This document shows, piece after piece, positions 1 to 64,000 of a stretch of DNA of 64,000 bases. The notes beneath the pieces were generated by a model that ran no database searches, was not told the DNA's origin, and saw only the letters and a program-made list of their open reading frames with translations. Origin of the DNA: an uncultured Chloroflexota bacterium (GTDB lineage: Bacteria > Chloroflexota > Anaerolineae > Anaerolineales > Anaerolineaceae). The position numbers and the translations under genes were made by a program. Position 1 is the first letter of the stretch. The number at the start of each line of letters is the position of its first letter. Location: positions 1 to 64,000 of the forward strand of contig CADACE010000026.1 in the NCBI GenBank assembly GCA_902786265.1, written 5' to 3'.

Positions 1-27
1 AAATAATTATATCATAAAGTGTAAAAA

Positions 28-52
28 AATGCGAGGTTTTCCTCGTATTTTC
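28..52 (+). terminator. Probable intrinsic terminator at the window edge
   Basis: An 8-bp stem with one wobble pair (ATGCGAGG / CCTCGTAT) closes on a TTTT loop and is followed by a short T run; A residues precede it, so it could work in both directions. It probably ends a gene lying outside the window. Confidence 0.55.
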
Positions 53-573
53 ATGACTTTTTGGTTACTATTTTATTTATCTAAGTGGCAAACTTGGGTT
101 GGGAAGGCTCCGGTCCCTGACACCTGGCACCTGAGACCCGGTACCTGCTTCCTGCTTCCTTTATTACCAGAGTGTACACCCTGAATTAAAAAAAAGAAAA
201 CCGGCAATGTTGTCCGTTGACAAAACGCAAAAATTGTGGTAGCAAAATAGAACAAACCTGGGGACAGTTCATACAGGGGCCGGTTCACATCGCCGGTTGT
301 TCGCTTATCGTCCTCAGTCATGCACGGCGATGAGAACCGTACCCCGGGGATACGGCAATGAATCAAGGAGAAAACCTCCACCGCGGGATAAAGCACCGTG
401 AACCCGGGAACAGTTCCTGACGCCGAACAATGTTATGGCCGAACAGCCCGGTCCCGGCGTCATGAACCGCTCCTCTTGACTAATCTGTTCAGCGGGATTC
501 GGCGCCGGGATCTTTTTGCCGGCCGCTGTCATGAGCTTTGTCTGATGCCGGATAATTCGGATAATATTGAAGC
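53..573. other. Intergenic stretch with repeats, no supported gene
   Basis: No convincing coding sequence is seen. Positions 112-165 hold word-like repeats built on CCTGACACCTG and GGTACCTGCTTCCTG, a type that recurs in other spacers of this window. Around 404-466 there is an imperfect inverted repeat (TGACGCCG / CGGCGTCA). Around 252-262 the motif GGGGACAGTTC resembles the palindromic family seen near 42.4 kb. Short open frames here lack ribosome sites and recognisable products. Confidence 0.5.
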
Positions 574-1161
574 ATGATCAATACAGAAGAAGTGATTCGG
601 TTTTTTGACCGCCTGGCTCCCGGGTGGGACAGCAGCATTTTTCGTAATGATGCCGTTGTTTCCGCGATTCTTGATAACGCAAAAGTCACGGAAGGGAAAG
701 ATATCCTGGATGTGGCCTGCGGGACCGGCGTACTGATCCCGGATTATCTGGACCGCAGGGTCGCTTCCGTGACCGCCATTGATATTTCCCCGAAAATGGC
801 GGAGATCGCGAGGTCAAAATTCCCGCAGCAGAATGTCACGGTGCTCTGCGGTGATGTGGAAAAAATGGATACGGAACAGCGTTTTGACTGTATCGTAGTT
901 TATAATGCCCTGCCTCATTTTCCCAACGCGGAAAATCTGATCAGACATCTTACTTCCCTGCTGAAACCGGGCGGGATCCTGACAGCCGCGCATGGGATGA
1001 GCCGGGAAAAGATCAACGATCATCATCATGAAACCGCGCAGGCTGTTTCCAATGGACTTATATCCGCGGAAGACCTTGCCGGGATTTTTTCCAAATATCT
1101 GAATGTCACAACGGTCCTCAGCACACCTCTGATGTACCAGGTCGCCGGCGAACGAAGTTAA
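574..1161 (+). CDS. Class I SAM-dependent methyltransferase
   Basis: This 195-residue protein is a small soluble class I methyltransferase. The SAM-binding motif I (LDVACGTG) lies at residues 45-52, an acidic motif II (VTAIDIS) follows the second strand, and VVYNALPHF with LKPGGIL further on matches the Methyltransf_11 pattern. The C-terminal half is short, so the substrate pocket gives no clue to the acceptor. Family members methylate small molecules, quinones or RNA. The ATG is preceded only by a weak purine stretch, but no better start exists. It stands alone, convergent with the ATPase at 1400-2806, so context does not suggest a pathway. Confidence 0.8.
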   Translation: MINTEEVIRFFDRLAPGWDSSIFRNDAVVSAILDNAKVTEGKDILDVACGTGVLIPDYLDRRVASVTAIDISPKMAEIARSKFPQQNVTVLCGDVEKMDTEQRFDCIVVYNALPHFPNAENLIRHLTSLLKPGGILTAAHGMSREKINDHHHETAQAVSNGLISAEDLAGIFSKYLNVTTVLSTPLMYQVAGERS

Positions 1162-1170
1162 TTGTAAAAG

Positions 1171-1195
1171 AGCGGCTAAATGTTGGATAGCCGCT
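1171..1195 (+). terminator. Hairpin after the methyltransferase gene
   Basis: A perfect 8-bp stem (AGCGGCTA / TAGCCGCT) with a 9-nt loop begins ten bases after the methyltransferase stop. No T run follows, so it may be a transcript-stabilising 3' hairpin rather than a true intrinsic terminator. Confidence 0.4.
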
Positions 1196-1399
1196 GATTC
1201 GAAGCAGGAAAAGACTTCTTATTATTTGAATTTGCTTCAATATTATTGATCAGGTATGCGTTTGCACAAAACCCCTTGAACTTTTTAGCAAGCACTACAC
1301 AAAAACACCCGATTTTTGCGTGTGCAGCAGTCAGGAAAATCGGACAAAAGAAGTGATTTTTTTTATTTTTATAAAAGTGGAAACATAGCTGTTTTACTT

Positions 1400-2806
1400 T
1401 CAAAAATCGTTTTGTAAAGCAGATAAGCCAGTCTGATTATTATTTCCAACGCCGAAAATTTTCCCTGCTGCCAGATCCTCCGAAAGAAAAGGCGTCTCAT
1501 ACAGTGGAAGCGTCAGCAGATTTTTGGATGGGTCATATCCCCGGTTATTGGCGGAAATCTTGATTGCAATCCCGCTGCTGTTGTGATTGCGGAATTTTTC
1601 CAGTGAATTCAGCGAGCCCCGGCCTTTCTTAACATCAATTGGTACTGCACTGCTGTTTGCTTCAACAATAAATTCTATCTCTGCGTCATTTTTTCCTCTC
1701 CAATAGTAAAGAGGAATATCTCTGGCTGCCAGTTCCAGAGCAACATAGTTTTCAAAAAAGATCCCGGCGAGCTTATTTTGACCGCTTTTGGTTAGAAAAG
1801 CGGATACACCGGCGCCACTTTGCCATGAGAACATGCCGATATCCCCAAGATACAACCGGAATAATGCGTCTTCATCAGGCATGAGCGGAAGTAGTGCGTG
1901 TTCTTTCACCTGAAATGATCGATGGATCACATGCGCCATTGTCAGCCAGTCAATCGGGGCACGGAAGTCTCTTACCTTTTTGCCGGACTCGATCAATCCC
2001 GGACTGAAGTTTTTTGATTCTCTGTTTAATTCACGGTAAATTCCTTGAAAAACATTTCTTGATCGTATCACGGATTCAGGGCTGGCTTGATACAGTTCCA
2101 TGTCAGAGAGATAATTGTCGTATAGATCTTTCAGGATCTGCTGTGATTCCAAATAATCGCGGGTCCGGATAAAAGTATCGACTGCTTCAGGCATCCCGCC
2201 AATGAGCAGAAACTGATAAAGCGCTTCCATCGCCAAATCGTGCACAGCAGGTTCAAGAGCTGTTCCGGAGGAATATGCTTCCCGGATTATGTCATAAAGC
2301 GGTTCGTTATCATTCAGCAGAAACTCATCAAAAGTCATCGGGTAAAGTGTCAGCTGGTTGATTTTTCCTACCGGAAAAAGGAACTGTTTGCTGCCTGGCC
2401 CTCTTTTGTGTGTTTCACGCTGGATCTTGATCCTTACCATGGAACCGGTCGCGATAACGGGCTGGCTCCTCAGATCCTGACAAAAATATTTCAACGATGT
2501 GATGATCGCGGGACATTCCTGTATCTCATCGAATATCAGCAGCGTTTCCGGAGTGACTGGCTGTCGTTTTACCGCAGAGATATAGCGTATGATATCATTT
2601 GGGTCAATATGCTCCGTGCAGTATTCCGTGATCTCATTTTCCACACGGAAATCAATGTATATCGAATTTTCAGGAAAATATCTTTTGGCAAAAAGATCCC
2701 TGATCAGATAAGTTTTTCCCACCTGGCGCGCACCCCAGACGACCATCGGTTTTCTGAGGGGGCTCTCCAGCCATTTTTCAAGTTTTTTGACGGCAAGTCT
2801 TTCCAT
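1400..2806 (-). CDS. AAA ATPase with DUF4143 domain (copy 1)
   Basis: This 468-residue protein belongs to the AAA_14/DUF4143 family. A Walker A motif (GARQVGKT) sits at residues 25-32 and a Walker B (LLIFDEIQ) near residue 90. A lid or winged-helix region follows, then a C-terminal DUF4143 domain with the restriction-nuclease-like signature 'YYWRGKNDAEIEFIVE...IDVKKG'. Such proteins are common in anaerobes and their biological role is not established; nuclease or defence-related functions have been suggested from the fold. Two relatives lie at 7762-8937 and 45406-46665. A phased 33-bp repeat array lies directly upstream of this gene, which may be its operator region. Confidence 0.85.
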   Translation of the reverse strand: MERLAVKKLEKWLESPLRKPMVVWGARQVGKTYLIRDLFAKRYFPENSIYIDFRVENEITEYCTEHIDPNDIIRYISAVKRQPVTPETLLIFDEIQECPAIITSLKYFCQDLRSQPVIATGSMVRIKIQRETHKRGPGSKQFLFPVGKINQLTLYPMTFDEFLLNDNEPLYDIIREAYSSGTALEPAVHDLAMEALYQFLLIGGMPEAVDTFIRTRDYLESQQILKDLYDNYLSDMELYQASPESVIRSRNVFQGIYRELNRESKNFSPGLIESGKKVRDFRAPIDWLTMAHVIHRSFQVKEHALLPLMPDEDALFRLYLGDIGMFSWQSGAGVSAFLTKSGQNKLAGIFFENYVALELAARDIPLYYWRGKNDAEIEFIVEANSSAVPIDVKKGRGSLNSLEKFRNHNSSGIAIKISANNRGYDPSKNLLTLPLYETPFLSEDLAAGKIFGVGNNNQTGLSALQNDF

Positions 2807-2810
2807 AATA

Positions 2811-2897
2811 AATTAATTGCACCTTACAGGAATTATTCTATCAAATTAAATGCACCTTTAAGGAGAATTCTAAATCGTTTTATTACACCTTTTCCCC
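2811..2897 (-). repeat. Three 33-bp phased repeats upstream of ATPase copy 1
   Basis: On the minus strand the core AAGGTGCAATTAATTT is repeated with variation (AAGGTGCATTTAATTTG, AAGGTGTAATAAAACG). The CACC of each unit falls at plus-strand positions 2820, 2853 and 2886, so the spacing is exactly 33 bp, about three helical turns. The nearest unit ends within about ten bases of the start codon. Identical phasing suggests a protein-binding array on one DNA face; autoregulation by the ATPase or a partner is an inference. Confidence 0.7.
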
Positions 2898-2997
2898 GAA
2901 ATATTGCAGCAGTCAGAAAAAAGACAGTTCTCCGCCGCAATGTACATGGCAGAAAACTGTCTCTTGTTTTAATAATATTTGATTGCGAACTGCTGCT

Positions 2998-4467
2998 TTA
3001 CGCGGTCAGGATCAGATCCTTGGCGGCTTTGACCTCGTCCATGCGGCCGAAGGGGGTGGTGAGCGGCGCGTCATGCAGGAGCTGCGGATCCTCTTCCGCT
3101 TCCTTTGCGATGGCGAGCAGGGCTTCAATGAATTCATCCAGGACCTGTTTGTTTTCGGTCTCGGTGGGTTCGATCATCAGCGCTTCATGGACGATGAGCG
3201 GGAAGTAATTCGTCGGCGGATGGAATTTGTAATCCATCAGGCGCTTGGCGATATCCAGTGCGCGGACTTCCGGCGCGTTGGGCAGCTTGCCTTCCAGTAC
3301 GAACTCGTGCATGCACGGGCGGTCGAAGGGAAGCGGATAGACCTTCTTCAGCGCTGCCATCAGGTAGTTGGCGTTCAGGGTGGCGTATTCGCTCACGCGG
3401 CGCAGGCCTTCTTCGCCTTCCATCAGGATATACACATAAGCCTTGACCATCACACCGAAGTGGCCCCAGAAGGAGCGGACCTGTCCCATGCTCTCTTCCG
3501 GCATCTTCAGACCGTACAGCGGAGGCAGTTCTTCGGTTTCTTCTTCCAGAACGCAGGCAACCGGACCCGGGATGAAATCAGCCAGGAAAGCCTTGGCGCA
3601 GATGGGGCCGGAACCCGGACCGCCGCCGCCGTGCGGGGTGGCGAAGGTCTTGTGCAGGTTGAAGTGCATCACATCAAAACCCAGATCGCCGGGGCGGGCG
3701 ATGCCCAGCAGCGCGTTCATATTGGCGCCGTCGCCGTAGACCAGACCGCCGGCCTTGTGGACCATCTCATTGACTTCGACGATGTGTTCATCGAAGAGCC
3801 CGAGGGTGTTCGGGTTGGTGATCATGATGCCTGCCAGCTCGTCGTTGCAAAGCGGAGCCAGTTTTTCCAGGTCGATGTTGCCGCGTGCGTCGGTGGGGAC
3901 CGGTTTGACGACCAGTCCGCTCATGGCGGAGGTCGCGGGATTGGTCCCGTGGGCGCTGTCCGGGATGAGCATGACCTTGCGCTTGTCATGACCCTGTGCC
4001 TGATGCCAGGCGACGATGGTCTTGACACCGCTGAATTCGCCATGGGCACCGGCAGCGGGCGTGAGCGTGCAGGCGTCCATGCCGCTGACACGCTGGAGCA
4101 TGCCCTGCAGCTCATACATCAGCAAGAGCGAGCCCTGAACCGTTTCGATCGGCTGCAGCGGATGGACGTTGACGAACCCGTCCAGGCGGCTGAGTTTTTC
4201 GTCGATCTTCGGGTTATATTTCATGGTGCAGGAGCCGAGCGGATAAAAGCCGTTGTCCAGTGAGTAGTTCAGCTCTGAAAGATTGGTGAAGTGGCGGACC
4301 ACATCCGCTTCGGAAAGCTCCGGAAGGGGCAGATCTTCACGGAGAAGCCCGGCGGGCAGTTCGGTTTCGGGAACGTCGCATTTCGGATAGCGCATCCCGC
4401 GGCGTCCGGCGGAAGAGAGTTCAAAAATCGTCTTTTGTTCGTTTCCGGTGGTCGGTTTAGTGCTCAT
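2998..4467 (-). CDS. gcvPB: Glycine dehydrogenase (decarboxylating) subunit 2
   Basis: This 489-residue protein is the PLP-binding subunit of the two-subunit P-protein of the glycine cleavage system. P-protein decarboxylates glycine and passes the aminomethyl group to the lipoyl arm of GcvH. The PLP lysine is recognisable as K273 in FNLHKTF, followed by the glycine-rich loop PHGGGGPG. Length and the N-terminal NSLDNGFYPLGSCTMKYNP-like region match the family. It is the last gene of gcvH-gcvPA-gcvPB, and its start overlaps the end of gcvPA by 11 nt, indicating translational coupling. Confidence 0.96.
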   Translation of the reverse strand: MSTKPTTGNEQKTIFELSSAGRRGMRYPKCDVPETELPAGLLREDLPLPELSEADVVRHFTNLSELNYSLDNGFYPLGSCTMKYNPKIDEKLSRLDGFVNVHPLQPIETVQGSLLLMYELQGMLQRVSGMDACTLTPAAGAHGEFSGVKTIVAWHQAQGHDKRKVMLIPDSAHGTNPATSAMSGLVVKPVPTDARGNIDLEKLAPLCNDELAGIMITNPNTLGLFDEHIVEVNEMVHKAGGLVYGDGANMNALLGIARPGDLGFDVMHFNLHKTFATPHGGGGPGSGPICAKAFLADFIPGPVACVLEEETEELPPLYGLKMPEESMGQVRSFWGHFGVMVKAYVYILMEGEEGLRRVSEYATLNANYLMAALKKVYPLPFDRPCMHEFVLEGKLPNAPEVRALDIAKRLMDYKFHPPTNYFPLIVHEALMIEPTETENKQVLDEFIEALLAIAKEAEEDPQLLHDAPLTTPFGRMDEVKAAKDLILTA

Positions 4468-5818
4468 GGTGATGATGTCCTCCCTTCAAAACCAGACAGA
4501 GATCATCGATATCCTGTTTGGAATTCATTTCGGTGACGGCAATCAGCAGGCAGTTTTCGAAGACCGGGTAGGAACCGGAAAGGTCGTAACCGCCGAGAAT
4601 GCCGTGTTCCAGCAGGTGTTCCTGCAATTCATCGACCGGTTTCGGGCATTTGACCACGAATTCATGGAAGAACGGACCCGGGTTCAGGATTTCGTAACCC
4701 TTCAGCTCGCTGATTTTCTTCGCGGCATAGTGGGCTTTGTTATAACACAGGCCCGCAACTTCGCGGAGACCTTCCTTGCCAAGCAGGCTGAGGTAGATCG
4801 CGGCGGTCAGGGCGTTCAGTCCCTGGTTGGAGCAGATGTTGGAGGTCGCCTTTTCCCGGCGGATGTGCTGTTCGCGCGCGGTCAGAGTGAGCACGTAGCT
4901 CTTTTGTCCGCGGTTGTCGACGGTCTGTCCGACGATCCGTCCGGAGACCTTGCGGATCAGTTCCTTGCGGGTGGCAAAAATGCCGAGGTACGGTCCGCCG
5001 TAGGAAAGCGGGATGCCCAGCGGCTGGCCTTCACCGACGACCACATCAGCGCCCATCTCACCCGGGGTCTTGAGCAGACCCAGCGCGATGGGGTTGACGC
5101 AGACGCAAAGCAGGGCGCCCTTGGCGTGGCAGGCTTCCGCGAGTTCGCTGAAATCGAAGATCTGGCCGAAGAAGTCAGGATACTGGACCATGACCATGGC
5201 CGTATTTTCATCTACCGCGTCGATCAGCTTCTGCGGGTTTACGTCTTCCAGACTGTTGAAGGTCGGGGAGATCATGTACATGCCGTCGAAATCGCTGAGG
5301 TAGGTGCGCATCACGGACTGGTAATGCGGATGGAGCCCCGGAGAAACGAGGATCTCCTTGCGTTTGCCGCGGAACTGGTGATAAGCGAGGATCCCCGCTT
5401 CCGCGCAGGCGGTCGCGCCGTCGTAATGAGAAGCATTGGCGCAGTCCATGCCGGTGAGGCGGGCAATGAGGCTCTGGTATTCAAAGATTCCCTGCAGGGT
5501 TCCCTGGGAGATTTCGGGCTGGTAAGGCGTATAGGCTGTGTAAAATTCCCCTCTGCTAATCAGGTTGTCGATAGCGGCCGGGATGTAATGATAATAAGCA
5601 CCGGCGCCGAGGAAACAGACCGCGTTGGAGAGGGAGAGGTTTGCTTCAGCCATTTCTTTAAGCTGAGCGGAAGCTTCCATCTCCGTCATGCCGTGGAGCA
5701 TGCCAAGCTTCGGGAAGCGGTGCTGTTCCGGGATGGCGGCGAAAAGATCTTCGATCTTCTCCACGCCGATGGATTTCAGCATTTCCTCCCGTTCGGATTC
5801 AGTGTGAGGAATAAACAT
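4457..5818 (-). CDS. gcvPA: Glycine dehydrogenase (decarboxylating) subunit 1
   Basis: This 453-residue protein is subunit 1 of the split P-protein, which pairs with GcvPB to form the active decarboxylase. It begins FIPHTESEREEML and keeps the family motifs GAGAYYHYIP and YTPYQPEISQGTLQ near residues 70-110. The catalytic lysine is in the partner subunit, as expected. The C-terminus carries a short His-rich tail (GGHHHHEH) that may be incidental. The gcvH stop and gcvPA start overlap as TAATG, so the two genes are translationally coupled. Split gcvPA/gcvPB is typical of Firmicutes, Chloroflexi and many anaerobes. Confidence 0.96.
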   Translation of the reverse strand: MFIPHTESEREEMLKSIGVEKIEDLFAAIPEQHRFPKLGMLHGMTEMEASAQLKEMAEANLSLSNAVCFLGAGAYYHYIPAAIDNLISRGEFYTAYTPYQPEISQGTLQGIFEYQSLIARLTGMDCANASHYDGATACAEAGILAYHQFRGKRKEILVSPGLHPHYQSVMRTYLSDFDGMYMISPTFNSLEDVNPQKLIDAVDENTAMVMVQYPDFFGQIFDFSELAEACHAKGALLCVCVNPIALGLLKTPGEMGADVVVGEGQPLGIPLSYGGPYLGIFATRKELIRKVSGRIVGQTVDNRGQKSYVLTLTAREQHIRREKATSNICSNQGLNALTAAIYLSLLGKEGLREVAGLCYNKAHYAAKKISELKGYEILNPGPFFHEFVVKCPKPVDELQEHLLEHGILGGYDLSGSYPVFENCLLIAVTEMNSKQDIDDLCLVLKGGHHHHEH

Positions 5819-6210
5819 TAATGCTCCCGTTCGGCACAGTATTTTTCGTAAGCGGCTGCATCCATCAAATCGGATTCGTCAACCGGACCGTCGAGTGTCA
5901 CTTTGATGAACCAGGCGGCTCCGAAAGCGTCCTTGTTGATGATTTCAGGTTCATCCGCGATTGCTTCATTGATGGCGGCAACGGTGCCGGCAACCGGGGT
6001 GTAGATATCGGAGGCTGCTTTGACGGATTCGACGGTACCGATGCAGTCACCGGCTTCGACGGATTCCCCCTCTTCAATGCTCACTTCCGCGAAGACGATG
6101 TCGGAAAGTTCGCTTTGTGCGTAGTCGGTAATGCCGATGGTGGCGGTGTCCCCTTCAATGCGGACCCATTCATCATTTTTGGAATAAAGTAAACCGGATT
6201 CGATTTTCAT
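5818..6210 (-). CDS. gcvH: Glycine cleavage system H protein
   Basis: This 130-residue protein is the lipoyl carrier of the glycine cleavage system. The lipoylation site is K64 in GTVESVKAASDIYTPV, in the usual hairpin of the lipoyl domain. The start is supported by an AAAGGAGA ribosome site. It is the first gene of the operon and a likely -10 box lies about 60 nt upstream. No gcvT (T-protein) or lpd (L-protein) is adjacent, so those parts must be encoded elsewhere. No glycine riboswitch was recognised in the short leader. Confidence 0.95.
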   Translation of the reverse strand: MKIESGLLYSKNDEWVRIEGDTATIGITDYAQSELSDIVFAEVSIEEGESVEAGDCIGTVESVKAASDIYTPVAGTVAAINEAIADEPEIINKDAFGAAWFIKVTLDGPVDESDLMDAAAYEKYCAEREH

Positions 6211-6235
6211 GTGATTTTTCTCCTTTGTTGAAAAA

Positions 6236-6273
6236 CGAAAGTTTCCTTTCGTACTAACCTCATAATAATTATA
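6236..6273 (-). promoter_or_regulatory. Probable gcv operon promoter and leader hairpin
   Basis: On the minus strand a TATAAT hexamer lies at 6268-6273, without a clear -35 box. Downstream of it in the leader, 6236-6251 forms a perfect 6-bp hairpin (CGAAAG / CTTTCG). The hairpin has no T run, so it is not a terminator. Confidence 0.4.
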
Positions 6274-6309
6274 GTAGGAAAAACGGTTTTGTGGGATGTT
6301 ATTGATTCT

Positions 6310-7194
6310 TTAATCGTTTTCATTGAGCCAGGATCTCAGGAGCCGCGAATAGCGGGGCAGGTCTTCCACATAACAGGAATGCCGGCAGGTGCGGAACAGC
6401 TCCCAGCGGGAATTGGGAATGCGGTCGAACATGGTTTTGGCAATGTATGGCGTGCAGAGGTCATTCCCGCCGCTGATGATGAGGGCCGGTTCTTTAATGG
6501 TGCAGAGCTTTTCCGTGACATTGTAATCCTTTAGGGTTCCCAGCGGGGTGAACTCATTCGGTCCCCAGCCGACCACGTAGGCTTCCCGCCCGCTGCGTTT
6601 TTCTCGGGTCAGGCATTCCGGCGCGTCTTCTCCATAAGGGCCGCCGGCATGTCGGAGCATATATTCCGCTTCCGCCGCTTTGGCTTCAGGCGCGTCATAA
6701 TTTCCGGTTTCCGCCGCGGTGCGGATGGCCTGCTGCATCTCCTCCGGAAGTTCTTTGATCATGCGGGCCTGTTCCGCGCCCCAGAGCTGGCTGGAGGGGA
6801 GTGTAGAGGAGAGGATGAGGCTTTTGATCCCCTCATGGGCGTAATTGCAGACATATTCCAGCGCCAGCATCCCGCCCCAGGACTGACCGAGCAGGTGGAT
6901 TTCTTTAAGGTTCAGCGCTTCCCGCAGCGTGATGAGCTCCTGAACCCAGGTCTCCCTTGTCCAAAGCTCCGGGTGTCCGTCCAGGTAGGAGTTCCCGCAG
7001 CCGATCTGGTCATACATGATGAACTGCCGCTCATCTTCTTCGGCGAGGGAGTCCAGCACCTCGAAATAATTATGTGTTGACCCGGGTCCGCCGTGGAGCA
7101 GCAGCGGTGTCTTTTCCGTGTACTCTTCGCCGACGATCCGGTAATACGTCTGATACCCCATAAAGGGAATATAACCTTCTGTGATCTTCATCAT
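6310..7194 (-). CDS. Proline iminopeptidase-family alpha/beta hydrolase
   Basis: This 294-residue alpha/beta hydrolase resembles proline iminopeptidases and tricorn-interacting factor F1, which remove N-terminal proline or other residues from short peptides. The oxyanion HGGPG motif is at residues 34-38 and the nucleophile S105 is in GQSWGG. A candidate acid (GGNDLCTPY) and histidine (RTCRHSCY) occur in the expected C-terminal order. The ATG at 7194 is preferred over one twelve bases upstream because GGAGGA lies just before it. No signal peptide is seen, so the protein is probably cytoplasmic. It is not part of a clear operon. Confidence 0.88.
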   Translation of the reverse strand: MMKITEGYIPFMGYQTYYRIVGEEYTEKTPLLLHGGPGSTHNYFEVLDSLAEEDERQFIMYDQIGCGNSYLDGHPELWTRETWVQELITLREALNLKEIHLLGQSWGGMLALEYVCNYAHEGIKSLILSSTLPSSQLWGAEQARMIKELPEEMQQAIRTAAETGNYDAPEAKAAEAEYMLRHAGGPYGEDAPECLTREKRSGREAYVVGWGPNEFTPLGTLKDYNVTEKLCTIKEPALIISGGNDLCTPYIAKTMFDRIPNSRWELFRTCRHSCYVEDLPRYSRLLRSWLNEND

Positions 7195-7408
7195 TTTTTC
7201 CTCCATCTTTCCCGTGTTAACAGTTGATTTTACCCGAAAAATTTTAGCTGTTTATGGGATCGGGGACTCCGGTATCGCAGGCAGAGCGCCTGTTCTGTGA
7301 AGACCGGGGATGGGACCTTATACAAACGAAAGGACAATCGCTCTTCCATTGATGCGGGAAGACAGCGATGATCCAAGGATGAGCGGCGCTGATGCTTTGA
7401 TTTGCAGC

Positions 7409-7478
7409 GGGACACCGGCACCTGATACAAGTGTCCCTGCTCCGCAGCGGTACACATTGTATCAGGTGCCGATGTCCC
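7409..7478. repeat. Long palindrome with 22-nt arms
   Basis: Arms at 7409-7430 and 7457-7478 pair over 21 of 22 positions (outer GGGACA, inner CACCTGATACAA). The stem can extend inward through GTGT / ACAC. The motif CACCTGATACAAGTGT recurs at about 50792-50810, so this is a dispersed family. There is no T run for a terminator. Confidence 0.7.
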
Positions 7479-7623
7479 TTTGGGAATTGATGCGTGGAAC
7501 GGCTCCTGCGCCGGGGCAGGTAATTAATATCATATTTGCTTTATGTGTGCAGTACGCAGCAGCAGGCAAAACAGTTTTCCTGAGGTTGTTTTATAAGCAT
7601 TCTTCAGGATAAAATGCAGCTTC

Positions 7624-7761
7624 ACTTTAGATTTTACGTATGTTAAACTTTGGATTTTAACATATGTAAACTTTAGAATTTAACGTATATTGACTTTAGG
7701 ATTTACATATGGTAAACTTTAGATTATTCAGTGTTTAAACTTTAGTATTTCCGGAGGACAT
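7624..7761 (+). repeat. Six 23-bp phased repeats upstream of ATPase copy 2
   Basis: The core ACTTTAG is found at 7624, 7647 (ACTTTGG), 7670, 7693, 7716 and 7739, an exact 23-bp period. The consensus unit is about ACTTTAGRWTTTWACRTATG. The sixth unit merges into the ribosome site CCGGAGGA, and the CATATG of the start codon matches the end of the unit. Such regular spacing next to a start codon suggests an operator array or iteron-like binding sites. Confidence 0.8.
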
Positions 7762-8937
7762 ATGATCAACAGAGCAGCAAAAGAGACACTTGAACGCTTA
7801 GCTTCACAATTTCCTGTTGTTGGGATAACAGGTCCCCGGCAAAGCGGGAAATCGACATTAGCCCAAAACACTTTTCCGGATAAACGATATGTCACCTTTG
7901 ATGACAGAAATATGCGTGAACTGGCAGCCGCAAATCCCGGCGATTTTCTCAGCGCCTTCCCGAATGGCGCTGTTATTGATGAGGCACAAAAGGTTCCTGA
8001 AATATTTGAAGCATTGAAATATCATGTTGATCAGTCAGCATGGACACCGGGAAAGTTTATATTAACAGGATCCAGCCAGTTTCACCTGAAAAAAAACATG
8101 TCGGAAAGCATGTCAGGCAGAGCGTCATTTTTGAACCTGCTCCCGTTTTCCGTACAGGAACTAAGCGCTGCCGGTTTGCTTCCGGAAAACCCTTATCCGC
8201 TGATTTTCAAAGGAACTTATCCGCCGCTGCACGACCCTGAAAAGCATTTTATACCATATGACTGGTTTGAAAGCTATATTGATACCTATATTGACCGGGA
8301 TGTGAAAGATTTGATCAATCCGGGCAACCTTTCAACCTTCCGGAAGTTTGTTCAGGTCTGTGCCGTTCACAGCGGGCAGCTTCTTTCCAAAGAAAGCATC
8401 GCGAGAGATGTCGGTGTATCCTCTCCGACGATCAGTTCATGGCTCTCGATTTTGGAGTCTTCCTATATCATTCACTTTCTGGAACCGGATTCAAATAACC
8501 TCGGAAAAACTGTCGTGAAAACACCAAAGCTCTATTTCCTTGATTCCGGCCTTTTGTGCCATCTGCTGAGGCTGGATTCGGTTGAAGATCTGCTGCTCAG
8601 CAGGCATAAAGGGGCAGTTGTTGAGACTTTTGCGGTCTCAGAGCTGCTGAAACAGCGCATGAACCTGGGAAAGAAGCCAAATCTGACTTTTTATCGCGAT
8701 ACCAGAGGGTTTGAAGTGGATACGATCGCGGATTGGAAACATACTTTTGCTATCGAAATCAAAAGCGCGAATGCTCCGGAATCAAAACTTTCCGCGAACA
8801 CCCGGAAATATCTGGAATTACGCAAGGATAAGAACACGAAAAACGCTGTGTTCTATCTCGGTGACCCCAGCATGACGATCAACGGAACCGCCTACGTCAG
8901 TTGGAAAGACTGGGGCAGCTTTCTGAACGCCTCATAA
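7762..8937 (+). CDS. AAA ATPase with DUF4143 domain (copy 2)
   Basis: This 391-residue protein is a second AAA_14/DUF4143 ATPase. Walker A reads GPRQSGKS near residues 26-33 and Walker B reads VIDEAQ. A winged-helix-like stretch (IARDVGVSSPTISSWLSILE) follows near residue 220. The C-terminal DUF4143 part includes 'YRDTRGFEVDTI...IEIKSA', the D/E-x-K arrangement of PD-(D/E)XK-like folds. It is shorter than copy 1 and closer to copy 3. The start follows a good GGAGGA site. The gene stands alone between the 23-bp array and a pair of ATTGCGCAAT palindromes, giving it the look of a self-contained cassette. Its role is unknown. Confidence 0.86.
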   Translation: MINRAAKETLERLASQFPVVGITGPRQSGKSTLAQNTFPDKRYVTFDDRNMRELAAANPGDFLSAFPNGAVIDEAQKVPEIFEALKYHVDQSAWTPGKFILTGSSQFHLKKNMSESMSGRASFLNLLPFSVQELSAAGLLPENPYPLIFKGTYPPLHDPEKHFIPYDWFESYIDTYIDRDVKDLINPGNLSTFRKFVQVCAVHSGQLLSKESIARDVGVSSPTISSWLSILESSYIIHFLEPDSNNLGKTVVKTPKLYFLDSGLLCHLLRLDSVEDLLLSRHKGAVVETFAVSELLKQRMNLGKKPNLTFYRDTRGFEVDTIADWKHTFAIEIKSANAPESKLSANTRKYLELRKDKNTKNAVFYLGDPSMTINGTAYVSWKDWGSFLNAS

Positions 8938-8938
8938 A

Positions 8939-8983
8939 ATTGCGCAATACAGGAGAACAAGTGTGTTACCTATATTGCGCAAT
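8939..8983. repeat. Pair of ATTGCGCAAT palindromes after ATPase copy 2
   Basis: The self-complementary decamer ATTGCGCAAT occurs at 8939-8948 and again at 8974-8983, starting right at the ATPase stop codon. The two copies can also pair with each other as an 11-bp stem. It could be a transcript end signal shared with the convergent epimerase gene, or a protein-binding site. Confidence 0.5.
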
Positions 8984-9026
8984 ATGAAAATGAAATGATT
9001 AATGCTGCCGGACAGAAGCGCCGGGG

Positions 9027-9995
9027 TTACTGCTGGTTGACCTTATACCAGTCCAGTGTTTCGCGGAGGCCGTCTTTGAAATTGACTTCCGGCTCGAAGC
9101 CGAGGAGTTCTTTTGCCAGCCTGGCGTCAGCGCAGAGGCGCTGGACGTCGGCCGGACGGCCGGGGCGGTATTCGATCTCACCTTTGTAGTCAAAATAGGC
9201 GCAGATCTCTTCCACCACTGCCTTCATGGAGATCTCGATTCCGGAGCCCAGGTTCACGATGTGGCCGCGGGATTTTTCGTTTTCGTAAGCCAGACGGAAG
9301 GCGCGGGCGGTGTCATGCACGTTGATGAAGTCGCGGGTCTGCAGTCCGGTGCCTTCCAGGACCGGTTTTTCTCCGTGCAGGATGCGGCGGGCTGTCAGCG
9401 GGATGATGGCTGCCAGCGCCAGATCGTTCTGGCGCGGTCCGTAGTTGTTGAAGGGACGGATGATGGAAATGTCATAATGCCAGACGTTATAGAAGGACAT
9501 GATCATCAGGTCCGCGGCGGCCTTCCCTGCGGCATAGGGTGTGGTGGGGTGCATGGGATGCTCCTCGTCCATCGGGGAATATTCCGCGGTGCCGTAGGCT
9601 TCGGAGGAGGAAGAATGGATCAGGGTCCTGAAGACGCCGTCTTCCATCAGGTGCATAAGGGTCTCGGCGATATCCACGTTGACCTTGTAAGCGGTAAACG
9701 GATTGAAGAATGAGTAATTCAGCGCGATGGTGGCGAGATTGAAGACGACTTCCACATCTTCCTTCTTCATCACCGCTTTCATCGTCCCCAGATCCCGGGC
9801 GTCATCGCGGTAAACGATCACCCGCCCCGGATAATTCGTCCGGGCATCAGCGATATTGCGGTCTTTCCCGAGGAAGAAGTTATCGACGATCACGACTTTC
9901 TCCGCTCCGGCAGCCAGAAGGGTATCTGTCAGGTGCGAGCCGATAAACCCGGCACCGCCGGTGATGAGTACGTTTTTCCCCTGAATACTATTCAT
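9027..9995 (-). CDS. NAD-dependent nucleotide-sugar epimerase/dehydratase
   Basis: This 322-residue protein is an extended short-chain dehydrogenase acting on nucleotide sugars. The NAD-binding GGAGFIG is at residues 13-19, and the catalytic pair Y154 and K158 (YAAGK) is preceded by S129-S131. The C-terminal 'RPGRPADVQRL' region is typical of UDP-glucose 4-epimerase or UDP-glucuronate decarboxylase relatives. The exact sugar cannot be read from the sequence. It lies with another epimerase (11024-12049) and a sugar nucleotidyltransferase (12213-13223) on the same strand, which suggests surface polysaccharide or glycan precursor synthesis. Confidence 0.9.
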   Translation of the reverse strand: MNSIQGKNVLITGGAGFIGSHLTDTLLAAGAEKVVIVDNFFLGKDRNIADARTNYPGRVIVYRDDARDLGTMKAVMKKEDVEVVFNLATIALNYSFFNPFTAYKVNVDIAETLMHLMEDGVFRTLIHSSSSEAYGTAEYSPMDEEHPMHPTTPYAAGKAAADLMIMSFYNVWHYDISIIRPFNNYGPRQNDLALAAIIPLTARRILHGEKPVLEGTGLQTRDFINVHDTARAFRLAYENEKSRGHIVNLGSGIEISMKAVVEEICAYFDYKGEIEYRPGRPADVQRLCADARLAKELLGFEPEVNFKDGLRETLDWYKVNQQ

Positions 9996-10041
9996 TTGTT
10001 TTCCTCCATTTTTTATTGTATCTGTTCAGAACGAAGCACAC

Positions 10042-10083
10042 GAGCTCAGTCCCTGGTCCCTGACCCCTGAATCCCGGTCCCTT
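10042..10083. repeat. Word-like spacer repeat (CCCTGGTCCCTGACCCCTGA)
   Basis: Tandem variations of CCCTGGTCCCTGACCCCTGAA fill the space before the metallophosphoesterase stop. The reverse complement matches a stretch inside the coding sequence at about 51783-51817 and resembles 112-165. Confidence 0.6.
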
Positions 10084-10087
10084 TCAG

Positions 10088-10927
10088 CTATGCATACGCA
10101 GGACTTGTCTTTATGATCCGTTTTTTCACGAACACACGATTATTTGAGAGATAGACGACTTCTCCCGGATTGTTGATCCGCGGGAGAAGCGTCGGATTGG
10201 AGATTCCCCTGCTGATGACCAGACGGTCGTCATGCACGCCGGAAGTCAGCGGCGGAAAAAACCCCTGTCCCGGGGCAAAGACGCCCTGCCAGTCCCCTTT
10301 GAACAGGGAAAAATACCGCCACTGCCCGCCATGCGCGTGCCCGGAAAGGATCAGGTCAATTTTTCTCTCCCGCAGATATTGCGGATAATATTCCGGGTGA
10401 TGGCATAAGAGGATCCTGTATCCGCCCTGGCTTTCAAAATCAGAGAGCCAGCCTGTATCCGGGCTGATCCGCATGGATTTCAGGGATTTGACCGGGACAG
10501 GGAAGAGGCCCTTTTCCGGATGCGCGTTCCGGATCGCCTGATAGGCGGTGTAGTAAGCTGAACTGAGCCCTCCGATGACGATGCCTTTATATTTTACCCA
10601 GCTGTTATCCAGGATCATGGTACCGGTGGCGGAAATAATATCAAGATCCTCCGCTGAAAGCATCCATTCATGATTGCCGGGACTGAGAAATGTCGGCGCG
10701 ATTTGGGTGCATCCGCGCAGAAGTTCAAGACCGCTGCTTCCGTTTGTGTAAATATTCAGCCGGGTCTCGTCCGGTTTATCTCCATAGATCAGGTCGCCCG
10801 CGATCAGGATGAGCCTCGGTTTGTTCCGCTCAAGAGATTTCAGCACAGGGATCGGATCCGAATTATGAAAATCGGAAAGAAGAGCAGCAAATATAGGACA
10901 GTGAATGTTATAAAATGTGTCTTTCAA
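10088..10927 (-). CDS. Calcineurin-type metallophosphoesterase
   Basis: This 279-residue protein is a dinuclear metallophosphoesterase. The five metal-binding blocks are all visible in order: SDFH, GDLIYG, SPGNHEW, CHHPEYY and SGHAHGGQ. These resemble the YkuE/YaeI group of membrane-lipid pyrophosphatases and phosphodiesterases, but the usual N-terminal membrane segment is missing, so a soluble form is likely. The start is TTG: no in-frame ATG exists before an upstream stop, and AGGAAG lies a little distance upstream. The substrate is unknown. Confidence 0.83.
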   Translation of the reverse strand: MKDTFYNIHCPIFAALLSDFHNSDPIPVLKSLERNKPRLILIAGDLIYGDKPDETRLNIYTNGSSGLELLRGCTQIAPTFLSPGNHEWMLSAEDLDIISATGTMILDNSWVKYKGIVIGGLSSAYYTAYQAIRNAHPEKGLFPVPVKSLKSMRISPDTGWLSDFESQGGYRILLCHHPEYYPQYLRERKIDLILSGHAHGGQWRYFSLFKGDWQGVFAPGQGFFPPLTSGVHDDRLVISRGISNPTLLPRINNPGEVVYLSNNRVFVKKRIIKTSPAYA

Positions 10928-11023
10928 TGCTATTGCTCTTCCTTTTATGCGTATAGTTTATAACTGTGTGCCCAGTCCGGGGTTTCTCTCGGAACCATCC
11001 CTGCTGGTTTATTCCCGGATCCT

Positions 11024-12049
11024 TCAGACCGCAGCTTTGGAGCTTTCCAGCGCTGCGATCACGCGGTCGCACCATTCATCGAACTCCGGGTCAGGGCGCT
11101 GACATTCTTCCGGATGAGACAGAATATAGTCGAGTGCGATACGGACACCCCGGTGGAAGGGGATGGTTGTGCACATGGTGTTGGCGAGCCGTTTGAGCTT
11201 GCTGTTGTCAAATACCACGGAAACCGCTTTATCCCCGATCAGGCTGCCTTCCAGGTCGTAGCCGTATTTCTCCCCGACCGCAGCCAGATATTCGCTGGAA
11301 ACATGATAGGCGTGAAGCTCCACACCGAGCGCGTCGGCGATGGTCTGGTAGATCTGGTTCCAGGTCAGGACTTCATCTCCGGTGATCTGGAAAGCTTCAC
11401 CGATGGCGTGACGGTTGCCCATGAGCGCGGTGTATCCCACTGCAAAATCCTCATTGAAGGTCAGATGCCACAGGCTGGTGCCGTCGCCCTGGATGATGAC
11501 CGGCTTCCCTTCCAGCATACGTTTGATGACCTGCCAGGAGCCGTTTTTACCGTGGACACCCAGCGGAATGCTGCGTTCGTCGTAGGTGTGGCTGGGACGG
11601 ACGATGGTGACCGGAAAGCCTTCTTCACGGTATTTCTTCATCAGGAATTCCTCACAGGCAATCTTGTTGCGGGAGTATTCCCAATGCGGATTGGAAAGCG
11701 TTGTCCCCTCGGTGATGATGTACCCCGCCGCCGGTTTGTGGTAGGCAGAGGCGGAGCTGATATAGATATACTGACGGGTGCGGTCCTTGAACAGGCGGTA
11801 ATCCCGTTCTACCTGGTCGGGCGTGAAGCCGATGAATTCGCAGACTACATCAAAGACGGTATCTCCGATAGCTTTGAGGACGGTTTCCTCATCGTTGATA
11901 TCCGCGATGATCTGGAGAACGTTTTCCGGCACGATCCGTCCGCGGTTCCCGCGGTTGATCATCCACACTTCCCAGAGCGGGTCTGCTGCCAGTTTTTTCA
12001 TGATCGCGGTGCTGATCGTTCCCGTTCCGCCGATAAATAATGCTTTCAT
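11024..12049 (-). CDS. NAD-dependent epimerase/dehydratase family protein
   Basis: This 341-residue protein is an atypical extended short-chain dehydrogenase. It has an N-terminal GGTGTIS nucleotide-binding loop (residues 7-13), YISSASAY for the serine region, and a catalytic YSRNK pair at Y125 and K129. The C-terminal half contains 'WHLTFNEDFAVGY' and 'TWNQIYQTIADAL', typical of isoflavone-reductase-like and NDP-sugar reductase relatives. The substrate is not predictable. It is transcribed with the neighbouring nucleotidyltransferase and epimerase, though a hairpin separates it from the nucleotidyltransferase. Confidence 0.85.
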   Translation of the reverse strand: MKALFIGGTGTISTAIMKKLAADPLWEVWMINRGNRGRIVPENVLQIIADINDEETVLKAIGDTVFDVVCEFIGFTPDQVERDYRLFKDRTRQYIYISSASAYHKPAAGYIITEGTTLSNPHWEYSRNKIACEEFLMKKYREEGFPVTIVRPSHTYDERSIPLGVHGKNGSWQVIKRMLEGKPVIIQGDGTSLWHLTFNEDFAVGYTALMGNRHAIGEAFQITGDEVLTWNQIYQTIADALGVELHAYHVSSEYLAAVGEKYGYDLEGSLIGDKAVSVVFDNSKLKRLANTMCTTIPFHRGVRIALDYILSHPEECQRPDPEFDEWCDRVIAALESSKAAV

Positions 12050-12105
12050 AATAACTCCTGATAATGGTGGTCAGTATAAAGAATAGGTTCTTCTTAATTA
12101 TACAA

Positions 12106-12135
12106 ACAGGGAGGGCTGAAAACCACCCTCCCTGT
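12106..12135 (-). terminator. Intrinsic terminator after the nucleotidyltransferase
   Basis: A perfect 10-bp stem (ACAGGGAGGG / CCCTCCCTGT) with a 10-nt loop is followed on the minus strand by TTTGTATAATT. It lies about 80 nt beyond the stop of the gene at 12213-13223. Confidence 0.65.
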
Positions 12136-12183
12136 AATTATATAACGAAATCTTCAGAAGTAAATCAGCAAGTCAATGAAGCT

Positions 12184-12214
12184 GCTGACCACTGACTACT
12201 GATCACTGACAACT
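12184..12214. repeat. Word-like spacer repeat (TGACCACTGATCACTGAC)
   Basis: Tandem variants of TGACCACTGACTACTGATC run up to the nucleotidyltransferase stop codon. A near copy is found at 23029-23058 and a diverged one near 25097-25122. Confidence 0.65.
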
Positions 12215-13223
12215 AAAGCTCCGCTTTGCAGTTGTCGCCGAGGAACAGCTTGCGATCTGTGGCGATTACGTCCACATCGGCGCCAAGCATGGTCTCATGG
12301 GCGACCAGACCGGAAATATTGGTGCGTTTGTCAAGAATGGTGTCCTGCAGCACGCAGTTGGTGACCTTGCAGCCCGCGGCGATGGAGACATACGGACCGA
12401 TCACGGAGCGTTCCACGACAGCGGTGGGATCCACATAAACCGGCGGGATGATGACGACGCCTTCGCGCTTTGCGGCTTCGGCGGAGTTGTCATTGCCCTG
12501 TTCGAGGAAGAAGCGGTTGGTGGAAATCACGGTTCCCGGAACGCCGGCATCCACCCAGGCGTTGGTTTCCTGAATGCCGAAATCATCACCGCGTTCCAGC
12601 ATGATGTTGATGCCGTCGGCGATGTAGAACTCATTCTTCAGGGAGATGTTCTTTTCGATCTGCTCTTCAATGGCACTGATGAGCTTGCGGCCGTCTTTGA
12701 AGTAATAGAAGCCGACGATGACCATCTTGTGTTCCATCGTAGGCGGTTTTTCAATGAAGTGCTGCACACGGCCGTTTTCATCCAGAACGGCGGCGCCGAA
12801 GCGGCGGGGATCCTCGGTGTACTGGCACCAGGCGAGACCGTCACGCTGTTCGTCCTTGAGGACGGAAAGGTCGACATGGATCAGAGTATCGGCGAAGGTC
12901 ATGATCATCGGGCTGTCGATGAGGTCTTTCGCGCAATAGACCGCGTGTGACTGGCCTTTCATCTCTTCCTGAATAACGTACTTGCAGTTCAGATTCGGGT
13001 AATTCTCTTCCATGTAGGTCTTGATGGACCAGCCATTCGGGGAGATCACGAAGATGTATTCCGGTTCCCAGTCATTGCTCAGGTCTTTGAATTCATCCAG
13101 CAGGTAGTCCAGGGAGGTTCTCCCTGCAATAGCGACGAGCGGCTTCGGTTTGGACCAGGTCAGCGGGCGCAGACGGGAACCAAAACCGGCGGTAAGGATA
13201 ACGATTTGAATCTTCTGTTTCAT
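12213..13223 (-). CDS. Sugar-1-phosphate nucleotidyltransferase
   Basis: This 336-residue enzyme activates sugar-1-phosphates to nucleotide sugars. The N-terminal signature GFGSRLRPLTWSKPKP, with its pyrophosphorylase arginine and lysines, is intact. The C-terminal part (PPVYVDPTAVVERSVIGPYV) forms the hexapeptide left-handed beta-helix seen in GlmU-like and mannose-1-phosphate guanylyltransferase-like enzymes. The start at 13223 is preferred because the family fold begins at MKQKIQIVILTAG and a GTGAGG site precedes it; an open frame extends further upstream without homology. Its neighbours are two epimerases, so it likely feeds the same glycan pathway. Confidence 0.88.
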   Translation of the reverse strand: MKQKIQIVILTAGFGSRLRPLTWSKPKPLVAIAGRTSLDYLLDEFKDLSNDWEPEYIFVISPNGWSIKTYMEENYPNLNCKYVIQEEMKGQSHAVYCAKDLIDSPMIMTFADTLIHVDLSVLKDEQRDGLAWCQYTEDPRRFGAAVLDENGRVQHFIEKPPTMEHKMVIVGFYYFKDGRKLISAIEEQIEKNISLKNEFYIADGINIMLERGDDFGIQETNAWVDAGVPGTVISTNRFFLEQGNDNSAEAAKREGVVIIPPVYVDPTAVVERSVIGPYVSIAAGCKVTNCVLQDTILDKRTNISGLVAHETMLGADVDVIATDRKLFLGDNCKAEL

Positions 13224-13275
13224 CAGGACAACCTCACTTGTTTTTACAGTTTTGTTTAATTTTACTATAAAACCG

Positions 13276-13307
13276 GGGCAGAATTCAATCTCGTTTGAAT
13301 TCTGCCC
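13276..13307. terminator. Perfect 13-bp hairpin between two minus-strand genes
   Basis: GGGCAGAATTCAA pairs perfectly with TTGAATTCTGCCC around a 6-nt loop. On the minus strand it is followed by CGGTTTTATAG, a weak T run, and it could end the transcript of the small secreted protein gene at 13473-13775. Confidence 0.55.
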
Positions 13308-13472
13308 GAAAAAACCATATACTGTACACATTCGGACTGATCAAACCGGAAAAACCGCTTCCGCCGGGATGTCTTTGCCAAAGATCCGGATCCACCGATA
13401 AGTCAATAAAGGCGGCCTTTCCGGTACCTGCCCTCCGGCACAGAAGTCCTTTTTCAGACTTTTCCCGCGGAT

Positions 13473-13775
13473 TCAATTCATGTGTTCTGTCAGCCAGCTG
13501 TATGAGACAGCGGCTTCGAACTGATAATTGGGGTCGCCCCGTTCAAAGGTGGTGAAGTTCAGCCAGGATTCTTCCGGGATGAACATTACGTCAAGTTCCC
13601 CTTTGTCCGCGATCTGAAAATGGACAGGCTGTGAAAAGTCGATCATGTCTTCGTTGAAATAAATCATGAAATCGCCCTCCACCCGCATCGGTGCGGTGAG
13701 CGTTTGGGCGCAGACGGAGCCAGCCGTGATGATAAAGATGATGGAAAGTATCATTAGTCCCCAAATTTTTCTCAT
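13473..13775 (-). CDS. Small secreted protein of unknown function
   Basis: This 100-residue protein begins with a clear signal peptide (basic MRK, hydrophobic core, cleavage after SVCA near residue 23). The mature part of about 77 residues has no recognisable domain; it is acidic and aromatic, with no cysteine after cleavage. It lies divergent from the secreted 5'-nucleotidase gene at 13919, so an exported function is plausible. Coding potential is supported by the signal peptide and the isolated position; the function is unknown. Confidence 0.6.
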   Translation of the reverse strand: MRKIWGLMILSIIFIITAGSVCAQTLTAPMRVEGDFMIYFNEDMIDFSQPVHFQIADKGELDVMFIPEESWLNFTTFERGDPNYQFEAAVSYSWLTEHMN

Positions 13776-13826
13776 GGTATTTCTTCTTTGCCTGTTTGAA
13801 TTTCCGGGAATTCTGGAATTTGAATG

Positions 13827-13855
13827 TTGTCAGGAATTTTAATAACGATTATAAT
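13827..13855 (+). promoter_or_regulatory. Sigma-70-type promoter for the 5'-nucleotidase gene
   Basis: TTGTCA at 13827-13832 and TATAAT at 13850-13855 are separated by exactly 17 nt, and the coding start lies 64 nt downstream of the -10 box. Confidence 0.75.
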
Positions 13856-13873
13856 AAAGATACTGATTGTCTG

Positions 13874-13893
13874 TCCCGGTTTCGGGATTTTTT
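13874..13893 (+). promoter_or_regulatory. Terminator-like hairpin in the 5'-nucleotidase leader
   Basis: Just after the promoter, TCCCG pairs with CGGGA around a GTTT loop, and six T residues follow. It is short, but placed where an attenuator would act; no competing antiterminator was worked out. Confidence 0.35.
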
Positions 13894-13918
13894 GTTCACT
13901 CGATGAAAGGAGCTTTTT

Positions 13919-15757
13919 ATGAAATGTTGCCATAAGTCTTTGATTCTGTTGTTGGCTGTTGTCCTGCTGGCTGCTTTGATTCCGGGGATGGCTTTCGCGG
14001 AAGATGATGACATCCATGTTGTTATTCTCGCGACATCCGATCTGCACGGGAATATCTGGAGCTATTCTTATGAGGACAATGCCGAAACCGCTAATAACGG
14101 TATGGCGCGCCTGTATACGTATATCAAACAGGTCCGTGAGGAAAATCCGATCGTTTACCTGGTGGATGCCGGTGATGATATTCAGGGGACCATCATGACG
14201 GATGACCTTGCCAACAAGGCTCCCGATGAACCGCATCCGGTTATCGAGGCCATGAATTTCATGGGCTATGACTCGATGACGCTGGGCAACCATGAGTTCA
14301 ACTGGGGCATCGACACCATGATGAAGATCCTCAGTCAGGCAAAATTCCCTGTGCTGGGGCAGAATGTCCTGAACCAGGACGGCAGCTATGTGACCGGAGC
14401 GGGCTGGACCATCATCGACCGCGGCGGCGTCAAGCTGGCTGTCATCGGTGTCTGCACCCCGGATATCCCGATTTGGGACGGCGGCAAACAGGGTATTGAT
14501 GAAACCATCTTCGAACCCGGCGATTCCGCTGTAAAGAAAGCGATCCAGGAAATCGGTGATCAGGCTGATATCATCCTCGTTTCTGCCCATATGGGACAGT
14601 TCGCCGAATTTGATGAAGACGGCGGTTCCGATGCCGGTGAAAAGATCATTGAGGAAAATCCGGAAGTTGATATCCTTCAGGTTGCCCATATGCACATCAC
14701 CGTCAATGGCTATGTAAATGAAACACCGATTATCGGTGTCCGCAACGCCGGCCGTGAAATCGGACGTATTGATGTAACGCTCGACAAGGATCACAAAATC
14801 AAAACCATTGCGACCTCTATCGTTGATATGGCTGATTACGAACCGAGCGAAGAAATCCGCGAGATCCCGGTCGTGAAAGACCTGCATGAAAAGACCATCG
14901 ACTTTATCTTTGGCGGCGGAAGCGGTGAAGCCGATGAGGAGTACGAACCGCTCGGCGTTACCACGGCGAAGTTCCAGCCGGAAAATGAGATCCTCGGCCT
15001 GCCGGAAGGCAAACTGCGTGATACCGCGGTCATGGACCTGATCCTTAATATCCAGCTGGCTGAGTCCGGCGCTGATGTCACTGCCTGTGCCCTGTTCAAG
15101 GATACAAGCGACCTGCCGGAAGGTAATATCAACTACGGCAACATCTTCGATATTTACAAATTCGATAATACCCTTTACCGCATGACCGTCACCGGCAAGG
15201 AACTGAAGGGTTATATGGAATGGGCTGCTGAATGCTATAACCAGTGGCAGCCGGGTGATATCAACATCTCCTTCGATCCGGAATATCCGGGCTATCTCTA
15301 TGATATGTTCCAGGGCGTTGATTACGAGATCAACCTCTCCAAGCCGAAGGGCGAACGCATCGAGAACGTCATGTTCCATGGTGAACCGCTGTCCGACGAT
15401 CAGATCCTGACGCTTGCTGTCAACAACTACCGCTATTCCTCCGGCATTAAGGCCAAGAACCTGGCGGCAGGCAAGCGTGAATGGGAATCCTCCAACTCCA
15501 TCCGTGATATGATCGTCGCTTACTTCGACGCGAATTCTCCGGTGGAACCGACAGTTGACAACAACTGGAAGATCACCGGTGTTGACCTGGGCGAAAGCGA
15601 TCCGCGCCGCGCTGAGATCATTGCCTGGATCAACGAAGGCTTGCTGCCGACACCGTACAACCAGAGCTACAACCTGGCTGACTATGACACCCTGGCCGCC
15701 GAAGCGGAAGCCAACCGCGCCGCGGGTGCCGAATTTGAAAGCGATAAAACGCATTGA
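13919..15757 (+). CDS. Secreted 5'-nucleotidase / 2',3'-cyclic phosphodiesterase family
   Basis: This 612-residue exported phosphoesterase likely releases nucleosides from nucleotides outside the membrane. A signal peptide ends near residue 27 (GMAFA). The metallophosphatase domain follows, with SDLHGNIW, DAGDDIQG, LGNHEFNWG, SAHMGQ and AHMHITVNG supplying the metal ligands. The C-terminal 5_nucleotid_C domain (about residues 350-540) contains 'YKFDNTLYRMTVTGKELKGYME', which is broken here into short words because it is long. A purine nucleoside phosphorylase gene follows downstream, consistent with nucleoside salvage. A good promoter and an AAAGGAG site precede the start. Confidence 0.92.
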   Translation: MKCCHKSLILLLAVVLLAALIPGMAFAEDDDIHVVILATSDLHGNIWSYSYEDNAETANNGMARLYTYIKQVREENPIVYLVDAGDDIQGTIMTDDLANKAPDEPHPVIEAMNFMGYDSMTLGNHEFNWGIDTMMKILSQAKFPVLGQNVLNQDGSYVTGAGWTIIDRGGVKLAVIGVCTPDIPIWDGGKQGIDETIFEPGDSAVKKAIQEIGDQADIILVSAHMGQFAEFDEDGGSDAGEKIIEENPEVDILQVAHMHITVNGYVNETPIIGVRNAGREIGRIDVTLDKDHKIKTIATSIVDMADYEPSEEIREIPVVKDLHEKTIDFIFGGGSGEADEEYEPLGVTTAKFQPENEILGLPEGKLRDTAVMDLILNIQLAESGADVTACALFKDTSDLPEGNINYGNIFDIYKFDNTLYRMTVTGKELKGYMEWAAECYNQWQPGDINISFDPEYPGYLYDMFQGVDYEINLSKPKGERIENVMFHGEPLSDDQILTLAVNNYRYSSGIKAKNLAAGKREWESSNSIRDMIVAYFDANSPVEPTVDNNWKITGVDLGESDPRRAEIIAWINEGLLPTPYNQSYNLADYDTLAAEAEANRAAGAEFESDKTH

Positions 15758-15816
15758 TCCGTGATTTGTTCGGGTCTGAGGTCTGATCCGAATCTTTAGT
15801 GAAATGTTATGAAACA

Positions 15817-15846
15817 GGGAGGAGCTTTTGCGGGCTCCTCCCTTTT
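15817..15846 (+). terminator. Intrinsic terminator after the 5'-nucleotidase
   Basis: A 9-bp GC-rich stem (GGGAGGAGC / GCTCCTCCC) with an 8-nt loop is followed by TTTT. It separates the nucleotidase from deoD. Confidence 0.85.
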
Positions 15847-15906
15847 CAGTTTCCATTATTGACTGCCAAACCTTTAAACCATGACCACGATTCCCCGATT
15901 ATGCGT

Positions 15907-15912
15907 TATAAT
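15907..15912 (+). promoter_or_regulatory. Probable -10 box for deoD
   Basis: A perfect TATAAT lies 55 nt before the deoD start. No clear -35 hexamer is found at the normal distance. Confidence 0.45.
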
Positions 15913-15967
15913 GAATTCAGTGATTAACCGCGGTCAGGTACCGCGAAAACAAAACAAGGAGTACACA

Positions 15968-16681
15968 ATGGCTAATACACCTACCCCGCATAACAGTGCC
16001 AAATTGGGTGAGATCGCGAAGACCGTCCTGATGCCGGGCGATCCGCTGCGCGCGAAATTCATTGCTGAAAATTTCCTCGAGAACGCGAAACTCGTAAACA
16101 AGGTCCGGAATGCTTTCTGCTATACCGGTACATACCAGGGAAAAGAAGTCTCCGTGATGGGGTCCGGCATGGGCATGCCCTCCATCGGCATTTACAGCTA
16201 TGAGCTGTTCAATTTCTATGACGTCGATCAGATCATCCGCATCGGATCCGCAGGGGCTTTGGCAGAGGGACTGCAGCTTTACGATATCGTTATCGGACAG
16301 GCAGCCGCGACCAACTCCAATTATTTCGGTTATCTGCATCTGCCGGGTACTCCGGCGCTGTGCGGCGATTATGAACTGATCGAAAAGTCCGTCGCCTACG
16401 CCAAAGAACACAACCTGCGCTATCGGGTCGGCCCGATCCTTTCCAGTGATCCTTTCTACGGAAACCCGGAGGATACAAAGAAATGGGCTGATTTCGGTGT
16501 TCTGGCAGTCGAAATGGAAGCGGCAGCCCTTTACACCAACGCCATCCAGGCGGGGAAGAAAGCCCTGGCAATTCTCACCATCTCCGATATTGTCTTTGGT
16601 GAGAATCCCCCGATCACCACAGCCGAGGAACGGGAAACCAAGTTCACGGATATGATGGGCATGGCGCTGTCACTGGCTTAG
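15968..16681 (+). CDS. deoD: Purine nucleoside phosphorylase, DeoD type
   Basis: This 237-residue cytoplasmic enzyme splits purine nucleosides with phosphate into base and ribose-1-phosphate. It shows the PNP/UDP phosphorylase family signature: MPGDPLRAK near the N-terminus, GSGMGMPSIGIYSYEL, the conserved glutamate in VEMEAAALY, and the catalytic aspartate in ILTISD. The ATG at 15968 is chosen because AAGGAG lies seven nt upstream and the fold begins with TPHNSAKLGEIA; an open frame extends 29 codons further without homology. The location after a secreted nucleotidase fits extracellular nucleotide salvage. Confidence 0.95.
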   Translation: MANTPTPHNSAKLGEIAKTVLMPGDPLRAKFIAENFLENAKLVNKVRNAFCYTGTYQGKEVSVMGSGMGMPSIGIYSYELFNFYDVDQIIRIGSAGALAEGLQLYDIVIGQAAATNSNYFGYLHLPGTPALCGDYELIEKSVAYAKEHNLRYRVGPILSSDPFYGNPEDTKKWADFGVLAVEMEAAALYTNAIQAGKKALAILTISDIVFGENPPITTAEERETKFTDMMGMALSLA

Positions 16682-16717
16682 TTGTTTCGTTAGATTCCTG
16701 CGGCGCAGTTCGAAACA

Positions 16718-16772
16718 CATGAGGTCAGCTCTGATGCTGCCGCGAAGCCGGCACAGCAGACCTGACCTCATG
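16718..16772. repeat. Extended hairpin after deoD
   Basis: CATGAGGTCAG (16718-16728) pairs perfectly with CTGACCTCATG (16762-16772), and an inner TGCTG / CAGCA stem adds to it. The start (CACATGAGGTCAGCTCTGA) resembles the element at 49476-49570. No T run follows. Confidence 0.55.
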
Positions 16773-16822
16773 ATGTGCTGCCGGATATTGTAAATAAATT
16801 TTTTCATTGAATAAAGGATAGA

Positions 16823-17647
16823 ATGAGCGATTGCAATCATGATTGTTCGAACTGCAGCCAGAACTGCGGTTCACGGACGGAACCGCAGAGCCTGCTGGTT
16901 CCGCAGAATGAAGCTTCCGACATCAAAAAGGTGATCGGTATCGTAAGCGGCAAGGGCGGTGTAGGGAAGTCCATGGTGACTTCTCTGCTGGCATGCGCCA
17001 TGAACCGGGCAGGGAAAAAGACTGCCCTGATGGACGCGGATATCACCGGTCCCTCCATCCCGAAGATGTTCGGATTGAAAGAACGGGCAGTGGCGGATGA
17101 CAAATATATGTATCCGGCGGAAACCACCGGCGGCATCAAGGTGATGTCCCTGAACCTGCTCGTGGAAAATGAGACAGACCCGGTCATCTGGCGCGGTCCC
17201 GTCGTCGCGGGGCTCATCCAGCAGTTCTGGAAGGATGTCAATTGGGGCGATGTAGACTTTATGTTTATCGACATGCCCCCGGGAACCGGCGACGTGCCGC
17301 TGACTGTGTTCCAGTCCATTAAACTGGACGGCATCATTATCGCCACGACACCGCAGGATCTGGTCTCCATGATCGTCAGCAAGGCGATCAACATGGCGAA
17401 GATGATGAATGTCCCCATCATCGGGATCATCGAAAACATGAGCTACCTGAAGTGCCCGCACTGCGGAAAGGATATCGCTTTGTTCGGCAAGAGCCACACC
17501 GCGGAAGCCGCGGTAGAAAATCACATTCCGCTGCTTGACCGGCTCCCGCTGGACCCGGTGCTCGCAGAGCTGAGTGATGAGGGCCATATCGAACAGGCTG
17601 ATACCTCCAGCCTGATGAGTACAGTCCGGATGCTGATGAGTCTGTAA
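16823..17647 (+). CDS. Mrp/NBP35-family iron-sulfur carrier ATPase
   Basis: This 274-residue P-loop protein belongs to the Mrp/NBP35 (ApbC) group, which holds and transfers Fe-S clusters. A deviant Walker A (GKGGVGKS) is near residues 43-50, with DADITGPSIPKMFG and MPPGTGD following. A CPHC motif near residue 212 bridges the dimer cluster. The N-terminus has four cysteines (C4, C8, C11, C15) in a C-x3-C-x2-C-x3-C pattern, which recalls the extra N-terminal cluster of eukaryotic Nbp35. No ribosome site is strong, but the N-terminal cysteines support the start. Confidence 0.92.
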   Translation: MSDCNHDCSNCSQNCGSRTEPQSLLVPQNEASDIKKVIGIVSGKGGVGKSMVTSLLACAMNRAGKKTALMDADITGPSIPKMFGLKERAVADDKYMYPAETTGGIKVMSLNLLVENETDPVIWRGPVVAGLIQQFWKDVNWGDVDFMFIDMPPGTGDVPLTVFQSIKLDGIIIATTPQDLVSMIVSKAINMAKMMNVPIIGIIENMSYLKCPHCGKDIALFGKSHTAEAAVENHIPLLDRLPLDPVLAELSDEGHIEQADTSSLMSTVRMLMSL

Positions 17648-17682
17648 TTTCAGAAAAAATTTACGGTTTTATAACAGGGAAG

Positions 17683-17716
17683 GGGCTGCCGCAAATGCGT
17701 AACAGCCCTTTTTTTA
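17683..17716 (+). terminator. Intrinsic terminator after the Mrp gene
   Basis: GGGCTG pairs with CAGCCC around a 14-nt loop and is followed by eight T residues. Confidence 0.8.
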
Positions 17717-17793
17717 TTGAATGAGGGGGGAAAATTATGCTTTGAAACCGGTTTGATTTTACTTTTTCACACCCTGAAAATTTTATCTTTTTC

Positions 17794-18879
17794 TCAGTCT
17801 ATTGATTTCCAGCATTGCGGATCTTCCGCATAAAAAGAACCGTTCGTTCCTTTTGCCACAGCCGGACATCCCCGGCACCAGGCCAGCAATTTACAGCGGG
17901 AACATTTCGAAAATTTATCGTATTCCCGATAGGATTCCATTGATGTTACCCATACATCCGCAAGACGGTCTTCGAAAATATTGCCGACTTTGCTTTCCGG
18001 CACCCGGCGGCATGCATAAATATCTCCGGTCGGAAGGATCGTTATATGGCAGTTTCCGCAATTGCAGCCGCCGTAAATCATTCCCGGTTTTGCATCAGCG
18101 GGAATTTGGAATTCACCGTTTTCATATGCATAAAGCGTCCACAGGTGATCCTTCCTGTTGAAATATGTTTTGCACCCGGCCGCCTTATATTCCTTATATT
18201 TTCTGTCACATACTGCCAAAAGATCCCGATATTCCTGCGGTGTCATACCTGCATCCAGATCTCCGCCGCTGGGCACATAACGGGAGAATGCGAACACATC
18301 CACACCGGCTTTTACAGCCTCATCGATAATTCCGGGCACTTCCATCAGATTTGTTTTTGAAACGGTCGTCATAATAACGCTGCGGATACCTGCCCGTTTG
18401 ATACAGCCGACCTTCTCCAGTGTACAGTCGAATGAACCGGATTTCCGGAACCAGTCATGTGTTTCCCGAAGTCCGTCCAGCGAAAGCTGATATTTTTCAC
18501 AGCCGAACCATTTCAATTCACGACAGACCTGATCATTCAGGTGAAAAGGATTGCCGAGGATCGTAAACGACAAGTCATGTTCATGCAGCAACTCCAGCAG
18601 ACGCCAGAAATCCGGATGGAGGATCGGGTCTCCTCCTGTCAGATAGAAATACGGAGTACGGTGATATACTTCAGCAAAATCAAGACAGTTATAAAATGCG
18701 GATTCCAGCTGATCCCAGGTCATTGACTCAATACATGGATGCCCGCCGGAATAGATATAACAGTGCTTGCAGCGCTGGTCACAATTATCGGTGATATGCC
18801 ATTGAAAGGAAAAATAAGGGTCCATGTTCATTCTGTATAAAAATGGCCGGTGATTTTCTGATTGATATGGTTTGATCAC
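17794..18879 (-). CDS. Radical SAM/SPASM maturase of the ACGX peptide system
   Basis: This 361-residue protein is a radical SAM enzyme that probably modifies the neighbouring ACGX-repeat peptide. The radical SAM cluster ligands are C33, C37 and C40 (CDQRCKHC); LTGGDPILHPDF is the GGE-like motif. A C-terminal SPASM domain has many cysteines: GGCNCGNC, GDIYACR, CSRC, WCRGC and QCW, enough for two auxiliary clusters. SPASM proteins install thioether or other crosslinks in RiPPs. Its start lies 16 nt past the precursor stop, so the pair forms a short operon. The chemistry done on the peptide is not known from the sequence. Confidence 0.9.
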   Translation of the reverse strand: MIKPYQSENHRPFLYRMNMDPYFSFQWHITDNCDQRCKHCYIYSGGHPCIESMTWDQLESAFYNCLDFAEVYHRTPYFYLTGGDPILHPDFWRLLELLHEHDLSFTILGNPFHLNDQVCRELKWFGCEKYQLSLDGLRETHDWFRKSGSFDCTLEKVGCIKRAGIRSVIMTTVSKTNLMEVPGIIDEAVKAGVDVFAFSRYVPSGGDLDAGMTPQEYRDLLAVCDRKYKEYKAAGCKTYFNRKDHLWTLYAYENGEFQIPADAKPGMIYGGCNCGNCHITILPTGDIYACRRVPESKVGNIFEDRLADVWVTSMESYREYDKFSKCSRCKLLAWCRGCPAVAKGTNGSFYAEDPQCWKSID

Positions 18880-18895
18880 CGGCCGCTGAGTTCAG

Positions 18896-19129
18896 TTATT
18901 TATCTCCGGCACCGCAGGCACTTCCGCAGGCTGCCGGTTTTTCTTCCGGTTTATCTCCGGCACCGCAGGCGCTTCCACAGGCTGCCGGTTTTTCTTCCGG
19001 TTTGTCTCCGGCACCGCAGGCGCTTCCGCAGGCTGCCGGTTTTTCTTCCGGTTTGTCTCCGGCACCGCAGGCAGTTCCACAGGCAGATGATTTATCTGCG
19101 TTCCACTCAAACAAATTCGATAATGCCAT
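18896..19129 (-). CDS. ACGX-repeat RiPP precursor peptide
   Basis: This 77-residue peptide has a short leader-like start of about 15 residues (MALSNLFEWNADKSS) followed by a 17-residue unit, ACGSACGAGDKPEEKPA, present three times and then partly a fourth time. All eight cysteines are in ACGS/T-ACG-A doublets (C17/21, 34/38, 51/55, 68/72). This matches the ACGX-repeat target peptides known to occur beside a dedicated radical SAM/SPASM enzyme. GGAGG precedes the start by six nt. There is no adjacent exporter or protease. Whether the repeats are cut into separate products is unknown. Confidence 0.88.
   Translation of the reverse strand: MALSNLFEWNADKSSACGTACGAGDKPEEKPAACGSACGAGDKPEEKPAACGSACGAGDKPEEKPAACGSACGAGDK
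18899..19084 (-). repeat. 51-bp tandem repeats in the ACGX precursor gene
   Basis: The 51-bp unit coding for 17 residues is repeated about 3.6 times with near identity at the DNA level, so copy number could change by slippage or recombination. It is coding sequence and not a CRISPR array: no spacers separate the units. Confidence 0.85.
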
Positions 19130-19173
19130 TTTTTCCTCCGTTTATCATTTTTCAGAAATAAATCTTGTTATAG

Positions 19174-19179
19174 ATTATA
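19174..19179 (-). promoter_or_regulatory. Probable -10 box of the ACGX operon
   Basis: A TATAAT hexamer on the minus strand lies about 45 nt before the precursor start codon. The -35 region is not obvious. The 197-nt gap is shared with the divergent HxlR gene. Confidence 0.4.
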
Positions 19180-19326
19180 GAAAAACCGGACAAAAAGAAA
19201 AGTACGCACTTTTTTATGACTAAGGCACCTTTTTGTAACCTCTGGACGAATCAAAAATAATCCTGTATGCTATATATAAATAAAAGTATAAGTATGTTTT
19301 TATTACCCTTTTGAAAGGAAATCACC

Positions 19327-19674
19327 ATGAAAACAAAAGACGAACTGCCGGATTGTCCGGTCGCAACGACAGTGCAGCTGCTGGGAAGCAAATGGAAACT
19401 TCTGATACTGCGAAATCTTCTTACACGGCCCTGGCGCTTCAATGAATTGCGCAGGGACCTGGAAGGCATCAGTCAAAAGGTGCTCACGGACAGCCTGCGG
19501 TCTTTGGAAGAAGACGGGATCATCACTCGAAGTGTTTATCCGGAAGTTCCTCCCCGTGTTGAATATGCCATGAGCGAACTGGGTGAATCCATGCGTCCGA
19601 TCATTGATGCGATGGCAGAGTTTGGAATTCGCTATAAAGAATTGTCTCGTAAAAACACGGAGGAAAAAGCATAA
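19327..19674 (+). CDS. HxlR-family transcriptional regulator
   Basis: This 115-residue protein is a MarR/HxlR-type winged-helix regulator. The pattern GSKWKLLILRNLL-TRPWRFNELRRDLEGIS (two pieces) with VLTDSLRSLEEDGII is diagnostic of the HxlR domain. A single cysteine near residue 10 (PDCPV) is common in this family and can sense redox or electrophiles. It starts an operon with a flavin/ferredoxin protein four nt downstream and an MDR oxidoreductase. It is divergent from the ACGX operon, so the shared gap may hold its operator. Confidence 0.92.
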   Translation: MKTKDELPDCPVATTVQLLGSKWKLLILRNLLTRPWRFNELRRDLEGISQKVLTDSLRSLEEDGIITRSVYPEVPPRVEYAMSELGESMRPIIDAMAEFGIRYKELSRKNTEEKA

Positions 19675-19677
19675 ATT

Positions 19678-20289
19678 ATGGATATTGAAACCTGTTTGAA
19701 AAAACTGAGTTATGTCGGTGTTCTGGATTTCGCGACAGTCGATGAGAATGGTGCTCCACAGGTACGAAATATCAGCGCGATCCATTATGAAGGAACAACT
19801 TTATATTTTCTGACTGCAAGAGGAAAATCCTTCGCCCGGCAGCTGAAATCAGACGGCAGAATACAGATACTCGGGTACACAAAATACAAAGAAACGATCC
19901 GCCTTTCCGGTAAAGTTACAGAGGTACCGGAAAATGAGCAGATAAAATGGCGTGATATTCTGTATAGTGAGCAGCCATATTTGGAAAATGTATACCCCGG
20001 AGAAACGAAGAACATCGATACGATGTTTATGCTGAAGGACTATACGATCGAATATTTCTGCCTGTCCACCCGTCCCATCACCCGGGAATACTTTGCGGTA
20101 GGCGAGGCGAAAGTTATAAAGAAAGGCTATTGGATTTCCGAAAACTGTATCGGATGCGGAATCTGTCAGAGCATTTGTCCGCAGAGATGTATAGAGGAAG
20201 GAATACCTTACGTTATACAGGAAAATCATTGCCTGCAATGCGGGAATTGTTTTGAGAACTGCCCTGCTGAGGCTGTGATTCGATACTGA
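19678..20289 (+). CDS. Flavin split-barrel protein fused to a 2[4Fe-4S] ferredoxin
   Basis: This 203-residue protein has an N-terminal pyridoxamine-5'-phosphate-oxidase-like split barrel (about residues 1-130), the fold that binds FMN or F420. A C-terminal bacterial ferredoxin domain carries two complete CxxCxxCxxxCP motifs (CIGCGICQSICP and CLQCGNCFENCP). The arrangement suggests electron transfer between flavin and Fe-S clusters, for example in a reductase for small molecules. It follows the HxlR gene by four nt and is followed eight nt later by an MDR oxidoreductase, so the three are surely co-transcribed. The substrate is unknown. Confidence 0.88.
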   Translation: MDIETCLKKLSYVGVLDFATVDENGAPQVRNISAIHYEGTTLYFLTARGKSFARQLKSDGRIQILGYTKYKETIRLSGKVTEVPENEQIKWRDILYSEQPYLENVYPGETKNIDTMFMLKDYTIEYFCLSTRPITREYFAVGEAKVIKKGYWISENCIGCGICQSICPQRCIEEGIPYVIQENHCLQCGNCFENCPAEAVIRY

Positions 20290-20297
20290 GGTGTTAT

Positions 20298-21260
20298 ATG
20301 AAAATGATGAGAGCCGTAGTCCTGGATAAGATCACTCAGGCGAAAGATATTGTTCTTTCAGAATATCCGGTACCGGAAGTCCGCCCGGGCTGGGTGCTGG
20401 TGAAAGTAAAAGCTTTCGGTTTAAACCACTCCGAAAAACTGCTTCGTTTGAATGAGATCCGGGCGGATCACATTCGAAAGCCGATCATTCCGGGTATCGA
20501 ATGCGTCGGAGAAATCGTTGATCCATCGGACAGCGGACTCGAAACCGGGCAGAAAATCATTGCGCTTATGGGCGGAATGGGACGTTCTTTCAATGGCAGT
20601 TACGTGGAATATGCTCTGCTTCCGGCACGGATCGTTTTTCCGATAGAAAGTAACCTTCCATGGGATGTGCTGGGAGCTGTTCCCGAAACGTACTTTACCG
20701 CGTGGGGATCATTGTTCGAATGTCTGCATCTGACCGCAGAGGATACGCTGCTGATCAGAGGAGCGACCTGCGCGCTCGGATATGCCGCAATACAGATCGC
20801 AAAAGCACTGGACTGCCATGTGATCGCGACGACTCATCGCGCAGAAAAGCTTCCTCTGATCTCGGAAGCAGATGAAGCCGTGCTTGATGACGGAAAGCTT
20901 ACGGGGAAGATCCACGGCGTTTCCAAAGCGCTTGACCTCATCGGTCCGCGGTATCTGAAGGATACGCTAACCGCTGTGGAAAAAGGCGGCATCGTATGCC
21001 AGACCGGGCTGCTGGGCGGTGTTTATGTTTTGAACGGGTTCGATCCTATCAAGGATATTCCAAACGGTGTTTATCTGACGGGATTCTTCTCCAACTATCC
21101 AACACAGCAGATCGTTGATGATATTTTTGCATTTCTGAATGAAAAGGAACTTGTACCTGCCGGTGGAAGAGTCTTTGATTTTGCCAATATCAGAGATGCA
21201 ATCGCCGCGCAGGACGAGGGCAAAGTTAATGGTAAGATCGTTGTAAAAGTGCCTTATTGA
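20298..21260 (+). CDS. Zinc-independent MDR oxidoreductase (quinone-oxidoreductase-like)
   Basis: This 320-residue protein is a medium-chain dehydrogenase/reductase. It has the N-terminal GroES-like fold (GIECVGEIVD), and a Rossmann core with the motif RGATCALGYAAIQIAKAL around residue 150. The cysteine/histidine ligands of the catalytic zinc are missing, which places it with quinone oxidoreductase and enoyl reductase relatives using NADPH. It closes the HxlR operon. A role in detoxifying quinones or electrophiles together with the flavin/ferredoxin protein is an inference from context. Confidence 0.88.
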   Translation: MKMMRAVVLDKITQAKDIVLSEYPVPEVRPGWVLVKVKAFGLNHSEKLLRLNEIRADHIRKPIIPGIECVGEIVDPSDSGLETGQKIIALMGGMGRSFNGSYVEYALLPARIVFPIESNLPWDVLGAVPETYFTAWGSLFECLHLTAEDTLLIRGATCALGYAAIQIAKALDCHVIATTHRAEKLPLISEADEAVLDDGKLTGKIHGVSKALDLIGPRYLKDTLTAVEKGGIVCQTGLLGGVYVLNGFDPIKDIPNGVYLTGFFSNYPTQQIVDDIFAFLNEKELVPAGGRVFDFANIRDAIAAQDEGKVNGKIVVKVPY

Positions 21261-21527
21261 GAAAGATACAAATAAGTTCGCTGAAGCAAGATAAAAGCAG
21301 AATTTGAGAATACGGATATTACCGAATGCCTTATCGTTGACAGTTTTGAGAGATGAGATCCAATATAAGAGATTGGTCAGGGACAATTTCAAAGGGCATT
21401 CGCCGGATTCCTTCGTCCGTCACCGGGCGGTTACCGGGTATTGGAGAAAAACAGACAATGTGTGTGATCCTGCTTGTCTCTGAACCGGGCAAGGCTGCCC
21501 GGGATGGGAGTAAGAAAGATGTAGTGG

Positions 21528-22856
21528 TTACTGATGACTTTTCTTCCTTGATTCATAGACCTTCAGCGCGAAAGCTTCCGGATCGGCTTTAAACGATATA
21601 CAATCCCGCTTCCGAAACAGACGCTGATACGGGCAGCCGCCGCGGCAGACGGGAAGCCAGACACATTCCCGGCACTCCGGGTCATCCAGTACGCCGCTCG
21701 TATTCAGATAGCCGGTAAGCAGATCGGGATGATCCGCGGTGTTCAGCGGATCCCTTGGGTCCCACTTCGCAGCGGTCCCGAAACTGTGCTCCGGTTTATC
21801 CGAATCTTCCCAGCATTTATTCAGCCTGCCCTGATCATCGACCCCGAGGTGCCATAGATTATTTGCCCCACAAAAGTGCCCTCTTGCCGGAGAAAAATCA
21901 CTGATTTGCTGCATGAGTCCGATCTCACCCTCATCCGAACCGCAAAGGAGATCCACCTGCTTTCCCCGTTTTTCGGCAGCCTGACTGTTCTTGACAAGGG
22001 ACGAATAATATCTCAGGTCATTGCCGCTTTCTTTCGCGATCTCTGCGATAAGAGCACGGAGTTTTTCGATTTCTGACTTATTTCCCGCATGCACATTGTG
22101 CCGGATATTGACACGACCCCGGATCTTCACGCTGCGGAGATTCTCCGTGATCCGCTCAAAGGTCGGACCGCCTCCGGCGAGATGGCGGGTGGCGTCGTGG
22201 GCAGCGCCGATGCCGTCCAGAGTGATCTGATAATGATTCACTTTCACGCGATCGAGCATATCCGCGTTCTTCCGGTCCAGCAGATATCCGTTGGTGATGA
22301 TTTCTGCTTCGTATTTCACACCTTTCCTCTCCGCGAGGCTGATCAGCCGCTCCGAAAGGGACTCTATCACATCCGGTACCAGCAGCGGTTCACCCCCGAA
22401 CCAGGTCACAGAAAGTGTTTTTGCCCCGGAAACATCCAGCATCCGTTCCGCGAGGGCTGCGATATCCTCCTGTACGGCAGTGCTCATTTTTCCGGATTTA
22501 TGGTTTTCAAAACAGTACGGGCAGTCAAAATTGCAGCCCATCGTCGGACTGATCGTAAGACTCACCTTAGAGGGAAAGGCACATGCGCCGCGGGCCATCG
22601 CTTCCAAAGCCGCCCGTTCATTAAAATTCACAAGGAACCCCAGTTTTACGAACTTCTGAAACACGGGGTTGTCTGTGGGGAGACGGTCCGGTGCGCTGAG
22701 CATCAGAATGTCGGAAAATCGCAGCGCCGCGCAGGAGCCTTTGTATAAGCTCACGACCGCGAACAGGTTTTCGTCCGGTATCTTCGCGGAAATGAGAAAA
22801 TCCGATACATGATATCCGGCTTCCGCAGCGGTTAGGGTTTTTGTTTTGTCGTCCAT
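21528..22856 (-). CDS. Radical SAM/SPASM peptide maturase
   Basis: This 442-residue protein has an N-terminal domain of about 95 residues, then a radical SAM core with C108, C112 and C115 (CNFDCPYC) and the SAM motif WFGGEPLL. The C-terminal SPASM region ends with CRECVWLPVCRGGCP and a later cysteine. The layout matches RiPP maturases and anaerobic sulfatase-maturase-like enzymes. The start at 22856 is chosen because AAGGAG lies just upstream; an ATG nine codons earlier has none. A truncated NHLM-type ABC exporter is upstream on the same strand, so the two probably served one peptide pathway. No precursor was found nearby. Confidence 0.88.
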   Translation of the reverse strand: MDDKTKTLTAAEAGYHVSDFLISAKIPDENLFAVVSLYKGSCAALRFSDILMLSAPDRLPTDNPVFQKFVKLGFLVNFNERAALEAMARGACAFPSKVSLTISPTMGCNFDCPYCFENHKSGKMSTAVQEDIAALAERMLDVSGAKTLSVTWFGGEPLLVPDVIESLSERLISLAERKGVKYEAEIITNGYLLDRKNADMLDRVKVNHYQITLDGIGAAHDATRHLAGGGPTFERITENLRSVKIRGRVNIRHNVHAGNKSEIEKLRALIAEIAKESGNDLRYYSSLVKNSQAAEKRGKQVDLLCGSDEGEIGLMQQISDFSPARGHFCGANNLWHLGVDDQGRLNKCWEDSDKPEHSFGTAAKWDPRDPLNTADHPDLLTGYLNTSGVLDDPECRECVWLPVCRGGCPYQRLFRKRDCISFKADPEAFALKVYESRKKSHQ

Positions 22857-22875
22857 AAGCGTCTCCTTGTAATGA

Positions 22876-23058
22876 GGTGTCAATGATTAGTGGTCGGTGG
22901 TCAGTGGACGGTGGTCAGGCGTCACGCTCCAAGTGTCAGATCTCAGGTTTTGGGTTTCAGGTGTCAGGTGTGTTTTGGTGCCGCTTCGCGATGAACGCTC
23001 TATTTCGAATTTTTCAATTCTTATTTTCTGACCACTGATCACTGACCACTGACAACTG
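22876..23058. repeat. Word-like repeats filling the ABC/radical SAM spacer
   Basis: The space holds GTGGTCAGTGGACGGTGGTC-type repeats (22876-22918), AGGTGTCAGGTGTG-type repeats (22935-22972) and TGACCACTGATCACTGACC-type repeats (23029-23058). The first and last are roughly reverse complements, so the spacer could fold as a long stem-loop. Similar words are found at 112-165, 12184-12214 and 25097-25122. Confidence 0.7.
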
Positions 23059-23071
23059 CGTTCCGCATTCT

Positions 23072-24742
23072 CTAAACTTTCTGTCTTGCGACCAAATCGG
23101 CGAAGAGGCCACCTTTTTCCATCAGATCCTCATATGTCCCCTGTTCGGCGATCTTTCCGCCATCAAGCACCAGGATCCTGCCGCAGTGCTGCACGGTAGA
23201 CAGGCGATGGGCTACGACGATCCGGGTGCAGTGCAGGCTTTCCAGTGAATCGGTAACATGCTTCTGGGTGATGTTGTCCAGGGCGCTGGTCGCCTCATCC
23301 AGGATCAGGATCTTCGGGCTGCCGCAGATGGCCCGGGCGATCATCAGCCGCTGTTTCTGTCCGCCGGAGATGCTTCCGCTGTTTTCAGACAAAAGCGTAT
23401 TCATTCCCATGGGCATTTTGCGGATGTCCTCAGCGATCCCGGCCAGCTCGGCCGCTTTCCAGGCATCATCGACGGAAGAGGAAGGGGAGGCAAGGATGAT
23501 GTTGTTGTAGATATCGGCGGAAAACAGACTGCCGTTCTGCATCACGGTGCCGATGTGGCGCCGCAGGGAACGAAGATCGGTCTTCTCTGTGTCATAAGCG
23601 GCGGGGCCGTATACGACGCTTCCGCTCTCCGGCTTTTCAAAACCGAGCAGCAGGCGGATCAGGGTGGATTTGCCGCAGCCGGACCGGCCTACAATGGCAA
23701 CATACTCGCCGGGACGGACCGAAAAGGAAAGGTCCTGAAGGATCATCCGGCTGTCCTTATTATAGCGGAAGGAAACGTTCCGGACGTCAAGGGAGCCGTC
23801 CAGTCTGGGAACGATCACTTTTTCCGATGAGATCTCCGGGACAGCTTCCAGGATCGGGGCGGTCATCTCGATCACCGGTCCGATTTTCACTGCCTGCGAG
23901 GCCAGGTCCGCGAAGGAAAGGATGGCGGCGCTCATCTGTCCGTACGCGGCGCTGAACGCCATGTAGGCGGTGACGGTCATCTGCTCTCTGCCTGCGAAAT
24001 AACAGATCAGGATGCTCCCGAGCATGCCGATAAAATTCACACAGGCGGGCAGAGCCTGCAGTACGACCGGCCGGTTGAATTCCGCCCGGGCATAAGCGGC
24101 GTAAGCGTGCGCCCATCTGGCAAAAGCCCGGTTTTCCGCTCCGGACAGTTTGATCTTCTGGATACCGTGAAGCATGCCGGCCGCGGCGCCGGACAATACG
24201 GCGTTCGCGTCCATAGACTGTTTTTCATAGCGGGAAACCGCGATCGCCGTGTAGATCGTGAAAAATGCCTGGATGAATACAGCCAGAAAAGCCGGAAACG
24301 TCAGCGCGGACGCGTAGCGGGAGATCTGGATCAGGTAGAAGATCGAAAGCAGGAAAGTCAGTCCCGTCCCGAGCAGCAGTTCGGTAAGCTGTTGTGCGAG
24401 GTCGCTGATTTGCGCGATGCGCTGGGAAAGGTTCCCGGAGGAGAATTTTCTGAAGAAAGAGGGCGGCAGCATCAGCACACGGGCGTACGCTGCGGATTCC
24501 GTATATACGCGCAGTTTGACCGCTGCCCGTCCCCGAATCATGGAGCGGATGGAATCGATCAGGATCCTGGAGATGCTGACCCCCAGCAGCAGTACGGTGA
24601 TCGGCGCGATCAGTTCTATCTTCCCCGCTGGAATGACAGTCCCGTAAACCAGATTGTTGACCCACGCGGGGAGCAGCCCCATCAGTACCGCCGCGATCGC
24701 GGCAAGAAGAACAAAGATCCAGTCCCCCGTCCCAAACAGGGA
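23072..24742 (-). CDS. NHLM-type bacteriocin ABC transporter, 5'-truncated
   Basis: This is the C-terminal part of an exporter with fused membrane and ATPase domains. The first in-frame ATG is at 24682, but clearly homologous sequence continues upstream (FGTGDWIFVLLAAIAAVL) to about 24734 before homology stops; a stop codon lies at 24776-24778. The membrane domain has about five or six helices. The ATPase has Walker A GRSGCGKST, signature SGGQKQR and Walker B ILILDEATSALD. NHLM-family exporters normally have a further 250-300 residues at the N-terminus, missing here. It may be a pseudogene or the product of a rearrangement. Confidence 0.82.
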   Translation of the reverse strand, partial: SLFGTGDWIFVLLAAIAAVLMGLLPAWVNNLVYGTVIPAGKIELIAPITVLLLGVSISRILIDSIRSMIRGRAAVKLRVYTESAAYARVLMLPPSFFRKFSSGNLSQRIAQISDLAQQLTELLLGTGLTFLLSIFYLIQISRYASALTFPAFLAVFIQAFFTIYTAIAVSRYEKQSMDANAVLSGAAAGMLHGIQKIKLSGAENRAFARWAHAYAAYARAEFNRPVVLQALPACVNFIGMLGSILICYFAGREQMTVTAYMAFSAAYGQMSAAILSFADLASQAVKIGPVIEMTAPILEAVPEISSEKVIVPRLDGSLDVRNVSFRYNKDSRMILQDLSFSVRPGEYVAIVGRSGCGKSTLIRLLLGFEKPESGSVVYGPAAYDTEKTDLRSLRRHIGTVMQNGSLFSADIYNNIILASPSSSVDDAWKAAELAGIAEDIRKMPMGMNTLLSENSGSISGGQKQRLMIARAICGSPKILILDEATSALDNITQKHVTDSLESLHCTRIVVAHRLSTVQHCGRILVLDGGKIAEQGTYEDLMEKGGLFADLVARQKV

Positions 24743-25084
24743 GGGGAAATCAACCCATGCACATCCCTGGCCGGGCTATTTGCGCTGAGAGGGATCCATA
24801 TGGAAAATGTGAAAACGGACGGCCTTCAGAAAGTACTGACCGAAGGACGCTTTATATCCGCGATAACAAAGACCATCGGTGAGAAACTCCGAGAAAACAA
24901 AAAATGCGGAAGCTGCGCTTACGCGGCGGCCTGCCAGGGCGGATGCCCGGCTCTTTCCATGATCTCCTCCGGAGGCAGTATGCTTTCCTCGGACGAATAT
25001 AAATGTGCCTTTTTCTTCGGCGGCTGGTACGAAAAATTCTGCAATGTCATGGGAGACTGGAAGAACCTGAATCCGATCAATTAA
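24743..25084 (+). pseudogene. C-terminal fragment of a radical SAM/SPASM gene
   Basis: On the plus strand an open frame encodes GGEINPCTSLAGLF, a typical start of a SPASM domain (GEI-x-PC). It continues to CGSCAYAAACQGGCPA, the C-x2-C-x5-C-x3-C block, and a final YKC. The radical SAM core with its CxxxCxxC is absent: homology begins at about 24743, where the ABC gene on the other strand also begins to lose homology. An ATG at 24800 could start a 94-residue remnant. It differs from the SPASM proteins at 17794 and 21528, so it is a third maturase, now broken. Confidence 0.75.
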
Positions 25085-25111
25085 TCTGCAGGCGGCACCA
25101 GTGGTCAATGA

Positions 25112-25957
25112 TCAGCAGTGTTCTGAGATAAAAGGTGAATACGGCAGGACCAGCTCCCTTGTCCCGTATCCGCTGAAAATATGTTCCTTCACTTCCGACT
25201 CATCCAATAAATAGCGGTTGGGTTCACGATCTCTCAGCATCGGAATACAGTAATCCGGAGTCGGCCATAAAGCCACTTCCGCATTTACCGCCTCGTAAAA
25301 CGCCTTTGCAGCACCGTTGAAACCGTGATGTGATACCTGCACGATATCGCTTTTGATCTGTGCAGGGTCCCGCAGCAGGACATCACTTCCTTTTTCGTAA
25401 ACATCACCCGGGAAAAGTATTCTCTGTCCGCATGTGTCAACACGGATCACGGTCGAGTGATCATTGAAGGTACTGGGACAGGGCAGATCTTCATGAGTAT
25501 AAAGAACGTGAATATCCAATTCTTCTATCTTTATCAGGTCTCCGGTTTTCGGGGTGGTAACAGGAATATCCTGACAGTAAGCGTCAAGGATTTCGTAAAA
25601 TTTCCGGACAGTCGCCGGATCATTTGATTTTATGTCCCATCCTTCACCGGTTTCCGGTAATTTCAGCGGCTGAAAATTGAAGATAAGCTGCCGGATGACC
25701 AGGTCCCGGCGGTGGTGTTTCATCATATTGATAAATACACCGATATGATCCTGATGGGCATGAGAAAAGAACCAACCGTTGATCTCGGGTTTTCCATCGC
25801 ATCTGGAACAAAGCCACCGGTACAATCTTTCATCCTCACCCGCGGAAAAATACCCGCCGTCTATGATAAAGAAATGATTGCTGTTCAGTGTAAATATATA
25901 ACTCATACCGCAGTTGACTTCTGTCTGATCCAACTGCAATTGGGCTAATGTTGTCAT
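25112..25957 (-). CDS. Metallo-beta-lactamase-fold hydrolase
   Basis: This 281-residue protein has the MBL fold. The metal-binding motif is SHAHQDHIG near residue 65, and further ligands are likely in the later FPGDVYEKGSD and VSHHG segments. The FPGD and SHHG motifs resemble the ComEC/Rec2 C-terminal hydrolase domain, and stand-alone forms are common. No signal peptide is seen. It lies tail-to-tail with the radical SAM fragment. The substrate is unknown; nucleases and phosphodiesterases are the nearest comparisons. Confidence 0.82.
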   Translation of the reverse strand: MTTLAQLQLDQTEVNCGMSYIFTLNSNHFFIIDGGYFSAGEDERLYRWLCSRCDGKPEINGWFFSHAHQDHIGVFINMMKHHRRDLVIRQLIFNFQPLKLPETGEGWDIKSNDPATVRKFYEILDAYCQDIPVTTPKTGDLIKIEELDIHVLYTHEDLPCPSTFNDHSTVIRVDTCGQRILFPGDVYEKGSDVLLRDPAQIKSDIVQVSHHGFNGAAKAFYEAVNAEVALWPTPDYCIPMLRDREPNRYLLDESEVKEHIFSGYGTRELVLPYSPFISEHC

Positions 25958-26302
25958 TTTACCTCGTTTTCAGCATACTTCTGCCATTCCATCCCGGGCA
26001 GAAAGGAAGTCTGCGATTTCCATAATAAAGACCGGCTTTTTATAAGCAGCCATGACTTGCGGCTTTCATCTCCCTCTCCGGGGTGCCCGGCATTGATGAC
26101 AAAAAGCGGCTGCCATGGTGACAGCCCCTTTTGCGTACTTGAACACAGTGATAAAAAAGATACAAAATCACAGACAATAATGTAAATTCTATCAACAAAA
26201 ACACACCATATTCCGAATCAGCGTCTGGTCAATGTTGATTATTACCTGATAATGCCCTAAGGACAGCTCTGCGAAAGTGCGTGACCGTCCCATAACTCCC
26301 AA
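25958..26302. other. Intergenic stretch without a gene
   Basis: Apart from the terminator at 26101-26132, no coding sequence, tRNA or recognised RNA is seen. The part from 26150 to 26230 is AT-rich. Confidence 0.5.
26101..26132 (-). terminator. Intrinsic terminator downstream of RNase J
   Basis: GGCTG pairs with CAGCC, extended by A-rich and T-rich flanks (AAAAGC / CCTTTT). On the minus strand it ends with a T run. It lies 170 nt after the RNase J stop codon. Confidence 0.55.
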
Positions 26303-27973
26303 TTAGATACTGTAAATATTGACAAACGTCCAGGGGGCACGGTCGATGGTGGAGAAGAAGTTTTTCCTCACGATCTGCATGATATCCTTCTGGAGCTGTT
26401 CCTCCGTCCGGGTATGCATATTTTTCGCGCAGTGTTCGATGACCTGACGCTTGATCTGTTCTTCTGCCTGGACCAGGTCTTCCTCATTGGTAACACCGGA
26501 AAAGACGAACTGCGGTTCCTTGATGAGCCCGCCGGATTTTTTGTCCAGCAGCAGGGTGACGATGACGATACCGCTTTCGGAGAGGTTTTCCCGCTGGCGC
26601 ATTACGTCCGCGGTCACTTCGCCGACGCCCTTGCCATCCACAAAGACAAAACCGGAAGGAACTTTTTCCCCGAGCTTCATCTTGCCGTCATGGAGTGTCA
26701 GTGTCTGTCCGTCCTCGACGACAAAAATGTTCTCTTCCGGGATGCCGACGCTTTTCCCGACCTTTGCCTGCGCGACCAGATGCCGCAGTTCCCCGTGAAC
26801 CGGTATCAGATATTTCGGCCGGACAAGGTTCATGAGCAGCTTCATTTCTTCCTGGCAGGCATGTCCGGAAACATGAACGGAGAGCACCGAATTGATAATG
26901 ACGTTGGCACCCAGGCGGTACAGCCGGTTGATGACACCGGAGATGTTTTCTTCATTCCCCGGAATAGGGGAGGAGGAGAGCACGATCGTGTCCCCTTGTT
27001 TAACGCTGAAAGCATTGTATTTCCCGCGGGAGAGCCGTCCGAGAATGGATGACTCTTCTCCCTGGGAGCCGGTGCAGAGGATCAGAACCTCTTTGTCCGG
27101 CAGGCTCAGCGCCTGTTCCAGCGGGATGACGCATTCCTCCGGCAGGTCGATATATCCGAGTTTGCGGGCAAGGTTGACGTTATCCACCATGCTGGTCCCG
27201 ACAATGCAGATTTTCCGTTTGTGATGACGGGCGATGGTGGAAACCTGCTGCAGACGGGAAATCAGCGAGGCAAAACTGGATATGATGATACGGCCTTTCG
27301 CGGTGGAGAACACTTCCTCAAAATTGCGGTTGATTTCCATTTCCGAAGGCGTGTTTCCGGGACGTTCCGCGTTGGTGGAGTCGCTCAGCAGAGCCAGCAC
27401 CCCGCGTTTCCCGAGTTCTGCCAGTTTGGCAAAATCACTCGGCCAGTGGTCGATCGGAGTCTGGTCAAATTTATAATCTCCGCTCATCACGATCAGCCCG
27501 GCGGGTGTTTCGATCGCCACGCCGACACTGTCCGGGATGGAATGTGCCATATGGAAAAATTCGATCCGGAACGGACCGGCATCAAAGCAGTCTCCCGCCT
27601 GTTTGACGATCATGTTCGCTTTGGAGATCCTGCCGCCTTTTGCCAATTTGACTTCTGCCATTTCAGCGGTCAGAGGGGTGGCAAAAACCGGTACATTCTC
27701 AAGAATGTCAAAAAGGTAGGGAACCCCGCCAATGTGATCCTCATGCCCATGGGTAAGGATCACACCGGCGACTTTGTCACTTTTATCGTTCAAAAACTGC
27801 ATGTCCGGGATGATATAATCCACACCGATCATATCATTGTTCGGAAAAAGGATTCCGCAGTCAACAATTAAATATTGATCTTCATATTCAAATACCGTCA
27901 TATTGCGGCCGACTTCACCCAGACCGCCTAACGGGATGATGTTTATTGTATTTTCTTTATTTTTTTTACTCAT
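26303..27973 (-). CDS. rnj: Ribonuclease J
   Basis: This 556-residue enzyme is an endonuclease and 5'-3' exonuclease that processes and degrades mRNA and rRNA. The N-terminal MBL domain has ILTHGHEDHIGG (the H-x-H-x-D-H zinc motif), MAHSIPDS and MSGDYKFD, and the beta-CASP domain has GSQGEESSILGRLSRG and the C-terminal VHVSGHA and PVHGE motifs. The length matches RNase J1/J2. It overlaps the DnaJ-like gene upstream by 8 nt, so the two are translationally coupled, an unusual pairing. RNase J points to Firmicutes, Chloroflexi or similar groups. Confidence 0.95.
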   Translation of the reverse strand: MSKKNKENTINIIPLGGLGEVGRNMTVFEYEDQYLIVDCGILFPNNDMIGVDYIIPDMQFLNDKSDKVAGVILTHGHEDHIGGVPYLFDILENVPVFATPLTAEMAEVKLAKGGRISKANMIVKQAGDCFDAGPFRIEFFHMAHSIPDSVGVAIETPAGLIVMSGDYKFDQTPIDHWPSDFAKLAELGKRGVLALLSDSTNAERPGNTPSEMEINRNFEEVFSTAKGRIIISSFASLISRLQQVSTIARHHKRKICIVGTSMVDNVNLARKLGYIDLPEECVIPLEQALSLPDKEVLILCTGSQGEESSILGRLSRGKYNAFSVKQGDTIVLSSSPIPGNEENISGVINRLYRLGANVIINSVLSVHVSGHACQEEMKLLMNLVRPKYLIPVHGELRHLVAQAKVGKSVGIPEENIFVVEDGQTLTLHDGKMKLGEKVPSGFVFVDGKGVGEVTADVMRQRENLSESGIVIVTLLLDKKSGGLIKEPQFVFSGVTNEEDLVQAEEQIKRQVIEHCAKNMHTRTEEQLQKDIMQIVRKNFFSTIDRAPWTFVNIYSI

Positions 27974-28931
27974 TATCTCTCAATTTCCTGAACAGCTCGG
28001 TTTGATGAGGGTTCAGATTTCGAGGTAAAGAAACGCGTATTCTGGCGTAAAGATCACCGCGGGCGCCGTTCTGGTTCAGTTTCGGCATCCCCTTGCCGGT
28101 GAGGCGCATCAGCTGATCCGGCTGCGTTCCGGCAGGGATCTTGAGCATATAATTCCCATCTTTGGAATGGACCATGGCTTCACCGCCCAAAACGGCGGTA
28201 TAAAGGTCAACCGGGACGTCCACGTAAAGATTATCATCAACACGTTCAAAAGCGCCTTCTTTGTTCGGTACGCTGACATTAATGATAAGGTCCATCATAA
28301 TGCCGTTGGAGTTAAATGCTTTATTGAGCCGGATCTTTGTCCCGTCTTTCACCCCGGCAGGAATATTGGCTTCTATTTTCTGGTCTCCCATGCTGATCTG
28401 CCGCTTGCTGCCATGGAAAGCCTCATCCAGTGTGATCTGCGCGGTGATTTCCTGAGCTTTGGGCTGGGAGACAGGCGTGTCATACTCGACTGTCCGTACA
28501 CGGGATCGCGGACGGGTGTACGTTCTGCGTGTCCCCGCGGCACCAAAGCCGCCCATATCGCCCATGCCGCCGAAAATCTGTGAGAAGAAATCGGAAAAAC
28601 CGCCGAAATCACCCGAAGTTGTATAAGCAGTTCGTCCGCCGCCCGGGGTACCGGAAAACCATTCACTCCAATTGTAATTAGCCGCGCTGCCGCCGTTTTG
28701 TTCCCACTGTTTATAAGAGGAGCCCAGCTGGTCATAACGGGCACGCTTTTCTTTATCCTTTAATACTTCATAAGCCTCATTAATTGCTTTAAATTTTTCT
28801 TCCGCGTTTTTATCTCCCTGATTGTGATCGGGATGGTATTTTTTCGCAAGCTCTCTGTAAGCGCTTTTAATTTCAGCTTCGGTAGCCGTTTTTGATACAC
28901 CTAATGTCTGATAGTAATCCTGATATTCCAT
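27966..28931 (-). CDS. DnaJ-like co-chaperone (CbpA type)
   Basis: This 321-residue protein has a J-domain (residues 4-68) with the HPD tripeptide in KYHPDHNQGD, which stimulates DnaK ATPase activity. A glycine- and phenylalanine-rich linker follows (FSGTPGGG, FGGFSDFF, FGGMGDMGGFG). Two C-terminal substrate-binding barrels come next (GSKRQISMG, PAGTQPDQLMRL). The zinc-finger CxxCxGxG repeats of DnaJ are absent, which makes it CbpA-like. It overlaps RNase J by 8 nt and likely forms an operon with it. Confidence 0.93.
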   Translation of the reverse strand: MEYQDYYQTLGVSKTATEAEIKSAYRELAKKYHPDHNQGDKNAEEKFKAINEAYEVLKDKEKRARYDQLGSSYKQWEQNGGSAANYNWSEWFSGTPGGGRTAYTTSGDFGGFSDFFSQIFGGMGDMGGFGAAGTRRTYTRPRSRVRTVEYDTPVSQPKAQEITAQITLDEAFHGSKRQISMGDQKIEANIPAGVKDGTKIRLNKAFNSNGIMMDLIINVSVPNKEGAFERVDDNLYVDVPVDLYTAVLGGEAMVHSKDGNYMLKIPAGTQPDQLMRLTGKGMPKLNQNGARGDLYARIRVSLPRNLNPHQTELFRKLRDNE

Positions 28932-29046
28932 ATTTGCCTTCTTTCCTGCACCAAAGCATATTCACAATATTATACAGGAGTTTTTAAACTTCCTCTTATA
29001 TAATACAGATAAATTGTAAGAATTTTATTGGAATCAGGATGAGGAT

Positions 29047-29943
29047 TTATAAATTGGCTGCCGGTTCTTCTGCCGGTGGAGTGAACCTGGTATGTATAAA
29101 TGAATACCTGTTGCCGGTGACAAAACGCTCCGCATACCGGACTTCTTCTTCTGTAAGTTCGTGGTTCAGAGCTTTTTTCAGCTGTGCTTTACCTTCGCTG
29201 ATTTCATCAATGTTTCCGATGATCTCACCGATCTTTACCGCTTCTGCCATCTTTTTCATAAAATCTTCTTTGCGGATGGGGTCATCGTGTGAAGGAATAA
29301 ACCATTCCGCGTCGAAGGTTTCCAGACGTTTGAGCAGGATCTTGAGCTCGCCCAGGCGGATGGCACCGCCTCCGGTGTAAATGTCTTCTCTGTAGCAGTC
29401 TCCGATAAACAGCACTTTATCTCCGGGGATAAAGGCCACTGTGGAGTCTTCACTGTGAGGTCCGCCCACATGATGCAGTTCAACCTTAATATCATCAAGA
29501 CGAATGTTGATTCGGGAGTCAAAAGCAATATCTGTAGATGTTACTTTGAAAGAATGCCGCATCGGCACTTCTTTGCGGATGCTTTCCGCAAACGCAGGAA
29601 TCTCCAGGCCGGCAGCTACGCGGGAATTCAGGGCGCTGTCGGACCAGTCCCAGTGCTGCATGTTGAGCAGTCTTTCATTTGTGAGAGAATTTGCAACAGA
29701 TTTCGCGGGAGAGCTTCCCATGCCGAAAACATGGTCCCAATGCCAATGCGTCACCATGGAAAAAGCAGGATCCGGCATTCCCTGGGAACGGATATAACCG
29801 TACATATCGGAAATATGTTCCGGAGAATTGCCTGTGTCGATCACCATGCTCATCGGACCGCAGTGAACATAGCCTAACGCCGGGCGGTAGTGCTCTTCTT
29901 CTTTTGGCATATACCAGATGTGTTCAGAAACCTGTATCAGCAT
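29047..29943 (-). CDS. Metallo-beta-lactamase-fold hydrolase
   Basis: This 298-residue protein has an MBL fold. The zinc motif is THWHWDHVFG near residue 62. GGPHSEDSTV and IGDCYREDIY give the next ligands, and FIPSHDDPI the last histidine. It is a glyoxalase-II-like or quorum-hydrolase-like soluble enzyme with unknown substrate. The helical C-terminal extension after residue 230 is often seen in this group. It stands alone. Confidence 0.83.
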   Translation of the reverse strand: MLIQVSEHIWYMPKEEEHYRPALGYVHCGPMSMVIDTGNSPEHISDMYGYIRSQGMPDPAFSMVTHWHWDHVFGMGSSPAKSVANSLTNERLLNMQHWDWSDSALNSRVAAGLEIPAFAESIRKEVPMRHSFKVTSTDIAFDSRINIRLDDIKVELHHVGGPHSEDSTVAFIPGDKVLFIGDCYREDIYTGGGAIRLGELKILLKRLETFDAEWFIPSHDDPIRKEDFMKKMAEAVKIGEIIGNIDEISEGKAQLKKALNHELTEEEVRYAERFVTGNRYSFIHTRFTPPAEEPAANL

Positions 29944-30092
29944 ATTCCCTCTTTTGCGTTAATTTTAGCTTATTCGATTTAAAAATGCAATTATTATCAC
30001 AATTTTGGAAATTTTAACCACTAAGTTCTTTGTTTTAATCCTTTTACACAGCTAAACTTTGCAAATTTTGATATGTTTTATTTTCCTATCAG

Positions 30093-30119
30093 AAAGGCCC
30101 GGGATTTCCCGGGCCTTTT
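30093..30119 (-). terminator. Hairpin after the NBR1-Ig protein gene
   Basis: A perfect 11-bp GC-rich stem (AAAGGCCCGGG / CCCGGGCCTTT) with an ATTT loop lies about 20 nt past the stop codon of the gene at 30140. Only three T residues follow on the minus strand, more on the plus strand. Confidence 0.65.
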
Positions 30120-30139
30120 CAGAATGCTGTGTAGAAGAA

Positions 30140-31597
30140 TTATTTGGCAGGCGCTTCAAAGTAGAATTCGCAGAAATCTTCACTGCCGGAATTCATATGA
30201 AATTCCATCCAAAGAGGATCCTGAGTGGTCACGCTGCTGTCAATATTGATATTGAAGCTTACTTCGGCTGTTGCGCCGGGAGCTGTCACAGGAACCGCAA
30301 TGTTTTCATCAGCAAGTGTGATAACCGGATTGGAATCGGCCTTCACAAGTTTATATCCATCCCAGGTGGCTGTGCCGCTGTTGACGGCTGACCAGTTCAC
30401 TTCGTAACCATTCCCAGTGGGGCGCAGAGCGATGGACTGTTCACCGCATGAGTTTGCTTTCGGCTCTTCGACAGCGGCGACCTTATCTTCAATTATTTCG
30501 ACCAGTGCGGGATCAACGTCCGGATCGGATATTGTCTCATTAGCCTTTTTCCCATCATCCGCGACAATGATATTTACCCAGAACGCGGCATCCGCATAGG
30601 AACCAAAGCCGAATTCATATCCGTAATTATCGCGAAGCTTGTAGTAGCTTTCATACATACCCGGAGCAGTGGGGGCCTTCAGGTCAATGGAAACATACAC
30701 ATAGTCACCCGGGTTGACGTAGATCTTTCTGGGGCGGTTGACCTGGTATTTCGGGCCGGACTGGCTGGTTGTGTCCCAACCGGCAGGGGTAATTGTGACC
30801 TGACCGTCAAAGCCGAGATCATCACCATAGAAGAAGCTGACAAGATAGTTTTCATCCCAAACGCAGGTGCCGCCGTTCTTCATGCGCCAGGTCTTGCGGA
30901 AAGTCGCGCCCGGAGCCACAACGGAGCCATCCGGATAGGTGACGTCTTTAATTTCACGGATCTTATTGTTGCAGTAAGGATTGCGTCCGGGTTTGTAGCT
31001 CGGAGCTTTGCAGTTGCAGACCGGCTGGCCGAGGCAGGAGCACTGACCGTTTGTCCAGGTCTTGACAGAGAGCCAGATCGGGGTCTGTCCGTTGCAGCCG
31101 ACACCGAACAGGGTCCCATCGGGAGCCTGCAGCATCCACTGTCCGGAAAGGGTGCTGCCGTAACTCGGTGCGGTCACCCGGACACTGATATCGACGGTGT
31201 TGCCCGGAGCGACATAATACGGAACGTTACCGGTCACCGCGGCATTCGGGTCACCCGCGATGAAGACCAGTCTGGTGTTTGTGTTCCAGGCCTGGGTCCC
31301 TACGTTGCGGATGCGCCAGGTTTTGGTGATGGTTGTGCCCGGCATGACATAGGTGCCGTCCGGATAAGTTACATCACGGACGAATTCTGCCTGGAAAGGC
31401 GCCATATAATTTGCTGTCGGGCAGTAATAGCCGCCGTTCCATCCGTAGCTGTAATTATAATAATTGACACCGCATGTGCCGGAAGTACAGTAATAGCCAT
31501 CCCAGTATGACAATTCGGGTTCAGCTGAAGCAGTGATCACACCGAATGCCAAAACCATAACGATGGCAAGGCAAAGGTAAAGTTTATTCGTTTTCAC
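30140..31597 (-). CDS. Secreted protein with NBR1-type Ig-like domains
   Basis: This 485-residue protein is exported: a signal peptide ends near VITASA (about residue 25). Two NBR1-Ig-like domains follow, each starting with a DVTYPDG-x-V-x-PG motif and the conserved K/RTWR-x-(R/K)N-x-G-T-x-x-W core (about residues 50-150 and 210-345). A third, weaker beta-rich domain (SAVNSGTATWDGYKL) ends the protein. In eukaryotes this domain is in the autophagy receptor NBR1; in Chloroflexota it is common in surface proteins. The start is a GTG with AGGAGG five nt upstream. It is probably a cell-surface adhesin or binding protein. Confidence 0.85.
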   Translation of the reverse strand: MKTNKLYLCLAIVMVLAFGVITASAEPELSYWDGYYCTSGTCGVNYYNYSYGWNGGYYCPTANYMAPFQAEFVRDVTYPDGTYVMPGTTITKTWRIRNVGTQAWNTNTRLVFIAGDPNAAVTGNVPYYVAPGNTVDISVRVTAPSYGSTLSGQWMLQAPDGTLFGVGCNGQTPIWLSVKTWTNGQCSCLGQPVCNCKAPSYKPGRNPYCNNKIREIKDVTYPDGSVVAPGATFRKTWRMKNGGTCVWDENYLVSFFYGDDLGFDGQVTITPAGWDTTSQSGPKYQVNRPRKIYVNPGDYVYVSIDLKAPTAPGMYESYYKLRDNYGYEFGFGSYADAAFWVNIIVADDGKKANETISDPDVDPALVEIIEDKVAAVEEPKANSCGEQSIALRPTGNGYEVNWSAVNSGTATWDGYKLVKADSNPVITLADENIAVPVTAPGATAEVSFNINIDSSVTTQDPLWMEFHMNSGSEDFCEFYFEAPAK

Positions 31598-31676
31598 AAA
31601 ATCCTCCTCAGGTATCTTCCGGTCCACAGCGTTCTGATTCTTCCGGAATGATTGAGTTTAACTCAAATGTATTAAG

Positions 31677-31692
31677 TGCAAGAATAGTGCCA
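31677..31692 (-). promoter_or_regulatory. Possible sigma-54-type -24/-12 promoter
   Basis: On the minus strand TTGGCACTATTCTTGCA has the GG and GC dinucleotides ten bases apart, matching the TGGCAC-N5-TTGCA consensus. It lies about 80 nt before the GTG start of the NBR1-Ig gene. The related gene at 31798 shares only the ATTCTTGCACT half. Confidence 0.35.
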
Positions 31693-31723
31693 ATTGTTAT
31701 AAAAGTTTTAAGATTTATGAAAA

Positions 31724-31760
31724 TTAAAAAATCGGAACGGTGCAGGGGAAGCTGCACCGT
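31724..31760 (-). terminator. Intrinsic terminator after the short NBR1-Ig gene
   Basis: A perfect 9-bp stem (ACGGTGCAG / CTGCACCGT) with a 6-nt loop is followed on the minus strand by CCGATTTTTTAATTTT. It separates the two NBR1-Ig genes. Confidence 0.85.
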
Positions 31761-31797
31761 ACCAATTCGATGATAAAACACACAATTTAATCAGCCG

Positions 31798-32469
31798 TTA
31801 CCACCGCGGTCTTGGCGGGATATACGGTTTCGGATCTCCGTTGCCATCTCGGCTGAAGCCCGGAACACCGCAGTAGCATCCGCCGCAAGGGGGCTGTGGA
31901 CGCGGAGCACAATAGTTATAATTATAGCCATAGCAATAGTTATAGCCATAATTATAGGTGTAAGTCTGGACATAATTTACGATCTGTGCCCAAACCGGCG
32001 TCTGGCAGTTCGCTCCAACGCCAAACCGTGATCCGCTTTCATTCGACAGCATCCATTCGCTCTTATAGGAGCCTGATTCCGCCGGGGCTGTCATTTGAAT
32101 ACTGATGTCTACTGTCTGACCGGGCATAACGTTATACGGCAGGTTTACCGCGGTCTGAGTGGTCATCGCTGTACCGGAGACAAATACCAGTTTGTAGTTG
32201 GTGGTCCAGGTGGTCGTTCCACAATTGCGAATGCGCCATGTTTTTGTGAATGTATTGCCGGGAGCTATATAACTTCCGTCAGCAATGGTGACATCCGAAA
32301 CAAAGGATGCACACTCTCGCGCGACAGGCTGGTTATAATAGTACGGCGTATAGTTATAGGTTGGATAACAATACTGACCGTAATAACAGCCATACCCGTC
32401 GGCGGAGGCCATTGCGACACTCATCAAAACAACGACGAGGACAAAGGGAATGATGTATCGCTTGCTCAT
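31798..32469 (-). CDS. Secreted single-domain NBR1-Ig-like protein
   Basis: This 223-residue protein has a signal peptide ending near MASA (residue 23) and a tyrosine/cysteine-rich segment (CYYGQYCYPTYNYTPYYYN). One NBR1-Ig-like domain follows, with DVTIADGSYIAPGNTFTKTW and RNCGTTTWTTNY. The C-terminal tail is rich in tyrosine, asparagine, cysteine and proline (YNYGYNYCYGYNYNYC), resembling structural surface proteins. It is a shorter relative of the protein at 30140-31597 but has its own terminator and an AAAGGAGG ribosome site. A structural cell-surface role is plausible but unproven. Confidence 0.82.
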   Translation of the reverse strand: MSKRYIIPFVLVVVLMSVAMASADGYGCYYGQYCYPTYNYTPYYYNQPVARECASFVSDVTIADGSYIAPGNTFTKTWRIRNCGTTTWTTNYKLVFVSGTAMTTQTAVNLPYNVMPGQTVDISIQMTAPAESGSYKSEWMLSNESGSRFGVGANCQTPVWAQIVNYVQTYTYNYGYNYCYGYNYNYCAPRPQPPCGGCYCGVPGFSRDGNGDPKPYIPPRPRW

Positions 32470-32721
32470 TGGTTTCCTCCTTTTAGATTTTCCGTTTTAA
32501 GACAAACGGAATAAACTTTAATAGTGCAAGAATCGTTCTCAAATTCATTTTTTTTATTATTTTTTCATCTTCTCATCAAAATCCGTTTTCGTGACCGCTT
32601 TTCTTATGTTTTGTTAATAGAGTACGACCCGAAACCGGAAATAGTTCCCGTGAAAAAATGAATCTGACCATTATCCATTGAATCTGTTCTTTCGTGCCGA
32701 ATTATGGTTTAAAATGGACCT

Positions 32722-34149
32722 ATGGGAAAAAACGGTCGGAAATCATCCAAAAATTCCAAGAAAAGGCTGTGGCTTTTGCTTTGCGCCGCGGTGCTGATCC
32801 TGGCCGGATGTGCGCTGTTATATGCTTCTTCCTATAAAAATGTGGAAATCATCGTGGATGGAGAAAAGCAGACCGTTTTTACCGCGGCATCACGGGTTTC
32901 GGATGTTTTGCGGAAAGCCGGAATTGCCTTCCGTTCTTCCGATCTGGTCCGGCCCGGTTTGAACGAAAGAGTCGGGAACGGCGGCAGGATCAGTATCAGC
33001 CGGCCGGTAAATGTCCGGTTAACGATCGGGACCGGCACGGACGCGCTGAGCTTCACGTCCTACCAGCGTTTTGGCGGCAATATTCTGTTGGATGCCGGGC
33101 TGAGGCTTTATCCGGGCGACCGTCTGCGCTGGAACGGCAATGATCTGCTTCCCTCTTTTCCGCTGGGAGGTGTCGCTGATCTTGACCTGGTTCTTGAAAA
33201 GGCTGATTCGTTTACCCTGATCACGGAAAATGATCCGGCAGGTAAAACGGCTTACGGTTCGGGAAGCACCGTTTTTGATGCATTGCTTTCCGCAGGGCTC
33301 AAAGTGAACAAAAGCATGCTGGTCATCCCTGACGGGGACGCTGCTTTTGAGCCTGGAATGACGATCGAAGTTCTGCCGCTGAAAACCCTGACGATCTCAA
33401 AAAACGGAAATCTCGTTACATCGGTCAGTGCCGGTGCGACAGTGGGGGAAGCATTAGCCCGGGCGGGTATGCCCCTGAGCGGTTCCGATGTCAGCATCCC
33501 CGCTTCCGGTGAGCGGCTCCCCGATGATGGCAGAATTCTGATCGTCCCGATGAGCGACGTCTTTACGGTAAATGCGGAACCGGTCAGGAAAGAAACAGAA
33601 TGGAGCGCAAGCGCGGAGCTTGATCTTGATGAAACACGGCTGCTTGCGGAAGGTGCGGATGGATTGCGCGGAACTTTTACCCGCGTCCGCACGGAAAACG
33701 GTGAAGTGGTACTGGATCAGACATCTGAAGAAATGATGCTGGTGGAACCTCTTAATGAAAAACGGGAGTACGGGACGAAGGTCAACATCAGGACGCTGGA
33801 TACACCCGAGGGTCCGGTTGAGTATTACCGCGCGGTAACGGTTTACGCGACTTCCTATTCTCCCTGCCGCAGCGGGACAGCTTCCTGCATAACGGGGACC
33901 GCTTCCGGGATGAAAGTCCAAAAAGGTGTTGCTGCCGTCACCTCAAGCTGGTACAATAAATTTGGCGGACAGACGGTCTATGTTCCGGGGTACGGAAAAG
34001 CTGTCATCGCCGATGTCGGCGGAGGAATTGCCGGAAAACGCTGGATCGATCTGGCGTATGATGATGATAATTTTGAAGGCTGGAGCCGGGAAACGACGCT
34101 TTATTTCCTGACACCGGTTCCGGCGGATATGGTATGGGTGCTGCAATGA
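32722..34149 (+). CDS. Cell-wall protein with DUF348, G5 and 3D domains (YabE-like)
   Basis: This 475-residue protein starts with a basic stretch and one membrane anchor (residues about 15-35). Three DUF348 repeats follow, each with T-A-x-x-V-x-x-x-L-x-x-A-G-I-like cores (near 55, 185 and 255). A G5 domain lies near 310-370, and a C-terminal 3D domain has TGTASGMKV, GYGKAVIADVGGGI and RWIDLAYDD, whose aspartates are thought to be catalytic in MltA-like lytic enzymes. The organisation matches YabE and resuscitation-promoting factors. Its stop overlaps the rsmA start (ATGA), and yabE next to rsmA/ksgA is a known arrangement. Confidence 0.9.
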   Translation: MGKNGRKSSKNSKKRLWLLLCAAVLILAGCALLYASSYKNVEIIVDGEKQTVFTAASRVSDVLRKAGIAFRSSDLVRPGLNERVGNGGRISISRPVNVRLTIGTGTDALSFTSYQRFGGNILLDAGLRLYPGDRLRWNGNDLLPSFPLGGVADLDLVLEKADSFTLITENDPAGKTAYGSGSTVFDALLSAGLKVNKSMLVIPDGDAAFEPGMTIEVLPLKTLTISKNGNLVTSVSAGATVGEALARAGMPLSGSDVSIPASGERLPDDGRILIVPMSDVFTVNAEPVRKETEWSASAELDLDETRLLAEGADGLRGTFTRVRTENGEVVLDQTSEEMMLVEPLNEKREYGTKVNIRTLDTPEGPVEYYRAVTVYATSYSPCRSGTASCITGTASGMKVQKGVAAVTSSWYNKFGGQTVYVPGYGKAVIADVGGGIAGKRWIDLAYDDDNFEGWSRETTLYFLTPVPADMVWVLQ

Positions 34150-34982
34150 TTCAAACAACATCTCCGAAAAAACTGTTGGAAAAATATCACCTGAAGCCTC
34201 ACAAAGGGCTTGGCCAGAATTTTTTGTCTGATGACGCGGTGCTTTCCGGTATCGCGGATGCCGCGGGGATCCCGGAAAACGCGCAGGTTTTGGAGGTAGG
34301 ACCCGGGCTCGGTAGCTTGACCAGGCACCTGGCTGAAAGAGCCGCACGGGTGGTCGCGGTCGAGCTGGACAATGACCTGATCCCCGTGCTTCGTAAGGAA
34401 TTTGCCGACTGTCCCAATGTGGAAATTGTCCATAACGATATCCTGAAGTTCAGCCCGGATGAATATTTTCCCGACAGTGACTATTATGTCGCCGCGAACA
34501 TTCCCTACTACATTACTTCAGCGGTCATACGGCATTTGTTGGAGGGGAAAGCCCGTCCGAAGCAGCTGGCGCTCACGGTTCAGAAGGAAGTGGCTGAACG
34601 GATCTGTGCCGCGCCGGGAAAAATGAGCCTCCTTTCACTCAGTGTTCAGGTATACGGCAGAGCGGATATCCCCATGATCATTCCTGCAGATGCGTTTTAT
34701 CCGGTGCCGAATGTGGATTCTGCCGTGGTCCGCATAGAGCTGTATGACGAGCCGTTGGTTCCTCCGGATCAGATGGATGATTTCTTTGCCCTTGCCAAAG
34801 CCGGGTTCGGGCAGAAACGCAAGACTTTGCGGAATTCGCTTTCCTCCAACCTGCATATCAGCGGCAGTGAAGCGGAAGCAATGCTGAACCGGGCCGGAAT
34901 AGACCCGATGCGGCGTGCGGAGACACTGACGATTGAAGAATGGAACCGTTTAAGAGAGGTAACAGGAGTTTTCCCAAAATAG
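34146..34982 (+). CDS. rsmA: 16S rRNA dimethyladenosine transferase
   Basis: This 278-residue enzyme dimethylates the two adjacent adenosines of the 3'-terminal hairpin of 16S rRNA. The signature includes LGQNFLSDD near the N-terminus, the SAM-binding LEVGPGLGSLTRHL, the NIPYYITS catalytic motif IV, and FGQKRKTLRNSL near the C-terminus. I prefer the ATG at 34146 because it overlaps the stop of the upstream gene as ATGA; another ATG lies four codons upstream. The family's length is matched. Confidence 0.95.
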   Translation: MIQTTSPKKLLEKYHLKPHKGLGQNFLSDDAVLSGIADAAGIPENAQVLEVGPGLGSLTRHLAERAARVVAVELDNDLIPVLRKEFADCPNVEIVHNDILKFSPDEYFPDSDYYVAANIPYYITSAVIRHLLEGKARPKQLALTVQKEVAERICAAPGKMSLLSLSVQVYGRADIPMIIPADAFYPVPNVDSAVVRIELYDEPLVPPDQMDDFFALAKAGFGQKRKTLRNSLSSNLHISGSEAEAMLNRAGIDPMRRAETLTIEEWNRLREVTGVFPK

Positions 34983-35127
34983 ATTATAATCAATTATGAT
35001 TTGGCTGTTATATTCTTACAGCCGGTGATATGGTTCCTGTTCGGGGAAAAAAGTGAAGATCATTCAGGACAAACCTGTTGTATAACAGATTATTCGATTT
35101 GAGATTTTGTAAAGGAAGTTGGCGGTA

Positions 35128-36810
35128 ATGAATTGGCTGATATATGCAATGATATATCTTGGCAGTGCCCTGATGGTATATAACATATACAGCTATGTTC
35201 GTTATGCCGGACATCTTCAGGAAAAGGATGACTGGGGAAAAGAACGGAATATTTTATATATCCCGATTTTCCTGCTGGTTTTATTTCTTCTGGGGTATCT
35301 GGCTGTCGGTTTCTTCGGAAAACCTGACCTGATCATTTCAGGCATCCTCTTTGGCGGCAGCATATTTGTCTTTATTGTTTTCAAACTGCTGGAGTTTATC
35401 ACCGCCAGGGTCCAAAAGAATGAACATCTGGAGGCAAAGCTGATAGCGGCTGAGGAAAGCAGCAAGCTGAAGAGCCAGTTTTTATCCATTGTGAGCCATG
35501 AAATGCGCACACCGATGAACGGGATCATCGGTCTGAATTATCTGGCGCTCAAAAACCCGGACCTCCCTGCGGTGACCCGCCGGCAATTGGATAAGATCGG
35601 GGAAAACGCCGATCATCTGAAAGCGCTCATCGATAATATTCTCGACATGACAGACTTTGATGAGGGGAAAGTTGATCTAAAGCAGGATACATTTTCCCTG
35701 ATTTCCCTGCTGAATGACATCAACCTGCTGATACGCGGCCAGTGCATCGGCAAAGGATTGAATTACAGCTATGCTGTTGTCGGCAAACTGGATGATTATT
35801 ATGTCGGTGATAAAGGGAAAGTCCGCCAGATATTGCTCAGCCTTTTGGGCAATGCCGTCAAATACACGCCGGCGCCCGGGAATGTTTCCTTTACCGCGGA
35901 GCAGATACCATCTGACATGAATACCCGCAGGCTGCGCTTTACCGTCAGTGATACTGGGATCGGGATCGATGAAGACTATATGGAAAAAATTTTTACAGCT
36001 TTTTCCAGGGAACATAATGCTTTGACCGATACCTACGGCGGGATCGGGCTGAGCCTCGCGTTGACGAAAAAAATCGCTTCATTGATGGACGGCACCATTG
36101 AGGTCAGCAGTGAAAAGAATGTCGGCAGCACCTTCACGGTCACGATATCCCTGGGAAAATCGGAACGGAAAGCTGAGCCGCAGGAAAATTTCCGGCAGAT
36201 CGATCCCGCAGCGGAACAGAAAACGGAGCAGAAACTGTCCGAATCAGAACAGGAAGGACCCGGATCAACAGTCCCGGACAATACTGAACCGGAAGCCGTG
36301 CAGCCTGTCCCGGATGAAACTGCCGCGGAGCCTGAAACGGAAAATCCCGAAACAGAAAACCGGGACTCAGTGACGGATCCCTCTGAGCCTGTCCCTGCTG
36401 AAAATACACAAAAAGGATTACGGGTCCTGATCGCGGAAGATATAGACCTGAACGCGGAAATTCTTGCCGACCTGCTGGAAATGGAAGACATCAGCTCCGA
36501 GCGGGCGGAAAACGGAGAAATTGCGGTCCGTATGTTCCGTGAAAATCCTGAAAATTATTATGACGCTGTCCTGATGGATCTGCGGATGCCCGTAATGGAC
36601 GGGTTCGATGCGGCACGGAACATCAGGGCGCTTGACCGTTCCGATGCAGCTTCAATTCCCATCATCGCGCTGACCGCCAATGCCTCCCATGAAGACAGGC
36701 AGAATGTGATCGAAGCCGGAATGGACAGCCATCTGACGAAACCGGTTGATTCCGAACTGTTGTTTGAAACCCTGAACAGACTTATCAGACGCAGCAGAGA
36801 AACAGTATGA
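35128..36810 (+). CDS. Membrane hybrid sensor histidine kinase with receiver domain
   Basis: This 560-residue kinase has three membrane segments in its first 90 residues (about 1-20, 45-65 and 70-90) with no large sensor domain outside the membrane. A short coiled coil leads to the HisKA domain with H124 in IVSHEMRTPMNG. The ATPase domain has LLGNAVKYTPAPG, DTGIGID and YGGIGLSLAL. A linker of about 90 residues very rich in glutamate, proline and threonine follows, then a receiver domain with D484 in VLMDLRMPVMDG and the KP motif. The start at 35128 is chosen for its AAGGAAG site. It opens the signalling cluster. Confidence 0.93.
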   Translation: MNWLIYAMIYLGSALMVYNIYSYVRYAGHLQEKDDWGKERNILYIPIFLLVLFLLGYLAVGFFGKPDLIISGILFGGSIFVFIVFKLLEFITARVQKNEHLEAKLIAAEESSKLKSQFLSIVSHEMRTPMNGIIGLNYLALKNPDLPAVTRRQLDKIGENADHLKALIDNILDMTDFDEGKVDLKQDTFSLISLLNDINLLIRGQCIGKGLNYSYAVVGKLDDYYVGDKGKVRQILLSLLGNAVKYTPAPGNVSFTAEQIPSDMNTRRLRFTVSDTGIGIDEDYMEKIFTAFSREHNALTDTYGGIGLSLALTKKIASLMDGTIEVSSEKNVGSTFTVTISLGKSERKAEPQENFRQIDPAAEQKTEQKLSESEQEGPGSTVPDNTEPEAVQPVPDETAAEPETENPETENRDSVTDPSEPVPAENTQKGLRVLIAEDIDLNAEILADLLEMEDISSERAENGEIAVRMFRENPENYYDAVLMDLRMPVMDGFDAARNIRALDRSDAASIPIIALTANASHEDRQNVIEAGMDSHLTKPVDSELLFETLNRLIRRSRETV

Positions 36811-36839
36811 AAAAAGTCAGTATCAGGTAAGGAGATACA

Positions 36840-38549
36840 ATGATCAATTCGGACCAAATCAAATACCCGCATCTTGTTCTCGTCGTTGATGATCAGGAGA
36901 TCAATCGCGATTTATTGGGTATGATACTGGAAGACGAATATGAAGTGATTTACGCGCAGGACGGGTTGGAAGCACTGGAAAAGATCCGCGAATATCAGAA
37001 CCGGCTTTCCGTCGTATTACTGGACCTTCTGATGCCGAAAATGGATGGATTCGCTGTCCTGGAAGCGGTTCATAATGATGAATATCTGAACCATATCCCG
37101 ATAATCGTTTTGACAGCGGAAAAGAGTGCGGAGCTCCGGGCCCTGCAGATGGGTGCTTCGGATTTTATCACAAAGCCTTTTGACATGCATGAAGTGATCA
37201 TTGCCCGTGTGGGAAGGATCATCGAACTGAGTGAGGGACGCAAACTTATCTCTGCTGCGGAGCATGACCAGCTGACCGGGCTTTATAACAAGAACTTCTT
37301 CTTTGAATATGCCAACCGCATTTATCAATACAATCCGGAATGGGAAATGGACGCGGTCGTGATGGATATCGAACAGTTCCATACCATCAACGCGCTGAAC
37401 GGCAGAAAATTCGGCGACAATATCCTGCGGATACTTGGGAATGAGATACGCGCTTTTCTCGCAGAGACCAACGGGATCGCCAGCCGTTTTGAGGGCGACC
37501 GCTTTGATATTTACTGCCGGCGGCAGGATGATTATCAGTCCCTGATGGACCGGTTTCAAAATAAAGTCAATGATGTGGTGAAAAATGCCAACGTCCGGCT
37601 GCGCATGGGTGTGAAGCCCTGGCGGCCGAATGTGGAACCGGCAGTGCTTTTTGACCGTGCCCGCTCTGCCTGCAACATGGCGCGCGGGAATTTTATGACG
37701 AACCTGGTCATCTATGATGATGATATGCAGAAACGCGAGCTCCTCAGCCAGCGGCTGAAGAACGAACTGCGGCAGGCTGTGGAAGAGCACCAGTTCCGGG
37801 TGGTTTACCAGCCGAAATATAATATTCAATATGATCCGCCGCGGCTTTCAAGCGCTGAAGCGCTGATCCGCTGGAACCATCCGGAGCTGGGGATGATCTC
37901 CCCTTCGGATTTTATTCCGCTCTTTGAGGGCAACGGACAGATCCGGATCGTTGATAATTTTATCTGGGCGGAAGCAGCCCGGCAGATCGCTGAATGGCGG
38001 GAAAAATACGGAATTACGATCCCGGTTTCCGTCAATCTTTCCCGGGTAGATGTGTTTGACACCACACTGAAAGACCGTCTGATCGGTCTGGTCAGGGACA
38101 ACGGGATCAACTTCACGGATCTGAAGCTTGAGATCACGGAATCTGCGTATACGGAAAATGGGGACCAGCTTATTACACTGATCAAGCAATTGAGAAAAGC
38201 CGGTTTTGAAATAGAGATGGACGATTTCGGGTCAGGATACTCTTCACTGAATATGCTCTCCGCCATGCCGATAGACATTTTGAAGATGGATATGAAGTTT
38301 GTCCGCAACATAGAATACAGCGAAACAGATTTGCGTCTGATTGAATTAGTTGTCGATATTGCCCATTATTTGAAGACACCGGTGATTGCGGAGGGTGTCG
38401 AAAATGAGAGACAGCTTGCGCTGCTGCGCGGAGCGGGCTGCAGCTTTGTACAGGGTTATTATTTTTCGCCGCCGGTCCCGGCAGAGATTTTTGAAAAATT
38501 CATCGCGCGGGAACTGAAATTGAGAGAACAGAAATCAGACCCCGCATAA
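36840..38549 (+). CDS. Response regulator with GGDEF (degenerate) and EAL domains
   Basis: This 569-residue protein has a receiver domain (1-130) with phospho-acceptor D in LLDLLMPKMDG. A GGDEF domain (about 140-300) follows whose signature is EGDRF instead of GGDEF, so cyclase activity is unlikely. The C-terminal EAL domain (about 310-560) keeps E340-A-L, VNLSR, EITES, DDFGSGYSS, ILKMD and AEGVE, all ligands needed for a c-di-GMP phosphodiesterase. It is thus predicted to cut c-di-GMP under control of phosphorylation, possibly by the kinase 30 nt upstream. AAGGAG precedes the start. Confidence 0.93.
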   Translation: MINSDQIKYPHLVLVVDDQEINRDLLGMILEDEYEVIYAQDGLEALEKIREYQNRLSVVLLDLLMPKMDGFAVLEAVHNDEYLNHIPIIVLTAEKSAELRALQMGASDFITKPFDMHEVIIARVGRIIELSEGRKLISAAEHDQLTGLYNKNFFFEYANRIYQYNPEWEMDAVVMDIEQFHTINALNGRKFGDNILRILGNEIRAFLAETNGIASRFEGDRFDIYCRRQDDYQSLMDRFQNKVNDVVKNANVRLRMGVKPWRPNVEPAVLFDRARSACNMARGNFMTNLVIYDDDMQKRELLSQRLKNELRQAVEEHQFRVVYQPKYNIQYDPPRLSSAEALIRWNHPELGMISPSDFIPLFEGNGQIRIVDNFIWAEAARQIAEWREKYGITIPVSVNLSRVDVFDTTLKDRLIGLVRDNGINFTDLKLEITESAYTENGDQLITLIKQLRKAGFEIEMDDFGSGYSSLNMLSAMPIDILKMDMKFVRNIEYSETDLRLIELVVDIAHYLKTPVIAEGVENERQLALLRGAGCSFVQGYYFSPPVPAEIFEKFIARELKLREQKSDPA

Positions 38550-38579
38550 AGGATTTGATCACAGCAGGAGGAAAACATT

Positions 38580-38951
38580 ATGACATTGGAAGAACTTTAC
38601 AGCAAAATGGGCGGCAATTTCGCTCACGCCAAACAAATCATGAAAATGGATAAATTGATCGACAAGTATATCCGCAGACTCAAAGACAGCAATTTCGATG
38701 AAAGAATGGCGATAGCGGCTGAGACCATGGACAGCACCGGGCTGTTCGAAAGTGCCCATGCCATGAAAGGCGTATGCGCCAACCTGGGTCTGGATGAGCT
38801 CGCGGATGCGGCGGAAGAAATCACCGAAGAATTTCGTCCCGGGAATGCCCGTAAGCTGACGGATGAAGAAGCGGGCGCGAAGGTGGCTGCTGCTTTGGAA
38901 AAGTATCGATATTCGCTGGCATGCATTAAGGAATATGAATCCGCGCTATAG
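38580..38951 (+). CDS. Hpt (histidine phosphotransfer) protein
   Basis: This 123-residue all-helical protein is a stand-alone phosphotransfer domain. The phospho-histidine is H60 in ESAHAMKGVCANLGLDEL, which fits the Hpt consensus A-H-x-L/M-K-G. It begins TLEELYSKMGG, a common Hpt start. AGGAGG lies upstream. Sitting between the REC-GGDEF-EAL protein and the transporter-kinase, it can link the receivers of the two hybrid kinases to the response regulator in a multi-step phosphorelay. That routing is an inference. Confidence 0.9.
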   Translation: MTLEELYSKMGGNFAHAKQIMKMDKLIDKYIRRLKDSNFDERMAIAAETMDSTGLFESAHAMKGVCANLGLDELADAAEEITEEFRPGNARKLTDEEAGAKVAAALEKYRYSLACIKEYESAL

Positions 38952-39076
38952 GTTCCTGCCCGCGTGTGTTGACCGATCCGGCTTCTGTGCCGTGAAGAAT
39001 TGATCAAATGACACTTACGTTTACGGTTGTCAGCATCAGCAGTTCGCCGGATTTCCAAGGGAGAGGTGCATAGAAT

Positions 39077-42000
39077 ATGAATAATTCCCGGAAGAGTAAA
39101 GATGAAAAAATGGGGTATCTGTCCCCATTAGGAGCATGGGCTCTGGCTTTTGGCTGTGCAGTCGGCTGGGGTGCGTTTGTGATGCCCGGTACGACCTTTT
39201 TGCCAATTGCCGGACCGGTCGGCACGATGATCGGGATCGCTGTCGGCGGCCTGGTAATGCTCATCATCGCGGTCAATTATCATTACCTGATGAATTTTTA
39301 TCCGGATGCCGGCGGGACCTACAGTTTCACAAAGCATATCTTCGGATATGATAACGGATTTTTGTCTGCCTGGTTCATCCTGCTGACTTATGTGGCGATT
39401 CTCTGGGCAAACGCGACCGCGCTGCCGCTGATCACGAAAAATCTGTTCGGCAAGCTTTTCCAGTTCGGCTGGCATTATGAAATTGCGGGGTATACCATCT
39501 ATTGCGGTGAGGTACTGCTGGCTTTGGCCGCGTTAGGCATTTCGGCTTTATTCTGCCTGCGGAAAAAATTAGCTGAGCGGGTGCAGATCCTTATGGCAGT
39601 GCTTCTGATCGCGGGGATCACAATTGCACTTATCAGCGCTGTCAGCAATCCGAATATCAGACCGGATGTGCTGAAACCCGCTTATGCATCTCAGGATAAA
39701 CCGTTTGAGGGGATTTTTACGATCATCGCGCTGGCTCCCTGGGCTTATGTCGGTTTTGAGTCTGTCTGCCATTCAGCCGGTGAATTTAAATTTTCAACAA
39801 AAAAATCCTTTTTGATCATGGCCATTGCTGTTATAGCAGCTGTATATGCCTACTCGGCATTGGCCGGACTGGCTGTAACTGTTCTTCCGGAGGGATGCTC
39901 ATCCTGGCCGGAATATATCGGCAATCTGGGAAGTTATTCGGGTATTGAAGGACTTCCAACGTTTTTTGCCGCGGAATCGTTTTTGGGGACGATCGGCACG
40001 GTTGTGCTGGGCGTTACCACTTTCGGCGCGATCATGACCGGCCTGATCGGCAACTATATCGCCGGAAGCCGCCTGTTATACGCGCTTGCAGAAGACCATA
40101 TGATGCCGGAAAGCTTCGGAAAACTGGACAAAAATGGAGTCCCGAAAAACGCGGTGCTGTTTATCTTATGCATTTCCGTGTTCATGCCGTTTCTCGGCAG
40201 GACTGCTATCAGCTGGATCGTTGATGTGACTACGGTCGGGGCGACCATAGCGTATGCATATGTTTCCGCCTGCGCATATAAACGCGCAAAGGAGGAAAAC
40301 AATAAAGCGGTCATGGCTGTGGGGCTTGCCGGTTTTCTTGTCTCGGTTTTATTTGTCCTTTATTTCCTCATTCCGAGCCTGCTGGCTGTTGATACGCTTT
40401 CCATGGAATCCTACCTGATCCTTTCCGCCTGGGGCATATTGGGACTGGGTTATTTCCTTTACCTTTTCAGGAAAGATAAGGAACGCCGTTTGGGCCGTTC
40501 TACGATCTCCCTGATTATTATGGTCGTGCTCATCATTTTCACCGCCTCGGTCTGGATGCGGCAGTCTTCGGAATCCGCTGCCAGGCAGGCTCTGGATCTT
40601 TCTCAAGCAACAGTTGTTGAAAAATTTTCAGAGACCGGCCCGGCATCCGATCTTTGTACCGTGATCCAAAACGAACACGCGGGAGTTATGAAAAAGATCG
40701 GTGCGGCACTGAAGAAAGACAGCCTGGTCCTCGTCGGGTTGATTTCCGCCGCACTCGGTCTGTTGTTTATGTTTTTTTCCGTTATGATCCGGCGTGAAAG
40801 GAAGATCGAAGCGGAAAAAGTTCTGGCGGAAGAAAGCAGCCGGGCCAAGACCAGCTTCCTTTCCAATATGAGCCACGAGATCCGTACGCCGATGAACGCC
40901 ATTATCGGGCTGGATAATATCGCGCTGAAAGACCCGAACCTGCCGCCCTCCACCCGGGAACATCTGGAAAAAATCGGCGCGAGTGCCAAACATCTGCTCG
41001 GGCTGATCAATGACATTCTGGATATGAGCCGGATCGAGTCCGGACGTATGGTATTGAAGGAAGAAGAATTTCCCTTGCGTGATTTTCTGGACCAGATCAA
41101 CGTCATTATTAACGGACAGTGCCGGGATAAAGGGCTGAATTATGAGTGCCGGATCAGCGGTCAGATCAGCGATTATTATATCGGCGACGCGATGAAGCTC
41201 AAGCAGGTGCTGATCAACATTCTGGGCAATGCCGTCAAATTCACAAATGAAGGCGGTACGATCAGCTTTACGGTTGAACAGACGGCTTCATTTGAAGGCT
41301 ACCGTACGCTGCGCTTCACTTTGGAGGATAACGGTATCGGGATGAGTGAGGAATATATTCCGAAAATCTTCGAAGCCTTCTCTCAGGAAGATACCCGTTC
41401 CACCAATAAGTACGGCAGTACGGGTCTGGGAATGGCGATCACCAAAAACCTGGTCCAGATGATGAACGGTGACATTGAGGTGGAGAGTGAAAAAGGTGTC
41501 GGGACCACCTTTATCGTTACAGTTACCCTGAAAGCTTCCGGACGCACCATCAGTCATGAGTATACGGGAGGTCTTCCGGCGGACCTGCGGGTGCTGGTAG
41601 TTGATGATGACGATGTCGCCTGTGACCATGCCCTTCTGGTCGCGAACGCGGTCGGTATTTCCGCTGACAAGTCACTTTCGGGTGAAGACGCGCTCGGACG
41701 GATCATCCGAAAGCGGGAAGAAGGCAGGCCTTATCAAATCGTACTGACGGACTACAAAATGCCGGGAATGGATGGGATCGCATTTACGAGAGCGCTCCGT
41801 TCCTTTGATAACGGAGAAACCGGTGTGATCATCATGACCGGTTACAGCTGGGATGATATGATCGATGAAGCGAGAGCTGCCGGTGCGGAAGGCTTTATTT
41901 CCAAGCCGCTGTTTACCGACAGCCTTGCAGCCGAGCTTCATAAAGTATTGATGAAGCATGATCAGCTGGAGGAAGTGAAAGCCGAAGAATCTGCTCCGGA

Positions 42001-42415
42001 AGAACCGGAGCCCGGGAACAGTATTGAAGGGCTTCATGTTTTGATCGCGGAGGATATGGATATCAACGCCGAGATTCTGATGGACCTGCTGGAAATGGAA
42101 GGTGTCAGCGCCGACCGCGCGGAAAACGGGCAGAAAGCTGTGGATATGTTCACAGAGCACCCGGAACACACCTACGACGCGGTCCTGATGGATGTCCGCA
42201 TGCCGGTGATGGATGGGCTGACCGCGGCCAAATTGATCCGTGAATCTGACCGTGCGGACGCGGCGGTGATCCCGATCATCGCGATGACAGCCAATGCTTT
42301 TGATGACGACGTACAGCGTTCGCTGCAGGCGGGGATGACGGCCCATCTTTCCAAGCCCGTCGAACCCGACCGCCTGTTTGAGACATTGAGCCGCCTGGTC
42401 CGAAGAAAAGAATAA
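39077..42415 (+). CDS. APC-type permease fused to histidine kinase and two receivers
   Basis: This 1112-residue protein joins a transporter to a signalling chain. Residues about 14-470 resemble an APC amino-acid permease with about 12 helices (WGAFVMPGTTF, PDAGGTYSFTKHIFG, APWAYVGFE, NYIAGSRLLYALAED). Two more helices (about 475-495 and 552-572) flank a short outside loop. A HisKA domain follows with H600 in NMSHEIRTPMNA, then the ATPase domain (LGNAVKFTNEGG, DNGIGMS, GSTGLGMAI). The first receiver has D892 in TDYKMPGMDG and the second has D1039 in MDVRMPVMDG. It resembles CbrA in design but with a different transporter family. Its role is probably sensing an amino acid or amine. Confidence 0.93.
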   Translation: MNNSRKSKDEKMGYLSPLGAWALAFGCAVGWGAFVMPGTTFLPIAGPVGTMIGIAVGGLVMLIIAVNYHYLMNFYPDAGGTYSFTKHIFGYDNGFLSAWFILLTYVAILWANATALPLITKNLFGKLFQFGWHYEIAGYTIYCGEVLLALAALGISALFCLRKKLAERVQILMAVLLIAGITIALISAVSNPNIRPDVLKPAYASQDKPFEGIFTIIALAPWAYVGFESVCHSAGEFKFSTKKSFLIMAIAVIAAVYAYSALAGLAVTVLPEGCSSWPEYIGNLGSYSGIEGLPTFFAAESFLGTIGTVVLGVTTFGAIMTGLIGNYIAGSRLLYALAEDHMMPESFGKLDKNGVPKNAVLFILCISVFMPFLGRTAISWIVDVTTVGATIAYAYVSACAYKRAKEENNKAVMAVGLAGFLVSVLFVLYFLIPSLLAVDTLSMESYLILSAWGILGLGYFLYLFRKDKERRLGRSTISLIIMVVLIIFTASVWMRQSSESAARQALDLSQATVVEKFSETGPASDLCTVIQNEHAGVMKKIGAALKKDSLVLVGLISAALGLLFMFFSVMIRRERKIEAEKVLAEESSRAKTSFLSNMSHEIRTPMNAIIGLDNIALKDPNLPPSTREHLEKIGASAKHLLGLINDILDMSRIESGRMVLKEEEFPLRDFLDQINVIINGQCRDKGLNYECRISGQISDYYIGDAMKLKQVLINILGNAVKFTNEGGTISFTVEQTASFEGYRTLRFTLEDNGIGMSEEYIPKIFEAFSQEDTRSTNKYGSTGLGMAITKNLVQMMNGDIEVESEKGVGTTFIVTVTLKASGRTISHEYTGGLPADLRVLVVDDDDVACDHALLVANAVGISADKSLSGEDALGRIIRKREEGRPYQIVLTDYKMPGMDGIAFTRALRSFDNGETGVIIMTGYSWDDMIDEARAAGAEGFISKPLFTDSLAAELHKVLMKHDQLEEVKAEESAPEEPEPGNSIEGLHVLIAEDMDINAEILMDLLEMEGVSADRAENGQKAVDMFTEHPEHTYDAVLMDVRMPVMDGLTAAKLIRESDRADAAVIPIIAMTANAFDDDVQRSLQAGMTAHLSKPVEPDRLFETLSRLVRRKE

Positions 42416-42422
42416 AAAAATT

Positions 42423-42465
42423 GGGACGGTTACTGTGAGGCGCTTGCGCCGAACGGAACTGTCCC
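42423..42465. repeat. GGGACGGTT palindromic element, copy A
   Basis: The element begins GGGACGGTT and ends AACTGTCCC, with an inner perfect GGCGC-TT-GCGCC hairpin. It lies eight nt after the transporter-kinase stop and may act as its transcription end. Copies B (42510-42541) and C (47703-47745) are related. Confidence 0.75.
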
Positions 42466-42509
42466 TTTGTTAATTTATTTCGTATTCCGAAATTCATATA
42501 AAAAAATAA

Positions 42510-42541
42510 GGGGACAGTTCCGCTGGCGCGTAACCGTCCCC
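42510..42541. repeat. GGGACGGTT palindromic element, copy B
   Basis: In reverse orientation to copy A: GGGGACAGTT at the start and AACCGTCCCC at the end, with a shorter middle. It lies 20 nt before the HAD hydrolase stop codon, so copies A and B flank the end-to-end gap of two convergent genes. Confidence 0.7.
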
Positions 42542-42561
42542 TTCGTCCCCGTAATAATTTA

Positions 42562-43185
42562 TTATTCGCTGATGGTCAGGTAATCCATGATTTTGCCGCC
42601 GACCGGAAGCAAAATCGTTTTCAGTCCGGCTTCCCGGGCGGCTTTGATATTTACTTCCATATCATCAATAAAGACAGAATGCGCGGGATCAAGCTGATAG
42701 CGGCTGATGATCAGTTCATAGATCTCCGGCTGGGGTTTGCGCAATTTACATTCATATGAAATCACTGCCCCGTCGATGTCATCGAAGAAAACATTGCGTT
42801 CCAGCATTTTGCGGAAGCAGGTCTCCTGAAAATTGGATAAAATATAAGTTTTCGCGCCGGCTTCTTTGAGCTGGTAGAATGCCGCGACATTTTCCGGAAT
42901 GGCATGAAAATAATCGTACCAGTGCTTGTGGTACAGCTGAATTTCCCTGCGCAGTGTCGGTTCTTTCCGCAGCGCGGCGGTCAGGAATTCATCATCGCTG
43001 ATCAGCCCTGCATCCAGCTGCTGCCATTCCTCCGAGCTCGGAAAGATCTCGGTCAGGCGGTCAAAATGACAGGGATCAATGCCCATTTCAGCCATAAAGC
43101 GGCGGGGGTTGTAGTCCAGCAGGACGTTCCCAAGGTCAAAAATGACGGCATTCAGCGGGGTTTTGTCTTCATTCAGGTAAATCAT
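42562..43185 (-). CDS. HAD-superfamily hydrolase (subfamily IA)
   Basis: This 207-residue phosphatase-like protein has motif I in VIFDLGNVLLDYNP with the nucleophilic aspartate, motif II ILSNFQ, a lysine in LRKPQPEIY, and motif IV FIDDMEVN. The cap is helical. The family removes phosphate from small metabolites. Its start overlaps the stop of the upstream, closely related HAD gene by one base, so the two are paralogues in an operon. The substrate is unknown. Confidence 0.88.
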   Translation of the reverse strand: MIYLNEDKTPLNAVIFDLGNVLLDYNPRRFMAEMGIDPCHFDRLTEIFPSSEEWQQLDAGLISDDEFLTAALRKEPTLRREIQLYHKHWYDYFHAIPENVAAFYQLKEAGAKTYILSNFQETCFRKMLERNVFFDDIDGAVISYECKLRKPQPEIYELIISRYQLDPAHSVFIDDMEVNIKAAREAGLKTILLPVGGKIMDYLTISE

Positions 43186-43817
43186 CAGTTCTCCTCTGTT
43201 ATCTCAAGATACTCATCGATCACACCCTGCGGCGGAAGGTTGAGCGTCAGCAGACCGGCTTTAGCGCCGGCTTCACAGTTGGCAGCCACATCATCGACAA
43301 ACAGGGTATGCGCCGGGTCGATTTCCGGGTAAGTTTTCAGCAGCAGCTCAAAAATCGCCGGGTCCGGTTTACCGAGCCTGCAGGCACCGGAAATGACCGT
43401 GCCGTCCATGTCATGCAGGAAGATGAAGTGGTCATAAAAATAGTCGTAATCCGCCTGGCTGCAGTTGGAAAGCAGGTAGGTCTTCAGCCCCATTTCTTTG
43501 GCGCGGTACATCAGTTCCACATTCGGTGTGAGGGCGGAAAAGCATTCCGCGCGGTGTTTGAGGTAGTGTTTGATTTCCCGGCGCAGCGACGGTTCGTCCC
43601 GGATCGCCATCTCTGCGATCTCGTCCCGGGAATACGTGCCCTTATCATATTCTGACCACTCCGGACGTCTGTCGGTGATTTCCGCCAGGCGGGGGATGAA
43701 TTCCGGCTTGATGCCGAGGTCAAACATAAAGCGTTCCGGATCCCAGTCGACCAGCACATTGCCGAGGTCAAACACGATCGCGGATAGATTTGTCTTATTT
43801 CCTTTAAGATTTATCAT
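43185..43817 (-). CDS. HAD-superfamily hydrolase (subfamily IA), paralogue
   Basis: This 210-residue protein resembles its downstream neighbour throughout: IVFDLGNVLVDWDP (motif I), LLSNCS (motif II), LGKPDPAIFELL and LFVDDVAAN (motif IV). The caps differ more than the cores. The pair likely arose by duplication. Translational coupling suggests joint action or different substrates in one pathway; neither can be read from the sequence. Confidence 0.88.
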   Translation of the reverse strand: MINLKGNKTNLSAIVFDLGNVLVDWDPERFMFDLGIKPEFIPRLAEITDRRPEWSEYDKGTYSRDEIAEMAIRDEPSLRREIKHYLKHRAECFSALTPNVELMYRAKEMGLKTYLLSNCSQADYDYFYDHFIFLHDMDGTVISGACRLGKPDPAIFELLLKTYPEIDPAHTLFVDDVAANCEAGAKAGLLTLNLPPQGVIDEYLEITEEN

Positions 43818-43870
43818 ATCTATTTATGATTTCCGCTTATATTTCACAAAATATTCTTTAATCTAAAATC

Positions 43871-43906
43871 AAAAGGCGAATCATATTCTTTAAGGATCCG
43901 CCTTTA
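43871..43906 (-). terminator. Intrinsic terminator after serS
   Basis: On the minus strand AAAGGCGGATC pairs with GATTCGCCTTT with a mismatch, followed by TTTTGATTTT. It lies about 40 nt past the serS stop. Confidence 0.75.
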
Positions 43907-43942
43907 CAATTCATTTTCTGTACATTAGCTGCGCTCAGCAGG

Positions 43943-45220
43943 CTAATCTTCTTTTTCGATCTTTTCGATCCCGCCCATCCAGGGTTTCAGGACTTCCGGA
44001 ACGGTGATGGTGCCGTCGGGGTTCTGGTAGGTTTCCATGACGGCGATGAGTGTCCGGGGCAGGCCGAGGCCGGAACCGTTCAGCGTGTGGAGCAGACGCG
44101 GTTTGCCGGTTTCGGAATCACGGTAACGGATCTGTGCGCGGCGGGCCTGGAAATCCCAGTCATTGGAAACGGAAGAAACTTCCAACCATTCCTTGCAGCC
44201 GGGTGCCCAGACTTCCACATCGTAGCAGATGCGGGCATTGAAGCCAAGGTCGCCGGTGCACTGGGCGATGATGCGGTAGTTCAGTCCCAGCAGCTTGCAG
44301 GTCTCGCAGGCGGCGTTCAGCATGCGTTCATGTTCTTCTTCGGATTTTTCCGGCAGGCTGTAGCAGTACATTTCCACCTTGTCAAACTGGTGGCCGCGTT
44401 TGATGCCTCGGACATCGCGCCCCGCGCTCATTTTTTCGCGGCGGAAGCAGGGTGTATAAGCGGTAAAGCGCATCGGCAGCTGGGCTTCGTCGACGATCTC
44501 GCCCATGTAAAGACCGGTGAGCGGAACTTCGGCGGTCGGGACCATCCAGAAATCCTCTTCCACGTCATGGTAGAGGTTGTCCGCGAATTTCGGCAGCTGT
44601 CCGGCACCGTACAGGATATCGCCCTTGACCATGAACGGCAGGTAGCGTTCTTTGTAGCCCTGTTTTTTGTGCAGGTCCAGCATGTAGGCGATCAAGGCCC
44701 GTTCCAGCTGGGCGCCCTGACCGTTCAGGACATAGAAGCGGGTCCCGGAAAGTCTTGTGCCGCGGTCGAAGTCGATGATGCCGAGATTGGTACCGAGGTC
44801 CCAGTGCGGTTTGTCTTCGAATTCATGCTGCATCTCCTCACCGAAGACCTTGACGACCTGGTTCTCCGCGTCGCTGACGCCGTAAGGGACCTTCTCGTCC
44901 GGAATGTTCGGGATGTTGGAGATAATGTTCTTCAGCTCTTCTTCAGTTTCTTTGGTCTGTTTGTCCAGTTCGGCAATGCGGTCGCTGACGACTTTCATCG
45001 CAGCGATGCGTTCCTGACGTTCGGCGGGATCCTTCGCCTTGCCGATGGCTTTTGATTCACTGTTGCGTTTGGCTTTCAGCGCCTCTGCTTCTCCCAGCAG
45101 TTCGCGGCGGGTTTTGTCCAGTTCAAGCAGGCGGTCGACATTTTCAACGCTCATCTGCCGGTCGCGCATGGATTTTTTTACAAGTTCGGGATTTTCACGA
45201 ATCAGTGCTATGTCCAGCAT
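43943..45220 (-). CDS. serS: Seryl-tRNA synthetase
   Basis: This 425-residue class II synthetase attaches serine to tRNA-Ser. The N-terminal long coiled-coil arm that contacts the tRNA variable loop spans about residues 30-100. Class II motifs follow: the motif 2 region FRREKMSAGRDVRGIKRGHQF is here cut to FRREKMSAGRDV and RGIKRGHQF, and motif 3 contains LNGSGLGLPRTLIAVMET. Length matches the family. No T-box leader was found upstream. It is probably a single-gene unit. Confidence 0.96.
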   Translation of the reverse strand: MLDIALIRENPELVKKSMRDRQMSVENVDRLLELDKTRRELLGEAEALKAKRNSESKAIGKAKDPAERQERIAAMKVVSDRIAELDKQTKETEEELKNIISNIPNIPDEKVPYGVSDAENQVVKVFGEEMQHEFEDKPHWDLGTNLGIIDFDRGTRLSGTRFYVLNGQGAQLERALIAYMLDLHKKQGYKERYLPFMVKGDILYGAGQLPKFADNLYHDVEEDFWMVPTAEVPLTGLYMGEIVDEAQLPMRFTAYTPCFRREKMSAGRDVRGIKRGHQFDKVEMYCYSLPEKSEEEHERMLNAACETCKLLGLNYRIIAQCTGDLGFNARICYDVEVWAPGCKEWLEVSSVSNDWDFQARRAQIRYRDSETGKPRLLHTLNGSGLGLPRTLIAVMETYQNPDGTITVPEVLKPWMGGIEKIEKED

Positions 45221-45323
45221 TTTACATCTCCTAAGATTTGCTATTTCCTCTAAATTATATACCGATTTCTGTTTTTCTCTCCGATATGCGGAAAAAATAT
45301 GTTGAGTGTTGTATTATCTTATC

Positions 45324-45388
45324 CGGGGACTATCCCCAGGGTTCTCGATGCCATTATTCCTGACAGTCCCATAAAGGGACAGTCCCGG
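45324..45388. repeat. GGGGACTATCCCC palindrome cluster
   Basis: The spacer between serS and ATPase copy 3 has GGGGACTATCCCC and then GACAGTCCCATAAAGGGACAG, both palindromic and related to the GGGACRGTT family found near 42.4 and 47.7 kb. It may mark the end of the ATPase transcript. Confidence 0.55.
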
Positions 45389-45405
45389 ATGCATCATGTG
45401 ATCTT

Positions 45406-46665
45406 TTACAAGCCCAGCAAGTGGATCGGATAAGCATAAGCCGCTTCATTAATGGGGCGGATCCTGTCGCAGGTGTCAAGGATCAGCCCCGGTTTGACCG
45501 GCATATGATATTTCTGCAGAACCGAAAAGTTTCTGGTCGGATTTTTCGGAGTGCTGCCGGTTTTGATTTCTACCGGATAAACAGCGTTTTCCTTGATGAA
45601 CAGCAGGTCGATTTCTTTCTGGTCAATATCCCGATAATAAAACAGTACATCCTTCGGGTCAATATTGTGCGCATAAAGGTTCTTTATCAATTCACTGACC
45701 GCGTATGTTTCAAAGAATGCCCCGTTCATCGCGCACTGTTCAAGCATCTCCGCATTCGGCCATCTGCACAGAAAGGCACAAAGTCCGGTATCCATAAAAT
45801 ACAGCTTGGGCGCTTTTATGATCCGGTTTGAAACATTGGACATATATGGCTGCAGCAAAAAGATGATCCCGGATGTCTCAAGGATAGAGATCCAGCGCTT
45901 GCAGGTGCGGGTGTCAATACCGACATTTGAGGCAATCGCTTCATAATGGAGTTCCTGGGCTGTCCGGAGAGCCATGATCGAAAGAAAGTTGCGGAATTGT
46001 AATTCGTTTCCGGCGCTGATCAGAGCACGGACGTCCTTTTCCAGGTATGTACTGATATAGGAACGGTAATAAATATCTCTTTGTGAAACGCCTGTGACAA
46101 CATCAGGCATTCCGCCTTCAAAGATACTGCTGAAAACTTCAGCACGTGTGTGATATGCGGCCTGTAATTCCCGTTCACGGTTCAGGAGAAAATCGATTTC
46201 CGGATCAAAGAGGACCCCTTCAGCCCCTCGTTTTTCTGCCTGGGAGAAAGATGCCATACTGATAATGCCGCAGCGTCCGGCAAGAGAATCGGATATGCCC
46301 TGCTGCAGTTCAAATTGATTGGATCCGGTGAGAATATACATCAATTGACGTTCCCTGCCGTTTTTGAGCCATATCAGCCGCTGCGCGTCAATTTTTTGTT
46401 TGATCTCATCCAGCAATCCGGGGGCTTTTTGAATTTCATCGATAATTAAAGGCCATCCGTAAGTCTCGAGAAAAAGCCTTGGGTTTTGAATCGCGAGATT
46501 TCTGTCTTCCAGATTATCAAGCGTTACACTTCGGAAAGAATCACCGTAAAGCATCCCGATCGTTGTGGATTTTCCGACCTGACGCGGCCCATAAACAACA
46601 AGGCAGGGAAAAGATTTCCCTGTTTCGATGATGTTTTTTTCGATTGTCCTGTGAATATAAGCCAT
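45406..46665 (-). CDS. AAA ATPase with DUF4143 domain (copy 3)
   Basis: This 419-residue protein is the third AAA_14/DUF4143 member in the window. Walker A is GPRQVGKS near residues 25-32 and Walker B is LIIDEIQKAPG. A winged-helix-like segment (IASNVGIDTRTCKRWISILE) lies near 240. The C-terminal part has YYRDIDQKEIDLLFI and VEIKTG, the PD-(D/E)XK-like arrangement. Unlike copies 1 and 2, no tandem repeat array lies before its start. A GGAGAT ribosome site precedes the ATG. The function is unknown. Confidence 0.86.
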   Translation of the reverse strand: MAYIHRTIEKNIIETGKSFPCLVVYGPRQVGKSTTIGMLYGDSFRSVTLDNLEDRNLAIQNPRLFLETYGWPLIIDEIQKAPGLLDEIKQKIDAQRLIWLKNGRERQLMYILTGSNQFELQQGISDSLAGRCGIISMASFSQAEKRGAEGVLFDPEIDFLLNRERELQAAYHTRAEVFSSIFEGGMPDVVTGVSQRDIYYRSYISTYLEKDVRALISAGNELQFRNFLSIMALRTAQELHYEAIASNVGIDTRTCKRWISILETSGIIFLLQPYMSNVSNRIIKAPKLYFMDTGLCAFLCRWPNAEMLEQCAMNGAFFETYAVSELIKNLYAHNIDPKDVLFYYRDIDQKEIDLLFIKENAVYPVEIKTGSTPKNPTRNFSVLQKYHMPVKPGLILDTCDRIRPINEAAYAYPIHLLGL

Positions 46666-46710
46666 GTTTTATATCTCCTGCAATATCTGACGGCGTATAA
46701 AGCGTTTGAT

Positions 46711-46806
46711 CTGCTGTACCGGCTGCAAGACAGCGCAGCTCCCGCTCCGAATTAAAATTCAGACGCAGTCTGTACCTGTCGGAGCAGGTTTCAGAGCCGA
46801 CCTCTT
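46711..46806 (-). repeat. About 90-bp dispersed element, copy 1
   Basis: Read on the minus strand, this sequence matches 49481-49574 at roughly 78 of 94 positions by eye. Both start GAGGTCGGCTCT and share GGTACAGACTGCGTCTG and CTTGCAGCC. An inner hairpin (GCTCCG / CGGAGC) is kept in both. The two copies lie in opposite orientation on either side of the U32 peptidase gene. Confidence 0.75.
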
Positions 46807-46833
46807 GCGCTTCATCTTATATCAAAGTATAAC

Positions 46834-46887
46834 ATAAAAAGTGCGTTAAAAACTACATCGGGATGCTGTTTTTAACGCACTTTTTAT
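46834..46887 (-). terminator. Strong terminator overlapping the U32 peptidase stop
   Basis: A perfect 20-bp inverted repeat (46834-46853 and 46868-46887, core AAGTGCGTTAAAAAC) with a 14-nt loop and A/T tracts on both sides. The U32 peptidase stop codon lies inside the right arm. It separates that gene from ATPase copy 3. Confidence 0.85.
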
Positions 46888-49358
46888 AAAACGGTCTTGT
46901 CGTAAATGTTTGTTTTTTCTGATTTGTTCAAATGTCCGGAGGATAATGCTTTCTCATATTTCTTTAAGATAAGCTCAGTTTCTCCAAGATATTCATCTGT
47001 GAAGTTCAACCGGAAAGTTTTAACCTTAAAAGAATTCACATCTTCTCCGATGTCAAGCGGGTGGGATGTGGTGATGGTGCAGACGCAGTCCCCGCAGTCG
47101 GTTTCCAGACGGAAGCTGTCTTTTCCGGAACGGAGCGTATAAACCTTCCCGTGTCTGTATTTCTCACAATGGATGGAATCCTGCTTGTTTCCCGCGAAAT
47201 TCCCGACCGGGCATTGATGAGTGACCATCAGCGGCAGATATCCGTAAGCGAGAAGCTCCGTACGTGACAGGTCCGGCAGGGCGTTGATCCCGTCACGGCT
47301 CATTTCCACGGAAAGCGCGATGCTTTCCGCGCCGAGATCTTTCCAGAAATCATAGCTGCGGCTGTTCAGGACATTGCCGGTAAAGTCGAGCGCGAACGCT
47401 TTTCCGCTGTCCTTTACCGCGTGATAATGGCCGAGGCTGCTGATCAGGAAACCGTCGGCTCCGCTCTCCATCGCCTTCCGGATATCTGCTGAATGATTTT
47501 TCCGGATATACTCGCGCCATATACGCGGCAATCTGACAAAAATCCTTTTCCCCCGTTCGTGCGCATCTCTGCACATCTGCTGAATATCCGCCATCAGAGC
47601 CTGATTCATTTCCGGGTAAATCACGGAAACAAGAGGAGACCCGAGCGAAGCACGGAACTGATCCGCGGTCCGTACGCCTACGCTCAGGCTTCTTCCGTTA
47701 GAGGGGACGGTTTCATGAGGCGCTTGCGCCGAATGGAACTGTCCTCCCGCTTTCGCAGGAAAGGTGCTTTTCTTTTCGTTTTCCTGCAGACCGGTTTTTG
47801 GAAGAGTAAAAATGTTAATGTTATTAGAAAGTGAATGATTCTTAAAAGTTCTTTTATATGAACTTATTATTAGTTTCCGCAGTTCTTCCGCTGTAGTATT
47901 TCTTAAGGTATTTAAAGAAGATTTGTTAAGATAAAGTCCGTCTTCTAAATAAACATGTATATTTTCACACCGGCAGATCGTGTTCCCAAGCTTTGTGAGC
48001 TGCGCGGTCACGCTTTCTTCGGTCAGCGGCTGGTTTTGCGCGGCAGTCGGGATATCTCCACGTACGCTGACCGAAATTCCGGCTGCTTCTGCTGTCAGCT
48101 CCGCCGGCTGTCCGGCACGGATCACGGCAGTAAGCTTGATCGGGACCTTGCGGCTGACAGTCTCATACCGCGGTTTGAGCTCATCCATCAGGCGTTTATC
48201 ATAGGTCTGATAGACGGCCTGATTTTCATGGATCTCACCACGGATGTTTACCAACGCCTTTTGGCCGGCAGCGGATGCTTTGTTCAGATAGGTCCCGACA
48301 CCCTCTTCGTTATTCGTGCGGATCTCGATGCCGTCGCCCGGGACCATGGCTTTGTCAAAGCGGATCACCGCGGTCTGCTTTTTCCGGTCATAGGAAAGCA
48401 CCTTCCCGGCAGATACGCCCCAGTGCTTCGGGTGAGCAGGGCACATCATTTTCATCCCGGAATGCGTCCGCAGATACCCTTCGGAAAAAGCACCGCGGTT
48501 GAAAAGCTGCTGCAGGATCAGGATGTCGTCCGGATCGACCTGATACGGTTCGCCGCTGTAATACAGATCCAGATACTTGCGGTAGATCCCTGTCACTCCG
48601 GCGACATATTCCGGGCTTTTCATCCGTCCTTCGATTTTCAGCGAAGCCACACCGGCCGCGAGCAGTTCCGGCAGCAGCCGGAGCGTGCAGATATCTTTTG
48701 TGCTCAGCAGATGCCCTTCGGCGATTGTCTGTTTTCCCTGCGCGAGTTCATAAGACAGCCGGCAGTTCTGCGCGCATTTGCCCCGGTTCCCGCTGCGGTT
48801 CCCCAGTACGGAGCTCATCAGGCACTGCCCGGAATAACAGACGCATAACGCCCCGTGAATAAAGGTCTCGATCCGCATATCTGTGTTTGCCGCGATATGG
48901 CTGATTTCTTTAAGGTTTAATTCCCGGCTGAGCACGGCGGTCTTCAGTCCCAGCGCTTCAAACGCTTTCACGTCATCAAGGCTGTTGGCAGTGAGCTGGG
49001 TCGAAGCGTGTACCGGAAGATCCGGGAAGTTTTGCCTTACCATGCGGATCGCTCCGATATCCTGCATGATCAGCCCGTCAACGCCCATGGCGTAAAGCGC
49101 GCTGACGAAGGAAAGCAGCTCCGGGAATTCCTCATCCTTGTATAGCGTGTTGACGGTCACATACACTTTGACGCTGAAACTGTGGCACAGGTCACAGACC
49201 CGTTCCAGCTCTTCATTATCAAAATTCGCGGCATATGCCCGGGCACCGAAGGAACGTCCGCCCAGGTAAACAGCATCTGCCCCGGCATTCACCGCGGCTT
49301 TGACACAGTCGAAATTTCCGCAGGGAGCCAGAAGCTCCGCTTTCTGTTTCGTATTCAT
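46884..49358 (-). CDS. U32-family peptidase
   Basis: This 824-residue protein is a U32 collagenase-type peptidase. The N-terminal catalytic part begins ELLAPCGNFDCVKAAVNAGADAVYLGG (shown as ELLAPCGNFDCVKAAVNAG) and includes ETFIHGALCVCYSGQCLMSS, the family signature with its cysteines. Related E. coli proteins (RlhA/YdcP) modify 23S rRNA, so a role in RNA hydroxylation is possible. A DUF3656-like part and a second U32-like domain follow. Residues about 539-552 (GGQFHSAQAPHETV) are encoded by the GGGACGGTT repeat. The start at 49358 is chosen because the fold begins there and AGGA precedes it. Confidence 0.88.
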   Translation of the reverse strand: MNTKQKAELLAPCGNFDCVKAAVNAGADAVYLGGRSFGARAYAANFDNEELERVCDLCHSFSVKVYVTVNTLYKDEEFPELLSFVSALYAMGVDGLIMQDIGAIRMVRQNFPDLPVHASTQLTANSLDDVKAFEALGLKTAVLSRELNLKEISHIAANTDMRIETFIHGALCVCYSGQCLMSSVLGNRSGNRGKCAQNCRLSYELAQGKQTIAEGHLLSTKDICTLRLLPELLAAGVASLKIEGRMKSPEYVAGVTGIYRKYLDLYYSGEPYQVDPDDILILQQLFNRGAFSEGYLRTHSGMKMMCPAHPKHWGVSAGKVLSYDRKKQTAVIRFDKAMVPGDGIEIRTNNEEGVGTYLNKASAAGQKALVNIRGEIHENQAVYQTYDKRLMDELKPRYETVSRKVPIKLTAVIRAGQPAELTAEAAGISVSVRGDIPTAAQNQPLTEESVTAQLTKLGNTICRCENIHVYLEDGLYLNKSSLNTLRNTTAEELRKLIISSYKRTFKNHSLSNNINIFTLPKTGLQENEKKSTFPAKAGGQFHSAQAPHETVPSNGRSLSVGVRTADQFRASLGSPLVSVIYPEMNQALMADIQQMCRDAHERGKRIFVRLPRIWREYIRKNHSADIRKAMESGADGFLISSLGHYHAVKDSGKAFALDFTGNVLNSRSYDFWKDLGAESIALSVEMSRDGINALPDLSRTELLAYGYLPLMVTHQCPVGNFAGNKQDSIHCEKYRHGKVYTLRSGKDSFRLETDCGDCVCTITTSHPLDIGEDVNSFKVKTFRLNFTDEYLGETELILKKYEKALSSGHLNKSEKTNIYDKTVL
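47703..47745. repeat. GGGACGGTT palindromic element inside a gene, copy C
   Basis: This matches copy A (42423-42465) at all but a few positions, including the exact GAGGCGCTTGCGCCGAA centre. It lies in the linker of the U32 peptidase and keeps the reading frame open. Confidence 0.75.
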
Positions 49359-49480
49359 ATTCCTAATTATATATCGAAAATTGAGGGCTGTGCAGCTGTG
49401 GTACACGAAGCACAGCGGTGCGGTGTGAATATCAGCGGTGCTGACCAGGTTGTGCTTCACCCTGGAGCAACGGAGCACAC

Positions 49481-49574
49481 GAGGTCGGCTCTTGAACCTG
49501 CTCCGTATGGTACAGACTGCGTCTGGATTTGTATTCGGAGCAGGAGCTTCGCTACCTTGCAGCCTGCACAAGAG
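49481..49574 (+). repeat. About 90-bp dispersed element, copy 2
   Basis: Partner of 46711-46806 in the opposite orientation. Its start (GAGGTCGGCTCT after CACAC) also resembles the hairpin after deoD at 16718 and the words near 10030. The 261-nt gap it sits in has no supported gene. Confidence 0.75.
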
Positions 49575-49619
49575 AACCGCACTCATGTGCGTCATATATC
49601 CGGGTAAAACGAGCGTTCC

Positions 49620-50531
49620 CTAAATAAACAGCCCGTCCACAATATAATTTTCAGCATCCGAATTATGAATGCTGTTATTCTCGCCCTCCGCGACCCTCAC
49701 GGTCACAGTGCTGCCGGGCGGAACGGAATGCGTAAGCCAGACGTTGCCGCCGATCACGCTGTTGTCACCGATGTTCGTTTTCCCGCCGAGGATCGTTGCT
49801 CCCGCGTAAATTACCACACGGTTGCCGATGTTCGGATGGCGTTTGATCCCTTTCACCAGGACCCCGTCCGGACTGACTTCAAAACTCTTCGCGCCGAGGG
49901 TCACATGCTGGTAAAGTTTGACATGCTCGCCGATCGTTGTGGTTTCCCCGATAACCACGCCGGTGCCATGGTCAATGAAGAAATAAGGGCCGATGGTCGC
50001 GCCGGGATGGATATCGATACCGGTCAGACGATGGGCGTATTCGGTCATGATACGGGGGATGAGCGGGATGTTCATCTCGTAGAGCTTATGGGCGACACGG
50101 AAAATGGTAATGGCTTTGAATGCCGGGTAGGTCAGGATGATCTCATCGGTATTTTTTGCCGCAGGATCTCCCTCATATCCTGCCTGGATATCGGTCTTCA
50201 AAATCTCCAGGATCGAAGGCAGGGCGTCGATGAGCTCCATAGCGCGGGCTTCAGCTTCTTCCCTGGTTTCACAGACAGATGAAAAGCATTGGGAAAATGA
50301 GTCATATGCCCGCATTAATTCCCAGGTGCGTTTTTCGGATTCCTCAAAACGGCCGCGGGACGCTCCGAAATGGTGCGGAAAAAGGGCAATAAAAAGGAAG
50401 CCGATCGCTTCGATCACCTCATTTTCCAGCCCCAGGTAGGATCCGTTTTCGGGCGCTGTACCGATTTTGATAAATTCTCCGGCTATTTGCTCAAGGTGTG
50501 CTGCCAATGATTTGTTCTTTGTCTCTGCCAT
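49620..50531 (-). CDS. Serine O-acetyltransferase (EpsC/CysE type)
   Basis: This 303-residue enzyme makes O-acetylserine from serine and acetyl-CoA, the first step of cysteine synthesis. A helical N-terminal domain of about 180 residues precedes the left-handed beta-helix with hexapeptide repeats. The catalytic [20 protein letters not shown] motif (split: [19 protein letters not shown]) and [10 protein letters not shown] are intact, as is [15 protein letters not shown]. The N-terminal domain is longer than in short CysE and matches the EpsC subgroup. It stands alone upstream of the U32 gene. Confidence 0.93.
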
Positions 50532-50867
50532 AATCCTCCGTAATTGTGCATCCGTATTATAACGCTTTTGAAATATTTCCCCAATGATTCAGGACAAAGC
50601 CAAAAACAATACTGTTCCGCATTATAATTGTCAGTAAGAATATAGAAATTTATCACTAATATTGCAAATTTTCTTGACTTTTACAGAAGTTCGATTATAA
50701 TCAAAAACAATAGAAAATAAGTATTAAAAATTACGAGATTCAAAGATCAGATGTCTTTGGACGCGGCAGCGTGACAACGGCAGCGGTACATCACCACCTG
50801 ATACAAGTGTACCGGGACAGGTGCAGAGGATTAATTTCGATAAATTTTGAGGAAAGGAGGGACAGGC
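50532..50867. other. Intergenic region with promoter and repeat remnant
   Basis: Contains the promoter at 50674-50701 and, at 50792-50830, CACCTGATACAAGTGTACC, a partial copy of the palindrome family at 7409-7478. No further gene is seen. Confidence 0.5.
50674..50701 (+). promoter_or_regulatory. Sigma-70-type promoter
   Basis: TTGACT at 50674-50679 and TATAAT at 50696-50701 are 16 nt apart in an AT-rich stretch. It probably drives the coiled-coil protein gene whose start lies 166 nt downstream. Confidence 0.75.
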
Positions 50868-52112
50868 ATGGACACGATGACAGCGGAAATGACGCAGCAG
50901 GAACAAACCCGGCTGGAATCAATTCCCGGTTCGGAAAAACGCGGGGTCCTTGAGCGGATCGATCCGGCGAGGCTTCCCGATGAACCGACCGATGTGTTCA
51001 GCACTGTCCCTTATGAATTCGAGGAATCTGTCCGCTACTTATGGGACGATACACAGAAGCTTTATTACCATGCCTGCAAGGCCAACCGTTTTTCCGAAAA
51101 TTATCTGCTTTATTCCGCGGAGCTTGAAAAAAGCATCCGCGAGATGGGCAGCTACTGCCTGACCAAAGCGGCGCTGGAACAGAAAGGCATGGAATTCCCT
51201 TCCCTTTCCGGACTCAGTGTACCGGAGCTGGTGGGCATGGTCTCCTATCATCTTCGCAAGGCTCATGCCGCGCTGGAGGGGATCTACCGCGACAATAACC
51301 GGCTGGGGCTCAGCTATCTCACTCAGGAATTTCACTGGGTGACGCTCGGGGATCGGCTGAAGGCTACCGAGGCCAAGATCCAAAAGATCAAAGACGGGAA
51401 ACTCAGTGCTGATGAACTGCTTAGCCGGGATGAAACTTACCGCAATGCCCCGCGGACAGGTGAAAATACCGGTCGTGAGATCCCGGAAAGGCTTCCTGTC
51501 AACCCGGCCGCCCTGCCGATCAAAGGATCCATGGCGCGGGAGATGCTCGGTTTTGAAAAAGAAGAGCAGAAAAAAGCGGAAAAGCTCCGTAAGGAAAAAG
51601 AGCGCAGGATGAAGCAGCTTGAGAAGCTCGAAAGGGAGCTGGATCATACTCCGGGCGTATACAAACAGGATGTGATCAGGCTTACGAAAGAGCAGCAGAG
51701 CCTCGTGAATCAACACAGCGCAGAGAATTTACGCAGAGAGATCGCGGAAATCGAAGCGGCAGAAGCGGAGTTTGACGAAGGATTCAGGGGTCGGGATTCA
51801 GGGATCAGGGAGCAGCGGAGCCCATCCATAAAACAGGATCCGGGAAATAGTGATGAGAGTCCTTCTTCGGCTCTGAAGACCGGGCCGGGAACGATCACCG
51901 AAGCGGAGGCACGGAAACTGCTGATGGACGAAGCGATGAAGCGGGGCGACCGGCAGGCGGTTATGGAGATCCCGCTGGAGGACAGCGAAACATTCTATCA
52001 ACGCTACCTGCGGCGCAATGAGGAGGTCAGGAAAAGGAACCAGGCCGCCCGCGGCGTTCCGTCGAATGAGACCCGGAAGGCTCTGCGGGAAAAGCGGAAG
52101 AAGAGAAAATAG
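50868..52112 (+). CDS. Coiled-coil protein of unknown function
   Basis: This 414-residue soluble protein has no recognised domain. Residues about 40-190 are helical with aromatic residues (YLWDDTQKLYYHACKANRF). A long highly charged coiled coil follows (about 225-300, rich in E, K, R). The tail ends in basic residues (EKRKKRK). Residues about 305-340 (EGFRGRDSGIREQRS and on) are encoded by GGGATTCAGGGATCAGGGA-type words seen elsewhere as spacer repeats. The ATG at 50868 has an AAAGGAGG site seven nt upstream. A good promoter supports expression. Confidence 0.7.
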   Translation: MDTMTAEMTQQEQTRLESIPGSEKRGVLERIDPARLPDEPTDVFSTVPYEFEESVRYLWDDTQKLYYHACKANRFSENYLLYSAELEKSIREMGSYCLTKAALEQKGMEFPSLSGLSVPELVGMVSYHLRKAHAALEGIYRDNNRLGLSYLTQEFHWVTLGDRLKATEAKIQKIKDGKLSADELLSRDETYRNAPRTGENTGREIPERLPVNPAALPIKGSMAREMLGFEKEEQKKAEKLRKEKERRMKQLEKLERELDHTPGVYKQDVIRLTKEQQSLVNQHSAENLRREIAEIEAAEAEFDEGFRGRDSGIREQRSPSIKQDPGNSDESPSSALKTGPGTITEAEARKLLMDEAMKRGDRQAVMEIPLEDSETFYQRYLRRNEEVRKRNQAARGVPSNETRKALREKRKKRK

Positions 52113-52140
52113 GGATTAGGTTTTAGGGATTAGAAAATAG
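52111..52140. repeat. Word-like repeat after the coiled-coil gene
   Basis: TAGGGATTAGG is followed by TTTTAGGGATTAG directly after the stop codon. It belongs to the same loose family of short spacer repeats. A further GAGTCA...TGACTC inverted repeat lies at about 52181-52210. Confidence 0.5.
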
Positions 52141-52354
52141 TTGACAGCCGAAATCGGATGGTTTCGGCATTAATCTGTTAATGAGTCACGGGGACAGGTT
52201 CCTTGACTCAACCCTGTGCCGTCACAATTTCCCATCATTTGGTGAACATGAGTATTTGATTCGCGAATCCTGTTATAATTATAATGACATCGTGCCGCCT
52301 TCTCCGGAGTACGCTCCGGCCCGGGGGTAACTAAAGAAATGGAAAAATATAAAT

Positions 52355-55090
52355 ATGATCTTGTCACCTGTTGAAAAGCTCCGCAGATTTTTGAAGCTGG
52401 AGCTGAATCGGAATTGTGATAACCGAGCTGTTGTCGGCGGGATGGGAAAATTTCTGCCGAATTGGCAGAAAGAATCCGGGACCGCCGGTATTTCGCCTGA
52501 ATTGAATGAAGCTGTCACCTCGTTTTTAAACGGTTATGGGGAAAAAGATACAGATGGACGCAGAGCTTCCATTGAGGAGATCCTTTTAAAACTGCCTCCG
52601 GAAGAGTTCCAGCAGCGGGAACGGAATCGTTCCCGCCGTCAGGAAGGATCCGGATCCCAATCCCGTTCCGATGGCAGTTCATCCGCAAAAACAACGGAAA
52701 AGCCTGCGGATAAAAGCCCGGAAAGGACAACGGAACGGAAACCTTACAATGAACGCGCTGTACCGATCCGGAAAGAGGAGCGCGTCGAGCGGAAGCATCG
52801 TCCGGAACCGGTAGTCAACCAATCCGAGCATCATCGTGAACCTTTGGAGCAGGAGGAACAGCCCGGTGCAGCCACTCCTGTTACAGCTCCGGCGCAGGAA
52901 AAGCCGTCTGAACCGGTTCGTATCCGCCATAATCCTTATGTCCGTCCGGCTGCGGCTTCCGTAAGTGAATTGCGGGCGCGTTTCGGTCAGCCTCAGGTCA
53001 ATCCGAAGGGGCCTTCCATTGACAGTCCTGTCTCAAACATTCCCGGGATCGGCTTTTCCAATTCAAAAGCGCTCGCGAAACAGGATGTTTACACCGTGAG
53101 GGAATTCCTCTATTATTTCCCGCGGCGTTATGATGATTATTCTTCCTTCAAACCGATCAACCGGGTCCAGCCGGATGAAACCGTAACGATCATCGGCATT
53201 GTCCGCTCCATCAGCAGCGGACAGCGCGGACGGTACCAGATCACCGAAGTCGTGGTGGATGACCGGACGGGAATGATGCGGGTAACCTGGTTCAACCGGG
53301 CATGGCTTGTGCATCAGATCCACGTCGGGATGGGGATCGTACTTTCCGGTAAGATCGATATCTTTTTGGGACGGCCTGTGATGAGCAACCCTGAATGGGA
53401 ACCCGCGGACCAGGAAAACATTACAACAAACCGCATCGTCCCGATTTATGCGCTGAACCAGAACCTCAAGCAAAACTTTCTGCGCCGCATGATGTATAAC
53501 ACGGTGCGGCACTGGACTTCCCAGCTGCCGGAGTCTCTGCCGGATTCGATCCTGGAATCCGCGGACCTGCTGCCGCTCCAGATGGCGATCCAGAACATCC
53601 ATTTTCCGGAATCCCGGGAATTGCTGCGGTATGCGCGGGAGCGCCTGGCTTTTGATGAAATATTCTTCATGCAGCTGGCAGTCCTGTCGCAAAAACAGGA
53701 ATGGAACGGACTCCCGGCGGAACCGTTTGAGGTGAGTGACGAGCAGTTTGAAAAAGGCTGGCTTGCGAACCTGCCTTTTGAGATGACAGAGGCACAGAAG
53801 AAAGCACTGACCGATATCCGCAAGGATATGGCTTCCGGACACCCAATGAATCGTCTGGTCCAGGGTGATGTCGGCTCCGGTAAAACGATCGTTGCCAGCC
53901 TGGCTGCGCTGATCGTGATGCAGAAAGACGGACAGGCAGCCATCATGGCGCCGACCGGCGTGCTTGCCGAACAGCATTACCGCAATTTTGTCCGTTTCCT
54001 GGAAGGTCTGGGTGAAAACGCGCCGATCACTGCCGATCAGACTGCGCTGATGGTCGGGGCAACACCGGAAGCGAAAAAGCAGGAGATCCGCGAAAAACTG
54101 GAATCCGGTGAGATCCGTGTTCTCATCGGGACGCATGCTCTGATCGAGGAACCGGTGAAGTTCCGGAACCTGCAGCTGGCTGTGATCGATGAACAGCACC
54201 GCTTCGGTGTCGATCAGCGTGCCGCGCTGCGTGCCAAGGGGACAAATCCTCATCTGCTGGTGATGACCGCGACCCCGATCCCGCGGTCCCTTTCCCTGAC
54301 CATTTACGGCGACCTGGATCTGACGCTTATTGATGAGCTTCCCGCCGGAAGAAAACCGATCCGCACCATAATCGTCCCTCCGGTCTGCCGGGAGCAGGTT
54401 TACGGACGGATCCGCAGAGAAGTGGCTGCCGGACATCAGGCTTTCATCATTTATCCGCTGGTAGAAGAGGGGGATGATGAAGATAAAGAAGGCCGGGCCG
54501 CGATCGAAGCAAGCGAATATTTACAGAACCAGATCTTCCCGGACCTGAAAGTAGCGCTGCTTCACGGACGCATGAAGGGAATTGAAAAAGATACGATCCT
54601 TGAAGGCTTCAAGAACCATGATTATGATATTCTCGTTTCCACTTCCGTGATTGAGGTCGGTGTTGATGTGCCGAACGCTACAGCCATGGTGATCGAAGGC
54701 GCCAACCATTTCGGACTGGCGCAGCTGCATCAGTTCCGCGGCCGGGTCGGAAGGGGCGATGCCCAGGCCTGGTGCGCGCTGATCCCGGATAAGGATAATG
54801 ATATTGAAAACCAGCGCCTGAACGCGATGGTGGAAACCAATGACGGTTTCAAACTCGCCGAAATGGACCTGGAGATGCGCGGTCCCGGTGATTTTATCGG
54901 AAAACGTCAGTCCGGTTTGCGTGAAATGAAACTGGCTTCCATGTCGGATGTCCGTTTGATTGAAAAAGCCCGTAATGAAGCAATGAAGCTGTTTGAAAGT
55001 GATCCGGAACTCAGTAAGCCGGAAAACGAGATGTTGAAAACTCATGTTATTGAAACTGCTGCTGCTCAGCGGAAAGGAGAAATCAGCTGA
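52355..55090 (+). CDS. recG: ATP-dependent DNA helicase RecG with N-terminal extension
   Basis: This 911-residue helicase remodels stalled replication forks and branched DNA. The core starts near residue 225 (NIPGIGFSNSKALAKQ) with the wedge/OB domain, then the helicase parts: Walker A GDVGSGKT with K510, DEQHRFG, TATPIPRSL, and the C-terminal HQFRGRVGRG with the RecG-type FKLAEMDLEMRGPGDFIG. About 225 residues precede the core; the last 120 or so of these are rich in glutamate, arginine and proline and look disordered. Such long N-termini occur in Chloroflexota RecG. Its stop overlaps the coaD start. Confidence 0.93.
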   Translation: MILSPVEKLRRFLKLELNRNCDNRAVVGGMGKFLPNWQKESGTAGISPELNEAVTSFLNGYGEKDTDGRRASIEEILLKLPPEEFQQRERNRSRRQEGSGSQSRSDGSSSAKTTEKPADKSPERTTERKPYNERAVPIRKEERVERKHRPEPVVNQSEHHREPLEQEEQPGAATPVTAPAQEKPSEPVRIRHNPYVRPAAASVSELRARFGQPQVNPKGPSIDSPVSNIPGIGFSNSKALAKQDVYTVREFLYYFPRRYDDYSSFKPINRVQPDETVTIIGIVRSISSGQRGRYQITEVVVDDRTGMMRVTWFNRAWLVHQIHVGMGIVLSGKIDIFLGRPVMSNPEWEPADQENITTNRIVPIYALNQNLKQNFLRRMMYNTVRHWTSQLPESLPDSILESADLLPLQMAIQNIHFPESRELLRYARERLAFDEIFFMQLAVLSQKQEWNGLPAEPFEVSDEQFEKGWLANLPFEMTEAQKKALTDIRKDMASGHPMNRLVQGDVGSGKTIVASLAALIVMQKDGQAAIMAPTGVLAEQHYRNFVRFLEGLGENAPITADQTALMVGATPEAKKQEIREKLESGEIRVLIGTHALIEEPVKFRNLQLAVIDEQHRFGVDQRAALRAKGTNPHLLVMTATPIPRSLSLTIYGDLDLTLIDELPAGRKPIRTIIVPPVCREQVYGRIRREVAAGHQAFIIYPLVEEGDDEDKEGRAAIEASEYLQNQIFPDLKVALLHGRMKGIEKDTILEGFKNHDYDILVSTSVIEVGVDVPNATAMVIEGANHFGLAQLHQFRGRVGRGDAQAWCALIPDKDNDIENQRLNAMVETNDGFKLAEMDLEMRGPGDFIGKRQSGLREMKLASMSDVRLIEKARNEAMKLFESDPELSKPENEMLKTHVIETAAAQRKGEIS

Positions 55091-55584
55091 TGAGCAATCG
55101 AGCCATTTTTCCGGGAAGTTTTGACCCGATCCATAACGGTCATATTGATATTGCCCTGCGTGCCGCGGAAATTTTTGATGAATTGATTCTCTGCATCTAC
55201 GCGACGCCGTCAAAAAACCTGTTGTTTTCGTTTGAGGAACGGGTTGAAATGGCAAAGCGGATCTTTCATGATGTCCCGAATATAACTGTCGAAGGGTATA
55301 CCGGATTGACGGTGGATTACGCCAGGCAGGTTGGGGCTAAATGTATGGTCCGCGGACTGCGTGTATTTTCCGATTTTGATTATGAATTCCGGATGGCTTT
55401 GGCCAACAAAAAACTGGCACCGGATATTGAAACAGTTTCGCTGATCACGACCCATCAATATACTTTTGTGTCTTCTTCAACGGTCAAGGAGGTTGTCTCG
55501 CTGGGCGGTGACGTCAGCGGAATGGTACCTGATTTTGTTCGTGATGCTTTGATCCGGAAGTATTTTCCGGATCGGGATAAGTAA
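55090..55584 (+). CDS. coaD: Phosphopantetheine adenylyltransferase
   Basis: This 164-residue enzyme catalyses the penultimate step of coenzyme A synthesis. The nucleotidyltransferase motif is GSFDPIHNGHID, with the H-x-G-H site; later ATP-binding motifs are VRGLRVFSDFDYE and STVKEV (from SSSTVKEVVSLGG). Length and ends are typical. The start overlaps the recG stop as TGATG, so recG and coaD are coupled. AAAGGAG lies just upstream inside recG. Confidence 0.96.
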   Translation: MSNRAIFPGSFDPIHNGHIDIALRAAEIFDELILCIYATPSKNLLFSFEERVEMAKRIFHDVPNITVEGYTGLTVDYARQVGAKCMVRGLRVFSDFDYEFRMALANKKLAPDIETVSLITTHQYTFVSSSTVKEVVSLGGDVSGMVPDFVRDALIRKYFPDRDK

Positions 55585-55646
55585 AGTGCGGGGTTTGGAA
55601 ACAAAACGAACGGAAGTGTCGTTAAACCGCATAGGAGGTATTACTT

Positions 55647-58600
55647 ATGAAAAATACTAACAGGATATTGATTCTTGTCTTAAGTTTGCTCATTACGGCA
55701 TTTGCAGTTTCAGCGGTTTCAGCGCAGAATTGTATCTGCCTTGACGCAAACGGTGTGAAATATCCCTCTTCGGCACCCGCAAACTCGGTGTGTTATATAT
55801 GCGGGCAGGATGGCTGTACACCGACAGCTCTTACGCTTTCGTATTGTCAGCCACCGGTCAGAGAGGATACACCGGTCCAACAGCCTGAGGTATTACCGCA
55901 GAACCCAAATCCTGTGCCTGTTGTACAGGAACAAGTTCCTGTTCCGCAGAACGATACATGGGATTGGAATCCCAATCCGGTACCTGTTATACAGGAGCAA
56001 ATCCCCGTTCAGCAGAATGATACATGGGATTTTGATCCCAATCTGGTACCTGTCGTGCAGGAGCAATTCCCCGGTCAGCAGAACGAATTGTGGGAAGATA
56101 ACCCTGTTCAGCAGCCTGTTGTGACGGTTGAAAACTCTGAACAGGAAATTGAATTGGTGATTTGGGATAACTCAAACATAAATCCTGAATATCCGGAACA
56201 GAATGAAACATCCGGTGAATATGATGAATTCAATTGGCTGACAGATGAAGAAATCACGCCGGAGCCCGAAGTCACGAAAACAATAATACCCACTGAAGTA
56301 TATGATCCGGAGCCTGTTGTTACGGAAACGGAAGAACCCGGTGAAGTAACCATCCCGGAATTTGTCGTTACGGAAACGGAAGAGCCCGGTGAAGTAACCA
56401 TCCCGGAATTTGTTGTTACGGAAACAGAAGAACCCGGTGAAGTAACCATCCCGGAATTTGTCGTTACGGAAACGGAAGAGCCCGGTGAAGAAATCACCCC
56501 GGATCCCGAAGTAACGGAAACGGAAGAAATCGGAGAAGAAATTCCCCCGGATCCCGAAGTAACGGAGACGGAGGAGCCCGGTGAAGAAATCACTCCGGAT
56601 CCCGAAGCAACGGAAACGGAAGAAATCGGAGAAGAAATCACCCCGGATCCCGAAGTAACGGAAACGGAGGAGCCCGGTGAAGAGATCACCCCGGATCCCG
56701 AAGTAACGGAGACTGAAGAGCCCGGCGAAGAGATCACCCCGGATCCCGAGGTAACGGAAACGGCAGAACCCGGTGAAGAGATCACCCCGGATCCCGAGGT
56801 GACGGAAACGGAAGAACCCGGAGAAGAAATCACCCCGGATCCCGAGGTAACGGAAACGGAAGAGCCCGGTGAAGAAACTACCCCGGAACCGGATATGGAT
56901 ATTTCTCCTGCAGCGCTGGAAGAGCTTTCCCAAATTCTGTCAGAAGAGGAATTGTCAAATCTTTCTTCGATCCTGACCATGGAATGGCTGAATGCGAATG
57001 TCGATCAACTCTCTCAGGAAACATTGATTGAATTGCTGGCTCTTTTTGGAATCAACATTGAAGGGCCGCTCAACGAATTACTTAGTGGTGACGGATCTCT
57101 TCCTTCAGTCAAGATCGAGGGTGAACTGACTGATCTGCTGCTTTTCTCTCCTACCGGGGGAACTGTAACAACGTCAACCGTTCCGTTCGTCTGGCTCTAT
57201 GCATATGACGGGGAAACCGGTCCCACAGATGTAACTTTCCTGCTGCAGCTGACGATTTCAACCGCCTCCGATACGGCAACTATCAACACAACCGTATCAT
57301 CTGTTTCCTGCGGCAGCAATATCTGTACATATTCCGCGGATCTGAGAGCATATAACAATTCGCTGGTAAGCTGGACCGTAAGCGGCATCTATAAGAGCGG
57401 TGCGACCACGGTGACCGTCCCCGGTCCCGCGGCACAGTCTTTTGCCCTGAAATTTGACAAACCGGTGCCGCCCAAACCTGAGAAAAAGCCGGAAGTTCCT
57501 GTTCTGGAATGTCCTTATGGCCCGTACGAAGTGCGGAAAATCGGGTTCTATTGGGCTCCTTCACTGTATTCCGAATGGTATACAGTTGAGTGGCATGATA
57601 ACAGAGGCCATCACGGGTCGGAAAATCTCAGCAACAGTGACCCGTCCTGTAAAAGCGGACGCTGTGTGGTTCATTTGATGATGCCCGGTGATGGTAACTA
57701 TGCGTGGAGAGTTGTAGCAAAAAACAGTAAAGGTTCAACACCTTCCGGCGAAATGAATTTCTCAATCAGGTCCGGCGTTCCCACTCCTGCTCCGTACAGT
57801 CCCTCCGGAACTCTCAACAGTGGCAGCAATATCGCTTTTGATTGGCAGCACGTCGGTAACGGAGTAACGGATTACCGCATCCAGGTTGTCAGCAACAGCG
57901 ACAATTCCATGCGTATGGACCGCTGGTTCAGTGTTTCCGATATCTATGTCGGCAGCGGTGAATGCTATGTACGGACAGATCTGTATCTGCCAGCCGGGTC
58001 TTACAGCTGGCGTGTTCAGGCTTCCAATGGAAGCTCAACCTCCGGATGGTCTTCCTGGAAGGGATTCAAGATAAACGGATACAGCGGACCGGTAGTCTAT
58101 AATTACGCGAATACGATTCCTTCCTGTCTGTATCCGACCGGAACGATCACCGTCACTTCGCCGAATTTCCAGTGGCGCACAGTTACAGGCGCTGCCTATT
58201 ATATGGTGAAGCTTTATGACAGCACAGGCACAGTCCTGTTCGACCGCCAGGTGGCTTCCTCCGGTAATTGCACAGGTGAAATATGCACCTGGGCACCGGA
58301 TTATAAGCTGACGAAGAACGGAAATTATACCTGGAGCGTTTTGAGCTATGGCGGGAACAACGCTCTTTGGAGCCGTGCTTCCGGTTCATTCTCCCTGCAG
58401 GGTGTCGTGCAGCAAAAACCGATGAGTTTTGTCAGCCCGGCACAGAATGGTCTGCTGACTCAGGATTCTCCGGTCATTATCTGGACTGATCCGGGCGCCA
58501 ACACGGCAATTTTCCATGTCGAGATTTTCAGCAGTGCCAATAAGAATCTGTTCACCGCGGATCTCAACCGTGAACAGGCCTGGTGCGACGGTCAGACTTG

Positions 58601-59012
58601 TTCGATCGAATTCAAGACCATCCCGGATGCGCAGAACTATCGCATCACGATCACTCCGTATTCTGACCTGAACGTGAAGGGTGAAGCCATTTCACTGGTC
58701 TTCAGTAAAGGCAGCAAAATGCTGAAACTGAACTCCCCGAAGGAAGGCAGCACTGTTCAATCCCGTCCGCTGTTCCGCTGGAGCATGGATTCCGCAAATA
58801 CGAACCTCAGTTATGAGCTGATCCTGACGGATTCCGCGAACAATGTGACCACGATTTCACCGCTGGCGTGCGGCATGGAAGGCGTGACTTGCGAAGAGGG
58901 CGAGATGTTCTTTGCCCCGGCAATTACCCTGATGCCCGGCAGCTATACCGTAAAGCTCGGGCAGATCAATTCCAGTGCTGTGAGCCAGGAGGTCCACTTT
59001 AAGGTGAAGTAA
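55647..59012 (+). CDS. Large secreted repeat protein with Ig/Fn3-like domains
   Basis: This 1121-residue exported protein has a signal peptide ending near VSA (about residue 26) and a short cysteine-rich part (residues 28-67). Three 22-residue proline/glutamine repeats (NPNPVPVVQEQ type) cover 86-151. Twelve 16-residue acidic repeats (EVTETEEPGEEITPDP type) cover 224-415, likely an extended stalk. The rest, to the C-terminus, holds about five beta-sandwich modules with the pattern F-x-W-x-x-V-x-G-A-x-Y-Y-x-V-x-L, as in Fn3-like surface proteins. No anchor motif is seen. AGGAGGT precedes the start. Confidence 0.82.
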   Translation: MKNTNRILILVLSLLITAFAVSAVSAQNCICLDANGVKYPSSAPANSVCYICGQDGCTPTALTLSYCQPPVREDTPVQQPEVLPQNPNPVPVVQEQVPVPQNDTWDWNPNPVPVIQEQIPVQQNDTWDFDPNLVPVVQEQFPGQQNELWEDNPVQQPVVTVENSEQEIELVIWDNSNINPEYPEQNETSGEYDEFNWLTDEEITPEPEVTKTIIPTEVYDPEPVVTETEEPGEVTIPEFVVTETEEPGEVTIPEFVVTETEEPGEVTIPEFVVTETEEPGEEITPDPEVTETEEIGEEIPPDPEVTETEEPGEEITPDPEATETEEIGEEITPDPEVTETEEPGEEITPDPEVTETEEPGEEITPDPEVTETAEPGEEITPDPEVTETEEPGEEITPDPEVTETEEPGEETTPEPDMDISPAALEELSQILSEEELSNLSSILTMEWLNANVDQLSQETLIELLALFGINIEGPLNELLSGDGSLPSVKIEGELTDLLLFSPTGGTVTTSTVPFVWLYAYDGETGPTDVTFLLQLTISTASDTATINTTVSSVSCGSNICTYSADLRAYNNSLVSWTVSGIYKSGATTVTVPGPAAQSFALKFDKPVPPKPEKKPEVPVLECPYGPYEVRKIGFYWAPSLYSEWYTVEWHDNRGHHGSENLSNSDPSCKSGRCVVHLMMPGDGNYAWRVVAKNSKGSTPSGEMNFSIRSGVPTPAPYSPSGTLNSGSNIAFDWQHVGNGVTDYRIQVVSNSDNSMRMDRWFSVSDIYVGSGECYVRTDLYLPAGSYSWRVQASNGSSTSGWSSWKGFKINGYSGPVVYNYANTIPSCLYPTGTITVTSPNFQWRTVTGAAYYMVKLYDSTGTVLFDRQVASSGNCTGEICTWAPDYKLTKNGNYTWSVLSYGGNNALWSRASGSFSLQGVVQQKPMSFVSPAQNGLLTQDSPVIIWTDPGANTAIFHVEIFSSANKNLFTADLNREQAWCDGQTCSIEFKTIPDAQNYRITITPYSDLNVKGEAISLVFSKGSKMLKLNSPKEGSTVQSRPLFRWSMDSANTNLSYELILTDSANNVTTISPLACGMEGVTCEEGEMFFAPAITLMPGSYTVKLGQINSSAVSQEVHFKVK
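55902..56099 (+). repeat. Three 66-bp coding repeats
   Basis: Each unit encodes 22 residues of the NPNPVPVVQEQ type, beginning at residues 86, 108 and 130 of the large secreted protein. Units are diverged but clearly aligned. Confidence 0.7.
56316..56891 (+). repeat. Twelve 48-bp coding repeats
   Basis: Each unit encodes 16 residues. The first three end GEVTIPEF and the rest mostly GEEITPDP. DNA identity between units is high. The array also opens long frames on the opposite strand, which are by-products of the periodicity. Confidence 0.85.
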
Positions 59013-59299
59013 AAAGCATCCGGATAACAGGTGTCCGATCTCGGCAGATGCACTCAGCGATAGTGCCTTTTGCCCGGAATTCCGGACACCTGTCGGATCG
59101 TTACAGGAAGTGCTCCTGATCAGACAGATATCTCCCGGGACAGTTTCGATTGATCCGAAGCGGCAATGATACGGTTCCAGCAGGGGAAAGTCTTATATCT
59201 GAAAAGCAGCCTGGTATGAAAAAATAAAAGAAGCGGGGTTTTCTCAAGCCCCGCTTCTCTGTTAATTATTGAGTCTTATGACCTGTAAGCCGTGTGCAG
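59013..59299. other. Gap between convergent genes
   Basis: Holds a spaced inverted repeat (ACAGGTGTCCG at 59027-59037, CGGACACCTGT at 59083-59093) and a terminator at 59230-59257. No gene is seen. Confidence 0.55.
59230..59257 (-). terminator. Terminator between convergent genes
   Basis: A perfect 9-bp stem (GAAGCGGGG / CCCCGCTTC) with a 10-nt loop; on the minus strand TTTTATTTT follows. It ends the solute-binding fusion gene and may also stop the opposite transcript. Confidence 0.85.
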
Positions 59300-60883
59300 T
59301 TACTGCCCGTTTGTCCAGTGCGGCCAGTCGGCACTGACGCCGAGCTTGGGATCCGGATAGCGTGTCTGGTCATAGAATGTATAAGCCGTGCTGATCGTAT
59401 TCTCGCCGGTAGCGACAATTCCTATTGTGTAAACACCGGCTTTCTTCGGAGGACAGAGGTAAGTGTAACCCTTCAGGTTCTTTGAAGAATCAATATGCTG
59501 GTTGTTGATGTAAAAATCGACCTGATAGGCATTGATGACTTCATAATAGGTCTTCGGACATTTTCCGTTTTCAGTCGCGTAGAAATCCGGATACCATTTG
59601 AAGATCTGCGGTGTTCCCTTGGAGATTTTTTGATCAGAGGATCCGTCAGTGCCGTCTACGATAATGTTATACCAGACCGTCTGTCCGAATCCGGTTCCCT
59701 GCGGGGAACGCATCTGCCACCAGGAGGTATATTCGCCATTGGCAGCCGGTGTGTTAAAGGGAACGGAAAGTTCATAATTTTCACCGGGGGCGACCAGCTT
59801 TGTGATGGAAATGTTTGGCTGTCCCATTAACTCTCCCTTGACGTACGCAAAGGTATAGGAAGAGTCCCAAGTGCAGGAACCTGTGTTTTTGACATTCCAG
59901 GTCTTTGTCGCGCTCATGTTCGGCACCAGTTTCGTACCGTCCGGCAGGCTGACGTCGCTGATGAACATCATACCGTTGGTGCAGTTTGCCGGGTTATCCG
60001 CGCGGACATCTTCCATTGTGATCTCCCGGGAGATGACCATATCCTCCGGCTGTGTGACTGCCGGATTATATGCCTGTGCAGGACGGGTGATGGATGGCTG
60101 GATGCGGTCGGAGAAATCTTTGGAGAAATATTCATCCGCGATCTTCTGAGCGGTGCCGTCTTTGACCATCTCCCGCATTACACTGTTCAGCTGCGGAATG
60201 AGGGTTGAGCCCTTCTGCGCGCCGTAAGCGTATTTTTCATTCATAACGTTGCTTTGGACGACAGAAATGGAGGAATCGTTTTTATATTGAGCACGGTAGT
60301 AATCATCATCGATCAGCACCAGATCCACGGTCCCGTTTTTCAGCGCGTTGATGGTATCTTCATTTCTCGGGAAGGTATACAGATTTCTCGGTGAGATCTT
60401 CCCGCCCATCAGCAGATTGGACGCGACCCATTGTTCAAAGCTTGTCCCTTTCAGTACACCCAGTTTCAGTGTGCTGATGTTGTCTTCTGTTACGGACTGT
60501 CCCGCTCGGGTAAGCAGAACGCCGCCGGCCTGATAGTATGGGTTGGTGAAATCAATTTTTTGGGATCGTTCTTCCGTGATGGAAAAGCCGCCGCCGATCA
60601 GGTCTACCTGATCGATGATGACGGAATCGATCAGGCCGTCGAACGCCATGTTGACCGGCTGAACAGACAGGCCAAGCCTGCTGCCCATTTCTTTCACAAG
60701 AGCGATATCAAGACCGTCCAAATCGGTCCCTTCCGTATAAACAAACGGATAATAGTCAGGCGCAACACCAAAGCGGATCACGCCGGCGCTTTTTATGTCT
60801 TCCCATTGGTCCGCGGAACATACAGCGGTAAGCAGACAGAGCGCAGCCAAAATGGAGAGCAGAATTGTTATTTTCTTTGACAT
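59300..60883 (-). CDS. Solute-binding domain fused to an NBR1-Ig-like domain
   Basis: This 527-residue exported protein has a signal peptide (cleavage near VCSA, residue 24). Then comes a family 3 solute-binding domain (about residues 30-265): VIRFGVAPDYYPFVY, GLDIALVKEMGSRLG and ERSQKIDFTNPYY are typical of amino-acid-binding proteins. An NBR1-Ig-like domain follows (about 305-410; DVSLPDGTKLVPNMSATKTW, TGSCTWDSSY), and a final beta-rich domain of about 100 residues. The pairing of a transport receptor with a surface Ig-like domain is unusual. No ABC permease genes are adjacent. Confidence 0.88.
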   Translation of the reverse strand: MSKKITILLSILAALCLLTAVCSADQWEDIKSAGVIRFGVAPDYYPFVYTEGTDLDGLDIALVKEMGSRLGLSVQPVNMAFDGLIDSVIIDQVDLIGGGFSITEERSQKIDFTNPYYQAGGVLLTRAGQSVTEDNISTLKLGVLKGTSFEQWVASNLLMGGKISPRNLYTFPRNEDTINALKNGTVDLVLIDDDYYRAQYKNDSSISVVQSNVMNEKYAYGAQKGSTLIPQLNSVMREMVKDGTAQKIADEYFSKDFSDRIQPSITRPAQAYNPAVTQPEDMVISREITMEDVRADNPANCTNGMMFISDVSLPDGTKLVPNMSATKTWNVKNTGSCTWDSSYTFAYVKGELMGQPNISITKLVAPGENYELSVPFNTPAANGEYTSWWQMRSPQGTGFGQTVWYNIIVDGTDGSSDQKISKGTPQIFKWYPDFYATENGKCPKTYYEVINAYQVDFYINNQHIDSSKNLKGYTYLCPPKKAGVYTIGIVATGENTISTAYTFYDQTRYPDPKLGVSADWPHWTNGQ

Positions 60884-61052
60884 ATGATTCTCCTTGCTTA
60901 TAAATCCTCTAAATAGTATTATATCAGATAGCTATCAAAAAAATAAAAAAATAAAAACAAAAAATTTCACAAAATGAATGATTTCATACAGAATAAAAAA
61001 TTGGGGAACGTAACAAAAAAGGGTAAAAAAACTGAAAAATTGAAAAACCGTG

Positions 61053-61058
61053 TATAAT
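61053..61058 (+). promoter_or_regulatory. -10 box of the tRNA gene
   Basis: TATAAT lies 16 nt before the first base of the tRNA. No good -35 hexamer is seen at the usual distance. Confidence 0.55.
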
Positions 61059-61073
61059 AGTTGTTTGTGAGGT

Positions 61074-61146
61074 GCCAGCATAGCTCAGTTGGTAGAGCAG
61101 GCGTTTCGTAAACGTCAGGTCATGAGTTCGAGTCTCATTGTTGGCT
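61074..61146 (+). tRNA. tRNA-Thr (anticodon CGT)
   Basis: A complete cloverleaf can be drawn. The acceptor stem is GCCAGCA with TGTTGGC (one G-T pair), the D stem GCTC / GAGC, the anticodon stem GGCGT / ACGTC with loop TTCGTAA, and the T arm ATGAG-TTCGAGT-CTCAT. The anticodon CGT reads the threonine codon ACG. No CCA is encoded. Confidence 0.95.
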
Positions 61147-61153
61147 CAATTAT

Positions 61154-61177
61154 ACGAACCGGAATGGTTCGTTTTTT
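61154..61177 (+). terminator. Intrinsic terminator of the tRNA gene
   Basis: ACGAACC pairs perfectly with GGTTCGT around a 5-nt loop and is followed by TTTTT. Confidence 0.85.
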
Positions 61178-61250
61178 GTTTATGCGGAAAAAGGGTTTTA
61201 TAATACAGCGGTATGGAATTTGATTGCCGGGTTATGCGGAGGAACTTGAC

Positions 61251-63737
61251 ATGAAAGTCAGATATGTAACCGGGATGCAGTCGGATGAGACCATCGGCAG
61301 CCGTGAACTTGCACATCGTGCTCTTGCCCGGGAAGCTGCCGGGGAAGGTATCGTTTTGCTGGAGAATGACGGCGCCCTTCCGTTGAAAACCGGGAAAATC
61401 GCGCTTTACGGTTCCGGTGCGGTTTCCACTATTAAGGGCGGTACCGGCTCCGGTGAAGTCAATGAGCGGTATTCGGTCAATATTGCCGAGGGGCTGACGA
61501 ATGCCGGTTTCTCCATCACCAGTCAGGACTGGCTGCATGAATACGAAGCCGAACTGAACCGGGCTGTTGAGGCTCATGACCGCTACTGCATGGAAGCTGT
61601 CCGGAAATCCGGAAAGCTGCATACTCTGATGGATGTCACCAACATTCCGTTTATTTACCCGATCGGCCGTGAGGTCACCGAACAGGATGTAAAGGCGAGT
61701 GAAACCGATACCGCTGTTTATGTGATCGCCCGTCAGGCAGGGGAAAGCGGTGACAAAAAGCTGGAAAGCGGTGATTATGACCTTTATCCGGAAGAAACCG
61801 CCTGCCTGCGTTTCCTTTCCGAACATTACCCAAAGACGATCTTTGTCATCAACAGCGGGTCTTCCATGGACCTGACTCCTCTGGAATCTGTCCGGCTTTC
61901 TGCCGTAATTTATTTCTGTCAGCAGGGGGAGGAAGGCGGGAACGCGCTGGCTGATATCCTTTGCGGAAAAGTGAACCCCAGCGGGAAACTGACAGATACC
62001 TGGGCGCGTTCTTATGCCGATATTCCCTTCGGAAATGAGTTCAGTTATTTAAATGGTGACCTGGAGCATGAATATTACCGGGAAGGGATCTATGTCGGTT
62101 ACCGGTATTTCGACGCGTTCCGGGTCAAACCGCGCTATGCTTTCGGTTATGGGCTGAGTTATACAAGCTTTGATCTGCGTCTTGAGAAGGTAAGTCTTGA
62201 AAATTCATGCGTCCGTTCGCTTGTGACCGTGCGGAACAGCGGCGGATATGCCGGGAAAGAAGTGGTTCAGCTTTATCTTTCCTGCCCGTCCGGTATGCTG
62301 ACGCGGGAATATCAGATGCTGGCCGCGTTCGCGAAAACATCCCTGATCGAACCCGGTTCTGAAGAGACGCTTGAACTTGTCTTTGACCTGACGGATTGCG
62401 CGGCTTTTGATGAGAGTTCCGCTTCGAAAATTCTGGAGCATGGCAGTTACATTCTGCGGCTGGGTGATTCCTCTGACAGGACTGTCCCGGTTGCTGTCTT
62501 TACGCTGCCCAAAGATGTGACGGTCTGGAAAGGTCGGAATCTCTGCGGTCCGCAGGTGGTTTTTGAGGAACTTCAGGGAGAAAAAACGGAGCATCCGGAG
62601 GTTCCCGATGTGCCCCATTTCGTTATATCTCCTGAATCATTCGGCACAGTCTGCCCCGAATATGCCGAGCCCAAACCCGTAACGGATCCGGATGTGACCG
62701 CGATTCTGAATAAACTGACAGTCAAGGATCTGCTTGAGCTATGTGTCGGCTATGGGTTTATCGGTATGTTCTCCGGCATAAAGATCCTGGCGCCGGGAAC
62801 GGTCGGCCGTACGACAGACCGGCTTTACCATAAGGGGCTTGTCAACGTGAATCTTTCGGACGGCCCGGCGGGGCTGCGTCTGATGCGCCGCGCTGCTTTC
62901 AAATGGGGCCTGGTCCGGATGGGCGATTACCTGATGAGCTTTATGAAATACTTTCCTGGCTGGGTCAAGAAAATCATCATGGCGGACCCGGAACGGGATA
63001 AATTCGGTTACCAGTTCTGTACGGCTTTCCCTGTGGAAACCAGCCTGGCGCAGACCTGGAATACGGAGCTCTGCGAACGGGTAGGCAAAGCCATCGCCGA
63101 GGAGATGAACGAATATAATGTCACCTACTGGCTGGCTCCCGCGATGAATATCCACCGCAATCCGCTCTGCGGACGGAATTTTGAATATTACAGTGAAGAT
63201 CCGCTGCTGACGGGGAAAATCGCTGCCGCGGTCGTATCCGGTGTGCAGTCCATGCCGGGCACCTATGCCACCATCAAGCATTTCGCCTGCAATAACGCGG
63301 AGGATAACCGGAATTTTTCCGATTCCATTCTCAGCGAACGGGCTTTGCGGGAGATTTATCTGAAAGGCTTTGAGATCTGTGTGCGGGAGTCCCATCCGAA
63401 GGCGGTGATGTCTTCCTATAATAAAGTGAATGGCGTTTACGCGCCGAACAATTACGGACTGCTGACAGATATTCTGCGCAATGAATGGGGATTTGACGGC
63501 ATCGTGATGACGGACTGGCATTCCACCAATGACGGAAAAGCGGAGGACTGTCTGACGTTTCCTTCCGGCAATGACCTGATCATGCCCGGCGGATCAAAAT
63601 ACCGCCGGTCGATCTGGCTGGCTTTGTTCCGCCGACGGCTGAGCCGGCAGGCGCTGAAGCTTTCCGCTTCCCGGATCATACGGCAGATCCTTGATTCCAA
63701 TGTGGCGAAGAAATATCCGCCGCAGATGTTCCGGTGA
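61251..63737 (+). CDS. Glycoside hydrolase family 3 with swapped domain order
   Basis: This 828-residue enzyme is a probable beta-glucosidase or related beta-glycosidase. The usual GH3 order is reversed: the (alpha/beta)6 sandwich domain comes first (residues about 15-270, with GIVLLENDGALPL), then a fibronectin-like domain (VTVRNSGGYAGKEVVQLYLS), and the TIM-barrel last. The nucleophile is D755 in GFDGIVMTDWHST; KHFACNN, RNFEYYSEDP and SYNKVNG are conserved barrel motifs. No signal peptide is seen, so it is probably cytoplasmic. The ATG at 61251 has GGAGGAA upstream. Swapped GH3 enzymes are known in gut anaerobes. Confidence 0.92.
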   Translation: MKVRYVTGMQSDETIGSRELAHRALAREAAGEGIVLLENDGALPLKTGKIALYGSGAVSTIKGGTGSGEVNERYSVNIAEGLTNAGFSITSQDWLHEYEAELNRAVEAHDRYCMEAVRKSGKLHTLMDVTNIPFIYPIGREVTEQDVKASETDTAVYVIARQAGESGDKKLESGDYDLYPEETACLRFLSEHYPKTIFVINSGSSMDLTPLESVRLSAVIYFCQQGEEGGNALADILCGKVNPSGKLTDTWARSYADIPFGNEFSYLNGDLEHEYYREGIYVGYRYFDAFRVKPRYAFGYGLSYTSFDLRLEKVSLENSCVRSLVTVRNSGGYAGKEVVQLYLSCPSGMLTREYQMLAAFAKTSLIEPGSEETLELVFDLTDCAAFDESSASKILEHGSYILRLGDSSDRTVPVAVFTLPKDVTVWKGRNLCGPQVVFEELQGEKTEHPEVPDVPHFVISPESFGTVCPEYAEPKPVTDPDVTAILNKLTVKDLLELCVGYGFIGMFSGIKILAPGTVGRTTDRLYHKGLVNVNLSDGPAGLRLMRRAAFKWGLVRMGDYLMSFMKYFPGWVKKIIMADPERDKFGYQFCTAFPVETSLAQTWNTELCERVGKAIAEEMNEYNVTYWLAPAMNIHRNPLCGRNFEYYSEDPLLTGKIAAAVVSGVQSMPGTYATIKHFACNNAEDNRNFSDSILSERALREIYLKGFEICVRESHPKAVMSSYNKVNGVYAPNNYGLLTDILRNEWGFDGIVMTDWHSTNDGKAEDCLTFPSGNDLIMPGGSKYRRSIWLALFRRRLSRQALKLSASRIIRQILDSNVAKKYPPQMFR

Positions 63738-63778
63738 GCAGCCGAAAATCAAGAAATTTATGTGAAGGAGTTCAAAAT

Positions 63779-64000
63779 ATGAGCAAACGACCTGCGGGTA
63801 TACAAGAATTGCAGATGACCCGCGATCATGTGATCGTGCGGACGAGTGTGATCGGGATCATAGCGAATGTGTTTTTAGCGGGGTTCAAGGCGGTGGTCGG
63901 ATTGGTTTCCCATTCCATCGCTGTCACCCTGGACGCGGTGAACAACCTGAGCGACGCGCTTTCTTCTGTTATCACGATCGTCGGAACCAAGCTGGCCGGA
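63779..64000 (+). CDS. Cation diffusion facilitator transporter (partial)
   Basis: The first 74 residues of a gene that runs off the window. After a cytoplasmic start (MSKRPAGIQELQMTRD) a first membrane helix follows (VIGIIANVFLAGFKAVVGL). The sequence HSIAVTLDAVNNLSDALSS contains the family's second-helix metal site (S-x-A-x-x-x-D-A-x-x-N-x-x-D). CDF proteins export zinc, iron, manganese or cobalt against protons. AAGGAG lies nine nt before the ATG. It is 41 nt after the GH3 gene on the same strand, so they may be co-transcribed. Confidence 0.9.
   Translation, partial: MSKRPAGIQELQMTRDHVIVRTSVIGIIANVFLAGFKAVVGLVSHSIAVTLDAVNNLSDALSSVITIVGTKLAG

Follow-up and report, generated by a model that had tools for sequence, protein, structure and literature searches.

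The window, the whole stretch of 64,000 nucleotides analyzed here, from an uncultured member of the Anaerolineaceae, contains a locus whose gene families identify it as the acgA/acgM pair of the known ACGX system, consisting of a repeat-bearing precursor peptide (AcgA) and a radical SAM/SPASM maturase (AcgM). The pair itself was already known; new here is its genomic context, which comprises an HxlR regulator, operator-like elements, redox enzymes and, in relatives, SirTM and Zn-macrodomain genes (Table 1). The acg locus is very probably a redox/thiol-stress module. Taken as a whole, the explanation developed below, in which acgA and acgM belong to a module for thiol or electrophile stress and yield a thiooxazole product that buffers sulfur redox state or metals inside the cell, is put forward tentatively, with confidence a little short of even.

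Table 1. Features of the acg locus and its flanking genes in the window
Feature	Position	Strand	Basis and remarks
acgM, radical SAM/SPASM maturase	17794..18831	-	TIGR04340; 345 aa from ATG 18831, ATG 18825 also possible
Hairpin, 10-bp stem GGCCGGTGAT/ATCACCGGCC then ATTTTTAT	18845..18884	-	Folding
acgA, ACGX-repeat precursor peptide	18896..19129	-	TIGR04341; leader MALSN[IL]xxW common to relatives
Operator-like element AAAAAGTGCGTACTT	19200..19214	-	Conserved across loci
Second operator-like element GTTACAAAAAGGTGCC	19224..19239	-	GTTACAAAAAGGT conserved across loci
HxlR/DUF24 regulator, single N-terminal Cys (DCPVATTV), divergent from acgA	19327..19674	+	PF01638, E 3e-31
PNPOx-like flavin domain fused to two 4Fe-4S sites	19678..20289	+	PF01243, PF00037; in 30/55 acg operons
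MDR-type NAD(P)H quinone-oxidoreductase-like protein	20298..21260	+	TIGR02824-like, 140 bits, ADH_N; in 27/55 acg operons

The acgA/acgM pair and its repeated unit

The sequence-only reading placed a radical SAM/SPASM gene beside a 77-residue precursor with four ACG-x-ACG doublets in 17-residue repeats and proposed that both proteins be searched against family models. Both pass the cut-offs of their NCBIfam models, AcgA with 85.2 bits against TIGR04341 (target_ACGX; E 3.5e-24, cut-off 28) and AcgM with 576 bits against TIGR04340 (rSAM_ACGX; cut-off 400), which upholds this part of the reading. The window agrees with the other members of the ACGX system in gene order, leader and motif, and the gene names are those used in the NCBI annotation of a Roseburia plasmid. 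It differs in that its redox enzymes lie on the HxlR side, whereas those of other members lie downstream of acgM, and in that its SirTM and Zn-macrodomain genes are unlinked to the locus.

The 77 residues of AcgA include eight cysteines and begin with a 15-residue leader (MALSNLFEWNADKSS), followed by (ACGxACGAGDKPEEKPA)x3-ACGSACGAGDK, such that four ACGxACG doublets recur at 17-residue spacing. Unmodified and with its initial Met, the peptide has a calculated monoisotopic mass of 7361.16 Da. The underlying DNA forms an array with a 51-bp period (3.6 copies, 94% matches), and the copies show five synonymous and two nonsynonymous codon differences, one of the latter being the terminal stop at the end of the last copy. 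The match to TIGR04341 and the retention of the frame in relatives indicate that the acgA reading frame is real. The precursor statistics cover 77 precursors, including that of the window, with 486 cysteines in total; they come from 80 AcgM loci (at least 513 relatives were confirmed), and these loci are not phylogenetically independent, many of the genomes being metagenome bins. Two conserved clusters of upstream open reading frames proved to be acgA and the HxlR gene read in antisense.

The invariant unit of these precursors is A-C-G: glycine follows 483 of the 486 cysteines and alanine precedes 477. The distances between cysteines vary, with gaps of 13 (177 cases), 4 (156), 9 (58) and rarer values. 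The earlier suggestion that the doublet, together with its DKPEEKP linker, makes up a crosslinked module repeated along the peptide, in which two cysteines (or a cysteine and the linker) would be joined once per 17-residue repeat, accords with the precursors of the window and its same-genus relative, which consist of doublets throughout with no single ACG units, and with the occurrence of at least one doublet in 73 of the 77 precursors. However, only 14 of the 77 place every cysteine in a doublet, lone ACG units separated by 9 or 13 residues occur commonly, and an archaeal relative lacks doublets and has another linker. The scarcity of all-doublet precursors, together with the doublet-free archaeal relative, indicates that selection holds A-C-G, not the doublet, as the unit, and we regard crosslinked doublets as very improbable. 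Modification of AcgA site by site is the probable alternative.

The archaeal locus, on plasmid pNP174 of Methanosphaera sp. ISO3-F5 (L135:4440-8024), contains HTH, 4Fe-4S, peptide and MDR genes, and its radical SAM gene is broken into two frames. Its peptide is a far relative of AcgA with ACG-x-E repeats such as TACGTEIVSSACGGEVS. The plasmid search that included this locus also returned two bacterial ACGX loci and otherwise distant radical SAM proteins.

AcgM carries the CxxxCxxC motif and SPASM cysteines. Its radical SAM motif starts at residue 17, which leaves no space for an N-terminal, peptide-binding RRE, and the protein is without this domain; AcgM would recognize the short MALSN[IL]xxW leader. 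Its AlphaFold2 model (pLDDT 81) matches SkfB, SuiB, anSME and the sactipeptide/ranthipeptide-type maturase 5WHY. The sequence-only reading had the enzyme gene begin 16 nt after the precursor, at GTG 18879. This codon lies inside the hairpin, and the initial ATG of acgM in the same-genus relative corresponds in the alignment to ATG 18825/18831 of the window, so that the start is likely at ATG 18831 or 18825 and the gap measures rather ~64-70 nt and includes the hairpin.

A second, diverged AcgM (491 bits) is encoded in the same genome (G000, contig C14; L021:6244-8235, minus strand). Its gene directly follows that of a membrane protein, which matches the TPM domain weakly and has the tail SSSSCGSCSGGGGGSCGGGSSCGGGGGSGF, and no ACGX peptide occurs nearby; the enzyme may act on a protein tail, not a small peptide. 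The membrane protein has no relative in 13 other genomes of the genus.

Putative regulatory elements and redox neighbors

Each of the 64 loci that extend far enough upstream has a divergent HxlR gene on that side of acgA. Of the 72 acg-linked HxlR proteins, 63 contain a single cysteine, and the CPV(A)TTV motif places it near the N-terminus; the window protein has the PF01638 domain, and its relatives keep CPVATTV. In regulators of the HxlR/DUF24 type, a conserved N-terminal cysteine serves as the sensor of quinones, diamide, HOCl or aldehydes (PMC6943732, PMC7835342). By analogy, the single-cysteine HxlR protein, a repressor or possibly an activator, would sense reactive species, and such species would be the stress signal of the acg module.

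Two operator-like elements accompany these genes. GTGCGTAC occurs at about -67 to -107 in 68 of the 77 acg loci, with the consensus AAAAAAGTGCGTACTTGT, and GTTACAAAAAGGT occurs upstream of the AAAAAAGTGCGTACTTGT element in 54 of the 77; in many relatives, this second element is an inverted repeat, GTTAC-AAAAAG-GTAAC. In four genomes of the genus, the exact 15-mer of the AAAAAAGTGCGTACTTGT-type element is confined to acg loci, and the site in one of them (G006) shares a contig with an AcgM fragment. Within the window, the HxlR, PNPOx/ferredoxin and MDR genes on the plus strand and acgA-acgM on the minus strand share the promoter region 19130-19326. Through contact with the putative operator, HxlR would control both sides of this region, with acgA-acgM on one and its own gene, the PNPOx/ferredoxin protein and the quinone-reductase-like enzyme on the other.

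The gap between the precursor and enzyme genes likewise holds a conserved hairpin. That of the window has a perfect 10-bp stem and a folding energy of -19.2 kcal/mol (z -4.76), and that of the same-genus relative is different in sequence and equal in strength (z -4.69). Across the 68 loci with a foldable gap, 58 have z < -2 relative to mononucleotide shuffles. A terminator scan of the window called no canonical terminator, nor did it call this hairpin, which has a 20-nt loop. The structure is probably an attenuator or an RNA-stabilizing stem, and it would tune the ratio of the two products, favoring the precursor over the enzyme.

All 55 loci whose sequence reaches 4.5 kb past acgM encode at least one redox enzyme there: quinone-reductase-like MDR proteins in 27, nitroreductases in 30, PNPOx/ferredoxin proteins in 30 and ferredoxin-nitroreductases in 9. 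In the same-genus relative, all of the neighbors seen in the window except HxlR are downstream of acgM, and the fact that the same genes are kept together despite this rearrangement supports a common regulon. These neighboring oxidoreductases would serve the modified peptide. One acg operon (L094:2702-3625) has a spore-photoproduct-lyase-like radical SAM frame between its PNPOx/ferredoxin and macrodomain genes.

Secretion is the fate of many radical SAM peptides known so far, and AcgA could similarly be an antimicrobial or signaling peptide that leaves the cell through an exporter and a protease of general use whose genes lie elsewhere. An NHLM-type ABC protein is encoded in the window, at 23072-24682, but it adjoins another radical SAM gene; no recurrent cluster of exporter, protease or immunity genes was found in the 80 loci, the leader of ~15 residues has no signal peptide or GG cleavage site, and the constant pairing is with redox enzymes instead. 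The claim that no exporter is nearby stands for the conserved operon, but the window has the ABC protein within 21528-24682, seemingly part of a separate cluster. Secretion is accordingly a poor prospect in our view. With HxlR and redox neighbors constant and a sirtuin frequent, in bacteria of the gut and rumen, the locus resembles an intracellular stress device more than it does a secreted antibiotic. The AcgA peptide is probably not exported; acidic and soluble, it would stay in the cytosol as a multi-site sulfur redox or soft-metal buffer.

The region at 21528-25084 contains the second radical SAM gene (TIGR04463-like, below the cut-off), the gene for the ABC protein, which is short of its N-terminus by ~150 positions, and, on the plus strand, an isolated SPASM fragment, and is perhaps a decayed peptide cluster. 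No convincing Cys-rich precursor was found near the radical SAM/ABC genes at 21528-24682. Elsewhere in the window, a 48-bp tandem repeat at 56246-56887 (13.4 copies, 84% matches) neighbors a 66-bp array at 55901-56086.

Candidate chemistry of AcgA

The openly licensed literature yielded no description of the ACGX product, its chemistry or its role, in keeping with the sequence-only reading, which called product and chemistry poorly described. The nearest characterized radical SAM/SPASM family to AcgM by profile score is SbtM (TIGR04082), from Geobacter lovleyi. The SbtM model ranks second among NCBIfam models for both the window AcgM (168 bits, next 120) and the C14 paralogue (170 bits, next 115), and it matches all 40 AcgM proteins scanned. 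The 168 bits are below the cut-off of 350 and leave the first ~197 model positions unmatched (match 198-515 of 516), SbtM having ~190 additional N-terminal positions. By these profile scores, AcgM appears akin to SbtM but is not a member of that family, and it may still work like one. No SbtM genes were detected in 151 Chloroflexota genomes at 1e-60, and six other genomes searched for SbtM each gave one AcgM-type match below the SbtM cut-off.

SbtM acts on Cys or Sec, and AcgA contains no Sec; from a cysteine, SbtM takes four hydrogens to form a thiooxazole (PMC11002830). By analogy, AcgM would oxidize each Ala-Cys-Gly unit on its own to a 5-thiooxazole, with four hydrogens lost and the sulfur kept as an ionizable thiol. 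We consider a thiooxazole product possible, though somewhat doubtful; it ranks first among the candidate products, with Cys-Asp/Glu thioethers next.

In other 5-thiooxazole peptides, the modified sites are Cys-Gly pairs within repeated cassettes, and one of their clusters has no protease nearby (PMC12538549). Captophorins, bufferins and bulbicupramide, which are made by MNIO enzymes, resemble AcgA in these repeated cassettes, and the cluster without a nearby protease is that of Microbulbifer (PMC12668002, PMC12538549). They differ in their enzyme, which is a multinuclear nonheme iron enzyme with a partner protein, and bulbicupramide has KCG whereas AcgA has ACG. The binding of Cu(I) by 5-thiooxazole peptides with repeated Cys-Gly sites (PMC12538549, PMC12668002) would fit AcgA as a copper-type metal buffer like the captophorins, with the redox enzymes secondary. 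However, acg loci have no recurrent cluster of copper regulator, P-type ATPase or chaperone genes, no metal transporter or metal sensor was seen in the acg context, the regulator is HxlR rather than of the CsoR/CueR type, and the thiooxazole chemistry is itself drawn from analogy. A dedicated copper buffer is improbable.

AcgM might instead be a ranthipeptide maturase, which would join the cysteine sulfur to the beta or gamma carbon of an Asp or Glu at +4 (CX3D/E) and produce a chain of small thioether rings. PapB, a radical SAM/SPASM enzyme like AcgM, forms CX3D and CX3E thioethers and tolerates spacings of 0-6 residues (PMC9413430), and the CX3D/E pattern is present at many AcgA cysteines: of the 486, 275 have Asp and 41 have Glu at +4, and in the archaeal relative an acid also follows CG, at +3. 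AcgM matches the PapB model (NF047865) with 70.6 bits, below its cut-off of 340; this model comes 15th in rank, its score not reaching half that of SbtM. Although an acid at +4 is common to most ACG units (316 of 486), some units lack one, and the first cysteine of a doublet has another cysteine in that position (156 of 486), such that the common C-terminal ACGxACGAGDK offers two cysteines and one acid. Moreover, a thioether needs neither Gly at +1 nor Ala at -1. Thioether formation by AcgM is unlikely on this evidence.

Distribution and the SirTM/Zn-macrodomain link

ACGX pairs occur widely among anaerobes of the rumen and gut, with Ruminococcus bromii and Butyrivibrio among the commensal carriers. 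Among 400 Chloroflexota genomes, AcgM was detected at 1e-60 in the genome of the window alone, and within its genus AcgM exceeds the cut-off in 2 of 14 genomes, with a fragment in a third. In the tree, the window AcgM pairs with that of Flexilinea (98/96) inside a Bacillota-dominated set, a placement most simply explained by lateral acquisition of the acg locus from Firmicutes of the gut or rumen. Both the genome of the window and that of the same-genus relative are drafts, at 89% and 87% completeness, respectively, with ~5% contamination, and a few taxon labels among the loci (e.g., Succinivibrio, L024) may be binning errors.

Downstream of acgM, a sirtuin gene is present in 36 of 55 loci and a macrodomain gene in 32, often overlapping, as opposed to 1 of 44 for each on the upstream side. 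Roseburia sp. 831b is an example of a carrier with such a linked operon. The sirtuin is of the SirTM type (PDB 5A3A, E 1.9e-75), with QGDYG and a Gln replacing the deacylase His, and the macrodomain is of the Zn type (SpyMacro 8RSI, E 3e-78), with the zinc motif GC[FY]xxxHxC. Neither is present in the acg operon of the window. The same genome has Zn-macrodomain, SirTM and DUF1848 genes in tandem on contig C5 (G000 C5:80801-83446; L120:4802-7447), and the acg operator is absent from that locus. No SirTM gene is near acgM in 19 of the 55 loci, and SirTM is present in members of the genus without AcgM above the cut-off; since each occurs without the other, acg and SirTM are independent of each other. 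The SirTM-DUF1848 order recurs in Roseburia (L136), and in another locus (L096) the macrodomain gene has a DUF1848-like frame next to it; DUF1848 may thus act in connection with SirTM.

Known extended SirTM operons act on GcvH-L, a lipoyl carrier that they modify (PMC4518038, PMC11490716). The operons of acg relatives likewise end in Zn-macrodomain and SirTM genes with tiny gaps, and likewise combine flavin/NAD(P)H oxidoreductases with a sulfur carrier and its modifying enzyme. In contrast to the extended operons, acgA/acgM take the place of GcvH-L/LplA, the regulator is HxlR, nitroreductase/MDR enzymes stand in place of OYE/LLM, and in the genome of the window the pair is on another contig. 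The main texts of both papers on these operons (PMC4518038, PMC11490716) make no mention of radical SAM, and no report of SirTM together with HxlR was found in the openly licensed literature.

A further and quite unlikely extension would make the modified ACGX peptide the anaerobe counterpart of lipoyl-GcvH-L, a multi-site sulfur redox carrier switched by SirTM, reset by the Zn-macrodomain and controlled by a thiol-sensing HxlR. ADP-ribosylation by SirTM of the Asp/Glu residues or the modified cysteines of the peptide would then be an attractive possibility. To our knowledge, such a carrier, if real, would be the first radical-SAM-modified peptide to serve as a regulated intracellular redox protein.

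With its regulator, operator, redox enzymes and SirTM/Zn-macrodomain linkage, an orphan peptide gains a concrete thiol-stress hypothesis. So far a single SirTM target, GcvH-L, is known, and which proteins the other SirTM/Zn-macrodomain systems act on is an open question (PMC11490716), on which the linkage of acg to SirTM bears. Should the modified peptide be such a carrier, it would represent a second target class for SirTM.
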